Shown: piece after piece, positions 1 to 61,462 of the stretch
How the letters are laid out: every line of letters begins with the position of its first letter
How positions within the stretch are numbered: position 1 is the first letter of the stretch
DNA from: Chloroflexota bacterium
GTDB taxonomy: Bacteria > Chloroflexota > Dehalococcoidia > UBA2985
Length of the DNA: 61,462 nucleotides
Assembly: GCA_016210515.1 (NCBI GenBank)
Contig: JACQTZ010000023.1
Span: forward strand, 1 to 61,462
Direction: 5' to 3'
The notes under the pieces: generated by a model
Databases searched by the model: none
What the model was told of the DNA's origin: nothing
The model's input: only the letters and a program-made list of their open reading frames with translations
Program-made: the position numbers and the translations under genes

Positions 1-370
<370 letters not shown>

Positions 371-482
371 CACATTCAGGCGCGTAGACCTCTATTGGGG
401 GGTTGGGAGCAGTGCTCTGGCCCCATTTGAACGCACAGCAATGCACCACCATTAGGATGGGGCAGAGTTGTGCTGGGTCTGT

Positions 483-532
483 CGCGGGGTGGAGCAGTGG
501 TCCCGACTCGTCGGGATCGGGCTCATAACCCC
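483..532 (+). pseudogene. Truncated, scrambled copy of the initiator tRNA 5' half
   Basis: The first 18 bases are identical to the 5' end of the intact tRNA-fMet that begins 60 bp downstream. The copy then has two short insertions (about 6 and 3 bases) around CTCGTCGGG, recovers GGGCTCATAACCC including the CAT anticodon, and stops. There is no T arm or acceptor 3' strand, so it cannot fold as a tRNA. It looks like a local duplication that has decayed. Confidence 0.7.
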
Positions 533-542
533 TAGAGAAAAC

Positions 543-617
543 CGCGGGGTGGAGCAGTGGCAGCTCGTCGGGCTCATAACCCGAAGGTCGTTGGTTCAAA
601 TCCAACCCCCGCTACCA
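543..617 (+). tRNA. tRNA-fMet (CAT), initiator
   Basis: The full cloverleaf is visible. The acceptor 5' strand is CGCGGGG, and the first base is unpaired against T at position 72, as expected of an initiator. The anticodon loop is CTCATAA with the three G-C pairs typical of initiators, the T loop is TTCAAAT, and CCA is encoded. It is closely similar to the E. coli initiator tRNA. Confidence 0.95.
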
Positions 618-631
618 GGAAAAAGACGCGA

Positions 632-670
632 AATGGCCCCTTGGGGACTCCCCAGGGGGCCATTCGTTTT
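632..670 (+). terminator. Rho-independent terminator after tRNA-fMet
   Basis: AATGGCCCC and a GGGG/CCCC inner stem pair with GGGGGCCATT around a 3-base loop, followed by CGTTTT. It lies 15 bp after the tRNA and probably ends the transcript that includes it. Confidence 0.75.
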
Positions 671-756
671 GCCTTTTGCTAGAGGGGTGTCTCCTCAGTT
701 CTTTACAAAAGTAGACGCTCCCTACGGTGAAATCGCCTCCTCTTTGGGGACAGATA

Positions 757-832
757 CCTCACCCCCTAGCCCCCTCTCCAGCAGGAGAGGGGGAAGAGAG
801 AAGCCTGGGGGACACCCCCATACCCCTGGCAG
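757..832 (+). repeat. Dispersed palindromic repeat, copy 1
   Basis: Two hairpins in tandem: CCCCCTCTCC-AGCA-GGAGAGGGGG and TGGGGG-ACA-CCCCCA. A second copy in opposite orientation sits at 36140-36216 between phage-like genes, with the same order of both hairpins and the same flanking CCTCACCCCC. The rest of the 671-912 interval shows no coding sequence. Confidence 0.7.
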
Positions 833-912
833 GGGCTCCGCCCCTGCACCCGGATTGGCTACGATTCATTCAACGTTGTTCCAAAACAGGACACTAGCAT
901 TCACTTCGCGTA

Positions 913-1371
913 CTACGGCTGGTGAGACAGGCCGCTCAGAAGCTGTCGAGCTTCGGCTTGGGCGAGTCTTTGCCGTGCCGGACCGAGCCTCTTGTACAAG
1001 CTGGTGGCCTTCTCCAGGTCACGGGACTTGAAGGCTTTCAGCAGGTCTCCTTCCAGCTCTGCAATCTCAAGACGCTCGTAGTAGTCAAGGGACTCCTTCA
1101 GATGGGCGCACACAATCCTCCCTGTTAGAAGAGGGTGGTTGTTGGTAACGTTTGTGTCGTCAAAAGTGAGTCCATGTTCCAGCTCTACCTGAAGGCCTTG
1201 TCGGAACACTTCAGTCGATACGCTAGCCGCTTCTCCGCCAATGAGCGCCTGTACGGTGGCCGCCTCTTTGCGGGAGACCCTGGGAGTCTTCAACCTGCTC
1301 CAGTCTCTAAGCCCAAGCTCGCGGCAAACTTTTCTGACCTCCCTGGGTGTCACGTACTGGGGTATTTCCAA
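913..1371 (-). CDS. DUF5661-like protein
   Basis: A 152-residue protein. The N-terminal half is helical with basic patches (PREVRKVCRELGL). The second half has the motif VELEHG followed by TNVTNNHPLLTGRIVCAHLKE, DYYERLE and a charged helical tail. Small proteins with an ELEHG, TNVT, DYY.RLE pattern belong to the DUF5661 group, for which I know no function. It stands alone, opposite in direction to the flanking tRNAs. Base composition looks like that of its neighbours. I am fairly sure it is a real gene and less sure of the family name. Confidence 0.7.
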   Translation of the reverse strand: MEIPQYVTPREVRKVCRELGLRDWSRLKTPRVSRKEAATVQALIGGEAASVSTEVFRQGLQVELEHGLTFDDTNVTNNHPLLTGRIVCAHLKESLDYYERLEIAELEGDLLKAFKSRDLEKATSLYKRLGPARQRLAQAEARQLLSGLSHQP

Positions 1372-1553
1372 TTATCACCTCTTTTAGCCACCTGCCAAAG
1401 CCACAAGAGGCACGCGGTGTGCCTGCACCTTTGCTATGGGGTTGTGGCTCTGTTGTTCTTACATTTTACTACTTGCGGGCGTCTGGCTGAATCCCTTGCA
1501 ACTGGACACGCGCTTGAGCATAGTTGAGCTGTCCCGGCGGAGGTTGTACCTGG

Positions 1554-1582
1554 TTGCGTTGGTATGGGGCCTCTGGTATATT
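1554..1582 (+). promoter_or_regulatory. Sigma-70 promoter for tRNA-Ala
   Basis: TTGCGT, a 17-bp spacer, then TATATT. The predicted start point is 4-5 bp upstream of the mature tRNA 5' end. Confidence 0.55.
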
Positions 1583-1592
1583 GGGTAGCTGT

Positions 1593-1668
1593 GGGGCTGT
1601 GGCTCAGTTGGGAGAGCGCCTCAATGGCATTGAGGAGGCCGAGGGTTCGAATCCCTCCAGCTCCACCA
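1593..1668 (+). tRNA. tRNA-Ala (GGC)
   Basis: Acceptor GGGGCTG pairs with CAGCTCC (one G-T). The anticodon stem is CCTCA/TGAGG with loop ATGGCAT, so the anticodon is GGC. The T loop is TTCGAAT and CCA is encoded. Its last 35 bases are repeated exactly at the end of the defective copy 135 bp downstream. Confidence 0.95.
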
Positions 1669-1727
1669 CTTTCAGATTAAGGCGTGGAAGAGTCCCACAT
1701 ATATGAGGCAAAGGCTGGGACTGAGTG

Positions 1728-1803
1728 AATAGCTCCGTTCAGTTGAAAGAGCGCCCCGATTGCATCGGGGAGGCCGAGGGTTCGAATCCCTCCAGCTCCA
1801 CCA
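1728..1803 (+). pseudogene. tRNA-Ala-like (TGC) lacking a matching 5' acceptor strand
   Basis: The D arm (GTTC...GAGC), anticodon arm (CCCCG, loop ATTGCAT, anticodon TGC, CGGGG), T arm and encoded CCA are intact. The seven bases where the 5' acceptor strand should be (AATAGCT) cannot pair with CAGCTCC. The 3' 35 bases are identical to the functional tRNA-Ala upstream. It is either a dead copy or a junction left by recombination at a tRNA 3' end. If the only TGC isoacceptor is elsewhere, this copy is dispensable. Confidence 0.7.
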
Positions 1804-1921
1804 AAACTTTCCTTTGCAAGAGCTACTCCACAAAGCAACGATAGTGTAGACTTGCCCTGGCCGCTTCTGTGGACGGCAGAGCAAAATTATAGTCTGTTAT
1901 CGTCCCCTTCGAATAGACAGC

Positions 1922-3277
1922 ATGCCCAAGCGCCTCAAAGCAATCATGCGCTCCCGGGTCAGCCTATGCCTGGTGACGGCAGCAATCCTCACTTTGGCCT
2001 TAGCCGTCGTGGCCACCGCCCAGGAGGTAGAGTATCTAACCCTATTTGCCGACGACTTCGAGTCCGGCCAGGCCCAGGACTGGACACCCAGGGGCGTTTT
2101 AACAGGCGAGTGGAGCGTTCAGGAAAAGGACAGTAACCACTTCCTGGACGTAAAAGGACACACATCTCTTAACTTCAGCACCGGACCTGGCTCTACCTGG
2201 ACTGACTACGTCTTCAGGGTAAGGCTTGTCCTGCTGGAGGGAGAGGCAGGCATCAATTTTCGCCTGCAGACCTCTCCCACCGGCTCTGGTCCTATAGCCA
2301 GCTACTTACTGCAACTATCCCGCTACGACCTGCGCTTGAACAAAGTCACTTACATCAGTGGCTCGCCTCGCCCATACGAGCTCCTGGCCTCCTCTCCCGT
2401 GGACTTGCGACCAGGGCCCTGGTATACGGTGAGCGTGGACGCCAGTGGCAACCAGCTTGCCATCAGCGTTGATGGGGTCCCCGAGCTAAAGTACGTAGAT
2501 GTGAAAGACCCCCTCCTGAACGGGAGTGTGAACCTTACGGCCTACAGCGGGGGGCATGCCCTTTTTGACGATGTCTGGGTTGGCCGGGTGAGAGCGCCCG
2601 GACCCACGCCCGCAACCATGCAACAGCCCCAGACGCCAGTCCTGCCTGGAGCAGCCACCGCGGCACCTGCGTGGACTCCACCACCCTCCGTTCTAACCCA
2701 GCCCACACCTACTCCTCAGCCGCCCGCAGGCTCCAGACTTGGTGTGCGTCTTCCGTGGGATACGTTGGCTGCTATCGTAGGCGTGGTGACGGGCGTAGGG
2801 GGTGCCGTCGTCTGGCTAATACATGGCAGGGCAGCAAGCAGCCAGAAACGCCACCTGAAGAGGTTGCTGGACGAAATAGATACAGTTTACACCCGGTTCA
2901 AGATGAATACCCGGCGCTGCGAGGCTGAGCTCTACCGCCTGAAAGACGTCGTTGTTGAAGGCCTGAAGGAAGGCAAAGTCACGGAGGAAAGCTACGGCAT
3001 CCTGGACAAGAGGGTAGATAGCTATCTGAAGGAGGTCCAAGAGAAGATAATCGATGAGAAGCTCGGCGGTTTCCCCAGCATGCTGAAAAACTCCCTCCAC
3101 CGCATGCTCAGGGAGGGGGCCATTAGCCAAGAGGAGTTCGACAGCGTAGAGAAGCTCCTCATGGCCACCGCCGACCTTTCCGAGGCCGAAAAGTCGGAGC
3201 TCAGGGACTCCTTGGCCCGATGGCGTTCAAGCTACCTGAAAGCAGACACGACAGACAAGAGTGAAGGGCAGCAGTAA
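1922..3277 (+). CDS. Membrane-anchored LamG/lectin-like protein with cytoplasmic helical domain
   Basis: A 451-residue protein. An N-terminal hydrophobic signal segment runs to about residue 33 (VATAQ). A beta-sandwich of the concanavalin/3-keto-disaccharide hydrolase type follows to about 225 (DDFESG, WSVQEKDSNHFLDV, LFDDVWVG). Then come a Pro/Thr-rich linker, a single membrane helix near 275-302 (AAIVGVVTGVGGAVVWLI), and about 145 charged helical residues likely to face the cytoplasm. The ATG eight codons downstream (1946) would give a cleaner signal peptide. There is no strong Shine-Dalgarno. It may bind an extracellular carbohydrate and transmit or scaffold inside, but that role is inference. 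Confidence 0.8.
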   Translation: MPKRLKAIMRSRVSLCLVTAAILTLALAVVATAQEVEYLTLFADDFESGQAQDWTPRGVLTGEWSVQEKDSNHFLDVKGHTSLNFSTGPGSTWTDYVFRVRLVLLEGEAGINFRLQTSPTGSGPIASYLLQLSRYDLRLNKVTYISGSPRPYELLASSPVDLRPGPWYTVSVDASGNQLAISVDGVPELKYVDVKDPLLNGSVNLTAYSGGHALFDDVWVGRVRAPGPTPATMQQPQTPVLPGAATAAPAWTPPPSVLTQPTPTPQPPAGSRLGVRLPWDTLAAIVGVVTGVGGAVVWLIHGRAASSQKRHLKRLLDEIDTVYTRFKMNTRRCEAELYRLKDVVVEGLKEGKVTEESYGILDKRVDSYLKEVQEKIIDEKLGGFPSMLKNSLHRMLREGAISQEEFDSVEKLLMATADLSEAEKSELRDSLARWRSSYLKADTTDKSEGQQ

Positions 3278-3643
3278 GGGTCTTCATTGCCTGTTCTCAG
3301 CCCACTTCAGCCACACCTTCAGGCTCCTGGAGATTGCGAAACACGCTCATCCGCCTTCGCCAAAATGGATGAAATCTATTGCACCGTCTGGGTGACAGTA
3401 GTATCCTAGAAATAAATGGAAACCGTTACCCAGGAGCCTGCCTCGGGGCTCCGAATTCCACCAATACAAGAGACCTGGCCCAGATTCAGTGGGCGTGGCG
3501 ATAAGCTCCGTCCCTGGGCCGGTAGTGTAGCCGGGCACTCTGAATAAATTGGCAATCACACTCAAAGCACGTAGGGTAGCTTTGCGCCAGTTGGAGGTTC
3601 CGTTGAGGCTTGGCGTGGCCATATAGACAGGAGGAACGGTGCG
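3278..3643. other. Intergenic region before the formate dehydrogenase genes
   Basis: 366 bp. A 91-codon antisense reading frame (3347-3622, minus) lies here. It has no Shine-Dalgarno, because the GGAGG at its upstream edge is on the plus strand and serves the next gene, and its product has no motif. I see no clear promoter hexamers or hairpin terminator. Confidence 0.4.
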
Positions 3644-4129
3644 ATGACCACGAGGGAGATAGAGCTATCGCTCCTGGACCCGGTCCTGGAGCGGCACAGG
3701 GGCCAGCAGGACGCCCTGATTACCATGCTCCAGGAGATGCAGACCGTCTACGCCTACCTTCCTGAACAGGCCCTGGAGCGTCTGAGCCGGGAAACGAAGA
3801 TACCCCTGAGTCGAATCTACGCTGTGGCGACTTTCTACGCCCAGTTCTACCTGACCCCTCGCGGTCGGAACACGGTGCGCATCTGTCGGGGAACAGCCTG
3901 CCACGTCCAGCGAAGCGAGCTGATAATCACGGCCGCGGAGGACACCCTGGGCATCAAAGAGGGAGAAACCTCGGATGACCTCCAGTTCTCCATAGAGACG
4001 GTGGCGTGCCTGGGGACCTGCTTTCTAGCGCCGGTGATGATGATAAACCAGTCCTACCACGGCCATCTTGACCCGCAGAAGACCAGGACAATCCTGCAGG
4101 GATTTACCAAGTCCAGGAAGGAGCCTTAG
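3644..4129 (+). CDS. nuoE: NuoE/HylA-like [2Fe-2S] subunit of formate dehydrogenase
   Basis: A 161-residue thioredoxin-fold ferredoxin of the complex I 24-kDa family. The N-terminal half is a helical bundle (DALITMLQEMQTVYAYLPEQ). The four cluster cysteines are in CRGTAC and, about 35 residues on, in VACLGTC. GACAGGAGG gives a strong ribosome site before the ATG. The stop overlaps the GTG of the next gene by one base. With the NuoF-like and FdhA proteins it should form the electron-input arm that links formate/CO2 to NAD(P)H, possibly with ferredoxin. The symbol reflects family, not complex I membership, since no other nuo genes are present. Confidence 0.92.
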   Translation: MTTREIELSLLDPVLERHRGQQDALITMLQEMQTVYAYLPEQALERLSRETKIPLSRIYAVATFYAQFYLTPRGRNTVRICRGTACHVQRSELIITAAEDTLGIKEGETSDDLQFSIETVACLGTCFLAPVMMINQSYHGHLDPQKTRTILQGFTKSRKEP

Positions 4130-6057
4130 TGGAAAGGCTGAGGAACGCCCAGGAGCTACAGAGCTTCCGCAACAGGCTGGTGGCGGCCCAGGATGGCAAC
4201 AAGAGTTGCCTCAGGATTTGCATGACGGGGTGTCGCGCCCAGGGAGCGGAAGGGATAAGGGACGCATTCAAGGAAGAACTGGCAAAGCAGGGGCTGGAAA
4301 ACGAGGTGGAGGTCCGGGAGACAGGGTGTCAAGGCTTCTGCGCCCAGGCGCCGGTAATGGTGGTTGAGCCACAAGGGTTCTTCTACCGACAGCTAACTCC
4401 CAAGGACGTCCCAACCATCGTTACGGAGACTCTCAAAGAAGGCAAGGCAGTCGAACACTTGCTGTACCTGGATCCCAAGAGCGGCCAGAGGGTCACTTAC
4501 GAGAGCGACATTCCCTTCTACAAGGGGCAGCAAAAGAACGTCCTTCGCAACTGCGGGATCATAGACCCTACCAGTATCTCGGACTACATCGCTCGTGGTG
4601 GATACACTGCCCTGGAAAAGGCCCTGGGCAGCATGACCCCTGAGGAAGTCATCAGCCAGGTGACCAGGTCCGGCCTGAGGGGACGTGGAGGAGCAGGATT
4701 CCCCACAGGCAGAAAATGGGGGTTTGTCCGAGCCGCACCTGGAGACGTGAAGTACCTGGTATGCAACGGAGATGAAGGTGACCCCGGCGCCTTCATGGAC
4801 AGGGCGGTGATGGAGGGAGACCCCCACAGCGTGCTAGAGGGAATGCTCGTTGCCGCCTACGCCACGGGGGCCAAGACGGGGTACATCTACGTGCGGGCTG
4901 AATACCCCATCGCCGTAGAGAACCTGAAGCTCGCCGTGGCTCAAGCCGAGGAGCTAGGGCTTCTGGGAAAGAGCATCCTGGGGTCGGGCCTAGACTTCGA
5001 CATAAGGATAAAGGAGGGCGCAGGCGCCTTTGTCTGCGGCGAGGAGACGGCCCTCCTTGCCTCCATCGAAGGCAGGAGAGGGACACCTCGGCCACGGCCT
5101 CCCTTCCCGGCCCAGTCGGGCCTGTGGGGCAAGCCCACCAACATCAACAACGTGGAGACCTACGCCAACGTCCCCCTCATCATCCTCAACGGGGCTGACC
5201 AGTACGCCAAATTAGGAACCGAGCAGAGTAAGGGCACCAAAATCTTCTCCCTGGCCGGCAAAATCAACAACACCGGCCTGGTGGAGGTCCCCATCGGCAT
5301 CCCTCTAAGGGACATCCTCTTTGATATCGGCGGTGGAGCGCCCGGCGGGAAGAAGCTCAAGGCGGTGCAGATGGGAGGCCCATCGGGAGGGTGCGTGCCG
5401 GAGATGCACATGGCGCTGCCGGTGGACTATGGCTCCCTGGAGGCCATAGGGGCCATTATGGGCTCCGGAGGCATGGTGGTTGTGGATGAAGACACCTGCA
5501 TGGTAGAGATGGCCCGCTACTTCCTCAACTTCGCCCAGGTGGAGTCCTGCGGCAAGTGTGCCCCCTGCCGCCTGGGCACCAAGAGGATGCTGGAGATGCT
5601 GACTCGAATCACCGAGGGAAAGGGCGTTGAAGGGGACGTGGAGCTGCTCACCGAGCTGGCTGAGGGGGTCAAGGACTCCTCCCTGTGCGGCCTGGGGCAG
5701 ACCTGCCCCAACCCGGTGCTGACCACCATAAGGTACTTCCGAGACGAGTACGACAAGCACATCAGGAACCAGCAGTGCCCCGCCGGCGTGTGCAAGGTGC
5801 TCATCAAGTACTACATAGACCCTGAGAAGTGCATGGCCTGCCTTATTTGTGCGCGCATGTGTCCTGTCCAGGCCATCGAAGGGGGTAGGAACATCATCCA
5901 CTTCATCGACCAGGAGAAGTGTACCCAGTGCGGCACCTGCCTGGCCGTCTGCCCGGTCAACTTCAACGCGGTGAAGGTCATCTCCGGGGAGCTGGTGCCA
6001 CCTCCTCGCCCCGCGGAAGAGAGGGTGCTAGTGCGAACAAGAGGGGGAAGACGATGA
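4129..6057 (+). CDS. nuoF: NuoF/HylB-like NAD(P)H- and FMN-binding flavoprotein subunit
   Basis: 642 residues, longer than complex I NuoF (about 430) because of additions at both ends. In order: an N-terminal thioredoxin-like [2Fe-2S] domain (Cys 27, 31, 35 and a CQGFC pair); the FMN/NADH fold with GLRGRGGAGFPTGRKW near 182-197 and GAGAFVCGEETAL; the SLBB domain; the N3-type [4Fe-4S] site SCGKCAPCRLGT near 474; and two C-terminal ferredoxin motifs (CMACLICARMCP, CTQCGTCLAVCP). This architecture is typical of HylB/HydB-like subunits of bifurcating hydrogenases and formate dehydrogenases. The start is GTG, with AAGGAG upstream, and the stop overlaps fdhA by four bases. Confidence 0.93.
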   Translation: MERLRNAQELQSFRNRLVAAQDGNKSCLRICMTGCRAQGAEGIRDAFKEELAKQGLENEVEVRETGCQGFCAQAPVMVVEPQGFFYRQLTPKDVPTIVTETLKEGKAVEHLLYLDPKSGQRVTYESDIPFYKGQQKNVLRNCGIIDPTSISDYIARGGYTALEKALGSMTPEEVISQVTRSGLRGRGGAGFPTGRKWGFVRAAPGDVKYLVCNGDEGDPGAFMDRAVMEGDPHSVLEGMLVAAYATGAKTGYIYVRAEYPIAVENLKLAVAQAEELGLLGKSILGSGLDFDIRIKEGAGAFVCGEETALLASIEGRRGTPRPRPPFPAQSGLWGKPTNINNVETYANVPLIILNGADQYAKLGTEQSKGTKIFSLAGKINNTGLVEVPIGIPLRDILFDIGGGAPGGKKLKAVQMGGPSGGCVPEMHMALPVDYGSLEAIGAIMGSGGMVVVDEDTCMVEMARYFLNFAQVESCGKCAPCRLGTKRMLEMLTRITEGKGVEGDVELLTELAEGVKDSSLCGLGQTCPNPVLTTIRYFRDEYDKHIRNQQCPAGVCKVLIKYYIDPEKCMACLICARMCPVQAIEGGRNIIHFIDQEKCTQCGTCLAVCPVNFNAVKVISGELVPPPRPAEERVLVRTRGGRR

Positions 6058-8744
6058 ACACCATCCGTCTGCAAATCGACGGCAGAGATATCAGCGCCCC
6101 AGAGGGCGCTACCATCCTCGATGTCACCAAGAGCGCCGGAATCGAGATTCCCCGCCTGTGCCACATGGAGGGGTCGCTTCCCAACGCCGCCTGCCGTCTC
6201 TGCGTGGTTGAAGTCCAGGGCTCCCGGAACCTGGTGGCATCCTGCTCTTTCCCCGTGGCCAACAATATGGTAGTCAAGACCAACTCGGAGAGGGTCGCCA
6301 GGGCCAGGAGGCAGGTGATGGAGCTTCTCCTCTCCGACCACCCCTTCGACTGCATGACCTGCGAGAAGAGCGGCGCCTGCGACCTGGAGAGATACGCCTA
6401 TCAACTGGGCGTCCGCACCAGCAGATTCCAGGGAGAGAAGCACGCCTACCCCCTGGACGAGTGCAACCCCTTCATTGTGCGAGACTACAACAAGTGCATC
6501 CTCTGCGGGCGGTGTGTCACTGCCTGCAACGACATTCAGTTCATTGGGGCCATCAACATCGCCCATCGCGGGTTCGACGCCAAGGTATCTGCACCCTTCG
6601 ACAGGTCTCTCCTGGACAGCACCTGCGTCTTCTGTGGTAACTGCGTGGATGTGTGCCCAACAGGCGCTCTCACCGAGAACACACGAAGGCTCCAGGGGCG
6701 GGAGTGGGAGTTCAACAAGGTACGCACCATTTGCCCGTACTGCGGCGTCGGCTGCAACATAGAGCTGAACGTCAAAGACAACCGTATCGTGAAGGTGAAG
6801 GCCGTGGACAACGAGGCGGTCAACAAGGGTTCCCTCTGTGTCAAGGGAAAGTTTGGCATGGACTTCGTCCACAGCCCCGACCGGCTGACCACTCCCCTCA
6901 TCCGCCGCAACGGGCAGCTATCCGAGGCTTCCTGGGAGGAGGCCTACGACCTCATCGCCAGCAGGTTCGGCCAGATCAAGGAGGAGTCGGGCCCCAACGC
7001 CTTTGCCTTCCTGAGCTCCGGGCGGGCCACCAACGAGGCCAACTACCTGGTGCAGAAGTTCGCCCGAGCGGTCATCGGGACCAACTGTGTCGACAACTGC
7101 GCACGTACTTGACACGCCCCCACGGTCGCCGGTCTGGCGGTCATGGTAGGCACAGGGGCAATGAGCAACTCCATCGCAGAGTTGGAGAATGCACCCCTCA
7201 TCCTGGCGGCGGGAACCAACACCACGGAGAGCCACCCCGTCATATCCCTGCGGGTAAAGAAGGCGGTCTCTAAAGGGGCCAAACTCATCGTCGTTGACCC
7301 CCGCAAGATAGAGCTGACCGACCTGGCCCACCGCTGGCTCCGCCTGAAGGTGGGCACCGACATCGCCCTGTTCAACGCCATGGCCCACGTAATCATAGAG
7401 GAGGGCCTCTACAACAAGGAGTACGTGGCCGCGCGCACGGAGGGCCTGGAGGAGCTGCGAGAGTTCGTGAAGGAGTACACACCCCAGTACGCGGAGGAGG
7501 TCACGGGGGTGCCCGCGGAGGATATTGTAGTCGCGGCCCGTGAGTATGCCGCGGCCCGTCCCGCATCCATCATCTACACTCTGGGCATAACCGAGCACTC
7601 CTGCGGCGTCCACAACGTCCAGTCGCTGTCCAACCTGGCACTCCTGTGCGGGAACTTCGGCGTCCAGAACGGCGGGGTCAACCCTCTGCGAGGCCAGAAC
7701 AACGTCCAGGGCGCGGGCGACATGGGCGCGCTGCCCAACGTGCTCCCTGGCTACCAGCGAGTAGGAGACGAAAATGCCCGAGCGCGCTGGGAGAGGGAGT
7801 GGGGCGTCCAACTCAACCCACGACCTGGCATCACCAAGATTACCGCCATGGAGGAAGTCCTGAAGGGAAACGTGCGGGCTATGTACATCATGGGCGAGAA
7901 CACCGTGGTCTCCGACGCCAACGCCGGCAAGGTGCGCGAGGCACTGGAAGCGGTAGAGTTTTTGGTCGTTCACGACATATTCCTGACGGAGACTGCCCAG
8001 CTAGCCGACGTGGTGCTGCCTGGCGCCTCCTTTGCCGAGGAGGATGGGACCTTCACCAACACCGAGCGGCGCGTCCAGCGGGTGCGCAAGGCGGTGGAGC
8101 CACCGGGACAGTCCAGGGCAGACTGGACAATCCTCTCGGAGCTGGCAACGCGCATGGGGTACCCCATGTCCTATGAACACCCTTCCCAGATATGGGACGA
8201 GATGGCGCGCAACACGCCCATCATGGCCGGCATCAGCTACAACCGCCTGGAGCAACAGGGCATCCAGTGGCCCTGCCCAACGCCCGATCATCCAGGCACT
8301 CCGTACCTGCACAAGAACACCTTCGCCTCGGAGAAGGGATATCTCCAGTCGGTGCCTCACGTGCCCCTGGCGGAGCCGCCCGACGACGAGTACCCCCTGG
8401 TGCTGACCACCGGCAGGCGGAGGCCCAACTATCACACCGGCACCCAGACCGGCAGAGCCAGGGGATTTGACGTGCTGGTCCCCCACGAGTGGGTGGAGGT
8501 CAGCCCCCAGGACGCCGAAGAGCTGGGAGTGTCTGACGGCGAGGAGGTGGAGGTGGCCTCTCGGCGGGGACGGGTGCGGGTTCATGCCAAGGTCACCGAC
8601 CGCTCCCCCAGGGGCCTGGTATTCATGAGCTTCCACTTCCCGCAGTCCACTCTCACCAACCTCCTTACTGTAGACGCCTATGACCCCATCACGGAGACGC
8701 CGGAGTTCAAGGCGTGCGCGGTGCGTGTAGAGAAGGCTGGCTGA
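6054..8744 (+). CDS. fdhA: Selenocysteine formate dehydrogenase, catalytic subunit
   Basis: 896 residues read through an in-frame TGA at 7110-7112 (residue 353). The codon sits at the exact active-site position: NCART-U-HAPTVAGL, where Sec formate dehydrogenases have AR-U-H.P and Cys versions have C. Both halves share one frame, and the downstream half has no ribosome site of its own. Domains: [2Fe-2S] ferredoxin at the N-terminus, His-Cys cluster region (DHPFDCMTCEKSGACDLE), two [4Fe-4S] motifs (CILCGRCVTAC, CVFCGNCVDVCP), the molybdopterin oxidoreductase N-terminal cluster (CPYCGVGC), catalytic domain and C-terminal dinucleotide-binding domain. It reduces CO2 to formate for the methyl branch, with Mo or W. 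ATGA overlap with nuoF. Confidence 0.93.
7110..7146 (+). promoter_or_regulatory. Bacterial SECIS element of fdhA
   Basis: After UGA there are 18 bases, then the loop GGTCT closed by CGCC/GGCG. The lower stem includes G-C and G-T pairs and CCA/TGG at the base (7120-7122 with 7144-7146). The E. coli fdhF SECIS has the same GGUCU loop exactly 18 bases after its UGA. SelB would bind the loop. Confidence 0.85.
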
Positions 8745-8925
8745 GCCTCTGGATATGAGTACGACGGCAGCTCCCCTGGGCGGTGAGGGTATAACACAGG
8801 TACAATAAGGATATGTGACAGGAGTGGAGACCCCGCGAGCGCGTGGAACCGACCGCGAATGCCCAATGTACATGCCATTGCAGTTGCCGTATCTGGGGTT
8901 GCGAATTCGATTCTTAACGCTTGAC

Positions 8926-8954
8926 TTCGCAATGACATACCGTTACCCTATAAT
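8926..8954 (+). promoter_or_regulatory. Predicted promoter of the CODH/ACS operon
   Basis: A perfect -10 TATAAT (8949-8954) is preceded at 17 bp by TTCGCA (4 of 6 matches). A TTGACT five bases further up is too far (22 bp) to be the partner. The predicted start is near 8961, 200 bases before cooS. Confidence 0.55.
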
Positions 8955-8960
8955 TAACAG

Positions 8961-9161
8961 CGCTGATACTGGAGACGCTCAAGTCTCGGCGACGAAAACG
9001 CAAGTACCGCCTCGGGCTGCGGCGTCGCACATTGGCTTCAAGCACATGGAGGTGCGACTTCAGGCAGCCCGTTTTTTTGCCCTTGGGGGGCTGGCAACAA
9101 CGCTGGTTCCCTCGGTAGTAGGCCTTGGCCGTGGCTGATTACAAGAGGAGGTTGTTAGCGA
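8961..9161 (+). promoter_or_regulatory. Structured leader of the CODH/ACS operon
   Basis: The roughly 200-base untranslated leader contains a small hairpin GAGAC/GTCTC (8972-8987) and a segment GCGACG (8989-8994) able to pair with CGTCGC (9023-9028). That pairing would disrupt the terminator hairpin below it. I do not recognise a known riboswitch class. The rest of the 8745-9161 gap shows no convincing gene. Confidence 0.5.
9014..9078 (+). terminator. Nested intrinsic terminator/attenuator before cooS
   Basis: Outer stem GGGCTGC (9014-9020) with GCAGCCC (9064-9070), inner stem GTCGCAC (9024-9030) with GTGCGAC (9052-9058), then G and seven T. It lies between the predicted promoter and cooS, so it could attenuate the operon. 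It may also end read-through from fdhA. Confidence 0.75.
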
Positions 9162-11123
9162 ATGGTTAGCAAGAACGATAGCCCCATGAGTATTGACCCC
9201 GCCGCCGTAGAGATGCTGGAACTGGCCGAGGCCAATGAGTATACAACGGCCTTCAGCCGGGCCAGGAATCTGGCGCCTTGTCCCATTGGGGTGAATGGCC
9301 TGTGCTGCCGTATGTGTTTCATGGGCCCGTGCCGATTCGTACCCAGAAGGGGCCAGAACATTGAGGAGTTGACCGGCGTCTGTGGAGCTACCGCGGCCAC
9401 CGTGGTTGCCAGGAACTTCGCCCGCATGGTCGCAGGAGGAGCCGCCGCCCACTCGGACCACGGACGCGACATGGCCCTGGTCCTGCTGGCTGCGGCCAAG
9501 GGAGAAGCGAAGGGCTACAAGGTCAAGGACGAAGAGAAACTTGACAAGGTAGCCCACCTTCTGGGGATCGAGGCCCATGACCGCCCGATTGCAGACGTGG
9601 CCAAGGACGTGGCTGAGAAGGCTCTGAGCAACTTCGGCCAACAAACGGGAGAGATTACCTACGCCTCCAGGGCTCCCAAGCGCCGCCAGGAGCTATGGCG
9701 ACGCTTGAACCTTATACCCCGGGGCATTGACCGCGAAATAGTGGAGACCATGCACCGTACGGGCATGGGAACCGACCAGGACCCTGAACACGTCCTGCTG
9801 CACACCCTTAAAGCATCCATGACCGATGGCTGGGGCGGCTCCATGCTGGGCACAGACATAACCGATATTCTCTTCGGCACCCCCAGACCCCGCACATCCC
9901 AGGCCAACCTGGGAGTCCTCAAGGATGACCAGGTCAATGTGGTAATACACGGCCACGATCCCACGCTGTCAGCACAGATAGCCGAGATAGCAAAGGAACC
10001 CGAGCTCATTGCGTACGCCAGGTCCAAGGGGGCAAAGGGAATCAACCTGGCAGGGATCTGCTGCACCTCCAACGAGGTACTGGCACGCCAGGGTGTGCCC
10101 TCAGCGGGTAACATGCTCCACCAGGAGTTGGCCATCCTCACGGGCTCTGTGGAGGCCATGATTGTGGATGTCCAGTGCACCATGGAAGCACTGACGGGGG
10201 CGGCGAAACATTTCCACACAAAACTCATCACCACATCGCCCAAGGCAAGATTTGAAGGAACTACCCACATTGAGATGGAGCCGCACAACGCTCCGGAGGT
10301 AGCCAGGCTTATCCTCCGCACTGCCATAGATAACTACCCCAACCGCCAGGCCGACCGCGTTCACATTCCCAGCCAGTTCAGCGATCTGGTGGCAGGCTTC
10401 TCTCACGAGTACATCAACTATATGCAGGGTGGCTCCTATCGCGGCTCTTTCCGCCCCCTGAACGACGCCATCATGTCGGGAAGGATACGGGGCGCCGCTG
10501 GGGTGGTGGGCTGCAACAACCCGCGAGTGACCCAGGACCAGGGGATCATGTACCAGATCAGGGAGCTCATCAAGAACGACGTGCTGGTAGTGGTCACAGG
10601 ATGCGGCGCTATAGCCGCAGGAAAGCACGGGTTCCTGACACCTGAGATAATGGAACAGGCAGGGAAGGGCCTCAAAGAAGTATGCGAAGCGGTGGGAATT
10701 CCCCCCGTTCTCCATGTAGGCTCCTGCGTAGACAACTCCCGCATTCTGACGGTGCTGAGTCAGATGGTGGAAGAGGGCGGCCTGGGAGATGACATCAGTG
10801 ACCTGCCCGCAGTGGGCCTCTGCCCTGAGTGGATGAACGAGAAGGCCCTGTCCATCGCCTGCTACTTCGTGGCTTCCGGGGCCTACGTTCTCTTTGGAGT
10901 AGGTTCTCCCGTGTCTGGTAGCCCCAAGGTGGTAGACCTGATGACCCGGGGCTGGGAAGAGACGGTGGGTGGGAAGCTGGAGTTTGAGCCAGATATGGAA
11001 AAGACACTTCAGAAGGCGCTGGCCCACATAGACGCCAAGCGACGGGCTTTGAAGCTAGAGGAGTACGATCCCAACCGATACGGCCAGAGCGGTGACGCTC
11101 GGCTTGCGGGGGCCAGAGCATAA
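9162..11123 (+). CDS. cooS: Anaerobic carbon monoxide dehydrogenase catalytic subunit
   Basis: 653 residues, the usual length of CooS/AcsA. N-terminal cysteines for the B and D clusters are at 40, 48, 49, 52, 57 and 74. The acid-base histidines are in HSDHGRD (97-103). C-cluster ligands appear in GICCTSNE, VDVQCTME, GVVGCNNPRV, VTGCGAIAAGKHG and HVGSCVDNS. It interconverts CO2 and CO on a Ni-Fe-S centre and, paired with the next gene, channels CO to acetyl-CoA synthase. AGAGGAGG precedes the ATG. It is the first gene of a long co-directional operon. Confidence 0.97.
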   Translation: MVSKNDSPMSIDPAAVEMLELAEANEYTTAFSRARNLAPCPIGVNGLCCRMCFMGPCRFVPRRGQNIEELTGVCGATAATVVARNFARMVAGGAAAHSDHGRDMALVLLAAAKGEAKGYKVKDEEKLDKVAHLLGIEAHDRPIADVAKDVAEKALSNFGQQTGEITYASRAPKRRQELWRRLNLIPRGIDREIVETMHRTGMGTDQDPEHVLLHTLKASMTDGWGGSMLGTDITDILFGTPRPRTSQANLGVLKDDQVNVVIHGHDPTLSAQIAEIAKEPELIAYARSKGAKGINLAGICCTSNEVLARQGVPSAGNMLHQELAILTGSVEAMIVDVQCTMEALTGAAKHFHTKLITTSPKARFEGTTHIEMEPHNAPEVARLILRTAIDNYPNRQADRVHIPSQFSDLVAGFSHEYINYMQGGSYRGSFRPLNDAIMSGRIRGAAGVVGCNNPRVTQDQGIMYQIRELIKNDVLVVVTGCGAIAAGKHGFLTPEIMEQAGKGLKEVCEAVGIPPVLHVGSCVDNSRILTVLSQMVEEGGLGDDISDLPAVGLCPEWMNEKALSIACYFVASGAYVLFGVGSPVSGSPKVVDLMTRGWEETVGGKLEFEPDMEKTLQKALAHIDAKRRALKLEEYDPNRYGQSGDARLAGARA

Positions 11124-11173
11124 AGAAGGCTCAGGCAACAACATAGAGGCAATTTCTACATAAGGGGGATGCG

Positions 11174-13498
11174 GTGTCCAGATATATCGCGACACGAGCT
11201 ATCAGGGGAGCAAACGCCATTGTAGCGGAGGCGGAAAAGACGCTGGATAAGGCTATCAAGGAGATGGGGCCTCAGACGCCCGTCGCCTTCACCAACACGG
11301 CCTATTTCCTGCCCACCATATACGGCTATACGGGCGTAAAAGTTGAAACCCTGGGCGACATGGTGCCCATCATGAAGAAGGCGCGGTCCATGTTAACCAC
11401 GACACCCCCCGACAAGCTCTGGCTGCCCTACCTGGGAGAGACCCTGGATGCAGGCGTGGCCACCCTCTTCGCCGAGGAGATTATCGAAGGAGTCCGCTTC
11501 GTGCGGAAGGAGCAACCTGAGCGGATGCCCCTGGACGGCATCCGGGTTGCCACAGCAGAAGTGAGCGGCGCTTTTACCTCCCCAGATGAAAACGTAGCGG
11601 CGACTCAGACCGCGGGCGGACGAGGGAACGGGCACTACGTCCTGAACGGCCCAATCGATGACATCCAGCTCCGCACCTGGGGGATACAGCTGGTGGATGG
11701 ACGTATGCCCGGCTTTGCCGCCATCGTCGGCTGCGCCAAGTCCAACGAGGTCGCGGTGAGAATCGTCCGAGAGCTTCAGCGGCGCGGCATCCTCATCTTC
11801 CTTTGCGGCAACGTCAACGGACGCAGCATCATCCATCAGCTCCTGGAAGAAGGAGTGCAGCTGGGATACGACACCTATACAGTCCCCTTTGGCACAGATA
11901 CCATCTCTGCCATCTACCCCCTGGGATTCGCCACCCGCTCCGCCCTCACCTTTGGCGGCATGACTGGTGGCCAGGCCCGGGACATTCTCCTGTACAACAA
12001 GAACCGGGTCTTTGCCTTTGTCCTGGCCCTGGGTGAGGTGGACGACCTTAAGTACGCCACCGCCGCCGGAGCCATAACCTACGGCTTCCCCGTCATAGCC
12101 GATACCCTTATCCCTCAAATCCTGCCCACGGGTATAACCACCTACGAGCACGTGGTCAGCATGCCCTTTGACGAGATTGAAGGGAAAGACGACCTGGAGC
12201 GGGCCGACAGGCTGGTACAGCGGTGCATCGAGGTCCGAGGGGTCAAGATTCAGACCACCGCCGTAGACATCCCCGTGGCCTATGGCCCTGCCTTCGAGGG
12301 AGAGATCGTCCGCCGAGACGCCATGCAGTCGGAGTTCGGCGGCCCCAGGGGTACCTGCTTTGAGATACTGCAAATGATGGACTCCGACGATGTGCAGGAC
12401 GGCCGGGTGGAGGTGGTAGGCCCCGACCTGGATGCCTTTGAGGTGGGGACCAACATCCCCCTGGGTATAATGGTGAAGGTGGCAGGCCGCAGGATGCAAG
12501 AGGACTTCGAGCCCGTCCTGGAGCGTCAGATTCACCACATGATTAACGGTGCAGAGGGTGTGCAGCACATCGGGCAGCGGGATATCACCTGGATCCGTAT
12601 CTCCATAAACACCTTTGGACGCGGCTTCCGGCTCCGCCACCTGGGCAATATCATCCATGCCAGGCTCCACGCAGGCTTCTCCGCCATCGTGGACAAGGTT
12701 CAGGTGACGCTGTATACCGAGCGACAGAAGGTGGAGGAGTTTAGAGAGGCAGCTCGCGAGGTGTACCAGGCGCGCAACCTCAAGACGTCCAACCTTACCG
12801 ACGAGTCGGTGGACACCTTCTACAGCTGCACCCTGTGCCAGTCTTTCGCACCCAGCCACGTCTGCATCATCAACCCCGAGCGGGTCGGGCTATGTGGAGC
12901 CTACAACTGGCTGGACTGCAAGGCTTCCTATGAGCTCAACCCTACCGGGCCCAACCAGCCCATCCTCAAGAGAGGGCTTATAGATGCCGAGAAAGGGGAG
13001 TGGGAGTCCGCCAACGACTTCCTGTATCAGCACTCCAACTCCACATTCCGCCGGTTGACCCTTTACTCCATCATGGACGCTCCCATGACCGCCTGTGGCT
13101 GTTTTGAGTGCATCATGATGCTCATCCCAGAGGTCAACGGATTCATGGTAGTCTCACGAGATGACCCCAGCATGACCCCAGCAGGGATGAAGTTCTCCAC
13201 CCTGGCCGGGGTAGCCGGCGGTGGCCAGCAGAGTCCCGGCATGATGGGCCATGGCAAGTACTACCTGCTAAGCAAGAAGTTCATCCCCAAGGAGGGCGGC
13301 CTCAAGCGAGTGGTGTGGATGTCCGCCAACCTGAAGGAGAGCATGGGACCGGAGCTCCGGGAGGCGTGCAAGCGCATAGGGGTGCCGGACCTGCTGGACA
13401 AGATCCCGGATGGGAACTCGGTCACCACCGTGGAGCAGCTCATGGCTTACCTCCAGGAGGTGGGACATCCGGTGCTCACCATGGAATCCCTCATCTAG
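11174..13498 (+). CDS. acsB: CO-methylating acetyl-CoA synthase
   Basis: 774 residues, full bacterial three-domain form including the N-terminal CODH-docking domain, slightly longer than the Moorella enzyme. The A-cluster cysteines are Cys552-x2-Cys555-x8-Cys564-x9-Cys574 (CTLCQSFAPSHVC), and the distal nickel is held by Cys641-Gly-Cys643 (TACGCFEC). It joins CO, the methyl group of the corrinoid protein and CoA into acetyl-CoA. The start is GTG, with AAGGGGGA upstream. The product shows no missing ligand. Confidence 0.97.
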   Translation: MSRYIATRAIRGANAIVAEAEKTLDKAIKEMGPQTPVAFTNTAYFLPTIYGYTGVKVETLGDMVPIMKKARSMLTTTPPDKLWLPYLGETLDAGVATLFAEEIIEGVRFVRKEQPERMPLDGIRVATAEVSGAFTSPDENVAATQTAGGRGNGHYVLNGPIDDIQLRTWGIQLVDGRMPGFAAIVGCAKSNEVAVRIVRELQRRGILIFLCGNVNGRSIIHQLLEEGVQLGYDTYTVPFGTDTISAIYPLGFATRSALTFGGMTGGQARDILLYNKNRVFAFVLALGEVDDLKYATAAGAITYGFPVIADTLIPQILPTGITTYEHVVSMPFDEIEGKDDLERADRLVQRCIEVRGVKIQTTAVDIPVAYGPAFEGEIVRRDAMQSEFGGPRGTCFEILQMMDSDDVQDGRVEVVGPDLDAFEVGTNIPLGIMVKVAGRRMQEDFEPVLERQIHHMINGAEGVQHIGQRDITWIRISINTFGRGFRLRHLGNIIHARLHAGFSAIVDKVQVTLYTERQKVEEFREAAREVYQARNLKTSNLTDESVDTFYSCTLCQSFAPSHVCIINPERVGLCGAYNWLDCKASYELNPTGPNQPILKRGLIDAEKGEWESANDFLYQHSNSTFRRLTLYSIMDAPMTACGCFECIMMLIPEVNGFMVVSRDDPSMTPAGMKFSTLAGVAGGGQQSPGMMGHGKYYLLSKKFIPKEGGLKRVVWMSANLKESMGPELREACKRIGVPDLLDKIPDGNSVTTVEQLMAYLQEVGHPVLTMESLI

Positions 13499-13526
13499 CC
13501 CGCTGGACAGCCAAGGAGGACATTAG

Positions 13527-14480
13527 ATGACCACGATTCAAGTGCCCACCACCAAATGGGCTGGAAAGGTGGGGGAACTCACCCTGGGTGGCGTATCCCG
13601 CAAGAAGGTAGTGGTGGGAGGCGAGACCACCCTGCCCTTCTTGCACTTTGAAGGCTCTATACCTAACGCTCCGGCCATCGCCATCGACATCGAGGACGTG
13701 GCTCCCAAGGGGTGGTCTCCTGTGCTGGAGGCCGTCTGGGGCGACGTCTGGAGCCAGGGGCCAGCGGCCTGGGCGCGCAAGGCCGTGGCCATGGGAGCCG
13801 ACATCGTGGCATTGACCCTGCGCAGCGCAGACCCCGACCTGGGGAATACCGGGGCCGCCGAGGCTGTAAAGACGGTGAAGGCAGTCCTGGCAGCGGTGGA
13901 CGTGCCCCTCATCGTCTACGGCCCAGGCGTGGCTGAAAAGGACAACGCTGTGCTGGTGGCAGTCGCCGACGCCACCTCTGGACAGCGGCTGGCGCTGGGC
14001 CTGTGCGAGGACAAGAACTACCGCACTATTGTGGCCACCTGCATGGCCAATGGCCACGTGGTCATTCCCAACACGCCCATCGACATCAATCTAGCTAAAC
14101 AACTGAACATCCTTATCACGGACATGGGCTTTCCCCGAGACCGGATTCTGATGGACCCCACCACGGGTTCCCTGGGCTACGGCCTGGAGTACGTATACTC
14201 GGTGATGGAACGCCTTCGAGTAGCGGCCCTCCAGGGAGACTCCATGACCGCCATGCCCATGATTCTCAACCCGGGCCGGGAGGGGTGGCGTTTCAAGGAA
14301 GCCAAGACCGCGGAGGGAGTCCCAGCCGAGTGGGGTGGATTAGAGGGACGCGGGATTGCATGGGAGGCAACCACAGCCATAGCGCTCCTACAGGCTGGCG
14401 CTGACATTCTGGTGTTGCGCCACCCCAAGACACTGGGGCTGGTGAAGGGAGCCATTGCCAGCCTGATGGCCACAACTTAA
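13527..14480 (+). CDS. acsD: Corrinoid iron-sulfur protein, small subunit
   Basis: 317 residues, TIM-barrel protein of the CdhD/AcsD family. Recognisable segments are VGGETTLPFLHFEG, ADIVALTLRSADPD, VIPNTPIDINLAKQLN, DPTTGSLGYGLEYVYSVMER and GADILVLRHPKTL. It pairs with AcsC to carry the methyl group on cobalamin between AcsE and AcsB. GGAGG lies upstream of the ATG. The gene sits 28 bp after acsB. Confidence 0.96.
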   Translation: MTTIQVPTTKWAGKVGELTLGGVSRKKVVVGGETTLPFLHFEGSIPNAPAIAIDIEDVAPKGWSPVLEAVWGDVWSQGPAAWARKAVAMGADIVALTLRSADPDLGNTGAAEAVKTVKAVLAAVDVPLIVYGPGVAEKDNAVLVAVADATSGQRLALGLCEDKNYRTIVATCMANGHVVIPNTPIDINLAKQLNILITDMGFPRDRILMDPTTGSLGYGLEYVYSVMERLRVAALQGDSMTAMPMILNPGREGWRFKEAKTAEGVPAEWGGLEGRGIAWEATTAIALLQAGADILVLRHPKTLGLVKGAIASLMATT

Positions 14481-14498
14481 CGCGGCGAGGTAAATGTC

Positions 14499-15869
14499 AT
14501 GCCACTATCCGGACTTGAAATCTATAAACTTCTGCCCAAGACCAACTGCAAGGAGTGTGGTTTCCCCACCTGCCTGGCCTTTGCCATGAGGCTGGCCCAG
14601 CAGGGAGTAGAGCTTTCTGCCTGCAAGTATGTCTCGGAGGAGTCCAAGCAGGCCCTGGCCGCTTCCTCCCGCCCGCCCATCCAACAGGTTACCGTGGGCA
14701 CGGGAAAGCGGGCCTTCACCGTGGGCAACGAGGTGGCCATGTTCCGCCACGAGAAGACCTTCTACAACCCTACGGCACTGGCGGTGCGGGTGAAGACGTC
14801 GCAGCCCAGGAATGACGTTGCAGCCCTCGTTTCGGCGTTGAACGTCTATCGCGTGGAACGGGTGGGCATCGACATGAGGCTCAATGCCATAGCCATCGAC
14901 GACGCGGATGGCAATCCCGCCACCTTTGCCTCTTGCGTGGAGCAGGTCGCATCGGCCACCGATATGCCCCTCATTCTGATATCCAAGAACCCCGCGGTGA
15001 TGGAGGCGGGCCTGGCCAAGGCTGGAAACAGCCGTCCCCTCATCTACTCTGCCAACGCAGAGAACGTGGCCAAAATGGCCGCCCTGGCCAAGCAGTACAA
15101 GTGTCCCCTGGCGGTCTACGGCAGCGACCTCTCCCAGGTGGCAGGGGTGGCGGACCAGGCCAACAAGGCTGGCGTAGAAGACCTGGTCCTGGACCCCGGG
15201 GCGCGGAGCTTTGGCGAAACCCTGACCCGCTTTACCCAGATTCGCCGCCTGGCGCTCAGGGACAAGGTACGCCAGGTAGGCTACCCGGTCATAGCCTTCC
15301 CAGGAGAAGGCGCCTGCTCTCCTGAAGAGGAGACTGTCCTGGCAGGCCAGTCCATCGCCAAGTACGCCAGCATCGTGGTGCTGGACCATTTCGCACCCAA
15401 CCACGCCTACCCACTGATGACCCTGCGACAGAACATCTACACCGACCCCCAGAAGCCCATCCAGGTGGCGCCCGGCGTCTATCCCATCCGAGACCCCGGC
15501 AAAGACAGCCCTGTGCTGGTCACCACCAACTTCTCCCTCACCTACTTCTCGGTCGCAGGCGAGGTGGAGGGCAGCGGCATTCCGGCCTGGCTCGTCATCT
15601 GTGATACCGACGGGCTGTCGGTCCTCACCTCCTGGGCCGCAGGAAAGTTCCACGGCGAAAAGATTGCCAAGACCGTCACCAGCCATGAGGTTGGCGCACG
15701 GGTGAACCACCGCCTAGTGGTGATTCCCGGTGCCGTGGCAGTGATCTCTGGAGAGACGCAGGAGGAGCTGTCCGGCTGGACGGTCCTGGTGGGACCACGA
15801 GAGAGCATAGACATTCCTAGCTATCTGAAAAACGTCTGGGCCACCCGGTTTCAGGAGGCCATGAGGTAG
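14499..15869 (+). CDS. acsC: Corrinoid iron-sulfur protein, large subunit
   Basis: 456 residues. The N-terminal [4Fe-4S] domain has Cys17, Cys20, Cys25 and Cys42 (NCKECGFPTC...SACKY), the low-potential cluster that reactivates Co(I). A TIM barrel and a C-terminal cobalamin-binding region follow. The C-terminal part includes TNFSLTYFSVAGEV and WAAGKFHGEKIAK, typical of AcsC/CdhE. It accepts the methyl group from methyl-THF through AcsE and donates it to AcsB. It lies 18 bp behind acsD and is certainly co-transcribed. Confidence 0.96.
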   Translation: MPLSGLEIYKLLPKTNCKECGFPTCLAFAMRLAQQGVELSACKYVSEESKQALAASSRPPIQQVTVGTGKRAFTVGNEVAMFRHEKTFYNPTALAVRVKTSQPRNDVAALVSALNVYRVERVGIDMRLNAIAIDDADGNPATFASCVEQVASATDMPLILISKNPAVMEAGLAKAGNSRPLIYSANAENVAKMAALAKQYKCPLAVYGSDLSQVAGVADQANKAGVEDLVLDPGARSFGETLTRFTQIRRLALRDKVRQVGYPVIAFPGEGACSPEEETVLAGQSIAKYASIVVLDHFAPNHAYPLMTLRQNIYTDPQKPIQVAPGVYPIRDPGKDSPVLVTTNFSLTYFSVAGEVEGSGIPAWLVICDTDGLSVLTSWAAGKFHGEKIAKTVTSHEVGARVNHRLVVIPGAVAVISGETQEELSGWTVLVGPRESIDIPSYLKNVWATRFQEAMR

Positions 15870-15885
15870 CAGCAGAGGGGTATGA

Positions 15886-17859
15886 GTGGAGAAGTCGCAC
15901 AGCACCGTCACCTTCCTGCCTGAAAACCGACAGTCCGTGGTGCCTGATGGCACCCTTCTCAACGAAGCTATCCGCCAGGCCGGCCTGGAAGCGGATATCC
16001 CCTGCGGCGGCCAGGGCAGGTGCGGCCGCTGCCTGGTACGCGTCGAAAGAGGCCAGGTGTGGAGGAGGCCCAACGCCCACATAACAGGCCAGCAGATTGC
16101 CCTGGGGTGGGCGCTCTCCTGCCAGACAGAGGTGAGAGGGGACGTAACCGCCTTCCTGATTCCCCAGAGGGTGAAGGCGAGGGTGGCTGTCTCAGGCGCG
16201 GCAAGTATCAAGGTATTGCGCAGGACCAGGCCACCTCGCGACCCCATCATCACCCAACACCTGGTTGAGCTTACCCCGCCAAGTCTTAAGAGCAATACCG
16301 CCGACCTGGAGCGGCTGCGACAGGCCCTGGCCAATGGCCCAGGCGTGAGCGACCTGGAGATTGACCTGTCCGTGGCACGGGGCCTGGATCAGACCCTGCG
16401 AGAGGGAAGCTGGCGGGTCACGGCTGTGGTAGAGCACTCACTCCATGGCAAGACTGCCCATCTGGTAGCAGTGCGGCCGGGCGATGCCGTGGGAGCCAGC
16501 CTGGGGGCCGCCGTGGACATCGGCACTACCACAGTAGCAGTTATCCTGGTAGACCTCCGGTCGGGCCGCATCATCGACACCGCCACCGGCTTCAACCGGC
16601 AGATATCCTGTGGCGAGGATGTGATATCGCGCATCGTCTACAGCCAGCGCGGCGACGGCCTGAGACACCTTCAACGATTGGTGCGAGAGACCATGAACGA
16701 CCTCATCACCGAGCTGTGCACCCGTCACGAGCTGGACCCCAGGCACATAGACCACATGGTGGTGGCAGGCAACACCACCATGAAGCACCTGTTCCTTGGC
16801 CTGAACCCCCGCTCCATACGGGAGGAGCCTTATGCCCCCCTGGCCACCAGTTTCCCCAGGGCCAGCGCCCTTGAGCTGGGGTTGAAGGCCAACCCCAGGG
16901 CCTCGGTCTACTGCGTACCATCGGTGGCGGCCTACGTTGGTGGGGATGTCACCGCCGGAGTCCTGAGCTCCCGCCTCTACAAGCAACGAGGACTGGCCCT
17001 TTTCATGGACATAGGCACCAACGGCGAGATGGTGCTGGGCAATTCCGACTGGATGGCAGCCTGCGCGTGCAGCGCTGGCCCCGCCTTTGAGGGAGCGGGG
17101 GTGCAGTGTGGCATGCGGGCGACCACAGGCGCTATAGAAGACGTGATTATCAACTACCACACCCTGGAGCCGACCCTGCGAGTCATCGGTGGTGGAGCGC
17201 CCAGGGGAATTTGCGGCTCCGGGATGATCGCCGCCCTGGGAGAGATGTTCGTTACCGGCATACTGGACAAGATGGGGCGGTTCGACGCCACCATCCAGCG
17301 TGGCCAGGGGAACGGACGGCGTCGCATCGTGTCCACAGACCACGGCCTTGCCTACGTCCTGGCATGGGCATCGGAGTCAGGCACGGGCGAAGACATCCTT
17401 CTCACCGAGGTGGACATCAATAGTCTCATACGCACCAAGGGTGCCATCTACGCCGGGGTGATGGTGATGCTGCGCTCCCTGGGCATTGACGTTAGAAACA
17501 TCGAAGCGGTGCTCATTGGAGGCGGCTTTGGACAGCACATCAACGTGGAGAAGTCCATCCTCATCGGGCTGCTGCCCGACCTGCCCTGGGACAGGTTCCG
17601 CTTCCTGGGCAACACCTCCGCCCTGGGTGCCTACCAGGTCCTTATCTCCAGGCGGGCCCGGCGGCGGGCGGAAGACATCGCTGGTAGAGTGACCTACTTC
17701 GAGCTGGTGGCCGATAACTCCTTTATGAACGAGTTCACATCCAGTCTTTTCCTGCCACACACCGACATGGAATCGTTCCCTACTGTCAAAGACCTGCTGG
17801 CAAGCGCTTCAAAAGACGGCTTCCAGGCCGTCCCCGTGGAGGAGAGAGGAGAGCGATGA
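15886..17859 (+). CDS. acsV: Corrinoid-protein activator (RACo-like ASKHA ATPase with [2Fe-2S])
   Basis: 657 residues. The N-terminal plant-type [2Fe-2S] domain has CGGQGRCGRCLVRVE and a later cysteine (LSCQTE). After a linker domain comes an actin-like ATPase core with DIGTTTVAVILVDL, MDIGTNGEMVLG and GICGSGMIAALGEM. Proteins of this build reductively reactivate oxidised cobalamin in CFeSP at the cost of ATP. Position directly after acsC supports that role. The start is GTG preceded by GCAGAGGGG. The stop overlaps cooC by four bases. Confidence 0.92.
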   Translation: MEKSHSTVTFLPENRQSVVPDGTLLNEAIRQAGLEADIPCGGQGRCGRCLVRVERGQVWRRPNAHITGQQIALGWALSCQTEVRGDVTAFLIPQRVKARVAVSGAASIKVLRRTRPPRDPIITQHLVELTPPSLKSNTADLERLRQALANGPGVSDLEIDLSVARGLDQTLREGSWRVTAVVEHSLHGKTAHLVAVRPGDAVGASLGAAVDIGTTTVAVILVDLRSGRIIDTATGFNRQISCGEDVISRIVYSQRGDGLRHLQRLVRETMNDLITELCTRHELDPRHIDHMVVAGNTTMKHLFLGLNPRSIREEPYAPLATSFPRASALELGLKANPRASVYCVPSVAAYVGGDVTAGVLSSRLYKQRGLALFMDIGTNGEMVLGNSDWMAACACSAGPAFEGAGVQCGMRATTGAIEDVIINYHTLEPTLRVIGGGAPRGICGSGMIAALGEMFVTGILDKMGRFDATIQRGQGNGRRRIVSTDHGLAYVLAWASESGTGEDILLTEVDINSLIRTKGAIYAGVMVMLRSLGIDVRNIEAVLIGGGFGQHINVEKSILIGLLPDLPWDRFRFLGNTSALGAYQVLISRRARRRAEDIAGRVTYFELVADNSFMNEFTSSLFLPHTDMESFPTVKDLLASASKDGFQAVPVEERGER

Positions 17860-18671
17860 GCACAACTGTAGCAGTGGCTGGCAAGGGGGGCACAGGCAAG
17901 ACCACCATCTCCTCGCTGCTGGCAAAGCTCCTGGCCGAGAAGGGTACGGTGCTGGCCATAGACGCCGACCCCAGCGTGAACCTGTATATGGCCCTGGGCC
18001 TGGAGACGCCCTCGACCATAGGCGACATCCGTGAGGACCTCCTGGATGCCGCCCATCTGCCCCCGGGCATGAACAAGTACGAATACATGGACCTGGCCAT
18101 TCGCGGGGCACTGGTGGAGTCCAAGGGCATAGACCTGCTGGCCATGGGCAGGCCCGAAGGAGCGGGCTGCTACTGCGCGGCCAACCACATCCTTCGCCAG
18201 GCCATAGACAGTCTGGCCAACGCATACGACTACGTGGTCATCGACAATGAAGCGGGGATGGAGCACATCAGCCGCCAGACCACCAGGGATGTCAATACCC
18301 TCCTTCTGGTGTCCGACCCCACGGTTCGCGGTGTCACTGCGGCGGGGCGAATGCAGGAGCTGATCCAGGTTCTGCGCACCAAAGTAGACCAGATATACCT
18401 GGTGGTCAACAGGGTCAATGGGGCCATTCCGCCGGAGGTTGAGAAGACCATCAAGGAACAGGGGCTGTCGCTCCTGGCCACCATCCCCTCCGACGAAGGG
18501 GTGGGAGAGCTGGACGCCCTGGGCCGCCCCCTGGTGGAGCTGCCGTCCGACTCTCCGGTCAGGAAGGCGGTCCAGCAACTGGCCCACGACCTGGGACTGG
18601 CAAAGCTAGAGGAGCCGGTGAAGGCTGGCCTGCCCGCCAACCCGGCCAAATCAGGCATGGGAAAACCGTAA
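17856..18671 (+). CDS. cooC: CODH nickel-insertion accessory ATPase
   Basis: 271 residues, MinD-type P-loop protein. The deviant Walker A GKGGTGKTT is at 9-17, with IDADPSVNLYMALGL after it. A CxC pair (Cys105, Cys107 in GAGCYCAANH) binds metal in CooC proteins. VVIDNEAGMEHISR is the Walker B/switch region. It helps load nickel into CODH and possibly AcsB. ATGA overlap with the previous gene and 12 bp spacing to acsE show tight coupling. Confidence 0.94.
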   Translation: MSTTVAVAGKGGTGKTTISSLLAKLLAEKGTVLAIDADPSVNLYMALGLETPSTIGDIREDLLDAAHLPPGMNKYEYMDLAIRGALVESKGIDLLAMGRPEGAGCYCAANHILRQAIDSLANAYDYVVIDNEAGMEHISRQTTRDVNTLLLVSDPTVRGVTAAGRMQELIQVLRTKVDQIYLVVNRVNGAIPPEVEKTIKEQGLSLLATIPSDEGVGELDALGRPLVELPSDSPVRKAVQQLAHDLGLAKLEEPVKAGLPANPAKSGMGKP

Positions 18672-18682
18672 GGAGTAGTTCG

Positions 18683-19603
18683 ATGATAGTGATAGGCGAG
18701 TCCATCCACGTTATCTCAACACGGGTCAGGACGGCTCTGGAGGAAAGGGACAAGGCAACGCTCCAGAACCTGGCGGCTCGCCAGGTGAGGAACGGGGCAA
18801 ACATGCTAGACCTGAACATTGGGCCCCAGAGGCGAGAAGGCCACGAGATCATGCCCTGGCTGGTGGACGCCATCCAGGAGGTGGTTGACGTTCCCCTGTG
18901 CCTGGACACCACCAATGTAGCGGCCCTGGAGGCCGGCCTCAAGAGGTGCAACCAGAAGGCCCTGATTAACAGCACCGATGCCACCGAGGCCCGAATGAGC
19001 ACCATGATGCCCCTGGCGGCCAAGTACAACGCTAACCTCATCGCCTTGGCCCTGGGAGGGTCGGGCTTGCCCAATACCGCCGAGGCCAGGCTAGAGATAG
19101 TCATGACCACTATCCTACCCACCGCGGAGCAGTACGGGCTGTCCTCGGAGAACCTGTACCTGGACCCCCTGGTGCTGACGGTCAACGGGATGCAGGACCA
19201 GGCTACACAGACGGTTACGGCAGTGGACTATTTCAAGCAGGTGGCCGTGCCTGCTCCCAAGACAACCTGCGGCATATCCAATGTCTCCAACGGCCTCCCC
19301 CCTGAGAACCGCCCCCTTCTCAACCAGGTGTTCCTGGCCATGATGTATGGTGCGGGCATTGCCGCGCCCATCCTCAACGCCCTGGATGACGGTCTCATGT
19401 GGGTTATCAATACTCTCGATAAGCGGGATGGTTCCACCCCCAAGGGGCGGCTCTATCTGGCCCTGGCGGACACCGTGGCCGCGAGCCAGGAGTTTCAAGT
19501 GGAGCCTTCCATGCTGGAGGACCCGGAAACCAGGGACGAAGCCAAGACCATCAACATCCTGTACAACCGCCAGATATACGCTCACTCTTACCTGTCGCTG
19601 TAG
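18683..19603 (+). CDS. acsE: Methyl-THF:corrinoid protein methyltransferase
   Basis: 306 residues, about 40 longer than the Moorella enzyme. It has the pterin-binding TIM-barrel signatures of the dihydropteroate synthase superfamily: ANMLDLNIGP, LCLDTTN, ALINSTDA, ALGGSGLPN, LYLDPLVL and TTCGISNVSNGLP. It moves the methyl group from methyl-THF to Co(I) of the AcsCD protein, closing the methyl branch. It is placed between the carbonyl-branch genes and the methylene-THF reductase/Hdr genes. Confidence 0.95.
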   Translation: MIVIGESIHVISTRVRTALEERDKATLQNLAARQVRNGANMLDLNIGPQRREGHEIMPWLVDAIQEVVDVPLCLDTTNVAALEAGLKRCNQKALINSTDATEARMSTMMPLAAKYNANLIALALGGSGLPNTAEARLEIVMTTILPTAEQYGLSSENLYLDPLVLTVNGMQDQATQTVTAVDYFKQVAVPAPKTTCGISNVSNGLPPENRPLLNQVFLAMMYGAGIAAPILNALDDGLMWVINTLDKRDGSTPKGRLYLALADTVAASQEFQVEPSMLEDPETRDEAKTINILYNRQIYAHSYLSL

Positions 19604-19636
19604 CAAGGCAGGAGAGACACAGGAGAGACCAAAAGA

Positions 19637-22600
19637 GTGGTTGCACAGAAAAACGAGGCCAAGATAGTAGGGGCAGCCCTGGTGGTGGGCGGTGGCATAG
19701 CGGGTATGCAGGCCGCCCTGGACCTGGCCGAGTCGGACATACAGGTCTATCTGCTGGAGAAGTCCCCCTGGATCGGCGGGCGCATGGCCCAGCTGGACAA
19801 GACCTTCCCCACCAACGACTGCGCCATGTGCATCATGTCGCCGCGCCTGGTGGAGTGCTCCCGCCATCACAACATCCAGATTATCAGCAACGCCGACCTG
19901 GTGAAGCTTTCAGGAGAGGCAGGAGCCTTCACTGCCTCCATCCGCAAGCGCGCCCGCTACGTGGACGAGTCCAAGTGCACAGGCTGCGGCATCTGTACAC
20001 AGAAGTGTCCCTGGAGGACGGACAGCGAGTTCGACGGCGGCCTCAGGAAGCGAAAGGCCATCTACACCCCCTTCGCCCAGGCTGTGCCCAACGTCCCCTT
20101 CATAGACAGGGAGCTGTGCATGTACTTCAGGCGCGGCACCTGCAAGGCGTGCGAGATGTTCTGCGGGCCGAAAGCCATAGCCTTCGACCAGCAGGACCAG
20201 CACTTTGACCTGGAGGTGGGCGCTGTTATCCTGGCACCCGGCAGCGACACATACGATGCCGGGCTCTCCCAGGAGTTCGGCTTCGGGCGGTACCCCAACG
20301 TGGTCACCAGCCTCCAGTTTGAGCGGCTCCTCAGCGCTGCCGGGCCTACCCAGGGCCACATCCAGCGCACCTCGGACGCCGCCGAACCCAAGAGGATTGC
20401 CTGGCTCCAGTGCATCGGCTCACGGGACCAGGAGCGCCCCTACTGCTCGGCGGTGTGCTGCATGTACGCCACCAAGGAGGCCATACTGGCCAGGGAGCAT
20501 CTGTCCTCCGATACGGGCCTCTCCATATTCCTCATGGACCTGCGGGCCTTTGGCAAGGGGTTTGACGCCTACTTCCAGCGTGCTCAGTCCCACGGCATCC
20601 GGTACGTTCACTGCCGCGCCTCTGCCCTGAAAGAGGTGCCCAGCAGCAAGAACCTGGAGTTCCAGTACGAAAACGAAGCGGGAGAGCTACTCACCGAGGA
20701 GTTCGACATGGTGGTCCTCTCCGTCGGCCTCGCGGCCCCCAAGGGCGCAGCGGAGCTTGCTGCCGTTGCAGGGGTGAACCTGGACAAGTTTGGCTTCGGG
20801 GCCGGCTCTCCCCTATCGCCCCTGGAGGCGGCTCGACCCGGCGTCTACCTGTGCGGAGCCTTCCGAGGACCCAAGGACATCCCGGATTCAGTCACCGAAG
20901 CCAGTGGAGCCGCTGGCGAGGTGCAGCGACTCCTGGCCCCTGTTCGCGGAACCCTGGCCAAGCCCAAGGAGTTCCCTCCTGAGCTACCTATGCTAAGTAC
21001 AGAGGAGCCTCGGGTGGGCGTTTTCGTGTGCCACTGCGGCACCAACATCGCCGGCGTCGTTGACGTGGCGGAGGTGACCCGCTTCGCCAGCGAGCTTCCT
21101 CACGTGGTCTATGCCGACCACGTCATGTTCGCCTGCTCCACGGACTCCCTCAAGGCCATGCGGGAGGCCATCGCAGAGCACCGCCTGAACCGGGTGGTCA
21201 TGGCAAGCTGTAGCCCCCGCACTCACGAAGGCCTCTTCCAGGAGAACGTCAGGGAAGCGGGACTGAACGCCTATCTGTACGAGATGGCCAACATCCGCGA
21301 CCAGTGTAGCTGGGTGCACGGAGACGTCCCAGACGAGGCAACGGTCAAGTCCAAGATGCTGGTGGCCATGGCGGTATCCCGTGCCAGCCACCTTGAGCCA
21401 CTGTACCAGCTTCCCCAGGGGTTAAGCGACCGCGCCCTGGTAGTGGGCGGTGGCGTAGCCGGGATAACCGCGGCCCTCTCCCTGGCCGAGCAGGGCTTTC
21501 CTGTGGCCCTGGTGGAGCGGGAGCCGCATCTCGGAGGCATGCTGCTGGAGCACGATACGCTGACCTCTGGCCTAGACAGCCGCGAGCTGGTGTCCCAGCT
21601 TGTGGAGCAGGTGCAGGCCAACGACCGAATCGAAGTCCTGACCAACCACCAGGTGGTGAAGTCCATAGGATTTGTGGGCAACTTCAAGACCATCATCGCC
21701 AGCCGCGACGATCCGACCCAGCGTCTCATCGAGCACGGCGTCACCATCATTGCCACCGGCGGCCGAGAGTATCGCGGGAACGAGTATCTGCTGGGCCAGC
21801 ACCCCGCAGCCTTGACCATGGGCGACCTAGAGAAGGCAATCAAGGCCAACGACCCAAGGCTGAGCCAGGCAAAGCGCCTGGTGATAGTCCAGTGTGTTGG
21901 GCCGTGGCATGAGCAGCCTTTCTATTGCAGCCGGGTCTGCTGCACCGTCACCATGAAGAACATCCTCAAGCTCAAGAAGCTGAACCCCTCCTGCCAGATA
22001 TTTGTACTGTACAAGGACATTCGCACCTATGGCGCTCGTGAGGAGATGTACACCGCAGCCAGGCAAGCGGGGGCCATCTTCGTGCGCTACTCCGATGATA
22101 ACCTGCCAGTGGCTCAGGCAGCAGGAAACGCAATTAAGGTCTCCTTCACCGAGCCGAGCCTCAAGGAGCGGATCACCATCACCGCCGACCTCCTGGTCTC
22201 CTCCACCGCGATGGTGCCCTCCAAGGGCGCCGAGGAGCTGAGCAAGGCCTTCAAGATACCCCAGACCCAGGAAGGGTTCTTCCAGGAAGCCCACCCCAAG
22301 CTGCGCCCGGTGGACTTCGCCTCGGACGGAGCTTTCCTGTGCGGCGTGGCCCACTACCCCAAGTCCGTAGAGGAGGCCATGATCCAGGGGAAGGCAGCCG
22401 CGGCGCGAGCCAGCCGAGTGATCTCCAAGGACGAGCTGATGGTGGGTGGGGTGGTGGCCAGCGTGGACGGGGAGAAGTGCACAGCCTGCCTCACCTGCGT
22501 CCGTATCTGCCCTTACAACGTACCTGTCATAAGAGATGGCGTGGCTGTTATCGAAGCCGCCGCCTGCCAGGGATGCGGCATATGCGCCGCCGAATGCCCG

Positions 22601-22699
22601 GCCAAGGCCATCCAGCTGCACCACTACCGGGACGACCAGGTAATTATGAAAATAAAGGGAATGGCGGAGCTGATAGAGGCGGGAGGTGTGCCAGTATGA
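19637..22699 (+). CDS. hdrA: Double-length HdrA-like FAD/Fe-S electron-bifurcating subunit
   Basis: 1020 residues made of two HdrA-type modules. Module 1: FAD motif VVGGGIAGMQAALDLAES near residue 16, TNDCAMCIMSPRLVEC, then a ferredoxin (CTGCGICTQKCP) and a further cysteine set (CKACEMFCGP). Module 2: FAD motif ALVVGGGVAGITAALSLAEQ near 600 and two C-terminal [4Fe-4S] motifs (CTACLTCVRICP, CQGCGICAAECP). In Moorella an HdrABC-MvhD-MetVF set forms a methylene-THF reductase complex, and the gene set here matches. The start is GTG. The stop overlaps mvhD by four bases. Confidence 0.92.
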   Translation: MVAQKNEAKIVGAALVVGGGIAGMQAALDLAESDIQVYLLEKSPWIGGRMAQLDKTFPTNDCAMCIMSPRLVECSRHHNIQIISNADLVKLSGEAGAFTASIRKRARYVDESKCTGCGICTQKCPWRTDSEFDGGLRKRKAIYTPFAQAVPNVPFIDRELCMYFRRGTCKACEMFCGPKAIAFDQQDQHFDLEVGAVILAPGSDTYDAGLSQEFGFGRYPNVVTSLQFERLLSAAGPTQGHIQRTSDAAEPKRIAWLQCIGSRDQERPYCSAVCCMYATKEAILAREHLSSDTGLSIFLMDLRAFGKGFDAYFQRAQSHGIRYVHCRASALKEVPSSKNLEFQYENEAGELLTEEFDMVVLSVGLAAPKGAAELAAVAGVNLDKFGFGAGSPLSPLEAARPGVYLCGAFRGPKDIPDSVTEASGAAGEVQRLLAPVRGTLAKPKEFPPELPMLSTEEPRVGVFVCHCGTNIAGVVDVAEVTRFASELPHVVYADHVMFACSTDSLKAMREAIAEHRLNRVVMASCSPRTHEGLFQENVREAGLNAYLYEMANIRDQCSWVHGDVPDEATVKSKMLVAMAVSRASHLEPLYQLPQGLSDRALVVGGGVAGITAALSLAEQGFPVALVEREPHLGGMLLEHDTLTSGLDSRELVSQLVEQVQANDRIEVLTNHQVVKSIGFVGNFKTIIASRDDPTQRLIEHGVTIIATGGREYRGNEYLLGQHPAALTMGDLEKAIKANDPRLSQAKRLVIVQCVGPWHEQPFYCSRVCCTVTMKNILKLKKLNPSCQIFVLYKDIRTYGAREEMYTAARQAGAIFVRYSDDNLPVAQAAGNAIKVSFTEPSLKERITITADLLVSSTAMVPSKGAEELSKAFKIPQTQEGFFQEAHPKLRPVDFASDGAFLCGVAHYPKSVEEAMIQGKAAAARASRVISKDELMVGGVVASVDGEKCTACLTCVRICPYNVPVIRDGVAVIEAAACQGCGICAAECPAKAIQLHHYRDDQVIMKIKGMAELIEAGGVPV

Positions 22700-23139
22700 C
22701 GGCCAGTGGATTTGAACCCCAGATCGCCGCCTTCTGCTGCCACTATTGAGCATGTGCAGCAGCGGACCTGGCAGGTTCGATGAGGTTACATTACCCCCCC
22801 AACGTCAAGATAATCAGGCTGGTGTGCACCGGCCGCGTGGACGTGATACACATCCTGCGCGCCTTTGAGCAAGGTCTGGACGGCGTGATGGTGGTCGGCT
22901 GCCTGGAGGGCAACTGCCACTTTCTCACCGGAAACTTGCAGGCAAAACGCCGGGTGCAATTTACCAAGGAGCTACTGGACGCCGTAGGGATAGGCGGAGA
23001 GCGGCTGGAGATGTTCAACCTCTCCTCCTCGGAGGCGCTGCGTTTCGTCCAGATTACCACGGAGATGACAGAGCGAATCCGGAAGCTGGGGCCTTCTCCC
23101 ATCTCCCGGCAGAGGCAGAAGAAGGAGGTGGCCCTATGA
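22696..23139 (+). CDS. mvhD: MvhD-like [2Fe-2S] subunit containing selenocysteine
   Basis: 147 residues when the in-frame TGA at 22747-22749 is read as Sec18. The context FCCHY-U-ACAAADLAGSMRL matches the N-terminal CxxC-type motif of MvhD, where the standard residue is Cys. The remainder (YPPNVKIIRLVCTGRVD, MVVGCLEGNCHFLTGN, LEMFNLSSSEA) is canonical. Starting instead at the internal ATG 22780 would lose two cluster ligands and has no ribosome site. MvhD passes electrons between a hydrogenase or reductase and HdrA. ATGA overlaps join it to hdrA and metV. Confidence 0.9.
22747..22779 (+). promoter_or_regulatory. Candidate SECIS element of mvhD
   Basis: A 7-bp hairpin CGGACCT-GGC-AGGTTCG (22763-22779, one G-T) begins 13 bases after the UGA. 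The position and the G-rich loop fit a bacterial SECIS, though the loop is not GGUCU. Confidence 0.6.
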
Positions 23140-23807
23140 TCATAGCGCAGCAGAAACCCTTAGACGAAATCAGGGGCGAAGTCGCTCCCTTCAAAAAGGT
23201 GCTGGTCCTGGGGTGCGGCACCTGCGTCGCCATATGCTTTGCCGGCGGCGAGAAGGAGGTGGAGGTGCTGTCCTCCACCCTGCGCATGGCCGATGCGGTG
23301 GACGGGCGCGAGGGTGAGTACAAGGAAGCCACCGTCAAGCGCCAGTGCGAGTGGGAGTTCCTGGACGAGGTAGCAGAGGAGATAAAGTCGGCGGACGCGG
23401 TGCTGTCCCTGGCCTGCGGCATCGGCGTACAGGCCATAGCCGAGCGCTTCCCCAACGTGCGAGTCTTCCCTGGGGTCAACACCTCCTTCCTGGGTATCCC
23501 CCTGGAGCAGGGCGTATGGAGCGCCCGGTGCGCGGCCTGCGGCGACTGTGTCCTGGGTTACTACGCCGGCGTCTGCCCCATAGTGCGGTGCAGCAAGAGC
23601 CTCCTCAACGGGCCTTGTGGCGGCGTTACCAGGGACGGCAAGTGCGAGATATCCCCCGAGACCCCCTGTGGCTGGCAGCTCATCTACAACAGAATGGAGG
23701 CCCTGGGACTTCTGGATGTCCTGGAGGAGATTACGCCACCCAAGGACTGGAGCAAGGGGTTGGGCGTGGGCAGCCGTTTCATCATCAGGGAGGACCTGAA
23801 GATATGA
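23136..23807 (+). CDS. metV: MetV, zinc/Fe-S partner of methylene-THF reductase
   Basis: 223 residues. It begins with a Rossmann-like segment (KKVLVLGCGTCVAICFAGG) and ends with the cysteine-rich MetV signature: ARCAACGDCVLGYYAGVCP, CSKSLLNGPCGGV, GKCE and PCGWQLIYNRMEALG. In acetogens MetV binds MetF and provides Fe-S/zinc sites that connect it to the Hdr module. It overlaps both neighbours by four bases (ATGA), so translation is coupled mvhD-metV-metF. Confidence 0.9.
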   Translation: MIIAQQKPLDEIRGEVAPFKKVLVLGCGTCVAICFAGGEKEVEVLSSTLRMADAVDGREGEYKEATVKRQCEWEFLDEVAEEIKSADAVLSLACGIGVQAIAERFPNVRVFPGVNTSFLGIPLEQGVWSARCAACGDCVLGYYAGVCPIVRCSKSLLNGPCGGVTRDGKCEISPETPCGWQLIYNRMEALGLLDVLEEITPPKDWSKGLGVGSRFIIREDLKI

Positions 23808-24748
23808 AAGCAGGAAGCAACCTGGAACAAGCCCTGACAGAGGGACGCTTTGTCGCAACGGGCGAGGTAGGCCCGCCCAAGTCCACGGACGCCGAGGTGG
23901 TGCGAAAGAAGGCAAGGCTCCTCAAGGACCACGTGGTGGCGGCCAACATCACCGACAACCCCACCAGCGTAGTCCGCATGTCCAGCATCGCCTGCGGCCT
24001 CATACTATTGCAGGAGGGGCTGGAGCCTATTGTCCAGATGACCTGCCGAGACCGCAACCGGATGGCTATCCAGGCGGACCTTCTTGGAGCTTCGGCCCTG
24101 GGCATCAAGAACATGCTGTGTCTTACGGGCGACCACCCCCTCCTGGGCAACCACCCCCAGAGCAAACCCGTGTTCGACCTGGACTCCATCCAGCTGACCC
24201 AGATGGTGAAGAACATGCGCGACGAGAAGAAGTTCCAGTCCGGTGAAGAGCTGAACCCGGAGCCCAGGTTCTTCATTGGCGCGGTGGAGAACCCCTTTGC
24301 CAATCCCCTCCCGTTCAGGGCCGTACGTCTGGCCAAGAAGGTGAAGGCGGGAGCCGACTTCATCCAGACCCAGCTCATCTACAACCTACCACGCTTCAAA
24401 GAGTGGATGAGGGAAGCCAGGGACAGGGGTGTCCCTGAGAAGGCGTATATCATGGCTGGAATTGGGCCTATCAGGTCCGCCAACGTGGCCCGGTACATGC
24501 GGGACCGCGTGCCTGGGATGGACGTGCCCGACGAGATTGTCAAGCGAATGGAAGGTGTAGAAAGGAACCAGGCCCGCAAGGAAGGCATCAAGATTAGCGT
24601 GGAGATAATCCAGCAGATGCGGGAGATACCGGGCGTTGCTGGAGTACACATTATGGCCATGGAGTGGGAAGAGGCAGTGGGCGAAATACTGGAGGCGGCG
24701 GGACTGAAGCCGCTGCCCATGCGTATGGCCGCCTCAGCCTCGTCGTAA
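23804..24748 (+). CDS. metF: Methylenetetrahydrofolate reductase
   Basis: 314 residues from the ATG that overlaps the metV stop. It is an FAD-dependent TIM barrel: FVATGEVGPPKSTD at the N-terminus, ITDNPTSVVRM, QMTCRDRNRMAIQADLLGA, NMLCLTGDHPLLG, GADFIQTQLIYN and GVAGVHIMAMEWEEAV. It reduces methylene-THF to methyl-THF. The reaction is exergonic with NADH, and the surrounding hdr/mvhD genes suggest it is coupled to ferredoxin reduction. Confidence 0.95.
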   Translation: MKAGSNLEQALTEGRFVATGEVGPPKSTDAEVVRKKARLLKDHVVAANITDNPTSVVRMSSIACGLILLQEGLEPIVQMTCRDRNRMAIQADLLGASALGIKNMLCLTGDHPLLGNHPQSKPVFDLDSIQLTQMVKNMRDEKKFQSGEELNPEPRFFIGAVENPFANPLPFRAVRLAKKVKAGADFIQTQLIYNLPRFKEWMREARDRGVPEKAYIMAGIGPIRSANVARYMRDRVPGMDVPDEIVKRMEGVERNQARKEGIKISVEIIQQMREIPGVAGVHIMAMEWEEAVGEILEAAGLKPLPMRMAASASS

Positions 24749-24761
24749 AGCCAGGTAATAC

Positions 24762-25328
24762 ATGCTACAGATAGAATCACAGCCACAGACGGCCGCGGCC
24801 CAAGAGATGGGGAGTCGCTACGGCTCCCAGATAGCCCTGTGCTACCAGTGCAAGAAGTGCACCTCCGGATGCCCTGTGGCGGATGCCATGGACCTCAGGC
24901 CGCACCAGGTGGTGCGCCTCTTGCAGCTTGGCAATGCAGAGCGTGCGCTTCAGAGCAGCGCCATCTGGACCTGCGTGGGATGCTATCTGTGCGCCGCGCG
25001 CTGCCCCCAGGGCGTGCCAGTCACCGACCTGATGTACTCTCTGAAAGGCATAGCCATTAAACAGGGCATGATGCCCAGGAAGGCGACTGTGCCCGCCTTT
25101 CTCAGGGCGTTCTCCGGGACGGTGGAGCGATACGGCCGAATTCGAGAACTGCCCATGCTGGCCGGGTTCTATCTCTCCACCGATATCAGGGAAGCGATCA
25201 AGCACAGGGACATGGGCCTGCAAATGCTCCGGCAGGGCCGTCTGCCCATACTGGGAGAGAGACACCGGAGCGGCAAAGCGGTCAAGGCCATGCTGCGCAA
25301 AGCCCGCAGCCTGAAGAGGTCATCATGA
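24762..25328 (+). CDS. hdrC: HdrC-like ferredoxin subunit
   Basis: 188 residues with two [4Fe-4S] motifs in the N-terminal half (CYQCKKCTSGCPV, CVGCYLCAARCPQG) and a helical C-terminal half rich in Arg/Lys. HdrC wires HdrA to HdrB. The stop overlaps the hdrB start (ATGA). Confidence 0.92.
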   Translation: MLQIESQPQTAAAQEMGSRYGSQIALCYQCKKCTSGCPVADAMDLRPHQVVRLLQLGNAERALQSSAIWTCVGCYLCAARCPQGVPVTDLMYSLKGIAIKQGMMPRKATVPAFLRAFSGTVERYGRIRELPMLAGFYLSTDIREAIKHRDMGLQMLRQGRLPILGERHRSGKAVKAMLRKARSLKRSS

Positions 25329-26230
25329 GCTACGCCTTCTACCCAGGATGTGCCCTGTCCGGCAGCGCTCTGCCCTATGGCATGTCCTTCCACGAGGTTG
25401 CTCGTGTGCTGGGCATGGACATTCCTGAGCTGGAGGACTGGAACTGCTGCGGCGCCACCTGTTTTCAGACCCTGGACGAGGTATCCCACGTGAGTTTGTC
25501 CGGTCGCAACCTGGCTCTGACGGAGCGGAGCGGCAACCAGGAGCTGGTTACCCCCTGCTCCGGCTGCTTTGAAGCCCTGGAGAAGGCAAACCAGCACCTG
25601 GCCCACGACTCCCCCCTGCGCGCGCAGGTGGACGCGGCCCTGGGAGCGGCGGGCCTCAGCTACGGTGGCAGTGTGCGAGTGCGCCACCTGCTGGACGTGA
25701 TGGTGAAGGACATAAGCCTGGATGCCATCAAAGAGAAGGTGGTCCAGCCCCTGGAGGGCCTCAAAGTGGCCTGCTACTACGGGTGCCTGCTTACTCGCCC
25801 CCACGCCATCGCTCGCGACCCCAATCCGGAATACCCTCTTTCCATGGAGAGGCTGATGGCCGTTCTGGGCGCTCAGGCCCTGGACTGGTCGTACAAGACC
25901 GAGTGCTGTGGAGCCTCCCTGGCCCTGGCCAGGCCGGACCTGGTAACCAGGCTCACCACCCGAATACTGGACAACGCCAGAGAGGTGGGCTCCGACGTGG
26001 TAGTGGCGGCCTGCCCTCTCTGCCAGACCAACCTGGACGCCTACCAGGGCGAGCACGCACTCCTTCAGCCAGAGGACACAGCCAACGGCAACTTCAAAGA
26101 GCCTATGCCCATCGTCTACTTCACCGAGCTCATGGGACTGGCCTTTGGTCTCCCTCCCGAGGCTCTGGGCCTCACCAAGCACTTCCGAGACCCCCTGCCC
26201 GCTCTCCGCAGCCGCAGCCTTGTGAGTTGA
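25325..26230 (+). CDS. hdrB: HdrB-like CCG-domain subunit
   Basis: 301 residues with two cysteine-rich CCG modules: WNCCGATCFQTL with a later TPCSGCFEAL, and CYYGCLLTRP with TECCGASLALARPD and ACPLCQTN. In methanogens such modules bind noncubane [4Fe-4S] clusters that split heterodisulfide. In acetogen MetVF-Hdr complexes the natural substrate of HdrB is not settled. Here no CoM/CoB pathway is seen, so the acceptor is unknown. Confidence 0.92.
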   Translation: MSYAFYPGCALSGSALPYGMSFHEVARVLGMDIPELEDWNCCGATCFQTLDEVSHVSLSGRNLALTERSGNQELVTPCSGCFEALEKANQHLAHDSPLRAQVDAALGAAGLSYGGSVRVRHLLDVMVKDISLDAIKEKVVQPLEGLKVACYYGCLLTRPHAIARDPNPEYPLSMERLMAVLGAQALDWSYKTECCGASLALARPDLVTRLTTRILDNAREVGSDVVVAACPLCQTNLDAYQGEHALLQPEDTANGNFKEPMPIVYFTELMGLAFGLPPEALGLTKHFRDPLPALRSRSLVS

Positions 26231-26300
26231 ACGTACAGAAGATTGACCAGGTTCACCACGGCTCAGGAAGCTCCAGAGCCGGGTTGACTTGAGGAGAACA

Positions 26301-27095
26301 ATGCGCATATTGGCGGTGGTCCAGGGCCTGTGGGGAGAGAGATTCGTGGACAACATTCGCCAGCGAGGCCCCAAGGACTGGACAGTTGAGGTCTATCGGC
26401 CACCCACCAGGCTTCCCATAATCCTGGATGACCCCGAGGAGTTCCTGCCCGGAACGCTGCCCCAGGTAGACCTGGTCCTGGGCTGCACGGCAAGCCCCAC
26501 GGCGGCACAGCTCATTCCAGCCATAGCCCGCCTCTCGAAAGCCAAGGCCGTCCTGTGCCCCATTGACGACTCGAACTGGATGCCGGAGGGCCTGAAGAAC
26601 CAGATCCAGCGCGAGTTGCAGAGGATGGGAGTGGAGTCTGTCTTCCCCAAGCCCTTCTGCACCCTGACCGAGGAGACCGCCGGCTACAGAAGGTCAGCAC
26701 AACCGTACACCAGCGAGACCATCTCGGAGTTTGCACGGCACTTTGGCAAACCCAGGTTCAACTTGACTGTGAACGAAGAGACGGGTATTATCTCAAAGGT
26801 TGAAGTTGTCAGGGGGTCTCCCTGTGGAGCCACCTGCTATGCAGCCGAAAGGCTAGCAGGGACTGCGGTGGAGGAGGCAGTGCCCAAAGCCGGACTTGTG
26901 AGCCACCAGTATCCCTGTCTGGCCTCCATGGAGCGGGAGTTCATCGATGACCGCCTGCCCAGTGATACTCTAATGCACGTCTCAGGTTACGTGGTCAACG
27001 AGGAGATGGAGGAGAAGCTGAGGCCTTACAAGAAGCGCCCTCAGTACTTCACTCCCGATGAGAACGTGAAGTCCGCGGAAGAGACAAGGACCTAA
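26301..27095 (+). CDS. DUF166 family protein in the Wood-Ljungdahl operon
   Basis: 264 residues from the ATG behind GAGGAG; a TTG 12 bases upstream is a weaker alternative. The N-terminus is Rossmann-like ([20 protein letters not shown]), followed by [20 protein letters not shown] and [17 protein letters not shown]-terminal cysteine region has [16 protein letters not shown] and SHQYPCLAS. This pattern is that of DUF166, a family common in methanogens whose function I do not know. Its place between hdrB and fhs hints at a role in C1 or electron metabolism, perhaps metal or cluster handling, but that is inference. Confidence 0.8.
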
Positions 27096-27124
27096 GAGGA
27101 CAAGCAGAGCAAAAGATTGGAAGA

Positions 27125-27154
27125 GGAGGGGAGTCAAAGGGGCTCCCCTCCTTT
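27125..27154 (+). terminator. Hairpin between the DUF166 gene and fhs
   Basis: GGAGGGGAG (27125-27133) pairs with CTCCCCTCC (27143-27151) and is followed by only three T. It may partly terminate the operon or stabilise an mRNA end before fhs. Confidence 0.5.
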
Positions 27155-27180
27155 CCATGAAAAAACGAAGGAGGAGAAAG

Positions 27181-28953
27181 ATGCCCTACGACGTGTCAAA
27201 AATGGCGGACTGGCAGATTGCCGATGCAGCTGAAGAGCACATGCCAACGCCCGATGAGTGGCGAGATAAGCTGGGCCTGCAGAAGGATGAGATACTTGCC
27301 TATGGGAAGGTATCCAAGCTGGACTTCCTGAAAATAATGAACCGCCTGCAAGACAGGCCAGACGGCAAGTACATCGAGGTGACGGCGGTTACCCCCACGC
27401 CACTGGGTGAAGGGAAGACTACGACCACTATGGGCCTCATGGAGGGCCTGGGCAAGCAGGGTGAGAACGTGGGTGGCTGCATTCGCCAGCCGTCCGGCGG
27501 CCCCACCATGAATGTCAAGGGCACCGCCGCCGGCGGAGGCAACGCCGTTCTCATCCCCCATTCCGAGTTCTCTATGGGTCTCACCGGTGATATCAATGAC
27601 ATCATGAACGCCCACAACCTGGCCATGGTCGCACTTACTTCCAGGATGCAACATGAGCGCAACTACGATGACGACCGGCTGGCCAGGCTGAGCCACATGC
27701 GCCGCCTGGATGTAGACCCTAACCGGGTGGAGATGGCCTGGATTTTGGACTACTGCGCCCAGGCTCTCCGAAATATCACCATCGGCCACGGCGGCCGAAT
27801 GAATGGCTACCTCATGGAGTCCAGGTTCGCCATCGCGGTAAGCTCCGAGTTGATGGCCATGCTGGCCATCGCCAAGGACCTGGCCGACCTGCGGGAAAGA
27901 ATGAACAACATCACCGTGGCCTATGACAGGCAGGGCAACCCGGTTACTCCCGCGGACCTGGAGGTGGCCGGTGCCATGACCGCCTGGATGCGCAACACCA
28001 TCAACCCCACCCTGTGCTGCACAGCCGAGTACCAGCCCTGCATGGTCCATGCCGGCCCCTTTGCCAACATAGCGGTGGGGCAGTCATCCGTCATTGCTGA
28101 CCGCCTTGGGCTGAAGATGTTTGACTATCATGTCACCGAGAGCGGCTTTGCCGCCGACATCGGCTTTGAGAAGTTCTGGAACGTGAAGTCCCGCTACAGC
28201 GGCCTCAAGCCCAACGTCTCGGTGCTCGTGGTCTCTATCCGCTCGCTGAAGATGCATGGCGGTGGGCCCAGGGTAGTGCCCGGTGTTGCCTTGCCTGCGG
28301 CCTACAAAGAGTCCCACCCTGACCTGGTAGAGAAGGGGTGTGTCAACATGCTCCACCACATCAATACCATCAGGGCGGCTGGAATCAACCCCGTGGTGTG
28401 CATCAACAGCTTCCCCACCGACACCAAGGAAGAGGCTGCCATAGTCCGCAGGGCAGCCGAGGCGGCGGGAGCGCGCTGTGCCGTATCAACCCATTTCGCC
28501 CATGGCGGTGCGGGCGCTCTGGAGCTGGCAGATGCCGTCAAGGACGCCTGCAAAGAGGATAACGATTTCCACTTCCTGTATCCCAACGAAATGAAGCTGC
28601 GAGAGAGGGTGGCTACCATCGCCAGGGTGGTCTACGGTGCCGATGGCGTTTCCTGGTCCGCCGACGCCGAGGCCAAAGCCAAGACCTTCGAGAGCGACCC
28701 CAAGTACGACGCGTATGCGACCATGATGGTCAAGACTCACCTGAGCCTTACCCACAATCCGACCCTCAAGGGTGTCCCCAAGGGATGGACCCTGCCTATC
28801 CGTGACATCCTGATCTACTCCGGCGCCCAGTTCCTTTGCCCAGTCGCGGGAGACATCAGCCTGATGCCCGGAACTGGCTCTGACCCGGCCTTCAGGAAGG
28901 TTGACGTGGACGTGACTACCGGGAAGGTCAGAGGACTCCACGAAGTAGACTAG
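27181..28953 (+). CDS. fhs: Formate-tetrahydrofolate ligase
   Basis: 590 residues from the ATG after AAGGAGG; an ATG eight codons upstream would add a Lys/Arg stretch and lacks that spacing. The P-loop is [14 protein letters not shown]. Family segments are [47 protein letters not shown] and [13 protein letters not shown]. It condenses formate, THF and ATP to formyl-THF, the second methyl-branch step after formate dehydrogenase. The length is somewhat above the usual 555-560. A strong terminator follows. Confidence 0.96.
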
Positions 28954-28983
28954 CCAGGAACAAGACAGGTTTAGCGTAGCGTC

Positions 28984-29026
28984 GTATGCCGCCCCCCTCT
29001 TCCCAGGGGGGCGGCATACCGTTTTT
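28984..29026 (+). terminator. Strong intrinsic terminator after fhs
   Basis: GTATGCCGCCCCCCT pairs fully with AGGGGGGCGGCATAC around a 6-base loop and is followed by CG and five T. It marks the end of the Wood-Ljungdahl operon. Confidence 0.92.
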
Positions 29027-29095
29027 GAACGGTTTGGCCCAGGCAGCCTAACAGGGCATCCCGACTCACGCCTCTGGATGCTCTCGTTCATAGTG

Positions 29096-29125
29096 AATAG
29101 TGACACTTAGGATAGTGTCACTATT
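29096..29125. repeat. Perfect 12-bp inverted repeat before thrS
   Basis: AATAGTGACACT, loop TAGGAT, AGTGTCACTATT. No T tract follows, so it is not a standard terminator. It may be an operator or a leader hairpin. It starts about 100 bp before the thrS start codon. Confidence 0.7.
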
Positions 29126-29196
29126 CTGCTACACGAGAACACCCCCTTGCCTATCGGCCTCCATGACTGTAGACTACCCAACGACATAACCTGGCC

Positions 29197-30936
29197 ATGA
29201 CCACCAGAGACCACAATAAAGACTCGGCCTCCCTGCGGGAGTGCATGCGCCACTCCGCCTCTCACCTCATGGCCGACGCGGTGCTCCACATCTTTCCGGA
29301 CGCCAAGCTGGCCATTGGCCCCTCCACCGACGATGGCTTCTACTACGACTTCCAGGTCTCTCGCCCCTTCACCCCTGAAGACCTGGAGGCCATCGACGCC
29401 TACATGAGGGAGACTATCGCCAGGAATCTCCCCTTCCTGCGGGAAGAACTCAGCAGAGAAGAAGCGAAGTCCATGTTCGCTCACCAGCCCTTCAAGCTGG
29501 AAATCATCGACGAGCTGCCCCCCGATGAGACCATCAGCATCTACCGCCACGGCGATTTTGTAGACCTGTGCCGGGGGCCTCACGTGGGCTCCACGGGGCA
29601 GATAGCGGCCCACAAGCTCTTGAACGTGGCTGGCGCGTACTGGCGCGGAGATGAGCACCGGCCTATGCTCCAGCGCATCTATGGCACCGCCTTCGAGACT
29701 GGAGAGGCCCTGGAACAGCACCTCACCTGGCTGGAGGAAGCCCAACGTCGCGACCATCGCATCCTGGGACAGGAGCTGGGCCTGTTCATGTTCCATCCCA
29801 TCGCGCCGGCCAGCCCCTTCTTCCTTCCCAAGGGCACTACCTTGTACAACACCCTGGTGGAGTACATACGGGGCATGTACCGTGCCAACGGCTACACCGA
29901 GGTCATCACACCGCAGATATTCGACACGGAGCTATGGAAACGCTCCGGCCACTACGAGCACTACATTGAGAACATGTACATCGTAGTCCAGGACGAGCGT
30001 GAGTTCGGTGTCAAGCCCATGAACTGCCCGGCCCACGCCATGATCTATGCCTCCCAGCTCAGGTCCTATCGCGACCTGCCGGTCAGACTCGCGGACTTTG
30101 GCCGCCTGCACCGGTACGAGCGTTCCGGCGTCACCCAGGGCCTCACCCGGGTCAGGACCTTCTCCCAGGATGACGCCCACATCTTCTGCACCCCCGAGCA
30201 GGTGGACGGCGAGATACGGGCCTTTGTGAAGAGCCTGGATGAGACCTACAAGCTGCTGAAGTTCGACGACGTGCGCATTACGCTCTCCCTCAGGCCAGAA
30301 AAACGCGTAGGCACGGACGAGCAGTGGGACCACGCAGAAAAGGTGCTGGCCGATTCCCTGGAGGGCCAGGGGCTGGAATACAGGCTGATGCCCGGCGAAG
30401 GCGCTTTCTACGGCCCCAAAATCGACTTCTTTGTGGCCGACGCCCTGGGACGAGAGTGGCAGCTTGGTACCATCCAGCTCGACTACAGCCTGCCCGAGCG
30501 GTTCAACCTGGAGTACGCGGCCGCGGATGGCAGCCGCCAGCGGCCTGTGGTGCTTCATCGCGCCCTGCTGGGCAGCCTGGAGCGGTTCCTGGGCGTGATG
30601 ATAGAGCACTTTGGCGGTGCTTTCCCAGTGTGGCTTGCGCCTGTGCAGGCGGTGGTAATCCCCATTGCAGACCGCCACATAGACTACGCCCGCCGCGTGG
30701 AGAGGAGCCTGAAAGAGCAGGGCATCCGGGTGGAGGTTGACGACCGCGCCGAGCGCATGAACGCCAAAATCAGGGATGCCCAGCTACAGAAAGTCCCCTA
30801 CATGCTGGTGGTGGGGGACAGGGAGGCGGCCTCCGACTCCGTCGCCGTGCGCCTGCGGGATGGCCAGGACCTGGGCGCCAAGCTCCTGACAGAAACCCTG
30901 ACTCTTATCCAGGAAGCCATAGACTCCAAATCCTGA
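29197..30936 (+). CDS. thrS: Threonyl-tRNA synthetase lacking the TGS domain
   Basis: 579 residues, against about 640 for the common form. It begins directly at the editing/second additional domain (RHSASHLMADAVLH), with GDFVDLCRGPHV. The class II core follows (motif 1 region near TEVITPQIFDTELWKRSGHYEHY, split here by the catalytic KPMNCPAHAMIY), then motif 2 RLADFGRLHRYERSG and motif 3 PVVLHRALLGSLERF, and the anticodon-binding domain. Zinc ligands are the Cys in MNCPAH plus histidines. A stop codon closes the frame shortly upstream, so the missing TGS domain is not a start-site error. There is no clear ribosome site. Confidence 0.95.
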   Translation: MTTRDHNKDSASLRECMRHSASHLMADAVLHIFPDAKLAIGPSTDDGFYYDFQVSRPFTPEDLEAIDAYMRETIARNLPFLREELSREEAKSMFAHQPFKLEIIDELPPDETISIYRHGDFVDLCRGPHVGSTGQIAAHKLLNVAGAYWRGDEHRPMLQRIYGTAFETGEALEQHLTWLEEAQRRDHRILGQELGLFMFHPIAPASPFFLPKGTTLYNTLVEYIRGMYRANGYTEVITPQIFDTELWKRSGHYEHYIENMYIVVQDEREFGVKPMNCPAHAMIYASQLRSYRDLPVRLADFGRLHRYERSGVTQGLTRVRTFSQDDAHIFCTPEQVDGEIRAFVKSLDETYKLLKFDDVRITLSLRPEKRVGTDEQWDHAEKVLADSLEGQGLEYRLMPGEGAFYGPKIDFFVADALGREWQLGTIQLDYSLPERFNLEYAAADGSRQRPVVLHRALLGSLERFLGVMIEHFGGAFPVWLAPVQAVVIPIADRHIDYARRVERSLKEQGIRVEVDDRAERMNAKIRDAQLQKVPYMLVVGDREAASDSVAVRLRDGQDLGAKLLTETLTLIQEAIDSKS

Positions 30937-31006
30937 GCATCTGGGGAAAGGGAGTCCAGGGGGGAGCCGCGAAACCTGCCCTGAGCCGCCGAAGGGGTAC
31001 CCCAGG

Positions 31007-31255
31007 CTAAGCCTGGGGCGCTACCGGTGCGGGGAGCATCTCCTCCAGTATGCGCTGGAGCGCCATGGAGTGGCTGCAAAAGCTGTGACCGGCAAAGAAG
31101 GCGCATGAGCACGCCAGTTTACCATCAACGTACTCTAATCGGTGATCGTCGTTCTCTCCCTTGAACCTGGCTACAAAGCTGTCGAATGTAACCCGGCTCT
31201 TCTCCTCCGCATACCTCTTGGCCTTCTCTATCTTACCGATCACGCTAGAGTACAT
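31007..31255 (-). CDS. SWIM zinc-finger mini-protein
   Basis: 82 residues. The core is a SWIM finger CxC...CxH: LACSCAFFAGHSFCSHSMAL, preceded by a basic helix and a beta strand (HRLEYVDGKLA). SWIM fingers bind DNA or proteins, and stand-alone versions this small are of unknown role. AAAGGAG lies 5 bases before the ATG, and a good promoter is upstream. It is convergent with thrS and divergent from the next gene. Confidence 0.8.
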   Translation of the reverse strand: MYSSVIGKIEKAKRYAEEKSRVTFDSFVARFKGENDDHRLEYVDGKLACSCAFFAGHSFCSHSMALQRILEEMLPAPVAPQA

Positions 31256-31290
31256 AGATGCTCCTTTGCTGCGGTACAGATTCTACCTCG

Positions 31291-31319
31291 ATTCTATCCC
31301 TTTGCACTGGTGCAGTCAA
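31291..31319 (-). promoter_or_regulatory. Promoter of the SWIM protein gene
   Basis: Read on the minus strand: TTGACT, a 17-bp spacer, TAGAAT. Confidence 0.65.
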
Positions 31320-31370
31320 TGAAATATGACCGCATTATTGACACTACACAGTCCCCAAACTCAACACCTG

Positions 31371-31379
31371 TGCTATAAT
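31371..31379 (+). promoter_or_regulatory. Extended -10 promoter, leaderless ATG
   Basis: TG-C-TATAAT ends five bases before the ATG at 31385, so the transcript should start at or next to the start codon. Confidence 0.6.
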
Positions 31380-31384
31380 TCACG

Positions 31385-32461
31385 ATGTCTCCCCCCCAAC
31401 CCAAAAGGACGGGGTCGGACCACTTCGATATGTCTACACTGTATGTAGCCTCAGACCAGGCGCGATCGGGCAAGACCGCCGTATCGGTCACCCTGGCCCA
31501 CCAACTGTCCGCCTCAGGCAGGAAGAAGGTGGCCCTGTTCAAACCCTTTCACCTCCAGACCCAGCCAGGACAGACAGACCCCGACGGCCAGATTCTCAGG
31601 CAGGCAACCAGCGTCCAGAGGGCAGAGGCCGGGTTGTGGCCCATAGCCATATCCCAGCATGGGGACTCCAGGGAGCTTCCCGTTGAACAGGCATTGGAGG
31701 CCTTTCCGACGGCCACCGCAGGAGCGGACGTCTCCATCGTAGAGGGCCTGAGCGGCCTGGCCGACCCGCTGGGGCCTGTGTCCCGTCGCCTGGCCGAGGC
31801 CCTGGATGCCGTGGCCATCGTAGTAATTGGCTGCAGCCCTGGCCTTGCACTAGACCGGGCTCTCATGGCCAAACATCTTTTCGGAGACAGACTGGCCGGT
31901 GTGCTCCTCAACGGCGTGACTCGCTACAGGCTCCAAGAGGTGAAGGCCATCCTGGCCCCCAGGATAGAGACCGAGGGGGTGAAGGTGCTGGCCGTCGTGC
32001 CAGAGGACAGGCGTCTCCTAGGCGTCACCGTGAGTCAGTTAGCTGAGCACCTGCATGGCAGGTTCCTCAACCGGCAAGAGAAAGGCAACAATCTCGTTGA
32101 GCACTTCCTCATCGGGGGCATGACTCTGGACTGGGGAGTGCTGCACTTCCAGCGATTCTCCAACAAAGCGGTCGTCGTCAGGGGCGACAGGCCCGACATC
32201 CAGATGGCCGCGCTGGCGACCCCCACCAGTTGCGTGGTGCTGACCGGAGGACACCCCCCTATTCAGTACATCAGCTACCAGACGGAGGAGGCGGCGGTGC
32301 CTCTCATACAGGTCGAGACGGACACCCTGAGCACTGCCGCAACCCTGGAGTCCCTTCCAGATAAAGCCCTCTTCGACCATCCCCTCAAACAGCAGCTGTT
32401 TGGAGAGCTTCTGTCCCAGCACGGGCAGTGGGAAACCCTGTACCGCTCCCTGGGGCTCTAA
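31385..32461 (+). CDS. BioD-like P-loop protein with DRTGG domain
   Basis: 358 residues (343 from the second ATG at 31430). The N-terminal dethiobiotin-synthetase-like ATPase domain has VASDQARSGKTAVSVTLA and SIVEGLSGLADP. The C-terminal DRTGG domain spans about 225-330 (HFLIGGMTLDWGVLHFQRF, VVLTGGHPPIQYI). This pairing is found at the N-terminus of long phosphotransacetylases and in stand-alone proteins of unclear, perhaps acetyl-phosphate sensing, function. The Pta catalytic domain is absent. It converges with moaE, separated by one base. Confidence 0.85.
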   Translation: MSPPQPKRTGSDHFDMSTLYVASDQARSGKTAVSVTLAHQLSASGRKKVALFKPFHLQTQPGQTDPDGQILRQATSVQRAEAGLWPIAISQHGDSRELPVEQALEAFPTATAGADVSIVEGLSGLADPLGPVSRRLAEALDAVAIVVIGCSPGLALDRALMAKHLFGDRLAGVLLNGVTRYRLQEVKAILAPRIETEGVKVLAVVPEDRRLLGVTVSQLAEHLHGRFLNRQEKGNNLVEHFLIGGMTLDWGVLHFQRFSNKAVVVRGDRPDIQMAALATPTSCVVLTGGHPPIQYISYQTEEAAVPLIQVETDTLSTAATLESLPDKALFDHPLKQQLFGELLSQHGQWETLYRSLGL

Positions 32462-32462
32462 A

Positions 32463-32903
32463 CTAGGCAGTGGGCTTAGCAGTCCCCTCTTCGTGGCTGC
32501 CAATCCAGGCCTCTCCCCCCTGGAACACCTCTTTTTTCCAGATGGGGACTACCGCCTTGATTCGATCCAGAACGTGCTGGGACGCCTCGAAGGCCTCCTG
32601 GCGATGGGGCGAGGCTATGGCCACCACCAGGCTAATCTCTCCTATCCCCAGCTTCCCAACGCGGTGGCCTATGGACACGTCTTCGATGGCCCACCTCTCC
32701 CGGATCTCCTCGGCAATCTGGTGCAGCATATTCTCCGCCATCGGTTGGTACGCCTCATACTCCAGGTGCAGGACATCCCTCCCATCGGAGGAGTCGCGCA
32801 CCACGCCCAGAAAAGTGACCACCGCCCCGTTGCTGCTTTTGCAGACCGTACTGGTTATCTCCTGGGGGTTCAAAGGCTCAGGGGTAACAAATATCATACT
32901 CAT
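32463..32903 (-). CDS. moaE: Molybdopterin synthase catalytic subunit
   Basis: 146 residues. MoaE signatures are GAVVTFLGVVRDSSDGR, LEYEAYQPMAE, HRVGKLGIGEISLVVAIASPHR and the catalytic lysine region IKAVVPIWKKE, ending FQGGEAWIGSH. It inserts sulfur from thiocarboxylated MoaD into precursor Z to make molybdopterin, which the formate dehydrogenase in this window needs. It overlaps moaD by four bases. Confidence 0.94.
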   Translation of the reverse strand: MSMIFVTPEPLNPQEITSTVCKSSNGAVVTFLGVVRDSSDGRDVLHLEYEAYQPMAENMLHQIAEEIRERWAIEDVSIGHRVGKLGIGEISLVVAIASPHRQEAFEASQHVLDRIKAVVPIWKKEVFQGGEAWIGSHEEGTAKPTA

Positions 32904-33142
32904 CCTCCGCTGACTGGTGGTATAAAGACTACCTCATCCCCTTCGTGCAGGGGAGCCTCCGTGCTCACGTACTCCGCGTTCACTGCGATGAGCACCGAAT
33001 CCGTAAGAGGCAAGGAGGTGTACACTCGCCTGAGCCGTGTTAGCAGCTCCTTCGCGGTGGCTCCATTCGGCAGCTCCATCTCGACCTGGGAGGTTCCCGC
33101 CCTCTCGCGGTACGACGCGAAGAAGCGTACCATTACCTTCAA
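32900..33142 (-). CDS. moaD: Molybdopterin synthase sulfur carrier subunit
   Basis: 80 residues of ubiquitin-like fold ending in the required Gly-Gly (VVFIPPVSGG). I chose the TTG start because GGAGGG lies six bases before it; the ATG three codons later is also possible. Upstream codons in frame do not resemble MoaD. Works with the adjacent moaE. Confidence 0.88.
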   Translation of the reverse strand: MKVMVRFFASYRERAGTSQVEMELPNGATAKELLTRLRRVYTSLPLTDSVLIAVNAEYVSTEAPLHEGDEVVFIPPVSGG

Positions 33143-33254
33143 GCTCGACCCTCCATGCCTTGTATCGTTCAAGTATAACCGTATTGGCGCATAGGGGAAA
33201 GCCCAAAAGCAGGGGGTGAAGAGCACGTCTAGACCCCAGGGTGCTCCAGGGCGA

Positions 33255-33392
33255 CTATCGTGCTATTCTTGCTACGCCGACAGCTAGCGCCAGGAGCAGC
33301 AGAAGGATAAAGACCCACCAGGGGACCCTTCCCGCACTGGGTCCGCGTTGTGTATGCCTCCAGGCACGTCTGCGCCTTTGTCGGGAACTCAT
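33255..33392 (-). CDS. Small single-span membrane protein
   Basis: 45 residues: a basic N-terminus (MSSRQRRRRAWRHTQR), a Pro-Trp-Trp boundary and one membrane helix (VFILLLLLALAVGVARIAR). Arg-rich cytoplasmic end and hydrophobic helix together are unlikely by chance. The ribosome site is weak. Function unknown. It may be co-transcribed with moaD. Confidence 0.5.
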   Translation of the reverse strand: MSSRQRRRRAWRHTQRGPSAGRVPWWVFILLLLLALAVGVARIAR

Positions 33393-33476
33393 AATCTCTA
33401 CCAGGAAAACAGAGAAAGTGCTTGCTAGAGTTGGAAGATGATGGTATCTTGTACACGCTGCGTTGATGCTGTATTC

Positions 33477-34166
33477 ATGACGAAGTTATATGTAAGTTTA
33501 ATTCTTCTGGGGCTGCTACTCATAGCTGCCTGCTCTCCCTCTCCCACCGCCACTCCTGTGCCTACTCCTACCGCCACGTCCACGCCATTGCCGACGGCAA
33601 CGGCGACTCCTACGGCCACGCCAGTGCCCACGCCTACAGCCACACCTTTACCCACTCCCACCGATACGCCAGTGCCCACGCCTACAGCCACACCTACGCC
33701 TACAGCCACACCTACGCCTACGGCCACTCCTTTACCCACACCCACTCCTACGCCAACGCCTACTGAGACTCCCACGCCTACGTCCACGCCCACACCCACT
33801 CCTACGCCTACTATCACGCCCACACCCACCATTACACCTACACCCACTGCTACACCCACACCCACACCCTTGCCACCGCCTCCTGGGCAGTTCGTAGCCA
33901 TCACCATCTTCCAGGATGGCACAGTTACCGTGGGAGGCCAGCCCGCTCCGGATGGAAGCCTCATCGAAGCACGGATACTATGGTGGCGCTCCAGTCCGGT
34001 CAAGACCTTCGGGGGGAAGTATACAGCCATCCTGGTGAATCCCAACGACTGGGCGTTGCACAACAAGACCATAACCTTCCACATGGGCGACCGCCAGGCA
34101 ACGCAGACCGCAGCGTGGGACGGCACCGACCTGAAAGCGGTAACCCTGAACCTGACCTTCCCTTAG
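33477..34166 (+). CDS. Thr-Pro-rich lipoprotein
   Basis: 229 residues from the ATG that gives a textbook lipoprotein signal ([19 protein letters not shown]); a start 13 codons earlier is possible but would spoil it. About 110 residues of (T/P/A/V)-repeats follow as a spacer. The C-terminal beta domain ([20 protein letters not shown], then [27 protein letters not shown]) runs to the end. It is probably displayed on the cell surface. Function unknown. Confidence 0.8.
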
Positions 34167-34208
34167 CTCAGGTCAGGCCCACTTTTTGCGGGCTGGGCCT
34201 TCCCATCC

Positions 34209-34562
34209 TCAAAGGGCCAGTGACAGTCGTAAATTGGCTTCAACCGAGGCAGAGTCTTGTGCTAAGAGCCTGCCCAGTCTCCGAGCCAATGCAGCACCCG
34301 TTACAGTGCGCAGGATACCTGTCACTACCGATGGAGAAATCAGCCCTGCGCCTTGCCAATCCTGTAAGACCGTGTCTCCAGGTAGAATACGGCGCACATT
34401 GCTGGTAACGGCTGCCAGGACAACCTCGTGACGGCCCTGATGATAGGTCTCTGAGCTAACTATCAGGGCTGGCCGTCGCTTTACCCCGGATTGATCAGGG
34501 AAAACGAATCTTACGAGTACGATGTCGCCGCGTTTATAGTCTATCGTATGCTGAATCAGCAT
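34209..34562 (-). CDS. MazF/PemK-type endoribonuclease toxin
   Basis: 117 residues. The PemK/MazF fold signatures are YKRGDIVLVRFVFPDQSGVKRRPALIVS near the start (long strand broken here: GDIVLVRF, then KRRPALIVS), EVVLAAVTSN, LISPSVVTGILRTV and a helical C-terminus. Such toxins cleave mRNA at short sites. It overlaps the upstream HTH gene by 29 bases, the arrangement of a toxin-antitoxin operon. Confidence 0.85.
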   Translation of the reverse strand: MLIQHTIDYKRGDIVLVRFVFPDQSGVKRRPALIVSSETYHQGRHEVVLAAVTSNVRRILPGDTVLQDWQGAGLISPSVVTGILRTVTGAALARRLGRLLAQDSASVEANLRLSLAL

Positions 34563-35004
34563 CGTTGTCCCAAAGCTCGGTCAGAACCGGATCGTCGTCT
34601 CCTTGGATCACCGATGACCCATCTTGTGACAACCACTCCTCTACCTGTGCCAACGTGAAACGAAGATGTCCTCCCTCTAAGCGGGTGGCGGGGAGGAGCC
34701 CCTTCTGATGCCATGCCTGGACAGTCCGTACAGAGACTCCCAGCACACGCGCCACGTCGCTGGTGGACAACCAAACCTTCTGCCTGTAGTAGATGCTTCC
34801 GCCAATCCTCTTCGACTCGAGCCACGGCTCCAAGTTTTTCAACACCTCGTCAAAACCTGGGTCGCTGCTAGTTCGCTGTCCTTGATATAGTTCGTAGATC
34901 TCGCCGTAATCTACTGCTTCGCCCCCTTTGGGGATAGCGTCCAAGACCGCCTGGTGTATACGCCCAAGGTGCCCTAAATCGAAGTCCTTTGCCCCTATGC
35001 GCAC
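34534..35004 (-). CDS. Excisionase/MerR-type HTH protein, probable antitoxin
   Basis: 156 residues. The N-terminal 75 residues are helical with no family I know. A helix-turn-helix of the excisionase class follows (STSDVARVLGVSVRTVQAWH, then GHLRFTLAQVEEWL). The acidic tail (GDDDPVLTELWDNDADSAYD) could be the toxin-neutralising segment. The start is GTG with GGAGG six bases upstream. It is likely to repress its own promoter and neutralise the downstream MazF-like protein; this is inferred from position. Confidence 0.8.
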   Translation of the reverse strand: MRIGAKDFDLGHLGRIHQAVLDAIPKGGEAVDYGEIYELYQGQRTSSDPGFDEVLKNLEPWLESKRIGGSIYYRQKVWLSTSDVARVLGVSVRTVQAWHQKGLLPATRLEGGHLRFTLAQVEEWLSQDGSSVIQGDDDPVLTELWDNDADSAYDRL

Positions 35005-35032
35005 TATGCGCCTCCATGCTGATATTGCGTAT

Positions 35033-35061
35033 ATCTTACCTGGTCGCTAGGCTTTTGTCAA
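35033..35061 (-). promoter_or_regulatory. Promoter of the toxin-antitoxin pair
   Basis: On the minus strand: TTGACA, a 17-bp spacer, TAAGAT. A directly repeated CTATGCGC lies between it and the GTG start and could be an operator. Confidence 0.6.
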
Positions 35062-35145
35062 GGCCTGCCATCTGCCCCTTGCCTACATGGGAACGCATGT
35101 TCTACTATCCCAGCAATCGAATAGCACACAGGAGGTAGATAGAAC

Positions 35146-36036
35146 ATGGCACTGACTCTGGCGGAAGCAGCAAAGCTCTCCAACGACCTTCTCCTCACGG
35201 GGGTCATCGAGACCGTCATCAAGGAGAGCCCCATCTTGCAGGCCCTCCCCTTCATCGAGATTGTGGGGAACGGCCTGACCTACAACCAGGAGAACGCGGC
35301 GCCCACGGCCTCATTTTTTGACGTCGGTGACACCTGGACCGAGTCCACCCCCACCTTCACCCAGCAGACGGCCACCCTGAAGATCCTGGGAGGCGATGCC
35401 GACGTGGATAACTTCCTGAAGGCCACACGCTCCAACCTCCAGGACCTGGAGGCGGCGGTGGTGCAGCTCAAGGCCAAGGCGGTGCAGCAGAAGTTCGACG
35501 ACACCTTTATCAACGGGGACACCGCCACTGACGCCAAGTCCTTCGACGGCGTCGATAAGCTGGCCGTCTCGGGACAGACGGTGTCCATGGGAACCAACGG
35601 GGCCACCCTGACCCTGGAGAAGCTGGACGAGCTCATAGATAAGGTCAAGGCGGGCAAGCCCCAGATGCTGCTCCTGAGCCGTCGCAGCCGGCGTAAGCTC
35701 ACCGCTCTCTCCCGCGCCACCGGCTCCGGCCTTCTGGAGATGGACCGCAACCAGTTCGGTCAGATGGTCCAGTATTACGACGGCATCCCCCTGGGCATCA
35801 ACGATTGGATCTCCGATGCCAAGACGGTGGGTTCCTCGACCGATTGCTCCACCATCTATACCCTCCAGTTCGGGGAGGGCGCTGTGGCCGGCATCACCGC
35901 CCCGGGCGGGCTTCAGGCGGAGCGAGTGGGCAGTCTGGAGACCAAGGACGCCACCCGGACCCGGGTCAAGTGGTATGTCTCCCTGGCTCTATTCAATACC
36001 CTCAAGCTGGCCAAGCTTACCGGGGTGCGAGACTAA
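35146..36036 (+). CDS. Phage major capsid protein
   Basis: 296 residues, resembling the HK97-fold capsid proteins of tailed phages of the short, scaffold-less type: N-terminal helix (LTLAEAAKLSNDLLLTGVIE), NGLTYNQE, FDDTFINGDTATDAKSFDGV, LLLSRRSRRKLTALSRATG and C-terminal RTRVKWYVSLALFN. AGGAGG precedes the ATG. It is the first gene of the phage-like block. No protease, portal or terminase gene is found upstream. Confidence 0.82.
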   Translation: MALTLAEAAKLSNDLLLTGVIETVIKESPILQALPFIEIVGNGLTYNQENAAPTASFFDVGDTWTESTPTFTQQTATLKILGGDADVDNFLKATRSNLQDLEAAVVQLKAKAVQQKFDDTFINGDTATDAKSFDGVDKLAVSGQTVSMGTNGATLTLEKLDELIDKVKAGKPQMLLLSRRSRRKLTALSRATGSGLLEMDRNQFGQMVQYYDGIPLGINDWISDAKTVGSSTDCSTIYTLQFGEGAVAGITAPGGLQAERVGSLETKDATRTRVKWYVSLALFNTLKLAKLTGVRD

Positions 36037-36311
36037 TCCCATGACCTCTAGCCTTCGGCTATCTATCTCTTCAGCGCACAATCAGACCCCGCCTCCTTTA
36101 TTACAAGGAAGGAGGGTATCGGGAACCTTGGTTCCTGACAGGGGGCTTGGGGGATACCCCCAAATCCTTTTTCCATCCCCCTCTCCTATCAGGAGAGGGG
36201 GACCGAGGGGGTGAGGATGAAAAGAGGCAGGGGGAGGCAGCCCCGACGCAGTCGAGGCGTCGGAAGGGGGACGGAGTTCCTCTCCGAGAGTAAAAGGGGG
36301 TGAGGTGAAGA
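36037..36311. other. Intergenic gap with repeat inside the phage-like block
   Basis: 275 bp without a gene. It holds the second copy of the palindromic repeat and a further GC-rich inverted stretch (GACGCAGTCGAGGCGTC). It looks like an insertion into a once compact structural operon. Confidence 0.5.
36140..36216 (-). repeat. Dispersed palindromic repeat, copy 2
   Basis: CCCCCTCTCCT-ATC-AGGAGAGGGGG and TTGGGGG-ATA-CCCCCAA in the same order as copy 1 when read on the minus strand. Confidence 0.7.
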
Positions 36312-36692
36312 ATGGCTAACGTTCGTTTAGACCAGAATGGTATGCCCAAGGGGCCGGCCTACGAGTGGACGGCCCCGGCCTCCCACAGGTCGGGGGTCAC
36401 CGCAGTGGACGCATCGGACCCGGCGGATGCCTCCGGAGCAGTGGACTGCGCCGGGTATGGACATTGTCGCTTCGATATAGCCCTCACAGGCACAGGCTTC
36501 ACCAGTCTGGAGGTGCAGGCCATCTTCTGGAACAGCCGGCAGGGGCTGTGGTTCGGTGGGGGCAAACGGTCCTTCACTAGCACCGGTCGCCACGCCTTGG
36601 AGGTGGAGGCTCGGGGGGCTATGGCCTTCCTCAAGGTGACCGCCTTCTCCGGTACCTCCTTCTCTTTAAGCGCCGACTATTCCCTGAGCTAG
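36312..36692 (+). CDS. Small beta-rich protein of the phage-like block
   Basis: 126 residues of alternating hydrophobic/polar pattern (RFDIALTGTGFTSLEVQAIF, FLKVTAFSGTSFSLSADYSL) suggesting a beta-sandwich. A head-decoration or fibre role would fit its place after the capsid gene. I recognise no family. AGGTGA lies before the ATG. Confidence 0.65.
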   Translation: MANVRLDQNGMPKGPAYEWTAPASHRSGVTAVDASDPADASGAVDCAGYGHCRFDIALTGTGFTSLEVQAIFWNSRQGLWFGGGKRSFTSTGRHALEVEARGAMAFLKVTAFSGTSFSLSADYSLS

Positions 36693-36728
36693 GCCCGTCT
36701 TGAATAAAGTGAAAGGCTCTTTTATCAA

Positions 36729-36807
36729 TGTCATTCTGAGCCCCAACCTGTCGGGGCGAAGAATCTCAGACTCTTCCCCCTTCACTTCGTTCAGGGTCAG
36801 AATGACA
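36729..36807. mobile_element. MITE/REP-like element with TGTCATTCTGA ends
   Basis: 79 bp bounded by exact 11-bp inverted ends TGTCATTCTGA and TCAGAATGACA, with inner near-complementary segments. Elements with this end sequence are scattered in many bacterial genomes. It sits between two phage-like genes. Confidence 0.7.
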
Positions 36808-36865
36808 GCAAAACGGGCGACGAATTGAAAGAGTTTGCCTTGAGCAAAGTGAAAGGAGGTAAAAC

Positions 36866-37621
36866 ATGGCCCTAAGACTTGCTGGAGAGGAGTTCAGCGT
36901 CCTGCAAGGGCTGGACGAGCTGGGATGGCTGCGCTCCATCGAGGTCAGCGACGGCGCCCCTGGCCTCAAGGTGAAGCAAAATGGCTCAGGCCCCCTCTTC
37001 GAGTTCTACGACGGGGCCGTCAAGGTCCTCTACGCCAATAGCGGCGGCTCGGTGGCCCTGGGCCGTGATATCTCCCTGGGAGGGAATAAGCTAAAGACTA
37101 CCGACCTGGAACTCAAACAAGATAGCTCAGACCGCATGGGCGTATGGGGCACTATCCCTGGTGTCTATCGAGACTTCATAGCCCGCAATCTAATTGTCTA
37201 CGCCACAGGCCTGAGCGTTGGCCTCCGCCTCCTTACGGAGAGTTCTACCGATTTGGCTATTTATGACGAGGGGGGCTCCGCTAGGCGTAGCCTCTCCCTC
37301 GATAGTCTCAGCTTTTTCGGAGCTCTGGCCAGTCAAACCACCGATGGGGGCCTCCAGGCTAAAAATGCTGATGGCGCTAACTAGCTCTTCACCGCCAGGC
37401 GGACAGGCGTCGGCATTATTGAGGTAGCCAGACTCCAGGGGGCGGCCGAACCCCACTTCCTTCTTACTCATGGCAAGGTGGGAAGCGTAGCCAGTCTGCC
37501 AACGGCCTCAGCAGCTTTCCGGGGGTTCATCTACCGGGTGGAGGGCGGGGCGGGGGTCGCTGACGCCTTCTATGTGTGCGAGAAAAATGCCGCCGACGCC
37601 TATGTCTGGCGAGCTATCTGA
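36866..37621 (+). pseudogene. Phage tail-fibre-like gene with in-frame amber stop
   Basis: The first 172 codons encode a fibre-like protein (DGAPGLKVKQNGSGPLFEFY, ISLGGNKLKTTDLELKQ). TAG at 37382-37384 interrupts it, but the same frame continues for 78 codons with a fibre C-terminus (ASAAFRGFIYRVEGGAGVAD, FYVCEKNAADAYVWRAI) and ends at TGA. No restart codon or ribosome site follows the TAG. It is either a decayed gene or an amber-readthrough gene. Confidence 0.7.
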
Positions 37622-37630
37622 GGAGGTTCG

Positions 37631-37906
37631 ATGAAAGTCAAGCTCTTGAGTCGTAAGTTTTGGCTCAGCCTCCTGGCCGTAGCCTTGGCTCTCCCCAAGT
37701 ACTTCGGTCTGGATGTGGATGTAACCGGCCTCTACTTTATCCTGGCTGGGGTCCTGTCCTTTGTGGGGGTGGAGGGAGCCAGAGACCTGGTGGTCGCCCT
37801 TAAAGGCCCCCCGATTCCCCCAGGCTCTAACCTGGCGTCCTCCCCCGTGGCGTTAACCGAGGACCAGCTAAGCCGAATACTCGGCTCGATTTTAGAAAGG
37901 AGATAA
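37631..37906 (+). CDS. Holin-like small membrane protein
   Basis: 91 residues with two hydrophobic helices (KFWLSLLAVALALPKYFGL and VTGLYFILAGVLSFVGVEG), a Pro-rich linker and a charged C-terminal helix. Size and topology suit a holin or a phage-associated membrane protein. GAGGAGG lies upstream. No endolysin is present, so lysis function is uncertain. Confidence 0.65.
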   Translation: MKVKLLSRKFWLSLLAVALALPKYFGLDVDVTGLYFILAGVLSFVGVEGARDLVVALKGPPIPPGSNLASSPVALTEDQLSRILGSILERR

Positions 37907-37909
37907 GCC

Positions 37910-38143
37910 ATGCCTAAGACCGTCGCTGCCCAAAACATCGCCGACATCCGAAACCTTCGTTTCTCGGTGGATGATGGTGGAACCCTCCAAGGCCTGGAGA
38001 TGACTGTGGAGGTCAACTACGGCTCTTTCGGAGCAACCGAAACCCTGGACGTCTTGCCCAAGTTGAGCGCTGCCCAGAGAACAGCGGCCCAGGCCCTTTA
38101 TGACCGGCTGAAGGCTATCCTTGAGGAGAAGTTCCTTGCCTGA
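37910..38143 (+). CDS. Hypothetical protein of the phage-like block
   Basis: 77 residues. Two beta strands in the middle (LRFSVDDGGTLQGLEMTVEV) and a C-terminal helix (AAQRTAAQALYDRLKAILEE). It starts three bases after the holin-like stop with AAGGAG upstream. No family recognised. Confidence 0.7.
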   Translation: MPKTVAAQNIADIRNLRFSVDDGGTLQGLEMTVEVNYGSFGATETLDVLPKLSAAQRTAAQALYDRLKAILEEKFLA

Positions 38144-38414
38144 GCGAGCCAGTCAGGTAGCTGATTCGGAGCAGGTGTCCGCCGGAGAGATGTATCAGCT
38201 ACGCCGGGCGCTGCTGAGGGCAGAGCGTCTGTCTCTCTTGGCCCAACTGATCCAGAATCGGGCCAGGGCCCTCCTCCTGACTCTGGAGAAGAGATACGGG
38301 CTGCTGGGGACGGATGGCAAGCTGGACATCGACTCTGGTCGCATCACTAGGGAAACATCGGAAATGCCACAAAAAACAAAAACAATCAAAAGAGATATCC
38401 ATGAACCTGAATGA
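38136..38414 (+). CDS. Helical hypothetical protein of the phage-like block
   Basis: 92 residues from a TTG that follows GAGGAGAAG and overlaps the previous stop. It is mainly one long amphipathic helix (GEMYQLRRALLRAERLSLLA) with a charged tail, perhaps a small chaperone or scaffold. It overlaps the next gene by 14 bases. No family recognised. Confidence 0.55.
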   Translation: MPERASQVADSEQVSAGEMYQLRRALLRAERLSLLAQLIQNRARALLLTLEKRYGLLGTDGKLDIDSGRITRETSEMPQKTKTIKRDIHEPE

Positions 38415-39042
38415 TATGAGGGCCAGGGTCCGCAAAGACCTGCACGACGAGGACTCCCAGAGCTACCGATGGACGGATGCCGTTCTCGACCGCCACATCG
38501 CCCGCGCCCTGGGCGAGGCCAGCCTGGCGGCGCCTCTCCAGGCCAAGGCTACCCTGACCACCTCAGCCGGGAGCCGCGACCTCTCTATAGCCAGCCTGGC
38601 GAATTTGATAGCAGTGGAGGCGGCGGAGTACCCTGTGGGGCAGTATCCTCCTATTTATGTCCGCTTCAGTCTATGGGGCAACACCCTGACCCTGCTGGTG
38701 GACGGCCCTCCCTCCGGGGCAGAGAACGTCTACGTCTATTACAGCCAGCGCCACACCCTGGACACCACCACCTCCACTCTGCCCGCCTATCTGGAGGACG
38801 TGGTGGCCACGGGGGCTGCGGCCTACGCCGCCATCGAGTGGGCCAGTTTCGCCACAAATCGGGTGAACCTGGGGGGCGGCGAGGCCTGGAAGAATTACCT
38901 GGTATGGGGCCAGGACCGCCTGGCGGAGTTCTCCCGCCAGTTGAAACGGCACAGCAACAAGAACGCCGTGCGCCTGCGCCAGCTCTACCGGCCCTATGAG
39001 CCGCACGCCAGCCAGTCCACCGACTGGGGCCCGGGAGGCTAG
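38401..39042 (+). CDS. Head-tail connector/adaptor-like protein
   Basis: 213 residues. The N-terminus MNLNDMRARVRKDLHDED with SYRWTDAVLDRHIARALGEA is typical of phage adaptor (neck) proteins of the gp6 type. A beta domain and a C-terminal helical region (AYLEDVVATGAAAYAAIEWA) follow. The stop is directly adjacent to the tail gene. Confidence 0.7.
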   Translation: MNLNDMRARVRKDLHDEDSQSYRWTDAVLDRHIARALGEASLAAPLQAKATLTTSAGSRDLSIASLANLIAVEAAEYPVGQYPPIYVRFSLWGNTLTLLVDGPPSGAENVYVYYSQRHTLDTTTSTLPAYLEDVVATGAAAYAAIEWASFATNRVNLGGGEAWKNYLVWGQDRLAEFSRQLKRHSNKNAVRLRQLYRPYEPHASQSTDWGPGG

Positions 39043-41025
39043 ATGCGCACTTTAAGCACCAGCCTCCTGGCTGCCCAGAAAGCGGCCTCCCGCGCCCCCT
39101 ACCTCCAGGTGGAGGTCTCTGACCGGATAGGAGGGGTGGCCCGCCTGTCCTGGAGCCGGCTCTACACTGGGGCCGAGCCTGACTATCACCATGCCGCCAC
39201 TATGCCCGGCGATGGCTCACTGAACCGGGCCAGGGTGTCTCCCTCCGATAATACCCTCTACCGCCAGCGGGTGGCCAGCCCGGGGCCGGGGAGCGACTTC
39301 TCTCAGTGGACTTCCGTTGCTACCGTCTCCTCTGTCTCCGGGATAGCCCTGTGCAGCCGAGGGGCCAGCGTCCTCCTGTTTTACGTGGCCTCTGACCAGG
39401 TCTCCATCTACTCGGTGGAGAGCTCCAACTACGGCGCTACCTTCGGTTCTCCCATCCTTGTGGACACAGCACCGGGGGCCGTTGGCTGGATGGCCACAGA
39501 CATAAATCCATCAGGGGTAGTGGCCCTGTTCTACACCGTGGGGAGCACCCTTTATGTCATCCAGCGCACGGCTGGGACCTGGGGCTCGCCCTCGGCCTGG
39601 AGCAATAGCCTGGCCTCCTTCTCCGGAATAGGCTGCTGCTATCAGCTCGACTGGGACCTGGCAGTGACAGGGCAGGAGGCCTCAGGGGAATACGGGCTGT
39701 GGACCTGCGTCTATGGCGACGGCTACTCCCGGCCTGCGGGGTCGTGGTCTTCCCTCAAGGATTTGATGTTGGCGGAGTCCGGGGCCGACGTGGAGTTTCG
39801 CTGCCCCTTTGTGGGGTTCCTCGATGTTTTTCGGGCCTTCTTCGTGGAAAAATATTCCGGCATAGACGCCTACAGCCGCCCTTTATGGAGCTACTCCCTG
39901 GCCACCGCCGACTTCATTGATAGCTGGTGGCGGGAGCCTGTCCCCTTCAACTTGGCTTCCAGCTACGGGATGGCCCTGGCCAAAGGCTCATCCTATGCCT
40001 GGCTCTCCACCCCCTCCGGAGTGTGGCGAGCCTCTCTCTCTTCGGCCACCTTGGATGTTAGCCAAGATGTGCTGGAGCTGGAGTCCCAGGCTCGACCCGA
40101 AGGGGGCAGGGTGCGCATCGTCCTGCGCAACGACACAGGCCGCTACAACAGCCCCGGCTCGGGGAGCCTGGCCGCCATAAAGAGTGGGGCCGAGGTCTGG
40201 GTCAGACCCGGCTATATAACCTCCGCCGGTGCTGAGGTGGCGCCGGGGCAGGCCTACTGGGTGGAGGGCTGGGAACACCTATCTCAGGGCGGCCAGGCTC
40301 TCTTCGTCCTGGAGGCCCGAGACGGCTGGGGACTCCTGGAAGGGTGGCGTGCCCGACGCCAGTTCTCCTGGACAGCAGGGCAGAAGAATATCTACCAGCT
40401 CCTGGCCTTCATCGCAGCCCTGACCGGTCTGGAGTACTCCACCTTAAGCTACTCCAGCACCCTGGTGAACCACTACCCCACCTTCACCATCCATCCCAGA
40501 GAGCGGGGAGATGAGATAGTGCGTCGTCTGCTCCAGATGGCCCCCGACATCCTCTTCTTCCGGGGGCAGTTCGCCTATTCCAAACATCCCCAGGCCTCTG
40601 ACGCCACCGATTACAGCTACGGGGGCGACCATGTCCTGCTGGAGGGTCGCTATGTTAAGGCCATGCCGAAGGTCAACCGCGCCCAGGCTTACGGCAGCGG
40701 CGTGGTCTCCGAGGCCTTCTCCTGGACGGACATCGAGGAGGCCTACGACTTTCTGTCCCAGGTGCACGACCTCAACCTGACATCCTCGGCCTTGGCTCAG
40801 GACCGGGCCAGTTTGGAGATAAGGCGAGGAGGGATGGGAGCGGTCTCCGGAGAGCTCAGGGTGCCCGTCAACTGCGGCCAGGAGCTCTACGATGTGGTGG
40901 CCATAACCGATAGCCGGGCTGGGCTCCAGGCGGAGAAGCGAAGGGTAGTGGGGATGAGTTTGTCTTTCACCTGCCAGGGGCGGAAGCCCATTTATGAGCA
41001 CCGGCTGCTTCTGGGAGGTGTCTGA
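39043..41025 (+). CDS. Large tail protein with propeller-like and hub-like regions
   Basis: 660 residues. The N-terminal 330 show repeated strands like a beta-propeller (SVSGIALCSRGASVLLFYVA, GAVGWMATDINPSGVVALFY). The C-terminal half resembles tail hub/baseplate proteins (RVRIVLRNDTGRYNSPG, IHPRERGDEIVRRLLQMAPD). It has no transmembrane segment. It may carry receptor-binding and hub functions on one chain. The stop overlaps the next ATG. Confidence 0.7.
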   Translation: MRTLSTSLLAAQKAASRAPYLQVEVSDRIGGVARLSWSRLYTGAEPDYHHAATMPGDGSLNRARVSPSDNTLYRQRVASPGPGSDFSQWTSVATVSSVSGIALCSRGASVLLFYVASDQVSIYSVESSNYGATFGSPILVDTAPGAVGWMATDINPSGVVALFYTVGSTLYVIQRTAGTWGSPSAWSNSLASFSGIGCCYQLDWDLAVTGQEASGEYGLWTCVYGDGYSRPAGSWSSLKDLMLAESGADVEFRCPFVGFLDVFRAFFVEKYSGIDAYSRPLWSYSLATADFIDSWWREPVPFNLASSYGMALAKGSSYAWLSTPSGVWRASLSSATLDVSQDVLELESQARPEGGRVRIVLRNDTGRYNSPGSGSLAAIKSGAEVWVRPGYITSAGAEVAPGQAYWVEGWEHLSQGGQALFVLEARDGWGLLEGWRARRQFSWTAGQKNIYQLLAFIAALTGLEYSTLSYSSTLVNHYPTFTIHPRERGDEIVRRLLQMAPDILFFRGQFAYSKHPQASDATDYSYGGDHVLLEGRYVKAMPKVNRAQAYGSGVVSEAFSWTDIEEAYDFLSQVHDLNLTSSALAQDRASLEIRRGGMGAVSGELRVPVNCGQELYDVVAITDSRAGLQAEKRRVVGMSLSFTCQGRKPIYEHRLLLGGV

Positions 41026-41237
41026 TGGAGATGAAGAGGGGCGTGGTCAAGGCCTTCGACGTCGGAACTTATAAGGCCACCGTTCAGATAGAGGGCAGCC
41101 TCTCCATGTGGCTGGAGGGGGTGCCCGTGGCCCGAAACATCGCCTCGGCGGAGATGGTGGCGGGACGTAGCTGCGCCGTCCTCTTCTTCGACGAAGCTAA
41201 CCCCGAGGATGCCGTGCTCATCGCTGTATGGGTGTAG
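41025..41237 (+). CDS. Small baseplate OB-fold-like protein
   Basis: 70 residues: RGVVKAFDVGTYKATVQIEG followed by short strands and DEANPEDAVLIAVWV. The pattern is like the OB fold of phage baseplate/spike base proteins. Coupled to the tail gene by TGATG overlap. Confidence 0.6.
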   Translation: MEMKRGVVKAFDVGTYKATVQIEGSLSMWLEGVPVARNIASAEMVAGRSCAVLFFDEANPEDAVLIAVWV

Positions 41238-41373
41238 GGGGTTGATAGGATGGAATCCCTGGGGCAAGGGCTAATTACGTCGATGACTTCTACGGAAGAT
41301 ATGTGGCGAAGAAATGAATCATTGGGGTTCATGTGCTTGACGCGGAGTGTCGACCAAGGTTAAACTCCGATGT

Positions 41374-41658
41374 ATGGCGAACGACGAAGAAGTAATGAAG
41401 CGGATCTTAGAAGCTGTCCAAGCCAAACTTGGGCAGCACGATGCCCGGTGTTCGTTGTGCGGTCACAACCAGTGGGCGATTGGCAGCAGATTCGTGGTCT
41501 TATCTGCATCGAAGTCTCCTCGTGGAATGGTCTTGGGTGGTGGAGAGGGCTTTCCGTTGGTTCCAATTATCTGTCAGCATTGCGGCAACGCGCACTTGCT
41601 AAACTTACTTGTCCTTGGATTCACGGAGAAGGATTTCGATTCTCTCGGGTACAGTTAG
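41374..41658 (+). CDS. Zinc-ribbon protein
   Basis: 94 residues from the ATG; a GTG nine codons upstream is an alternative and neither has a clear ribosome site. A two-part ribbon, CSLCGHN and CQHCGN, flanks a beta region (GMVLGGGEGFPLVPIICQ). Such proteins occur in phages and defence-adjacent genes. Function unknown. AT content is higher than in the flanking core genes. Confidence 0.65.
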   Translation: MANDEEVMKRILEAVQAKLGQHDARCSLCGHNQWAIGSRFVVLSASKSPRGMVLGGGEGFPLVPIICQHCGNAHLLNLLVLGFTEKDFDSLGYS

Positions 41659-41659
41659 C

Positions 41660-42046
41660 ATGGAAGAACAACACCAATCGGCTCCACCGAATCTGCCGAA
41701 TCTGTCTACTATCTTGCCGTCAGGTGCGGGGCGTATTGCAATTGTGGAGCATGGAAGGGATATTCACGTGCATCGCGTAACTGAACCGGAATTGGACGGC
41801 TTGACGTCAGGTTACAATTCTGTACATCTAGCTTTTTTTACCCTTTGTTTGGGTCTCCTTATCGGGTTCTTGACCACGCTCCTTACTGTAGACCTACCAG
41901 ATAGAAAGGCTGCTATCTTCGTAGCTGGTATTATCGTTACGGCAATCATGGGTCTTTACTTTGGCGCAATGACTTTGAAAGAACGCGTGGCCTTGAAGAA
42001 ATTCGTCAATCGGGTAAAAGAAGGGGAGGGGAGGCGTGTTCTGTAG
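41660..42046 (+). CDS. Two-span membrane protein
   Basis: 128 residues with a polar N-terminus, two membrane helices (FFTLCLGLLIGFLTTLLTV and IFVAGIIVTAIMGLYFGAM) and a basic tail. It begins on the stop of the zinc-ribbon gene, so the two probably form a pair. No family recognised. Confidence 0.65.
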   Translation: MEEQHQSAPPNLPNLSTILPSGAGRIAIVEHGRDIHVHRVTEPELDGLTSGYNSVHLAFFTLCLGLLIGFLTTLLTVDLPDRKAAIFVAGIIVTAIMGLYFGAMTLKERVALKKFVNRVKEGEGRRVL

Positions 42047-42129
42047 TAGGCACCCCGTGATCATTCGTCCGCCAGATAGGGTGCAACTATGTCAGAGGTA
42101 GAATCACGGGTGGCTTTGAGGGCCGCTTT

Positions 42130-43011
42130 CTACCCCTCCAGCACTATCTCCCCGCTCCTGCCCCCAGACTTGCGCACCAGTCGGATGTCCTCTATGCGCA
42201 TGGCGCGGTCGGCGGCCTTGAGCATATCGTAGAGGGCCAGAGCCGAGACGGCCACCGCCACCAGGGCCTCCATCTCCACCCCGGTGCGGGCGGTGGTCTT
42301 GGCCCGGGCCTCGATGTCCACGGCGGAGCGGGTATCGTCGAGGCGCAGATCCACCGTCACCTGGGTCAAGGGGAGGGGGTGGGCCAGGGGGATGAGGCGC
42401 GCCGTCTCCTTGGCGGCGGCGATGCCCGCCAGGCGAGCCACCGCCAGGGCATCGCCCTTCTCCACCTTACCCTCCTGGAGGAGCTTCAGGGTCTCCGGCT
42501 GCATGAAGACCCGTCCTCGGGCTATCGCCTCCCGCGCCGTCTCCGGCTTGGCCGAGACGTCCACCATTCGAGCCTGTCCCCGCTCGTCCAGGTGGGTGAG
42601 GTCCAGGGGTGGGTCTGCCTTGGCAGTGCCCGCCTGCTGGGTGGCCAGGTTGTGAGCTCGCTGGATCTCGGGATTATCTGCATTCTCTTCCGCCCACTCC
42701 CAGCGCACCTTGCGGGAGGCGACCAGGCCATCCAGCTTCCGCCAGAGGTCGGTGTTGACCCGCCGCTTCCAGTTTCGGGTCATGGAGTATATCAGATACT
42801 GGCTGTCGCTATGGAGCACAACCCCGGCTCCTTCAGGCGTGCGAGACAAGCCCTCAATGGCGGCCTGGAGCTCCATGCGGTTATTGGTGGTGCCCTCCAC
42901 CCGCCCCGAGTGCTCGGTGCGCCTCCCATCCTGGACGATGACAGCGGCCCACCCCCCAGGGCCGGGGTTGCCCTGGCAAGCGCCATCGGTGTAGATGTTA
43001 ATCATGGGCAT
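42130..43011 (-). CDS. RNase HI-MoaC fusion protein
   Basis: 293 residues in one frame. Residues 1-130 are RNase HI: INIYTDGACQGNPGPGGWA, NNRMELQAAIEGL and VLHSDSQYLIYS supply Asp, Glu and Asp of the active site. The fourth acidic residue is replaced (RAHNLA where E. coli has RCDELA), and the His loop is lost. Residues 136-293 are a full MoaC (THLDERGQARMVDVSAKPET, IAAAKETARLIPLAHPLPL, GVEMEALVAVAVSALALYDM), the cyclic pyranopterin monophosphate synthase of molybdopterin synthesis. The join is a short polar linker. MoaC gives the cell the Moco precursor for formate dehydrogenase; why it is tied to RNase H is unknown. Confidence 0.9.
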   Translation of the reverse strand: MPMINIYTDGACQGNPGPGGWAAVIVQDGRRTEHSGRVEGTTNNRMELQAAIEGLSRTPEGAGVVLHSDSQYLIYSMTRNWKRRVNTDLWRKLDGLVASRKVRWEWAEENADNPEIQRAHNLATQQAGTAKADPPLDLTHLDERGQARMVDVSAKPETAREAIARGRVFMQPETLKLLQEGKVEKGDALAVARLAGIAAAKETARLIPLAHPLPLTQVTVDLRLDDTRSAVDIEARAKTTARTGVEMEALVAVAVSALALYDMLKAADRAMRIEDIRLVRKSGGRSGEIVLEG

Positions 43012-43089
43012 CCTGCTTTTCCGAGCCAGCTAATGATAATATCTTCCACCATTCCTATGTATAGTAACACAAAACCAAACCACTAGGTC

Positions 43090-43119
43090 TTGACTTTTCC
43101 CTGCCCTTCCCCCTATACT
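43090..43119 (+). promoter_or_regulatory. Promoter of the tRNA-tuf operon
   Basis: TTGACT, 18-bp spacer, TATACT, about 40 bp before the first tRNA. Confidence 0.75.
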
Positions 43120-43157
43120 AGTTCAGTCTGGGAGGAAGTTATAGATTTCTTATACCT

Positions 43158-43231
43158 GCCCGAGTGGCGCAACGGCAGCGCAGCCGATTTGTAATCGGAA
43201 GGTTGGATGGGTTCGAATCCCCCCTCGGGCT
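43158..43231 (+). tRNA. tRNA-Thr (TGT) with a bulged T stem
   Basis: Acceptor GCCCGAG/CTCGGGC, D arm GCGC/GCGC, anticodon loop TTTGTAA. The T stem would be a perfect GGGGG/CCCCC except for two extra bases (AT) inside its 5' strand, and the anticodon stem has a G-A at its top pair. CCA is not encoded. Confidence 0.85.
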
Positions 43232-43253
43232 CTGGGGAGCCCAGGGATAGCCC

Positions 43254-43341
43254 GGAGGGGTGGGAGAGAGGCTAATACCAGCAGACTGTAAATCTGCCGC
43301 CTGAAATGGCTACGCAGGTTCAAATCCTGCCCCCTCCACCA
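43254..43341 (+). tRNA. tRNA-Tyr (GTA)
   Basis: Acceptor GGAGGGG/CCCCTCC, anticodon stem GCAGA/TCTGC with loop CTGTAAA, a long class II variable arm, T loop TTCAAAT and encoded CCA. Confidence 0.93.
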
Positions 43342-43360
43342 TGATTGATAATAATCTAGA

Positions 43361-43435
43361 GCCCACATAGCTCAGCGGTAGAGCACTGCCTTGGTAAGGC
43401 AGGGGTCATCAGTTCAAATCTGATTGTGGGCTCCA
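43361..43435 (+). tRNA. tRNA-Thr (GGT)
   Basis: Acceptor GCCCACA/TGTGGGC, anticodon loop TTGGTAA in stem CTGCC/GGCAG, encoded CCA. It lies 20 bp before tuf. Confidence 0.94.
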
Positions 43436-43455
43436 AGCCAGGAGGATAAAGAAAA

Positions 43456-44652
43456 ATGGCAAAGAAGGTATTCGTCAGGACCAAGCCCCATCTCAACGTG
43501 GGCACCATAGGGCACGTGGACCACGGTAAGACCACCCTGACCGCGGCCATCACCAAGGTCCTGGGCCTGAAGGGGGAGACGGAGTACCGACCCTACGACT
43601 CCATCGATAACGCCCCCGAGGAGAAGGCGCGGGGCCTGACCATCGCTATCTCCCACGTGGAGTATATCAGCGACAAACGCCACTATGCCCACATCGACTG
43701 TCCCGGCCACGCCGACTACATCAAGAACATGATTACCGGCGCGGCGCAGATGGACGGCGCCATCCTGGTGGTGAGCGCCCCCGATGGCCCCATGCCCCAA
43801 ACCCGGGAGCATGTCCTCCTGGCCCGACAGGTAGAGGTCCCTCGCATCGTGGTCTTCCTCAATAAGGTGGATGCCATGGATGACCCCGAGCTGCTGGACC
43901 TGGTGGAGCTGGAGGTCCGGGAGCTTCTATCTAAATACGAGTTCCCGGGGGACGAGATTCCAATTATAAGGGGGAGCGCCCTCAAGGCCGTGGAGAGCAC
44001 CTCCCAGGACATCAATGCCCCGGAATACCAGCCCATCCTCAAGCTGGTGCAGGCCCTGGACGATTACATCCCCATTCCCGAGCGACCCAAAGAAAAGCCC
44101 TTCCTTCTGCCCATCGAGGATGTCTTCGCCATCAAAGGTCGGGGCACGGTGGTTACGGGCAGGGTGGAACGGGGCACCGTCAAGACCGGGGAAGATATGG
44201 AGATCGTGGGCTTCGGCGAGACCAAGAAGACCGTGGTCACCGGGGTGGAAATGTTCCGCAAGACCCTGGATTACGGTGAGCCGGGGGACGCCGTGGGCTG
44301 CCTCCTGCGGGGCATAGAGCGGGAAGATGTCTTCCGGGGCCAGGTCCTGGCCAAGATGGGATCCATCACCCCTCATACCCACTTTGAGGGCCAAGTCTAC
44401 ATACTGTCCAAGGAGGAGGGCGGGAGGCATACCCCCTTCTTCAACGGATATAAACCCCAGTTCTATATCCGTACCACCGATGTTACTGGAACAATGGAGC
44501 TAAAAGACCGCGAGATGGCCATGCCTGGAGATAGCCTGAGCCTCACTGTGAAACTTATCGATCCCGTGGCTCTGGAGGAAGGGCTTCATTTTGCTATCCG
44601 TGAAGGGGGCAGGACAGTGGGGGCTGGGGTTATCACCAAAATTCTGGAATAA
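43456..44652 (+). CDS. tuf: Elongation factor Tu
   Basis: 398 residues. G1 [10 protein letters not shown]3 [13 protein letters not shown]4 NKVDAMDD, then domains 2 and 3 ([15 protein letters not shown]). It brings aminoacyl-tRNA to the ribosome. AGGAGG precedes the ATG, and three tRNAs in front share its operon, an order common in several phyla. The switch region reads [10 protein letters not shown], where most EF-Tu have ARGITIATSH. Confidence 0.97.
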
Positions 44653-44683
44653 CTCTCGCTTTAGCAGAGTAGAAGGCTGAATT

Positions 44684-44851
44684 ATGGCTAAGAAAGGCGA
44701 GTCCCGTGTTATCATCCACCTGGCTTGCACCGAGTGCCGGGAGCGGAACTACATAACTACTAAGAACCGCAAGAACGACTCCCAACGCCTGGAGCTGTCC
44801 AAATATTGTCCTCGTTGTCACAATCACCGCATGCATCGGGAGGTTAGGTAG
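44684..44851 (+). CDS. rpmG: 50S ribosomal protein L33
   Basis: 55 residues: [28 protein letters not shown] and [14 protein letters not shown]. The two CxxC pairs bind zinc. It sits at its usual place between tuf and secE. Confidence 0.95.
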
Positions 44852-44866
44852 AGAGCCCGTTTGGTC

Positions 44867-45088
44867 ATGTCAACGCAGAGCAAGCGCACAGCAGTGGCCC
44901 GGGGTTGGCCTCGTTTCCAGTTCGTCAGAGATGTCATCGCTGAGCTGAAGAAAGTAACGTGGCCCACTCGTCGAGAGGCGAGCTATCTGACATTGATGGT
45001 GTTAGTAGTCGCCCTGGTGGTGGGGCTTATCTTAGGGACGGTGGATTTTGGCTTCTCTAAGATAGTCAAGACGCTGTTCTTGCGATGA
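44867..45088 (+). CDS. secE: Preprotein translocase subunit SecE
   Basis: 73 residues from ATG; a TTG two codons earlier is possible. A basic amphipathic helix (FVRDVIAELKKVTWPTRREA) is followed by one membrane span (LTLMVLVVALVVGLILGTVD) and a short tail. It clamps SecY in the membrane. It is in its standard place before nusG. Confidence 0.93.
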   Translation: MSTQSKRTAVARGWPRFQFVRDVIAELKKVTWPTRREASYLTLMVLVVALVVGLILGTVDFGFSKIVKTLFLR

Positions 45089-45111
45089 TGTGGATGCAGG
45101 GCTAGAAAGAT

Positions 45112-45645
45112 ATGGCAGAGAACGAACGTCGGTGGTATGTAGTCCATACGTACTCGGGTTACGAGGGCCGAGTCAAGACTAATCTGGAGCACCGAGTCCA
45201 GTCCATGGGGTTGCAGGATCAGATACTCCAGGTGGTGGTGCCCACAGAGGAGGAGGTCGAGATTCGGGAGGGGCAACGGCGCACGGTGGAGAAGAAGGTC
45301 TTCCCGGGTTACATCCTGGTGGAGATGGTTATGTCGGAGGATGGTTGGTATGCGGTGCGCAACACCCCAGGCGTGACTGGATTTGTGGGCTCAGGGAACA
45401 GGCCCACCCCTCTGGAGGAAGAGGAGGTTAAAGGCATATTGAGACAGATGGAAGTCAAGGTGCCCCGAGTGAAGATTGGTGTGAGCACAGGCCAGAGTGT
45501 GCGCATCATCGATGGTCCCTTTATGGACTTTATTGGCGTGGTGGAGGATGTGAGCCCGGGGAAGGGAAAGGTCCGAGTCTTGGTCTCCTTCTTCGGCCGG
45601 GATACGCCGGTAGAATTGGATTTCCTTCAAGTGGAGAAGCTGTAA
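45112..45645 (+). CDS. nusG: Transcription termination/antitermination factor NusG
   Basis: 177 residues. NGN domain ([40 protein letters not shown]) and C-terminal KOW domain ([20 protein letters not shown]). It couples RNA polymerase to the ribosome or Rho. The spacing to rplK is four bases. Confidence 0.96.
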
Positions 45646-45649
45646 GAGA

Positions 45650-46072
45650 ATGGCTAAGAAAATCAAAGCTATATTGAGGATTCAGTTGTCGGCAGGCAAA
45701 GCGACGCCAGCTCCGCCAGTGGGCCCCGCCCTGGGCCAGCATGGGGCTAATATCATGGCCTTCTGCAAGGAATATAACGAGCGCACCGCATCCCAGGAGG
45801 GTAGCATCATTCCGGTGGAGATCACCATCTATGAGGATCGCTCCTATTCCTTCGTAACCAAGACGCCGCCGGCCTCGGCTCTGCTCAAGACGGCCCTGGG
45901 TGTGGAGAAAGGCTCAGCCTCTCCCCGCCAACAGAAGGCTGGCAGCCTTCCTCGGGAGAAGGTTCGTGAGATCGCCCGGGTCAAGATGCAGGACCTCAAC
46001 ACTACCGATATAGAGGCGGCGATGCGTATTATTGAAGGCACTGCCCGAAGCTTGGGCATCGAGGTAATCTGA
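45650..46072 (+). CDS. rplK: 50S ribosomal protein L11
   Basis: 140 residues. The N-terminal domain with the thiostrepton-loop prolines ([20 protein letters not shown]) and a C-terminal rRNA-binding domain ([20 protein letters not shown]). A basal member of the nusG-L11-L1-L10-L12 series. Confidence 0.97.
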
Positions 46073-46098
46073 AGGGCAAGCCGGGGTAAGGAGAAGTT

Positions 46099-46569
46099 AT
46101 GTTTAAGATTCTACTGGCTGTGGATGGTTCAAACTTCGCTCAGGAGGCGGTGGACTTCGCCGCAGAGCTATCACGGCGTATGGGGGATGCCCAGATTATC
46201 TTGTTCTATGTTATTGAGCCACCCTCTCTGCCTCTGGTGGCTGGGCCTATGGAGGTGGGGGTGCCCGTGGCCTGGCCCCAGCCCGAGGAGCAGGAGCAAG
46301 CCGCCCGGCAGGTTCTGGGGGCAGCCAACGAGAGGCTCAAGGCGGCGGGGCAGACAGGCATCATGCGCTTCTCCCGCGGCAGGACAGCGGATGTCATCTG
46401 TGATATTGCGGCTAAAGAGAGTTTCGACCTTATTATCATGGGTAGCAGGGGGATGGGCCATCTCTCCGGGATGTTGCTGGGCTCAGTGAGCGATAGGGTG
46501 TTGCATCGATCTACTGTTCCGGTGCTAGTGGTGCGTCGCCCTTCGGCTAAGAGCCCACAGAAAAATTAG
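46099..46569 (+). CDS. Universal stress protein, UspA family
   Basis: 156 residues: [20 protein letters not shown] at the N-terminus and the ATP-binding [20 protein letters not shown] at the C-terminus, ending VPVLVVRRP. The G-2x-G-9x-G(S) signature suggests ATP binding. It is inserted between rplK and rplA on the same strand with short gaps, so it is expressed with the ribosomal proteins. Exact role unknown. Confidence 0.93.
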
Positions 46570-46579
46570 AGGTAGGGCA

Positions 46580-47299
46580 ATGGCGAGGCAAGGTAAGAAA
46601 TATCAAGAGGCGGCCAAGCTGGTGGATAGGGATAAGGCTTACACGCCTCAAGAGGCTGTGGCCCTCTCCAAGAAAACCAGTTTCGCTAAATTCGACGAGA
46701 CTGTGGAGCTTCATCTTCGCCTGGGGGTAGATGCCAAACACGCTGACCAGCAAGTGAGGGGAACGGCCACTCTCCCTCATGGCCTGGGCCGTCAGGTGCG
46801 CATCCTGGTCTTCGCCCAGGGGGAGACCGCGCAGGCGGCTCAGGAGGCTGGCGCTGACTATGTAGGCCTGGATGACCTGGCCAAGCAGATAGAGGATGGC
46901 TGGCTGGAGTTCGATGTCGCTTTGGCCACCCCCGATGTCATGGGGAAGGTGGGTCGCCTGGGTCGTATCCTGGGCAAACGTGGCCTCATGCCTAACCCCC
47001 GCTCCGGTACCGTGGCCCAGCCCCAGGACCTGCCTCGAGCCGTCCAAGAGGCTAGGAAAGGTAGGGTGGAGTTCCGCCTGGATAAGGCGGCCATCATCCA
47101 TGTCCCCATAGGCAAGGTCAGCTTCGAAGATGGTAAGCTCCTGGAGAATTTGACCACGGTGGTGGAGGCGGTGGTAAAGGCTCGGCCCTCCGGGGCTAAG
47201 GGCCAGTTTATAAATAGTATCTACCTGACCACAACCATGGGGCCCGGGATCAAGCTGGGCTTGCAGCCTACCTTGGCTCTGAGCACCAGCCAGAACTGA
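46580..47299 (+). CDS. rplA: 50S ribosomal protein L1
   Basis: 239 residues with standard L1 segments: [58 protein letters not shown] and [20 protein letters not shown]. It binds 23S rRNA at the L1 stalk and represses its own mRNA in other bacteria. Confidence 0.97.
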
Positions 47300-47319
47300 G
47301 GAGGCGCAGCCGACTTAAA

Positions 47320-47443
47320 ATTGTGATCGCCTGAGACCACAGGTGCCTAGGGGCTTAAAGAGTTCGCCTGTCGAGGCAAAGGGGTGGAGAATGGATTGGA
47401 ATCCTGTCCGGAATACCCCGCGCCTCCAGGCGTGGGGATTTTT
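47320..47443 (+). promoter_or_regulatory. L10 leader with terminator-like hairpin
   Basis: The segment with GAGACCACAGGTGCC, CTTAAAG and GCCTGTCGAGGC has the kink-turn and stems of the ribosomal L10(L12) binding leader. It ends with CCCCGCGCC-TCCA-GGCGTGGGG-ATTTTTG (47416-47443). L10-L12 binding would control rplJL. Confidence 0.8.
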
Positions 47444-47461
47444 GTTAGGAGATAGGTTATC

Positions 47462-47986
47462 ATGCCTGCGGAAAATAAGGTTCAAGCTGTAGAGCGCCTG
47501 GCCCAGCTTCTCTCGAGGAGCTCGGTGGTCATCGCCACCAACTACCAGGGACTGACCATGAGCCAGATAACAGAGCTCCGGCAACGGCTGCGCCAGGTGG
47601 GGGCTGAATACCACGTGGTCAAAAACACCCTGATGAGTCGGGCCGGCGTGAGCACAGGGCGTCCTGGAGTGGATGCTATCCTGGTTGGCCCCACAGGTAT
47701 GGCCTTCTCCTCGGGGGACCCGACGGAGTTGGCCAAAGCTATCCAGGTGTATATTCAGACCTCGGGAGTGCCTCTGGGACTGGCGGGGGCCTTGTTGGAC
47801 GGGAGGGTGCTCAAAGGCAACGAGGTAGCCCTCCTGGCTACGTTGCCCTCCAAAGATGTGCTCTTGGCCCAGCTCCTGGGTGGCCTCCAGAGCCCCCTCC
47901 GGGGCCTGGTCTATGTCCTGGGAGCTCAATTGAGGGGCCTGGTCTGGGTTTTGCAATCTCGAATGAAACAAATGGAAGGAGGATAA
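47462..47986 (+). CDS. rplJ: 50S ribosomal protein L10
   Basis: 174 residues: VQAVERLAQLLSRSSVVIAT, MSQITELRQRLRQVGAEYHV, NTLMSRA and a C-terminal helix that holds L7/L12 dimers. AGGAGATAGG lies before the ATG. It is followed after three bases by rplL. Confidence 0.96.
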   Translation: MPAENKVQAVERLAQLLSRSSVVIATNYQGLTMSQITELRQRLRQVGAEYHVVKNTLMSRAGVSTGRPGVDAILVGPTGMAFSSGDPTELAKAIQVYIQTSGVPLGLAGALLDGRVLKGNEVALLATLPSKDVLLAQLLGGLQSPLRGLVYVLGAQLRGLVWVLQSRMKQMEGG

Positions 47987-47989
47987 GGA

Positions 47990-48481
47990 ATGGTCGAGGA
48001 TAAAGTGGAAGGTCATGGAGAGGCCACTGTGGCCACAACTGAGAAGTCAGCCCCTGCCCGGAGCCGGGCGGCTAAAGCCGCGACGGCGGAAACTAAGGGA
48101 CTGTCCAAGGAGCAGCTAATCGAGTCCATCAAGGGGATGACAGTCCTGGAGCTGGCGGAGCTGGTGAAGGCCCTGGAGGATGAGTTCGGCGTAGTGGCCG
48201 CAGCCCCTGTGGCCGTGGCAGCCGCTGGCCCAGCCACGGCTACCGCTGCAGCAGCTCCTGCGGAGGAACAGACGGAGTTCACCGTCCTGCTTCAGGAGAT
48301 AGGCCCTAACAAGATCAACGTCATAAAAGCGGTGCGGGAGGTTACCACCCTGGGCCTCAAGGAGGCCAAGGACTTGGTGGAAGCTGCCCCCAAGGCGGTG
48401 AAGGAGAAGGTGTCCAAGGCCGAGGCGCAGACGGCAAGGGAAAAGCTGGAGGCGGCAGGAGCCAAAGTCCAGGTTAGCTAA
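47990..48481 (+). CDS. rplL: 50S ribosomal protein L7/L12 with N-terminal extension
   Basis: 163 residues, about 40 longer than usual. The extra N-terminus is Ala/Lys/Glu-rich ([20 protein letters not shown]). The dimerisation domain follows ([20 protein letters not shown]), then an Ala-rich hinge and the C-terminal factor-binding domain ([20 protein letters not shown]). AAGGAGGATAAGGA precedes the ATG. Confidence 0.95.
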
Positions 48482-48542
48482 CTCAAGTCCTTCATGATGC
48501 TGGGCTGTCCTGGAACCCTTGACCTGGAATAGGAGAGGTTCG

Positions 48543-49250
48543 ATGGTGCCCGCTCAAAGCGTTAACTATCATCCTATGATAAGGGACCTCCCAGCTAGGG
48601 AGAGACCCCGGGAGCGCCTCAGGGATAGCGGCGCCGTCTCTCTCTCTAACGCCGAGCTCCTGGCCATTGTGCTGCGCACCGGGGCCTCCGAGGCTAGCGC
48701 CGTGGATTTGGCCAACCAGCTTTTGGTGCGCTTCGGGGGTCTGGATGGTTTGGCCAAGGCTGGCTTTGTCGAGCTGTGTGTCATTCGAGGGCTTGGGGAG
48801 GCCAAGGCGGCCCAGGTCAAGGCCGCCCTGGAGCTGGGCCGCCGACTTCTCTCCTCCCAGCCCGAGGAGCGGCCCGTGGTCAAAAGCCCTGGGGACGTCT
48901 TCCTCCTTCTGGGCGAGATGAGCCTCCTGGACCAGGAGGAGCTTCGCGTCCTCCTGCTCAACACCAAGAACCAGGTCCTGGCCACCCATCAGGTTTATCG
49001 GGGCAATGTCAATACCTCCCTTATTCGGGTCTCGGAGCTGTTCCGCATGGCAGTGCGGGAGAATTGCCCCGCCATCATCGTAGCCCACAACCATCCCTCG
49101 GGGGACCCCGCCCCCAGCCCCGAGGATGTGGAAGTCACCCGGGACATTGTGAAGGGGGGGCAGCTTCTCAACATCGAGGTGCTGGATCATATCATCATCG
49201 GCCGTCAGGGATACGTCAGCCTGAAAGAGCGCGGCCTTGGCTTCCCCTGA
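48543..49250 (+). CDS. radC: RadC/JAB-domain protein
   Basis: 235 residues from the ATG behind GGAGAGG. An N-terminal HhH-like domain (LPARERPRERL, LLAIVLRTG, FVELCVIRGLGEAKA) and a C-terminal JAB/MPN metalloprotease-like domain with HNHPSGDPAPSPED near 185, the metal site. The role of RadC is unclear. It is the first gene after the ribosomal operon. Confidence 0.93.
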   Translation: MVPAQSVNYHPMIRDLPARERPRERLRDSGAVSLSNAELLAIVLRTGASEASAVDLANQLLVRFGGLDGLAKAGFVELCVIRGLGEAKAAQVKAALELGRRLLSSQPEERPVVKSPGDVFLLLGEMSLLDQEELRVLLLNTKNQVLATHQVYRGNVNTSLIRVSELFRMAVRENCPAIIVAHNHPSGDPAPSPEDVEVTRDIVKGGQLLNIEVLDHIIIGRQGYVSLKERGLGFP

Positions 49251-49276
49251 GCCAGTGGCCAAATAAGGAGGTAATT

Positions 49277-49660
49277 TTGAATCCGGCAAACTGCAAGTAC
49301 ACCAAAGGACACACTTGGGTCAGGGTGGAGGGGAACCTGGCGGTGATCGGCCTCACCGATTACGCCCAGCAACAGTTAGGCAAGGTGCTCTTTGTGGAGG
49401 CCGCCGCCAAGGGGAAGAAAGTGGCTCAGTCCCAGTCCTGCGGCACTGTGGAGTCGGACAAAGCCACCTCGGACATCATGTGCCCGGTGACTGGCGAGGT
49501 GACAGATGTCAACGAAGAGGCCCTCGATGCCCCCGAGCTCCTGAACCAGGAGCCTTATGGCAAAGGCTGGCTTATAAAAGTGAGGCTCCAGGATTCCAAG
49601 GAGTTGGGCGCTCTGATGACCGCTCAGGAGTTCGAGAAGTATATCGAAGGCGCAAGCTGA
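49277..49660 (+). CDS. gcvH: Glycine cleavage system H protein
   Basis: 127 residues from TTG, chosen because AAGGAGG precedes it by five bases. A lipoyl domain with YTKGHTWVRVEG, IGLTDYAQQQLGKVLFVE and the modified lysine in VESDKATSDI. No gcvT or gcvP is present here. It is followed directly by a lipoate/octanoate transferase gene, which could load it. Confidence 0.93.
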   Translation: MNPANCKYTKGHTWVRVEGNLAVIGLTDYAQQQLGKVLFVEAAAKGKKVAQSQSCGTVESDKATSDIMCPVTGEVTDVNEEALDAPELLNQEPYGKGWLIKVRLQDSKELGALMTAQEFEKYIEGAS

Positions 49661-49685
49661 GCTTATCGCTGACCCCGCTACGCCT

Positions 49686-50546
49686 TTGATAGCGAGGGAG
49701 TGGCGCTGCCTCTACACCGGGGCCGCTGGCGGCCCCTATAATTTGGCCCTGGACGAGGCCCTTATGCTTCTCCTCCCGCGCACGCAGGTGCCCGTCCTGC
49801 GTCTTTATCGCTGGCGCATCCCGTGCCTCAGCGTGGGCTATTTCCAATCCGCCCTTCGGGACATAGACCTGGATAGATGCCGGTCTCTAGGTATAGATGT
49901 AGTGAGGAGACTCACCGGCGGGAGGGCCATCCTCCATCAGGAGGAGCTGACCTACAGCCTGGTAGCTTCACAGACAGATCCCGTGTTTGCCGGTGGGGTG
50001 TTGGAGTCCTATGCCAGGGTGAGCCAAGGGCTGATGTCGGGGCTGCGCCGCCTGGGAGTGGTAGCCCAGGCCCTGGGTCCCTGGCGGGGAGCCGGGGAGG
50101 AGAGAAGCCCAGCCTGCTTCGATGCCATCTCAGGTTATGAGATAGCGGTGGAGGGCAGGAAGCTGGTAGGCAGCGCTCAGGTGAGAAGGGGCGGTGTGGT
50201 GCTCCAGCAAGGCTCCATCCTCCTTCGGGTGGACGCCGAGGCCTTGTTTCGACTCTTTTGCTACTCGGAGGAGGCCGGCCGGCGTTCCGCCCTGGAGGGC
50301 TTCCGGCGCAAAGTGACCTCCCTGGCCGAGATGTCGAAGACTCCCGCCCCGAGGAAATCGGGGCTAGGAACGGAGCTGGGCGAGCCACCGTCCCTCCCCA
50401 GGTTGACCGCGGCTCTGAGGCATGGCTTTGCCGAGGCCCTGGGGTTGGAGCTACTGCCCAGCCGCGTTAGCCTGGAGGAGCGGGCCTTGGCCCGCCGCCT
50501 GGCCCGAGAGAAGTATGGAAACCCCGGATGGAACCTTATGAGATAA
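49686..50546 (+). CDS. lipM: LipM-like octanoyltransferase/lipoate ligase family
   Basis: 286 residues from TTG. Signatures: NLALDEALMLLL, RRLTGGRAILHQEELTYSLV, a probable catalytic Cys in SPACFDAISGYEIAVEGRKL, and VGSAQVRRGGVVLQQGSI. LipM moves octanoate from ACP to GcvH, matching its neighbour. The weak ribosome site leaves the start uncertain by a few codons. Confidence 0.85.
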   Translation: MIAREWRCLYTGAAGGPYNLALDEALMLLLPRTQVPVLRLYRWRIPCLSVGYFQSALRDIDLDRCRSLGIDVVRRLTGGRAILHQEELTYSLVASQTDPVFAGGVLESYARVSQGLMSGLRRLGVVAQALGPWRGAGEERSPACFDAISGYEIAVEGRKLVGSAQVRRGGVVLQQGSILLRVDAEALFRLFCYSEEAGRRSALEGFRRKVTSLAEMSKTPAPRKSGLGTELGEPPSLPRLTAALRHGFAEALGLELLPSRVSLEERALARRLAREKYGNPGWNLMR

Positions 50547-50690
50547 GGCGGAACCTTGAGGGATTCCCTGGGGGATGGAAAGGGCCAACGTATGACAGCA
50601 GCGGCGGGGGCCAAAGCCAAAGGCCATCGCGATAAAGTAGAGACATGGCTGTCGATGCGGCGATGGAGCACATCCAGGTGGGCTATAAGT

Positions 50691-50810
50691 CGGGATATGA
50701 TGGTCTGCGGCAACCTAGCCGAGATCCGGCACCGGGGGTTGCTCCGAGTGGAGGGGAGGGAATATCAAATCCACGATGGTGAAGTGGTCACCATCCTGTT
50801 CCACACCTGA
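50691..50810 (+). pseudogene. C-terminal fragment like the TGS/DUF933 end of YchF
   Basis: The last 36 codons (CGNLAEIRHRGLLRVEGREY, IHDGEVVTILF) resemble the end of YchF-type GTPases. Upstream, a piece resembling the same domain (AVDAAMEHIQVGY) is in another frame, so a frameshift separates them. No GTPase domain is nearby. It is probably a remnant. Confidence 0.4.
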
Positions 50811-50830
50811 TCGACTCTCCACAAACTCGA

Positions 50831-51184
50831 TTAGGTGCTGGGATCCTCCTTGAGCCTGAGTTGCAGCCCTAGTGCGGGGATAGCTCTTCGGCGGTAGCAC
50901 CCTGCCCAAACACGGCGCCTGCTTGGAATCCTCCGCTGCGATGGTACAACGGCGCGCTCCGGCGTCGGGCCATCGTAGGCATAGGCTAGCTGCTTGAGGT
51001 TTGCCAAGTTGCGAGCCAGCGTGGTGAGAACCGCCTCTGTCCTTGATAGTATTGTTGCCTCGGTTTCTGCCCAGTATAGGTCGCACCAGAGGCAGCGGTG
51101 GTGTCCTTCAGCCGATGTGATGATGAGAGGGGCTTCACTACGACATCTTGGACAGGAGAGCTGTTTACTGATGTGCGTCTCCAA
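50831..51184 (-). CDS. Hypothetical zinc-ribbon protein
   Basis: 117 residues. LSCPRCRSEAPL and HRCLWCDLYWAE form a CxxC/CxxC ribbon. The middle is helical and the Arg-rich C-terminus is low complexity and may be read past the true end of homology. No ribosome site is evident. It is in a degenerate interval. Confidence 0.45.
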   Translation of the reverse strand: METHISKQLSCPRCRSEAPLIITSAEGHHRCLWCDLYWAETEATILSRTEAVLTTLARNLANLKQLAYAYDGPTPERAVVPSQRRIPSRRRVWAGCYRRRAIPALGLQLRLKEDPST

Positions 51185-51240
51185 GCCTCGTGGCCCAGTG
51201 CTCTACGTCCAACAATCGAGCCTGCGCACGCCGTTACGGT

Positions 51241-51453
51241 TCATGAATATTCTGTATATTGAGGAAAGCGGGAAGGCTGAACACTATACTCACTGGCCGA
51301 GGGATAACGATGGTGTCGGTCAGGAGCCATGCTGTTGTCTCTTCCTTGAGCAGTAAGCCGATATTCGAGGGCCAAGGTCCGGTTGAGTATTTCTGGAAGG
51401 GGCAAGCGGGCTATTTCAGTGAGCAGGTCATCTTGGGCCATGTTGAACGACAC
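51241..51453 (-). CDS. Antitoxin-like N-terminal remnant
   Basis: 70 residues beginning MAQDDLLTEIARLPLPEILN after five leading residues, a pattern of addiction-module antitoxins (DUF2281-like). The rest shows no pattern and no toxin gene is adjacent. It may be a leftover. Confidence 0.3.
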   Translation of the reverse strand: MSFNMAQDDLLTEIARLPLPEILNRTLALEYRLTAQGRDNSMAPDRHHRYPSASEYSVQPSRFPQYTEYS

Positions 51454-51486
51454 CTTCTATGGGAATTAACATAAGCGACTTTCGTC

Positions 51487-51558
51487 TCAAAATCAAGGCC
51501 TATTGGGTTCAAAATCGAGGGCTTTTGGGCTCAAAATGGCGAACCTTTTGGCTCAAAC
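51487..51558. repeat. Four-copy 22-bp repeat array
   Basis: TCAAAAT begins at 51487, 51509 and 51531, and TCAAAC at 51553, an exact 22-bp period. The inner parts share GGnnTnTTGGGy. The rest of 50811-51789 holds no firm gene. Confidence 0.7.
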
Positions 51559-51777
51559 CGACTCCAGAGGAGTAGTAACCCTAGGGTGTAGAAACCTTCG
51601 TTTTTACCCGGGATTCCCCATTTCAATTAGCGACGAGGCTTTTCTGGCCTCATCACTTCTGACGTAAAATATAGTCCCATGGCGCAGCATCCGTTAAGCC
51701 CTCCGGCCATCAGTTTTTCGAGGGTTGGCGGCTCGTTTCCGGAACAGCCCCACCTCAAAGGATCCTGGGTGGGCGGG

Positions 51778-51783
51778 TATAAT
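51778..51783 (+). promoter_or_regulatory. -10 box of a leaderless promoter
   Basis: TATAAT, then AGACAT, then the ATG of the hydrolase gene. Confidence 0.6.
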
Positions 51784-51789
51784 AGACAT

Positions 51790-52617
51790 ATGACAGCCGA
51801 GATGGGGCACTTCCTCCAAGTCGGGCCTTTCCGCACCCACTACCTGAGGGCTGGGCAGGGGCCACCTCTTATCCTCCTCCACGGCCTGGGCGGCTCCGCC
51901 CAGTGGTGGCGGCCCAACCTCGATGCCCTGGGGCGAATCCGTACCGTTTACGCCCCTGACCTCCCCGGCCACGGCCTATCAGATAAGCCCAAGGTTGCCT
52001 ATACGCTCGATATGGGCCGAGCTTTCCTGCTGGACTTCCTGGAGGCGGCCCATCTTCCCTCCGCCGACCTCCTGGGCCACTCCACCGGGGGCCTCATCGC
52101 CCTGGACTTCGCCCTGGCCTATCCACAGAGGGTGAATAAGCTGATCCTTGTGGACAGCGCCGGTCTGGGCCGGGAGGTGTCCCCCTTCCTCCGTCTCATG
52201 GCCCTGCCCCTGGTGGGGGAGCTTCTGGCCCTCCCTTGTCCCTTTCTCCTTCGCGCCCTCCTGCGTCACCTCCTCCACGATAAAAGCCTCATCACCCCCG
52301 AGCTGGTGGAACAGGTCCGCCAGGAGCGGAGCGCCCCTGGCTTCCGCCAAGCCCTCCTCATCGCCCTGAGGCACGGCGTGGGGATGAAGGGAATGAAGCC
52401 CCATATCATCCTGACAGAGCGACTGCCCCGTCTTAAACCGCCAGCCCTCCTCCTTTGGGGAGTCCAGGACCAACTCCTCCCCTTCTCCCAGGCCCGAAAG
52501 GCCTCCGGCCTCCTCCCAAGCCTCCGCCTACACCCCTTCCCTCATTGCGGCCACGTGCCCAACTGGGAGAGGCGCGACGAGTTCAATGCCGCTGTGGCTG
52601 AGTTCCTGAGAGAGTAG
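51790..52617 (+). CDS. Alpha/beta hydrolase
   Basis: 275 residues from the ATG six bases behind a TATAAT. Earlier in-frame ATG (51679) would place the promoter inside the gene and add 37 residues foreign to the family. Oxyanion region LLHGLGGSAQWW, nucleophile Ser in LLGHSTGGLIAL, Asp in WGVQDQLLPF, His in FPHCGHVPNWE. Close linkage to menG makes a menaquinone-pathway (MenH-like) role possible but unproven. Confidence 0.9.
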   Translation: MTAEMGHFLQVGPFRTHYLRAGQGPPLILLHGLGGSAQWWRPNLDALGRIRTVYAPDLPGHGLSDKPKVAYTLDMGRAFLLDFLEAAHLPSADLLGHSTGGLIALDFALAYPQRVNKLILVDSAGLGREVSPFLRLMALPLVGELLALPCPFLLRALLRHLLHDKSLITPELVEQVRQERSAPGFRQALLIALRHGVGMKGMKPHIILTERLPRLKPPALLLWGVQDQLLPFSQARKASGLLPSLRLHPFPHCGHVPNWERRDEFNAAVAEFLRE

Positions 52618-52620
52618 AAT
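52615..52620 (+). promoter_or_regulatory. -10 box of menG
   Basis: TAGAAT overlaps the stop of the hydrolase gene, six bases before the menG ATG. Confidence 0.45.
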
Positions 52621-52626
52621 AGAGGC

Positions 52627-53349
52627 ATGCGCCCTAATCCCGCCTTCATTCGAGGCATGTTCGCTGCTATTGCCACCAAATACGACCTTCTGAACGGTTT
52701 GCTCAGCTTTGGGCTGGATAGGGGCTGGCGCAAATTCGCCGCCCTCCGATGTCGGTTGCCTCCGGGAGGGCTGGTCCTGGATGCCGCCACCGGGACGGGT
52801 GGCTTGGCACTGCGTCTGGCCCGACAGGACAGCAGCGGCACTATCGTAGGGGTGGATTTTTCTCCCCAGATGCTGGCCAGGGCTAAGAGCAGGCTGGCCT
52901 CCGACTCAGATATGAGTAGAATAAGATTGGTCCTGGGCGATGTGCTTAGGCTACCATTTCCTGATAGCATCTTCGATTGCGTAGCTACGGGCTTCGCACT
53001 GAGAAATGTCGAAGATTTGGCCAGTGCCTTTCGTGAGATGACCCGGGTGGCCAGGCCGGGTGGTAGGGTGGTTGCCCTGGAGAATACACGCCCCTCTTCG
53101 CCCATGCCTAGAGCCATCCATTACCTGTATCTCCATCATATTGTGTCCCGACTTGGGGGCCTCCTCTCCGGCAACAAAGGGGCCTATGTCTACCTGTCAG
53201 CCTCCATCCGGAGGTTCCAGCCATCTCAGGAGGTGAAGCAAATCATGGAAGGAGTGGGGTTACGGCAGGTGGAGGTCTTCGAGCTTACCTTCGGAGCAGC
53301 TACCGTCTTCATCGGAGTCAAAGATAGCCAGCCTGAGCCATCGCCGTAG
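52627..53349 (+). CDS. menG: Demethylmenaquinone methyltransferase (UbiE/MenG)
   Basis: 240 residues. YDLLNGLLSFGLDRGWR at the N-terminus, SAM motif VLDAATGTGGLALRLA, GVDFSPQMLARAKSR, LPFPDSIFDCVATGFALRNV and the GAYVYLSASIRRFQ substrate region. It methylates demethylmenaquinone, the quinone that the Rieske/cytochrome b genes downstream would use. Confidence 0.93.
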   Translation: MRPNPAFIRGMFAAIATKYDLLNGLLSFGLDRGWRKFAALRCRLPPGGLVLDAATGTGGLALRLARQDSSGTIVGVDFSPQMLARAKSRLASDSDMSRIRLVLGDVLRLPFPDSIFDCVATGFALRNVEDLASAFREMTRVARPGGRVVALENTRPSSPMPRAIHYLYLHHIVSRLGGLLSGNKGAYVYLSASIRRFQPSQEVKQIMEGVGLRQVEVFELTFGAATVFIGVKDSQPEPSP

Positions 53350-53817
53350 CCCTGAGCGAAGCGAAGAGCTTCTTTCGCTGTTGGAAAGACTATTAGCCCT
53401 GCCATCCTCTGGGGGGGGATTCCGAGCGTGGTTTTGGAGATGGGCCTCGGCAGTCTGTCTGTTGGATTATTGGGGGCGAAATGATAAAATAAGTATTACT
53501 GCATGTCGCTATAATATCCAGCATAGTTGTAGTGTTTTACGCTACATAATTCATTAGTTTTGGCGACATACATCCTAGAATATAGGTTCTAAAATTTAGT
53601 TGTGCGTGATTATACAAATAGGCTTTCGGCCAAGCCTGGGTTTTGTGTCCGATCCCAGGTTGAGTAATGGAAAGGCATCAGTTTATACGTCATCGTCTCT
53701 AATTTCCCCAGGCTTTGTAATGTAGAAGTAAGGCACTGCTTTGGTCGCCTCCGTCGTCGGACTTTAAAAAATGCCGGAGGTGTGGGCTAGCGAGTTAGGA
53801 AGGGAGGGTGATGCCTG
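53350..53817. other. AT-rich intergenic region before the bc complex genes
   Basis: 468 bp with lower GC than its surroundings and no gene. It has two overlapping hairpins: AGGCTT/AAGCCT (53620-53637) followed by GGGTTTT, and CCTGGG/CCCAGG (53635-53659). They cannot form together. A promoter for the following operon is likely here but I cannot pick one. Confidence 0.4.
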
Positions 53818-54354
53818 ATGGCTGACTATGGCCCTCAGAATAGGGAAGGGGTTGACCGACGCACGTTTCTTGCCTACGCTGCGGGCGCCACTGTTGCCTT
53901 CATGGGAACGGTGCTGGGCGCTCTGGCCCTGGGCGCAGGCCTCACTCCTGCCTTCAAGCCCAAGTCGGAGGGAGATCGAGTGAAGTTGGGCAATATGGAT
54001 GATTTCTCCCTCGGCGTGCCCAAGAAGGTGGATTTTGTCCTTTACGTCAAAGACGGCTGGGTGGAGACTCCATCCCCCAAGTCGGTATGGGTAGTTCGCC
54101 AGGAAGGCGGCGAGTTCACCGTCTTCAACTCACGATGCACCCACTTGGGATGCATTGTGGACTGGAAGAAGGGCAACCGCGGCCCGGCCTTCTACTCCCC
54201 TTGCCACGCTGGGGTCTTCACCATCGAGGGCACCGTTATCGGCGGCCCGCCCCCTCGTTCCCTGGATGCCCTGGAATACGACATCGAGGCCGGTGAGCTC
54301 TACTGCGAATATAGGGACTTCGTGCTGGGCGTGCCAGGGAAAGAGCCCGCCTAG
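53818..54354 (+). CDS. qcrA: Rieske iron-sulfur protein of a bc-type complex
   Basis: 178 residues. The N-terminus has twin Arg (DRRTFLAYAAGA) and a membrane anchor (VAFMGTVLGALALGAGL), suggesting Tat export. The [2Fe-2S] ligands are Cys107, His109, Cys129 and His131, with disulfide Cys112 (CTHLGC, SPCHAG). It takes electrons from quinol. Ends 42 bp before the cytochrome b gene. Confidence 0.95.
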   Translation: MADYGPQNREGVDRRTFLAYAAGATVAFMGTVLGALALGAGLTPAFKPKSEGDRVKLGNMDDFSLGVPKKVDFVLYVKDGWVETPSPKSVWVVRQEGGEFTVFNSRCTHLGCIVDWKKGNRGPAFYSPCHAGVFTIEGTVIGGPPPRSLDALEYDIEAGELYCEYRDFVLGVPGKEPA

Positions 54355-54396
54355 TGACGAACTCGATCTTGCCTCCCTCCATGAAGGGTATCCTGT

Positions 54397-55110
54397 GTGA
54401 ATAGCTTCATGGCGACCCTTTACCACTGGCTTCATGAGAGAATAGAGCTGGTCTCTCTGCGGGATGCCCTGTTCACCCGGCTCATCCCCGTGGGGGTAGG
54501 CTTTTGGTATACTCTGGGCTTCGCCAGTATTTTTGTCTTCATCAACCAGGTGCTCACCGGTATGGTGCTGTCCCTCTACTATTCCCCTTCCCCCGACCAC
54601 GCCTACGACAGCGTTAACTATATCATGAATGAGGTTACCTTCGGCAGTGTGGTTCGAGGCCTGCATCATTGGGGCGCTAGCGCCATGGTGGTGTTGGTTG
54701 TCGCCCACGGGGCGGTCGTCTTCGCAATGGCCGCCTACAAATATCCCCGGGAGCTGACCTGGATTATCGGAATCCTGACCTTTCTGGTAGTGCTGGGCTT
54801 TTCTTTTACTGGCTATCTCCTCCCCTGGGACGAGAAGGCATACTGGGCCACCACCGTGGGCACCAACATGGCTGGTACCGTCCCTTATGTAGGAGACTAT
54901 CTGGTCAGGGTTCTGCGCGGGGGTAGCACCCTGGGAGCCATGACGCTGGCCCGTTTCTATGTGGCTCACACCATGATATTGCCCGCTATTTTCCTTGTTC
55001 TCATAGGCATCCATCTTTTCCTGGTGGTCAGGATAGGGGTCTCGGTGCCACCGAAGCTGTGGGAGGGGAATAGACAGTCCCGCCCCGCGGCTGGAGGGAG
55101 AAGGCCCTGA
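54397..55110 (+). CDS. Cytochrome b6-type subunit
   Basis: 237 residues with four membrane helices carrying the two haem b histidine pairs (RGLHHWGASAMVVLVVAHG and ARFYVAHTMILPAIFLVLIG with IHLF). The b6 signatures TGYLLPWDEKAYWAT and GTNMAGTVP are present. The start is GTG. The length marks a split b6/IV arrangement, with the rest in the next gene. Confidence 0.93.
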   Translation: MNSFMATLYHWLHERIELVSLRDALFTRLIPVGVGFWYTLGFASIFVFINQVLTGMVLSLYYSPSPDHAYDSVNYIMNEVTFGSVVRGLHHWGASAMVVLVVAHGAVVFAMAAYKYPRELTWIIGILTFLVVLGFSFTGYLLPWDEKAYWATTVGTNMAGTVPYVGDYLVRVLRGGSTLGAMTLARFYVAHTMILPAIFLVLIGIHLFLVVRIGVSVPPKLWEGNRQSRPAAGGRRP

Positions 55111-55904
55111 TGGCTTTCACCAGGAGACGTGTAGATGGGGTTAGGGGGCCGGAGGCCCGCCAAGAGGAATATCACGCTCGCTATATCGACTTCAAGCGCC
55201 AGGGGAAACCCTTCTGGCCCCACATCATTATCGAGGATGTCCTGGTATCCTTGGCAGTTCTTGGAGGGCTTCTCCTCTTGACCGTTTTCTGGGGGGTGCC
55301 TCTGGAGGGGAGGGCTGACCCCACCAATAGCGCCTATGTCCCTAGGCCTGAGTGGTATTTCATGTGGATATTCCAGTTGCTCAAGGTATTTCCTGGGTAT
55401 TTGGAATGGGTCGGAGTAGCTGCACTGCCTGCCATAGGCGTGCTCCTTTTGCTCTTCCTGCCCTTTTTGGACAGGAACCCCCGGCGAGCACCTCGGTTTC
55501 GTCGCCTGGCCTTGAGCCTTGGGGTCCTGGGTATGGTTGGTGTAGCCTTCCTCACCTATCAGGCCTTCGCCGCCACGCCTCCCCGGGAGGGGGCTGTCGG
55601 CCAGCCGGGTCAAGAGATAAAGCTCACCGCGGACCAGCTCGCTGGTCGGCAACTTTTCAACAGCCAGTGCGCGGTGTGCCATATCCTGGCGGGGAAGGGT
55701 GGCATCACAGCCCCCCCCCTGGATGGTATCGCCCAGCGAATGGACCCCGCTTTTATCCATATGTATATCGAAAACCCGGCATCCATCAATCCCTACTCAG
55801 CGATGCCATCCTTCCTCAAATACCCGGATGTCAAACTTCTGACGCACCAGCAGGTGGAGCAAATAGTGAACTACCTGATGGCCTATGGCCTGGTGACCAA
55901 ATGA
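55110..55904 (+). CDS. Subunit IV-cytochrome c fusion
   Basis: 264 residues. The first 150 are subunit IV-like, with a PEWYFMWIFQLLK quinol-site motif and three membrane helices. After a linker (ATPPREGAVG) comes a cytochrome c domain with haem site CAVCH (Cys187) and a distal Met candidate near AMPSFLKYP. The fusion places an electron acceptor on the quinol oxidase itself. The ATG overlaps the previous stop. Confidence 0.9.
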   Translation: MAFTRRRVDGVRGPEARQEEYHARYIDFKRQGKPFWPHIIIEDVLVSLAVLGGLLLLTVFWGVPLEGRADPTNSAYVPRPEWYFMWIFQLLKVFPGYLEWVGVAALPAIGVLLLLFLPFLDRNPRRAPRFRRLALSLGVLGMVGVAFLTYQAFAATPPREGAVGQPGQEIKLTADQLAGRQLFNSQCAVCHILAGKGGITAPPLDGIAQRMDPAFIHMYIENPASINPYSAMPSFLKYPDVKLLTHQQVEQIVNYLMAYGLVTK

Positions 55905-56419
55905 GGCAACCAGCCCCTCATGATAACAGCAAGGGCTCTGCGGGCTGGGCGCTCATCCTGTTGGCTGTGATAGCGGGTCTGGGCCTAGTGGCCATCCTCT
56001 ATAAATGGGAGTCGTCCGAGCGTGCCGTGGTCACCGCATCGCCCACCCGCATCGCGGCTATCTCTCCCAGCCCAACCCCTGCCGCATTGGCCACGCCGGC
56101 GGAGACGCCCACCGTAGCTCCACTACCGGGCGTCGTCAGCTTCTCCCGGGACATTCAGCCCATCTTTAAGGCCCGCTGCCTGGGTTGTCATGGCACTCTG
56201 GGCTTGGGAGGTCTAGATTTGAGCAGTTATGACGCAATCTTCAGCACCGGCAACCGTGCCCCCGTGGTGATTCCTGAAAGTGCCCAGGGAAGCGTCCTCT
56301 ACCGAAGCCTGCGGGGAGGAGCTGATGGCATTAGCTCTATGCCCCCCGGGCCCCCTCTCAGCGAGGAACAAATAGAGGCTATTGGCCGCTGGATAGACCA
56401 GGGCGCTCTAGAGAACTAG
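55901..56419 (+). CDS. Membrane-anchored cytochrome c
   Basis: 172 residues: N-terminal anchor (GWALILLAVIAGLGLVAILY), Pro/Thr/Ala-rich linker, cytochrome c domain with CLGCH (Cys93), DLSSYDAIFSTGN and SSMPPGPPLSEEQIEAIGRW. The pattern is like the planctomycete-type c domain. It could pass electrons on from the bc complex. It overlaps the fusion gene by four bases. Confidence 0.88.
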   Translation: MRQPAPHDNSKGSAGWALILLAVIAGLGLVAILYKWESSERAVVTASPTRIAAISPSPTPAALATPAETPTVAPLPGVVSFSRDIQPIFKARCLGCHGTLGLGGLDLSSYDAIFSTGNRAPVVIPESAQGSVLYRSLRGGADGISSMPPGPPLSEEQIEAIGRWIDQGALEN

Positions 56420-56516
56420 GCAGAGGAGCATGGTTGTTGAACAGCTTGTAGTTGCTTTTTCCCTTGGTGTCACTTTTTTTGCTATGATGAAATCATTCAT
56501 GTGAGAGGAGTCAGGG

Positions 56517-58823
56517 ATGTGGGCCCGCATGAACCTCACCACAAGAATGGTGGGCCTGGTAATGCTGGGGCTGCTGATAGTTTTCGCTGCCTTCGGTTTC
56601 GTCAGCATGTGGACCCTGGGTCAGAGCACCCAAAGAACCCTTCATGAGAGGCTTCTTCTGGCCAAAGTGGCGGCTAAATCCATCGATAACTATAATCGTG
56701 TCATCCTGCAGCAGATTCAAGATGCGGTTTCTGCCTCTCTATTGCTTCAGGGCGATGCCCCGGGGCAGGAAAGCCAACTCTTGAAAGGCATCCAGGCTCG
56801 GCTCCTGGCCTACGAGCTTTTCTATCTCGATAGACAAGGTGTTCTCACGGCCCTTCAACCTTCTCGAGCAGGAGTGATAGGCAGAGACCTCTCCGCTAGC
56901 AGGTATGTCGCTGCCACCTATGCCAAGGGTCTGCCCCAGATTTCTGGGATCGTGTCCTCTTTCACTGATGGGAGGGAGGAGGTGGTCTACTTGGTTCCTG
57001 TTCTGTCGGCGGAAGGCCAGGTTCTGGGCGCTGTGGGCGCTGGCTTCGATCTGACTGATTCTCAGATCGGTGGGTTCATCGAGGCCATCCACTTGGGCGA
57101 GACCGGCTATGCCCAGGTGGTGGATGATGATGGGGAACTCTTGGCCTCCACCATCCCTGCCACTCTGGCGGAGAAGAGCGACCATGGCGATCGTTTTGTG
57201 GCACTGATAGAAGGACGGAAGGAAGTGGTGAGGACGTGCCATAGTTGCCACGACCCCCAGGGCTCAACGCCAAAGCGCAAGGATGTATTGGCCTTCGTTC
57301 CCATGTCCTCTGCTTCCTGGGGGGTTGCAGTGCGTCAGAGTGAAGAGGAGGCCCTGGGGCCAACCCGTCGGCTCAGGTGGGGGATGCTGGGTATTGGAAC
57401 CCTCTCGTTACTCTCTGGCCTGGCCTTCACGGCGATATTTATGAGGCGGACACTTAGACCTGTGCGCTTGCTTACCGAGGGCGCGCAGAGGATTGCTACG
57501 GGGGACCTCTCCAGCCCCATCGAGGCCAAAGGGCAGGACGAAATAGGTATTCTTGCCAGGACATTCGAATCCATGAGAGTGAAACTGGAGACATCCCTTG
57601 GGGAGATAGCGGACAGGGCGCTGGAGGCAGAAGCCCTCTATCAGCTAGGTGTGGAGATATCCAGTCTTTTGGATGTGGATAAAACTCTAAGCTCCGTGGT
57701 AGGGCGGGCCAGGGAGCTCCTGCAGGCCGATGTAGCCATGCTCAGCCTGCTGGATGAGAACAGCCGCCAGATATACGTGCGTGCTGTCAGCGGCGCCCCG
57801 GATGAGGACTTCCTTCACCTGGCGCTAACGCCGGGGCATGGGTTTGCCGGTAAGGTGATTGAGCTAGGTCAGGTGGTGTCTACTGCGGACTATCTGACAG
57901 AGCCTGGAATTCATCGGGATGTCGAGGCCGATGCCCTGGCCCAGAAGGAAGGTCTCAGATCTCACCTGGGAGTTCCCCTGAGGATAAGAGACAAAGTCAT
58001 CGGGGCTCTGGTGGTCGCCTATCGGAGAAGATACGAGTTTCAGGCTCGGGAGGAGGGCCTTCTATCTCGCCTGGCTAATCAGGCGGCCATTGTAATTGAA
58101 AACGCTCGCCTATATGATGAGGTGCAGCGTAAGGAAGAGCAACGAGGGCAGCTACTGGAAAGAGTCATCTCCATCCAGGAAGAGGAGCGCAAGCGCATCG
58201 CCCAGGAGCTTCACGACGATTCGGCGCAAACGCTCTCAGCTTTAAGCATGCAACTGGAGTCCATTGAGGGAGAGCTCCCTCCGGGGATGGAGGAGATAAG
58301 GGCCAGGATAGAGAGGTATCGGGTCTCCGTAGTTCGGGCATTGGAGGATGTGCGGAGGGTGATCGCCGATATTCGGCCCACGTCCCTGGACGACCTGGGC
58401 CTGGTGCCGGCCATTCGCTGGTATGCTGCCGGCCACTTGGAGGAACGGGGTGTGAAGGTGTCGGTGGAGTCCAGTAAGATAAGTTTCCGGCTCCCCTTGC
58501 GCCTGGAGACAGCCCTGTTCCGAGTGGCTCAGGAAGCCATAAACAATATCGCCAAGCACGCAGAATGCTCCTCCGCCAGGATTTTGCTGGAGGTCCAGGA
58601 TTCTTCCCTTCGCATGGTAATAGAGGATGATGGCAGAGGATTCGATACGGCGGAGGTCCTGGCTTGGCGAGGGGGCAGGTCTGGGTTGGGGATTCTCGGG
58701 ATGAGAGAGCGGGTGGCCCTCTTCGATGGCGCTCTCAGCATAGATTCTTCCCCTGGAAAAGGCACCAAGGTCATCGTCGAAGTTCCCTGGGAAAAGGAGG
58801 CGGGAGATGGAAAAGAAGATTAA
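56517..58823 (+). CDS. Sensor histidine kinase with extracytoplasmic CxxCH motif
   Basis: 768 residues. A membrane helix near 7-30, an extracytoplasmic Cache-like domain to about 285 that contains CHSCH (Cys241, Cys244, His245) of the c-haem type, a second helix (MLGIGTLSLLSGLAFTAIFM), HAMP, GAF, then HisKA_3 with RIAQELHDD (His566) and HATPase (AQEAINNIAKHAE, DDGRGFD). AGAGGAG lies before the ATG and an extended -10 (TGCTATGAT) about 30 bases upstream. It is the partner of the next gene. Redox or gas sensing is inferred from the motif and from the neighbouring bc genes. Confidence 0.92.
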   Translation: MWARMNLTTRMVGLVMLGLLIVFAAFGFVSMWTLGQSTQRTLHERLLLAKVAAKSIDNYNRVILQQIQDAVSASLLLQGDAPGQESQLLKGIQARLLAYELFYLDRQGVLTALQPSRAGVIGRDLSASRYVAATYAKGLPQISGIVSSFTDGREEVVYLVPVLSAEGQVLGAVGAGFDLTDSQIGGFIEAIHLGETGYAQVVDDDGELLASTIPATLAEKSDHGDRFVALIEGRKEVVRTCHSCHDPQGSTPKRKDVLAFVPMSSASWGVAVRQSEEEALGPTRRLRWGMLGIGTLSLLSGLAFTAIFMRRTLRPVRLLTEGAQRIATGDLSSPIEAKGQDEIGILARTFESMRVKLETSLGEIADRALEAEALYQLGVEISSLLDVDKTLSSVVGRARELLQADVAMLSLLDENSRQIYVRAVSGAPDEDFLHLALTPGHGFAGKVIELGQVVSTADYLTEPGIHRDVEADALAQKEGLRSHLGVPLRIRDKVIGALVVAYRRRYEFQAREEGLLSRLANQAAIVIENARLYDEVQRKEEQRGQLLERVISIQEEERKRIAQELHDDSAQTLSALSMQLESIEGELPPGMEEIRARIERYRVSVVRALEDVRRVIADIRPTSLDDLGLVPAIRWYAAGHLEERGVKVSVESSKISFRLPLRLETALFRVAQEAINNIAKHAECSSARILLEVQDSSLRMVIEDDGRGFDTAEVLAWRGGRSGLGILGMRERVALFDGALSIDSSPGKGTKVIVEVPWEKEAGDGKED

Positions 58824-59469
58824 GGTCTTAGTGGTAGACGACCATGCCATGGTTCGGGAAGGCATTTCCTTGCTCCTAAAGGCTCATCCGGATATGGAGG
58901 TGGTGGGCGAGGCTACCGATGGCTCCGAGGCCTTGGAGAAGGTCACCGAGCTTTGTCCCGATGTTGTGCTAATGGATATCACCATGCCCAAGATGAGCGG
59001 CCTTGAGGCCACCCAACAGATAAAAAAGGTGTTCCCCGAGATGCAGGTGCTGGCCTTAACGGTCCATGGAGGGGCGGAGTATTTCTTCCGCATTCTGGCA
59101 GCGGGTGCCTCAGGATATATCCTGAAAGGAGGCACCTCTGCGGAGCTGGTAACCGCTATCCGGGCTTTGCATCAAGGGGGGGTATACTTGCATCCTTCGG
59201 TGGCCGGGAAACTGGTGAATGGCTATCTAAGAGGCCTGAAGAGTGGGGAGGAGCGGGTGGCCTACGATGGTCTCACGGAAAGGGAGCGGGAGGTGCTTAA
59301 GCTCATCGGGGAGGGGCGCACCAATCAGGAGATAGCAGAGCTGCTGTTCCTGAGCCCCAATACGGTGCAAACCCATCGCTCTAGGATCATGGACAAGCTA
59401 GGTCTCCATACTCGTGCCGAGCTGGTTAAGTATGCCATCAATAAAGGTTTAATTGATATATCGTCATAG
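58807..59469 (+). CDS. NarL/LuxR-type response regulator
   Basis: 220 residues. Receiver domain with DDHAMVREGI and phosphorylated Asp57 (VVLMDITMPKMSG), and the LuxR HTH (LTEREREVLKLIGEGRTNQE, LFLSPNTVQTHRSRIMDKLG). The start overlaps the kinase end by 17 bases, so it is translationally coupled. Its targets are not visible in the sequence; the bc genes are candidates. Confidence 0.95.
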   Translation: MEKKIKVLVVDDHAMVREGISLLLKAHPDMEVVGEATDGSEALEKVTELCPDVVLMDITMPKMSGLEATQQIKKVFPEMQVLALTVHGGAEYFFRILAAGASGYILKGGTSAELVTAIRALHQGGVYLHPSVAGKLVNGYLRGLKSGEERVAYDGLTEREREVLKLIGEGRTNQEIAELLFLSPNTVQTHRSRIMDKLGLHTRAELVKYAINKGLIDISS

Positions 59470-59605
59470 ATAGTATCTATAAATGTAAAGATAATATAGT
59501 ATTCATGGATAGGGTGTTCTCTCATGTCAATTCATTTTTCTATAGGATGTTAAAGAGGTGTGAACAGTGCTAGCCTGAAGATGGAGTAACAAAGGAGCGC
59601 AGGAT

Positions 59606-59770
59606 ATGGCTAGCATCTTGGACACATCCCAAGCAGCATCTACGTGGGAGCTCCCCAAGGAAAAGGTCGAGGGCAGTAGTGCCCGGGGGGGATATTGGGC
59701 ATTGGTGGTGGTTATCGCCCTGGTAACCATCGGCCTGCTCTACGGCTCTTATTTCTTCTTCATCTCTTAA
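59606..59770 (+). CDS. Small single-span membrane protein
   Basis: 54 residues: a polar N-terminus (MASILDTSQAASTWELPKEK) and one C-terminal helix (YWALVVVIALVTIGLLYGSY). AAAGGAG lies eight bases before the ATG. A strong terminator follows. It could be a small subunit of a respiratory complex, but no homology is seen. Confidence 0.7.
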   Translation: MASILDTSQAASTWELPKEKVEGSSARGGYWALVVVIALVTIGLLYGSYFFFIS

Positions 59771-59816
59771 GGGCTCTCCTAAATCACGTAGAGGGACCTG
59801 ATCAAACAGACGTCTG

Positions 59817-59856
59817 GAGTTCCCTTCGCCCATTTGGCGAGGGGAACTCAGTTTTT
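59817..59856 (+). terminator. Intrinsic terminator
   Basis: GAGTTCCCTTCGCC pairs with GGCGAGGGGAACTC (one G-T) around CATTT, followed by AG and five T. Confidence 0.92.
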
Positions 59857-59938
59857 GTGGTCTGCCGCCGGCCGAGTTTCGGAATCGAGGCTTAGTTGGG
59901 CCTTCTAACATAGAAGCGCTCACTTATTCGCCCCATTG

Positions 59939-59967
59939 TTGACAAGCGCTGTGATTTATGCTTAAGT
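59939..59967 (+). promoter_or_regulatory. Possible promoter of the surface protein gene
   Basis: Perfect TTGACA, 17-bp spacer, weak TTAAGT. An alternative -10 TATTAT is at 60005-60010. The rest of 59857-60076 holds nothing else I can identify. Confidence 0.4.
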
Positions 59968-60076
59968 ATCCGCTAGAGTATCTTTGATGCCAGGACTGAC
60001 GTTGTATTATAGTGGAGAGAGGCCCCGAAAACCAAGGGGTGTTATCAATAGTTCTTAAATCTTAAGGAGGGGTGCC

Positions 60077-61462
60077 GTGAGGCCAAAAAGTTCTTACAAG
60101 GTATTGTCAGCTTTCGTCATAACAGCAGTCATTCTGGGCGTAATTTTGTCCTTCCCCGTGGGATGGTTTAGTGCGTCCACAGAGGCTTTCAATGTAGCTT
60201 TCGTTAATCCTTCCACTGGCACCGTGGGCATTAATTATTCCTTCAATGCAACGGTGTCCCTTAACGATGTGGAGAAGTTGCCAATACAAAGTGTCAACAT
60301 GCGCATTTACAATGCGGCTACCCCATCAATCAAAGCGGATCTCCTTGCCCTTCCCACACTTTCTGGTTCTGCTTCCTATTCGAATACCCAAACAAACGCT
60401 TTAGGGGGTGGGACAGCGACTGTTACTGCTGCCGTAACCCCTAAGTGGAAGTTTGGGTATGGATATGGCTATGCAGCATGGCAGAGCGTCGAATATAAGT
60501 TCGGCTGGGGCAATGCTTATGGCTATGGCGCTGGCTACGGTGCTGGGATAGCATCGATAACCTACAACGTGGTCTGGACGCCGCCAGCAGATTGGCCCGC
60601 TGGCACGTATAAGGTTGACCTGATAATTACTGCCGGCGGGACTCCCTTTAATCAGACGGTCATTTTTACTAAGACCAGCGCTACATTCATTCTCTATGGG
60701 CTGCCCACGCCACCCTCCACGCCAGTGAGTGGCACCGGCACGATCACCACGGGTGACGTTGTAACCCCTGGTGGTGAGTTTGTCCAGACGGTAACCCTTC
60801 AGTCCGAGGACGCCAAGGTGACTGTTACCATCGACGTCGGCACTGTGGCACATACCCCAGATGGCAACCCGGTGACCGAGGTAACGGTGGCTCCCATGCC
60901 ATCGCCCCCGCCGCCCCCTACTGGCGCCAATGTAGTTGCTGTCACATATGATTTCGGGCCGCCCGGGGCCACCTTCGTCCCGCCCATATCCATGACTTTT
61001 AACTACGATCCAACTCTAATACCCGTCGGGGTTGGTGAGACAGACCTAGTGGTTGCCTACTACGATAGCATTGCGGGTGAATGGGTGGTGGTGGAAGGGG
61101 CAGTGGTGGACCCAATAAGTAACACTATCACTGTGCCCATAAGCCACTTCACCATGTTTACCGTGATGAATCGACCCGCGCCAGCGCCGATAGTAACACC
61201 GGTGCCGACGGCGACGCCTCGTCCGGCCACGCCCACGCCGGTTCCGCCGACGGCGACGCCTCGTCCGGCCACGCCCACGCCGGTTCCGCCGACGGCGACG
61301 CCTCGTCCGGCCACGCCTACGCCTACGCCCACTCGGGTTGCGCCGACGCCAACGCCGGTCCCGCCGCCTCCGCCGCCTCCCAGCAGGACATGGGTTTACA
61401 TCGTCGTTGTGATTGTGGCTGTTGTGGTCGTTGGCTTGATTGCCTGGAGAGTGGTCCTGCGG
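60077..61462 (+). CDS. Large surface protein with Gly-Tyr and Thr-Pro repeat regions (partial)
   Basis: 462 codons to the window edge without a stop. GTG start preceded by AAGGAGGGG. Signal segment (VLSAFVITAVILGVILSFPV), beta-rich domain, a Gly/Tyr/Trp-rich stretch (FGYGYGYAAW, WGNAYGYGAGYGAG), and a domain typical of archaeal and bacterial surface proteins (YDFGPPGATFVPPISMTFNY, then NTITVPISHFTMFTVM). Thr-Pro repeats and a membrane helix (WVYIVVVIVAVVVVGLIAW) follow near the window end. Probably anchored in the envelope with the bulk outside. Confidence 0.8.
   Translation, partial: MRPKSSYKVLSAFVITAVILGVILSFPVGWFSASTEAFNVAFVNPSTGTVGINYSFNATVSLNDVEKLPIQSVNMRIYNAATPSIKADLLALPTLSGSASYSNTQTNALGGGTATVTAAVTPKWKFGYGYGYAAWQSVEYKFGWGNAYGYGAGYGAGIASITYNVVWTPPADWPAGTYKVDLIITAGGTPFNQTVIFTKTSATFILYGLPTPPSTPVSGTGTITTGDVVTPGGEFVQTVTLQSEDAKVTVTIDVGTVAHTPDGNPVTEVTVAPMPSPPPPPTGANVVAVTYDFGPPGATFVPPISMTFNYDPTLIPVGVGETDLVVAYYDSIAGEWVVVEGAVVDPISNTITVPISHFTMFTVMNRPAPAPIVTPVPTATPRPATPTPVPPTATPRPATPTPVPPTATPRPATPTPTPTRVAPTPTPVPPPPPPPSRTWVYIVVVIVAVVVVGLIAWRVVLR
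61202..61324 (+). repeat. 42-bp tandem repeat in the surface protein gene
   Basis: Three units (39, 42 and 42 bp) encoding VPPTATPRPATPTP. The copies are almost identical in DNA, so they are recent or homogenised. Confidence 0.9.

Follow-up and report, generated by a model that had tools for sequence, protein, structure and literature searches.

How transcription of the CODH/ACS operon is controlled is the question raised by a locus on a 61,462-nt stretch of DNA from a Chloroflexota bacterium (contig JACQTZ010000023.1; the entire stretch is referred to here as the window), in which the formate dehydrogenase (fdh) genes are followed by a 417-nt gap, cooS and the Wood-Ljungdahl operon. The fdh genes include a NuoE-like ORF (position 3644), a NuoF-like ORF (position 4129) and fdhA (positions 5919-8744, forward strand; TIGR01591), the 3' part of which spans 7143..8744. 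The fdhA frame contains an in-frame TGA at positions 7110-7112 and, when this TGA is read as U, continues through NCARTUHAPTV, whose U we take, from the motif, to mark the position that selenocysteine usually occupies in formate dehydrogenases. The cooS/acsA gene (9162..11123, forward strand; TIGR01702, 602.5 bits), encoding the anaerobic CO dehydrogenase catalytic subunit, begins with an ATG codon at 9162 and is the first gene of the CODH/ACS operon. According to their family matches, it is followed by acsB (11174), the genes of the delta (13527) and gamma (14499) subunits, acsV (15886) and a MinD/CooC-like ATPase gene (17856), with fhs (27157) further along.

A sigma-70-type promoter-like site, TTCGCA-17-TATAAT, is located on the forward strand at positions 8926..8954. 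It consists of a -35 element TTCGCA and, after a 17-nt spacer, a -10 element TATAAT (8949-8954) that ends 207 nt ahead of cooS; an alternative -35 element, TTGACT (8921-8926), is separated from the same TATAAT by 22 nt. When scored with a custom sigma-70 matrix, the site reached 11.4, a value equalled by 4 out of 500 dinucleotide-shuffled versions of the fdhA-cooS gap; on the other hand, a simpler consensus scan of positions 7000-11000 returned this site alone, against a mean of 0.9 sites in shuffled sequences. Downstream of 9060, the best score in the matrix scan, which covered sigma-70 promoters, was 3.0. Transcription would be expected to start at about position 8961, generating a predicted leader of approximately 200 nt up to the cooS ATG, whose remainder beyond the terminator described below (9079..9161, forward strand) carries the Shine-Dalgarno sequence AGGAGG (9146-9151). 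The original prediction had placed a good promoter and about 200 untranslated nucleotides ahead of cooS, and both were confirmed, the former as a promoter-like site defined by sequence match. A transcription start after 9078, which had been named as a circumstance that would overturn that prediction, found no support in the scores of the matrix scan.

An intrinsic terminator is present between the promoter-like site and cooS, on the same strand, at positions 9013..9078. It comprises a nested hairpin (9013-9071), with the outer stem CGGGCUGC/GCAGCCCG and the inner stem GUCGCAC/GUGCGAC, followed by T7 at 9072-9078. The hairpin has a folding energy of -30.4 kcal/mol (z -3.9), which none of 200 shuffles equalled, and the terminator ranked first among the 42 T5+ runs on both strands of the window, in agreement with the nested hairpin and seven T claimed at the outset. 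In 30 shuffled windows, one strand of each being scanned, no hairpin of -20 or lower preceded a T7+ run, and T5+ runs with a hairpin of -25 or lower occurred at 0.23 per strand. The terminator is absent from a simple terminator scan because the loops in that scan were restricted to 3-8 bases. It begins 268 nt past the fdhA stop codon and also lies downstream of the promoter-like site, and no cooS promoter of the sigma-70 type was recognised after it (3.0 versus 11.4). A strong stop signal between a promoter-like site and an operon suggests that RNA synthesis is probably halted early as a means of limiting or switching the operon, and we consider the element at 9013-9078 to be a leader terminator and probably an attenuator of the CODH/ACS operon.

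Two further structures were identified on the forward strand of the leader. The 5' leader hairpin (8961..8991; -12 kcal/mol, z -2.7) was matched by 3 of 200 shuffles, and a possible antiterminator hairpin (8989..9028; z -1.04), in which GCGACG (8989-8994) pairs with CGTCGC (9023-9028), by 26 of 200. The possible antiterminator shares bases 8989-8991 with the end of the 5' hairpin and sequesters the entire 5' arm of the terminator, so that its pairing excludes the latter. When its helix is imposed, the optimal fold is a three-way junction with 8962-8967/9031-9036 as the closing helix and a hairpin at 8972-8987 inside, although 30 of 200 shuffles were as good in energy (z -0.93). The leader as a whole is mildly structured, with z values of -1.35 for 8957-9083 (21 of 200 shuffles) and -1.83 for 8957-9164 (8 of 200).

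Equilibrium ensemble folding of growing transcripts revealed that the 5' hairpin dominates first, and again at transcript ends 9060-9064. The antiterminator reaches a probability of 0.49-0.94 at the seven ends sampled from 9032 to 9056 (0.49-0.94 at 9032-9048 and 0.62-0.78 at 9052-9056), with the GCGACG/CGTCGC helix at 0.85-0.94 for ends 9036-9048. The probability of the terminator is 0.98-0.99 at ends 9072-9084, 0.97 at 9120 and 0.90 at 9161. At ends 9036, 9044, 9050, 9056 and 9063, the pairing of the terminator 5' arm was matched by 8, 22, 36, 11 and 94 of 200 dinucleotide shuffles, respectively. The 6-bp complementarity is itself at chance level, since stretches of at least 6 bp complementary to the hairpin occurred in 861 of 2000 base-shuffled leaders, and to its 5' half in 510 of 2000. 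Thus, the mutually exclusive folds that had been proposed do exclude each other in the ensemble, where the antiterminator gives way to the terminator, but the complementarity that suggested them is expected by chance and the competing pairing, taken overall, is marginal against shuffles. The folding model indicates a thermodynamic switch between antiterminator and terminator, and a regulatory switch is possible.

Among the 15 loci returned, the nearest CooS relative (85% identity) is encoded in L001 (JACVQK010000002.1), a Dehalococcoidia MAG in which the genes upstream of cooS are not fdh: a UPF0047 gene and an HMG-CoA-reductase-N-like ORF are codirectional, and IF3 lies on the opposite strand. 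A blastn comparison of the window with L001 found no shared DNA upstream of cooS, and the whole leaders were not significantly similar (158 of 1000 shuffles did as well), no more so than other upstream regions, such as that of L026, which has a short leader (28 of 200). In sub-regions picked by eye, 8 of 1000 shuffles were as good for the terminator stretch and 17 of 1000 for the promoter stretch. L001 also carries a hairpin before cooS, CTCGGGCTGC-N-AGCCCGTTT, spanning 65 nt compared with 64 in the window. This hairpin is less stable than that of the window (-24.2 kcal/mol, z -1.49), its U tract is broken, ending in TTTACTTG, and its probability in the full-leader ensemble is near 0. The occurrence of a comparable hairpin despite different upstream genes argues for an element belonging to the cooS leader. 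The best promoter-like site of L001 (4868-4898) is located downstream of the hairpin and scores 7.9, a chance-level value (75 of 300 shuffles), and a score of 5.1 was obtained for the stretch that aligns with the promoter of the window; hence, L001 does not support conservation of the promoter/terminator pair.

The pairing changes between both leaders were assessed on an alignment (A1) with 64 identical positions in 126 aligned columns. The default fold retains 23 of its 34 pairs in L001, four pairs being changed on both sides, a number reached by 31 of 500 shuffles. For the antiterminator fold, 76.7% of the cells are paired (5 of 500 shuffles) and four pairs likewise differ in both partners (26 of 500 shuffles). 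Versions slid along the alignment gave at most two such changes for the default fold and at most three for the antiterminator fold, a control that favours the tested structures because both were derived from the window itself. In the GCGACG/CGTCGC helix, five of six pairs are kept in L001, two of them via changes on both sides; when the two strands were shifted arbitrarily, five or more pairs were kept in 30 of 289 cases. The matching helix of L001 (4779-4783/4814-4818) has a probability of 0.00-0.45 depending on the transcript end, remaining a minority state throughout the sampled ends. Two compensatory changes seemed to be present in a short hairpin, CCGC(CUCGGGCU)GCGG in the window and UGGC(UCGGGCU)GCCA in L001, which was dropped because its probability in the window ensemble is 0-0.03 and a one-base shift is needed. 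The check for covariation in a related leader yielded a helix that is retained in part and double changes that some shuffles also reach; these changes lend weak support to a switch, and covariation cannot be proved from two sequences.

The abrupt divergence of the leaders contrasts with the operon, which exhibits 82% DNA identity over 6.9 kb (window 9187-16079, L001 5018-11946) in a block that begins near 9187, inside cooS. The ribosomal protein L1 of the window is 67% identical to that of the L001 genome and 69% identical to that of genome G002 (8 of 11 genomes matched). A cooS match at 1e-200 was detected in 1 of 250 genomes of the order of L001, and the order of G002 consists of one genome. 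Movement of the operon from one lineage to another by lateral transfer, or misbinning of a contig, appears likely from these comparisons and would explain the gap between operon and L1 identities, the rarity of CooS in that order and the abrupt change in the leader. No further close relatives were found among viral contigs.

Searches with the leader DNA in 393 genomes of the class, scoring at most two candidates per genome, matched 12 of them at a per-genome E value of 0.01 or less, about four being expected. The best match had an E value of 1.4e-4 (about 0.06 over the 393 genomes), and L001's own genome was unmatched. A DNA search in six genomes gave matches at E values up to 1 in three, the best being 0.03, and the pattern CTCGGGCTNC-N30-60-AGCCCGTTT, deduced from the window and L001, occurred in 1 of the 393 genomes, namely that of L001. 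We thus found no clear homologue of the leader sequence in the class genomes. Among the collected loci, the only matches to the leader were short ones in L016 and L017 (18 and 19 nt), and a repeat or mobile insert was discarded, as the window contains no second copy. A known riboswitch or T-box was likewise excluded by a search of Rfam 15 (E values up to 10, positions 8860-9240), whose sole match was bxd_2 at 11.6 bits against a cut-off of 80; the statement that no known riboswitch class could be recognised was therefore borne out. A leader peptide was also rejected: seven ORFs of at least 5 codons (ATG, GTG or TTG) start within 8961-9140, none preceded by a good Shine-Dalgarno sequence; the consensus is matched at 3-4 of 7 positions for the three starting upstream of the T run and at 5 of 7 for the best, which starts at 9131.

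The upstream regions of other relatives were compared in a set of 78 distinct cooS upstream regions, including the window and L001, with start codons assigned by script; one region was too short. Of 31 regions whose CooS is 60-84% identical to that of the window, 28 had a promoter score of at least 10, and in 27 of these the -10 element ended within 70 nt of the start codon, the remaining one lying at -94 (L046). Within the 50-60% band (39 regions), 17 reached that score, 15 within 70 nt and two far upstream (L011 at -166 and L077 at -250), and in the 40-50% band three of five did so, at -143, -202 and -243. Within 300 nt, T4+ preceded by a hairpin of -12 or lower was present in 9 of 77 regions, including two in the 60-84% band (L025, -15.2; L050, -15.0). 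The strongest hairpin across the regions was that of the window (-30.4), followed by L075 (-21.1). Judging from these predicted sites, closer relatives usually read cooS from a promoter near its start, the 200-nt terminator-containing leader of the window being an exception, and long predicted leaders are present in more distant lineages.

Other motifs were also observed in these regions. A palindrome-like sequence, YGTGAAAWYTNNCAC, lies directly 3' of the -10 element, starting 36-38 nt before cooS, in 8 of the 78 regions (L028, L030, L034, L036, L039, L044, L047 and L057), and resembles a CRP/FNR-family operator. The motif TGTG-N8-CACA, allowing one mismatch, occurred in 8 of 82 regions (about 3.5 expected) and exactly in three; neither the window nor L001 contained it, the closest sequences having at least two mismatches. 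In L002, two close copies of GCCGAAT-NN-ATTCGGC are located about 130-180 nt before cooS, upstream of the promoter.

We propose that attenuation in the CODH/ACS leader, with antiterminator-dependent read-through, is the best explanation of these observations, and from the sequence we give it about an even chance of being correct. Transcription from the 8926-8954 promoter would enter the 200-nt leader, and the intrinsic terminator would halt part of the transcripts ahead of cooS. In the default state, the 5' hairpin and the terminator would form together; if closure of the terminator were delayed or disrupted, the 8989-9028 antiterminator would hold its 5' arm and allow read-through into cooS. 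We infer that the promoter is used and that termination is partial and regulated, the agent being perhaps a protein, a slow or stalled polymerase or a metabolite. Of the attenuator originally suggested for this operon, the strong terminator between promoter-like site and operon stands, while the switch is marginal against shuffles. That same strength of hairpin and T7, with a probability of 0.90-0.99 once complete, and the marginal antiterminator would also suit an unconditional terminator, releasing a separate short RNA of about 115-120 nt (8961-9078) or acting as insulation that lowers cooS, with expression by leakage and no switching. This explanation is a serious though rather unlikely one: dependence of a key operon on leakage would be odd, a comparable hairpin precedes cooS in a second gene neighbourhood where the competing helix is partly kept, and such a short RNA has no clear homologue in the 393 class genomes.

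The hairpin could instead terminate the fdh operon, cooS being read from a promoter after 9078 that escapes a sigma-70 scan. It is codirectional with fdhA and behind it, most closer relatives have their cooS promoter near the start codon, and the best, chance-level promoter-like site of L001 is directly 3' of its hairpin. Its distance from the fdhA stop codon, its position after a good promoter-like site, the score of 3.0 for the best window site after 9060 and the comparable hairpin of L001 behind genes other than fdh make this improbable. Less probable still is a new riboswitch, in which the modelled three-way junction (8962-9036) would close around a ligand and hold the 5' arm of the terminator, turning the operon on. 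The high probability of the GCGACG/CGTCGC helix at ends 9036-9048, the junction obtained when it is forced, the four L001 pairs retained by changes on both sides and the lack of matches to known families are consistent with it, but the junction energy is unexceptional (30 of 200 shuffles as good), the L001 helix is a minority state at all sampled ends, and the claim of a new riboswitch could not be upheld with no known class, no clear homologue among the 393 class genomes and two sequences that cannot prove covariation. It would be a long shot to regard the leader as the founding example of a regulatory RNA not recognised before, whose 8962-9036 junction would sense a one-carbon, metal or redox signal and keep the CODH/ACS terminator open, perhaps replacing the CRP/FNR-like operator of some relatives' cooS promoter. 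Returning to attenuation, this is a conventional type of control element, probably a leader attenuator, located in an operon of interest; if read-through is conditional, it would provide a defined 120-nt testable element in a lineage that is represented here solely by metagenome assemblies.

Literature searches on CODH/ACS riboswitches, acsA/cooS attenuators, the Wood-Ljungdahl pathway in Dehalococcoidia, acetogen start sites and Chloroflexi riboswitches gave, among the matches listed, no title dealing with a leader terminator that controls a CODH/ACS operon at the RNA level. In Eubacterium limosum, the 5'UTRs of the Wood-Ljungdahl clusters, of 41-64 nt, were termed relatively long and RNA-level control was suspected (PMC5651825, available portion); the predicted leader described here measures about 200 nt. 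In another acetogen, cobalamin riboswitches are the most abundant (PMC12456013, available portion), and the available portions of these two papers make no mention of a terminator ahead of CODH. The HMP-PP (thiS) riboswitch has an alternative fold that overlaps the terminator hairpin itself, as would the possible antiterminator fold of the cooS leader; according to the available part of its description, it has several representatives and an identified ligand (PMC6478431), whereas the cooS leader is represented by a single sequence plus one weak relative, without a match in Rfam. The window itself contains an L10 leader (RF00557, 47312-47452), which resembles the cooS leader in that its RNA carries a hairpin followed by T5 (at 47439) ahead of the next ORF (47462; rplJ, going by position) and differs from it in belonging to a described family with an Rfam model, while the cooS leader matches none. 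Attenuators based on intrinsic terminators in mRNA leaders include those of trp and pyr and cases of protein-mediated antitermination. The cooS leader differs from them in lacking a leader peptide with a good Shine-Dalgarno sequence and any Rfam family, T-box included, but shares with them the order of their parts: a promoter-like site, hairpins that compete in the folding ensemble, a terminator with its U tract and then the operon.
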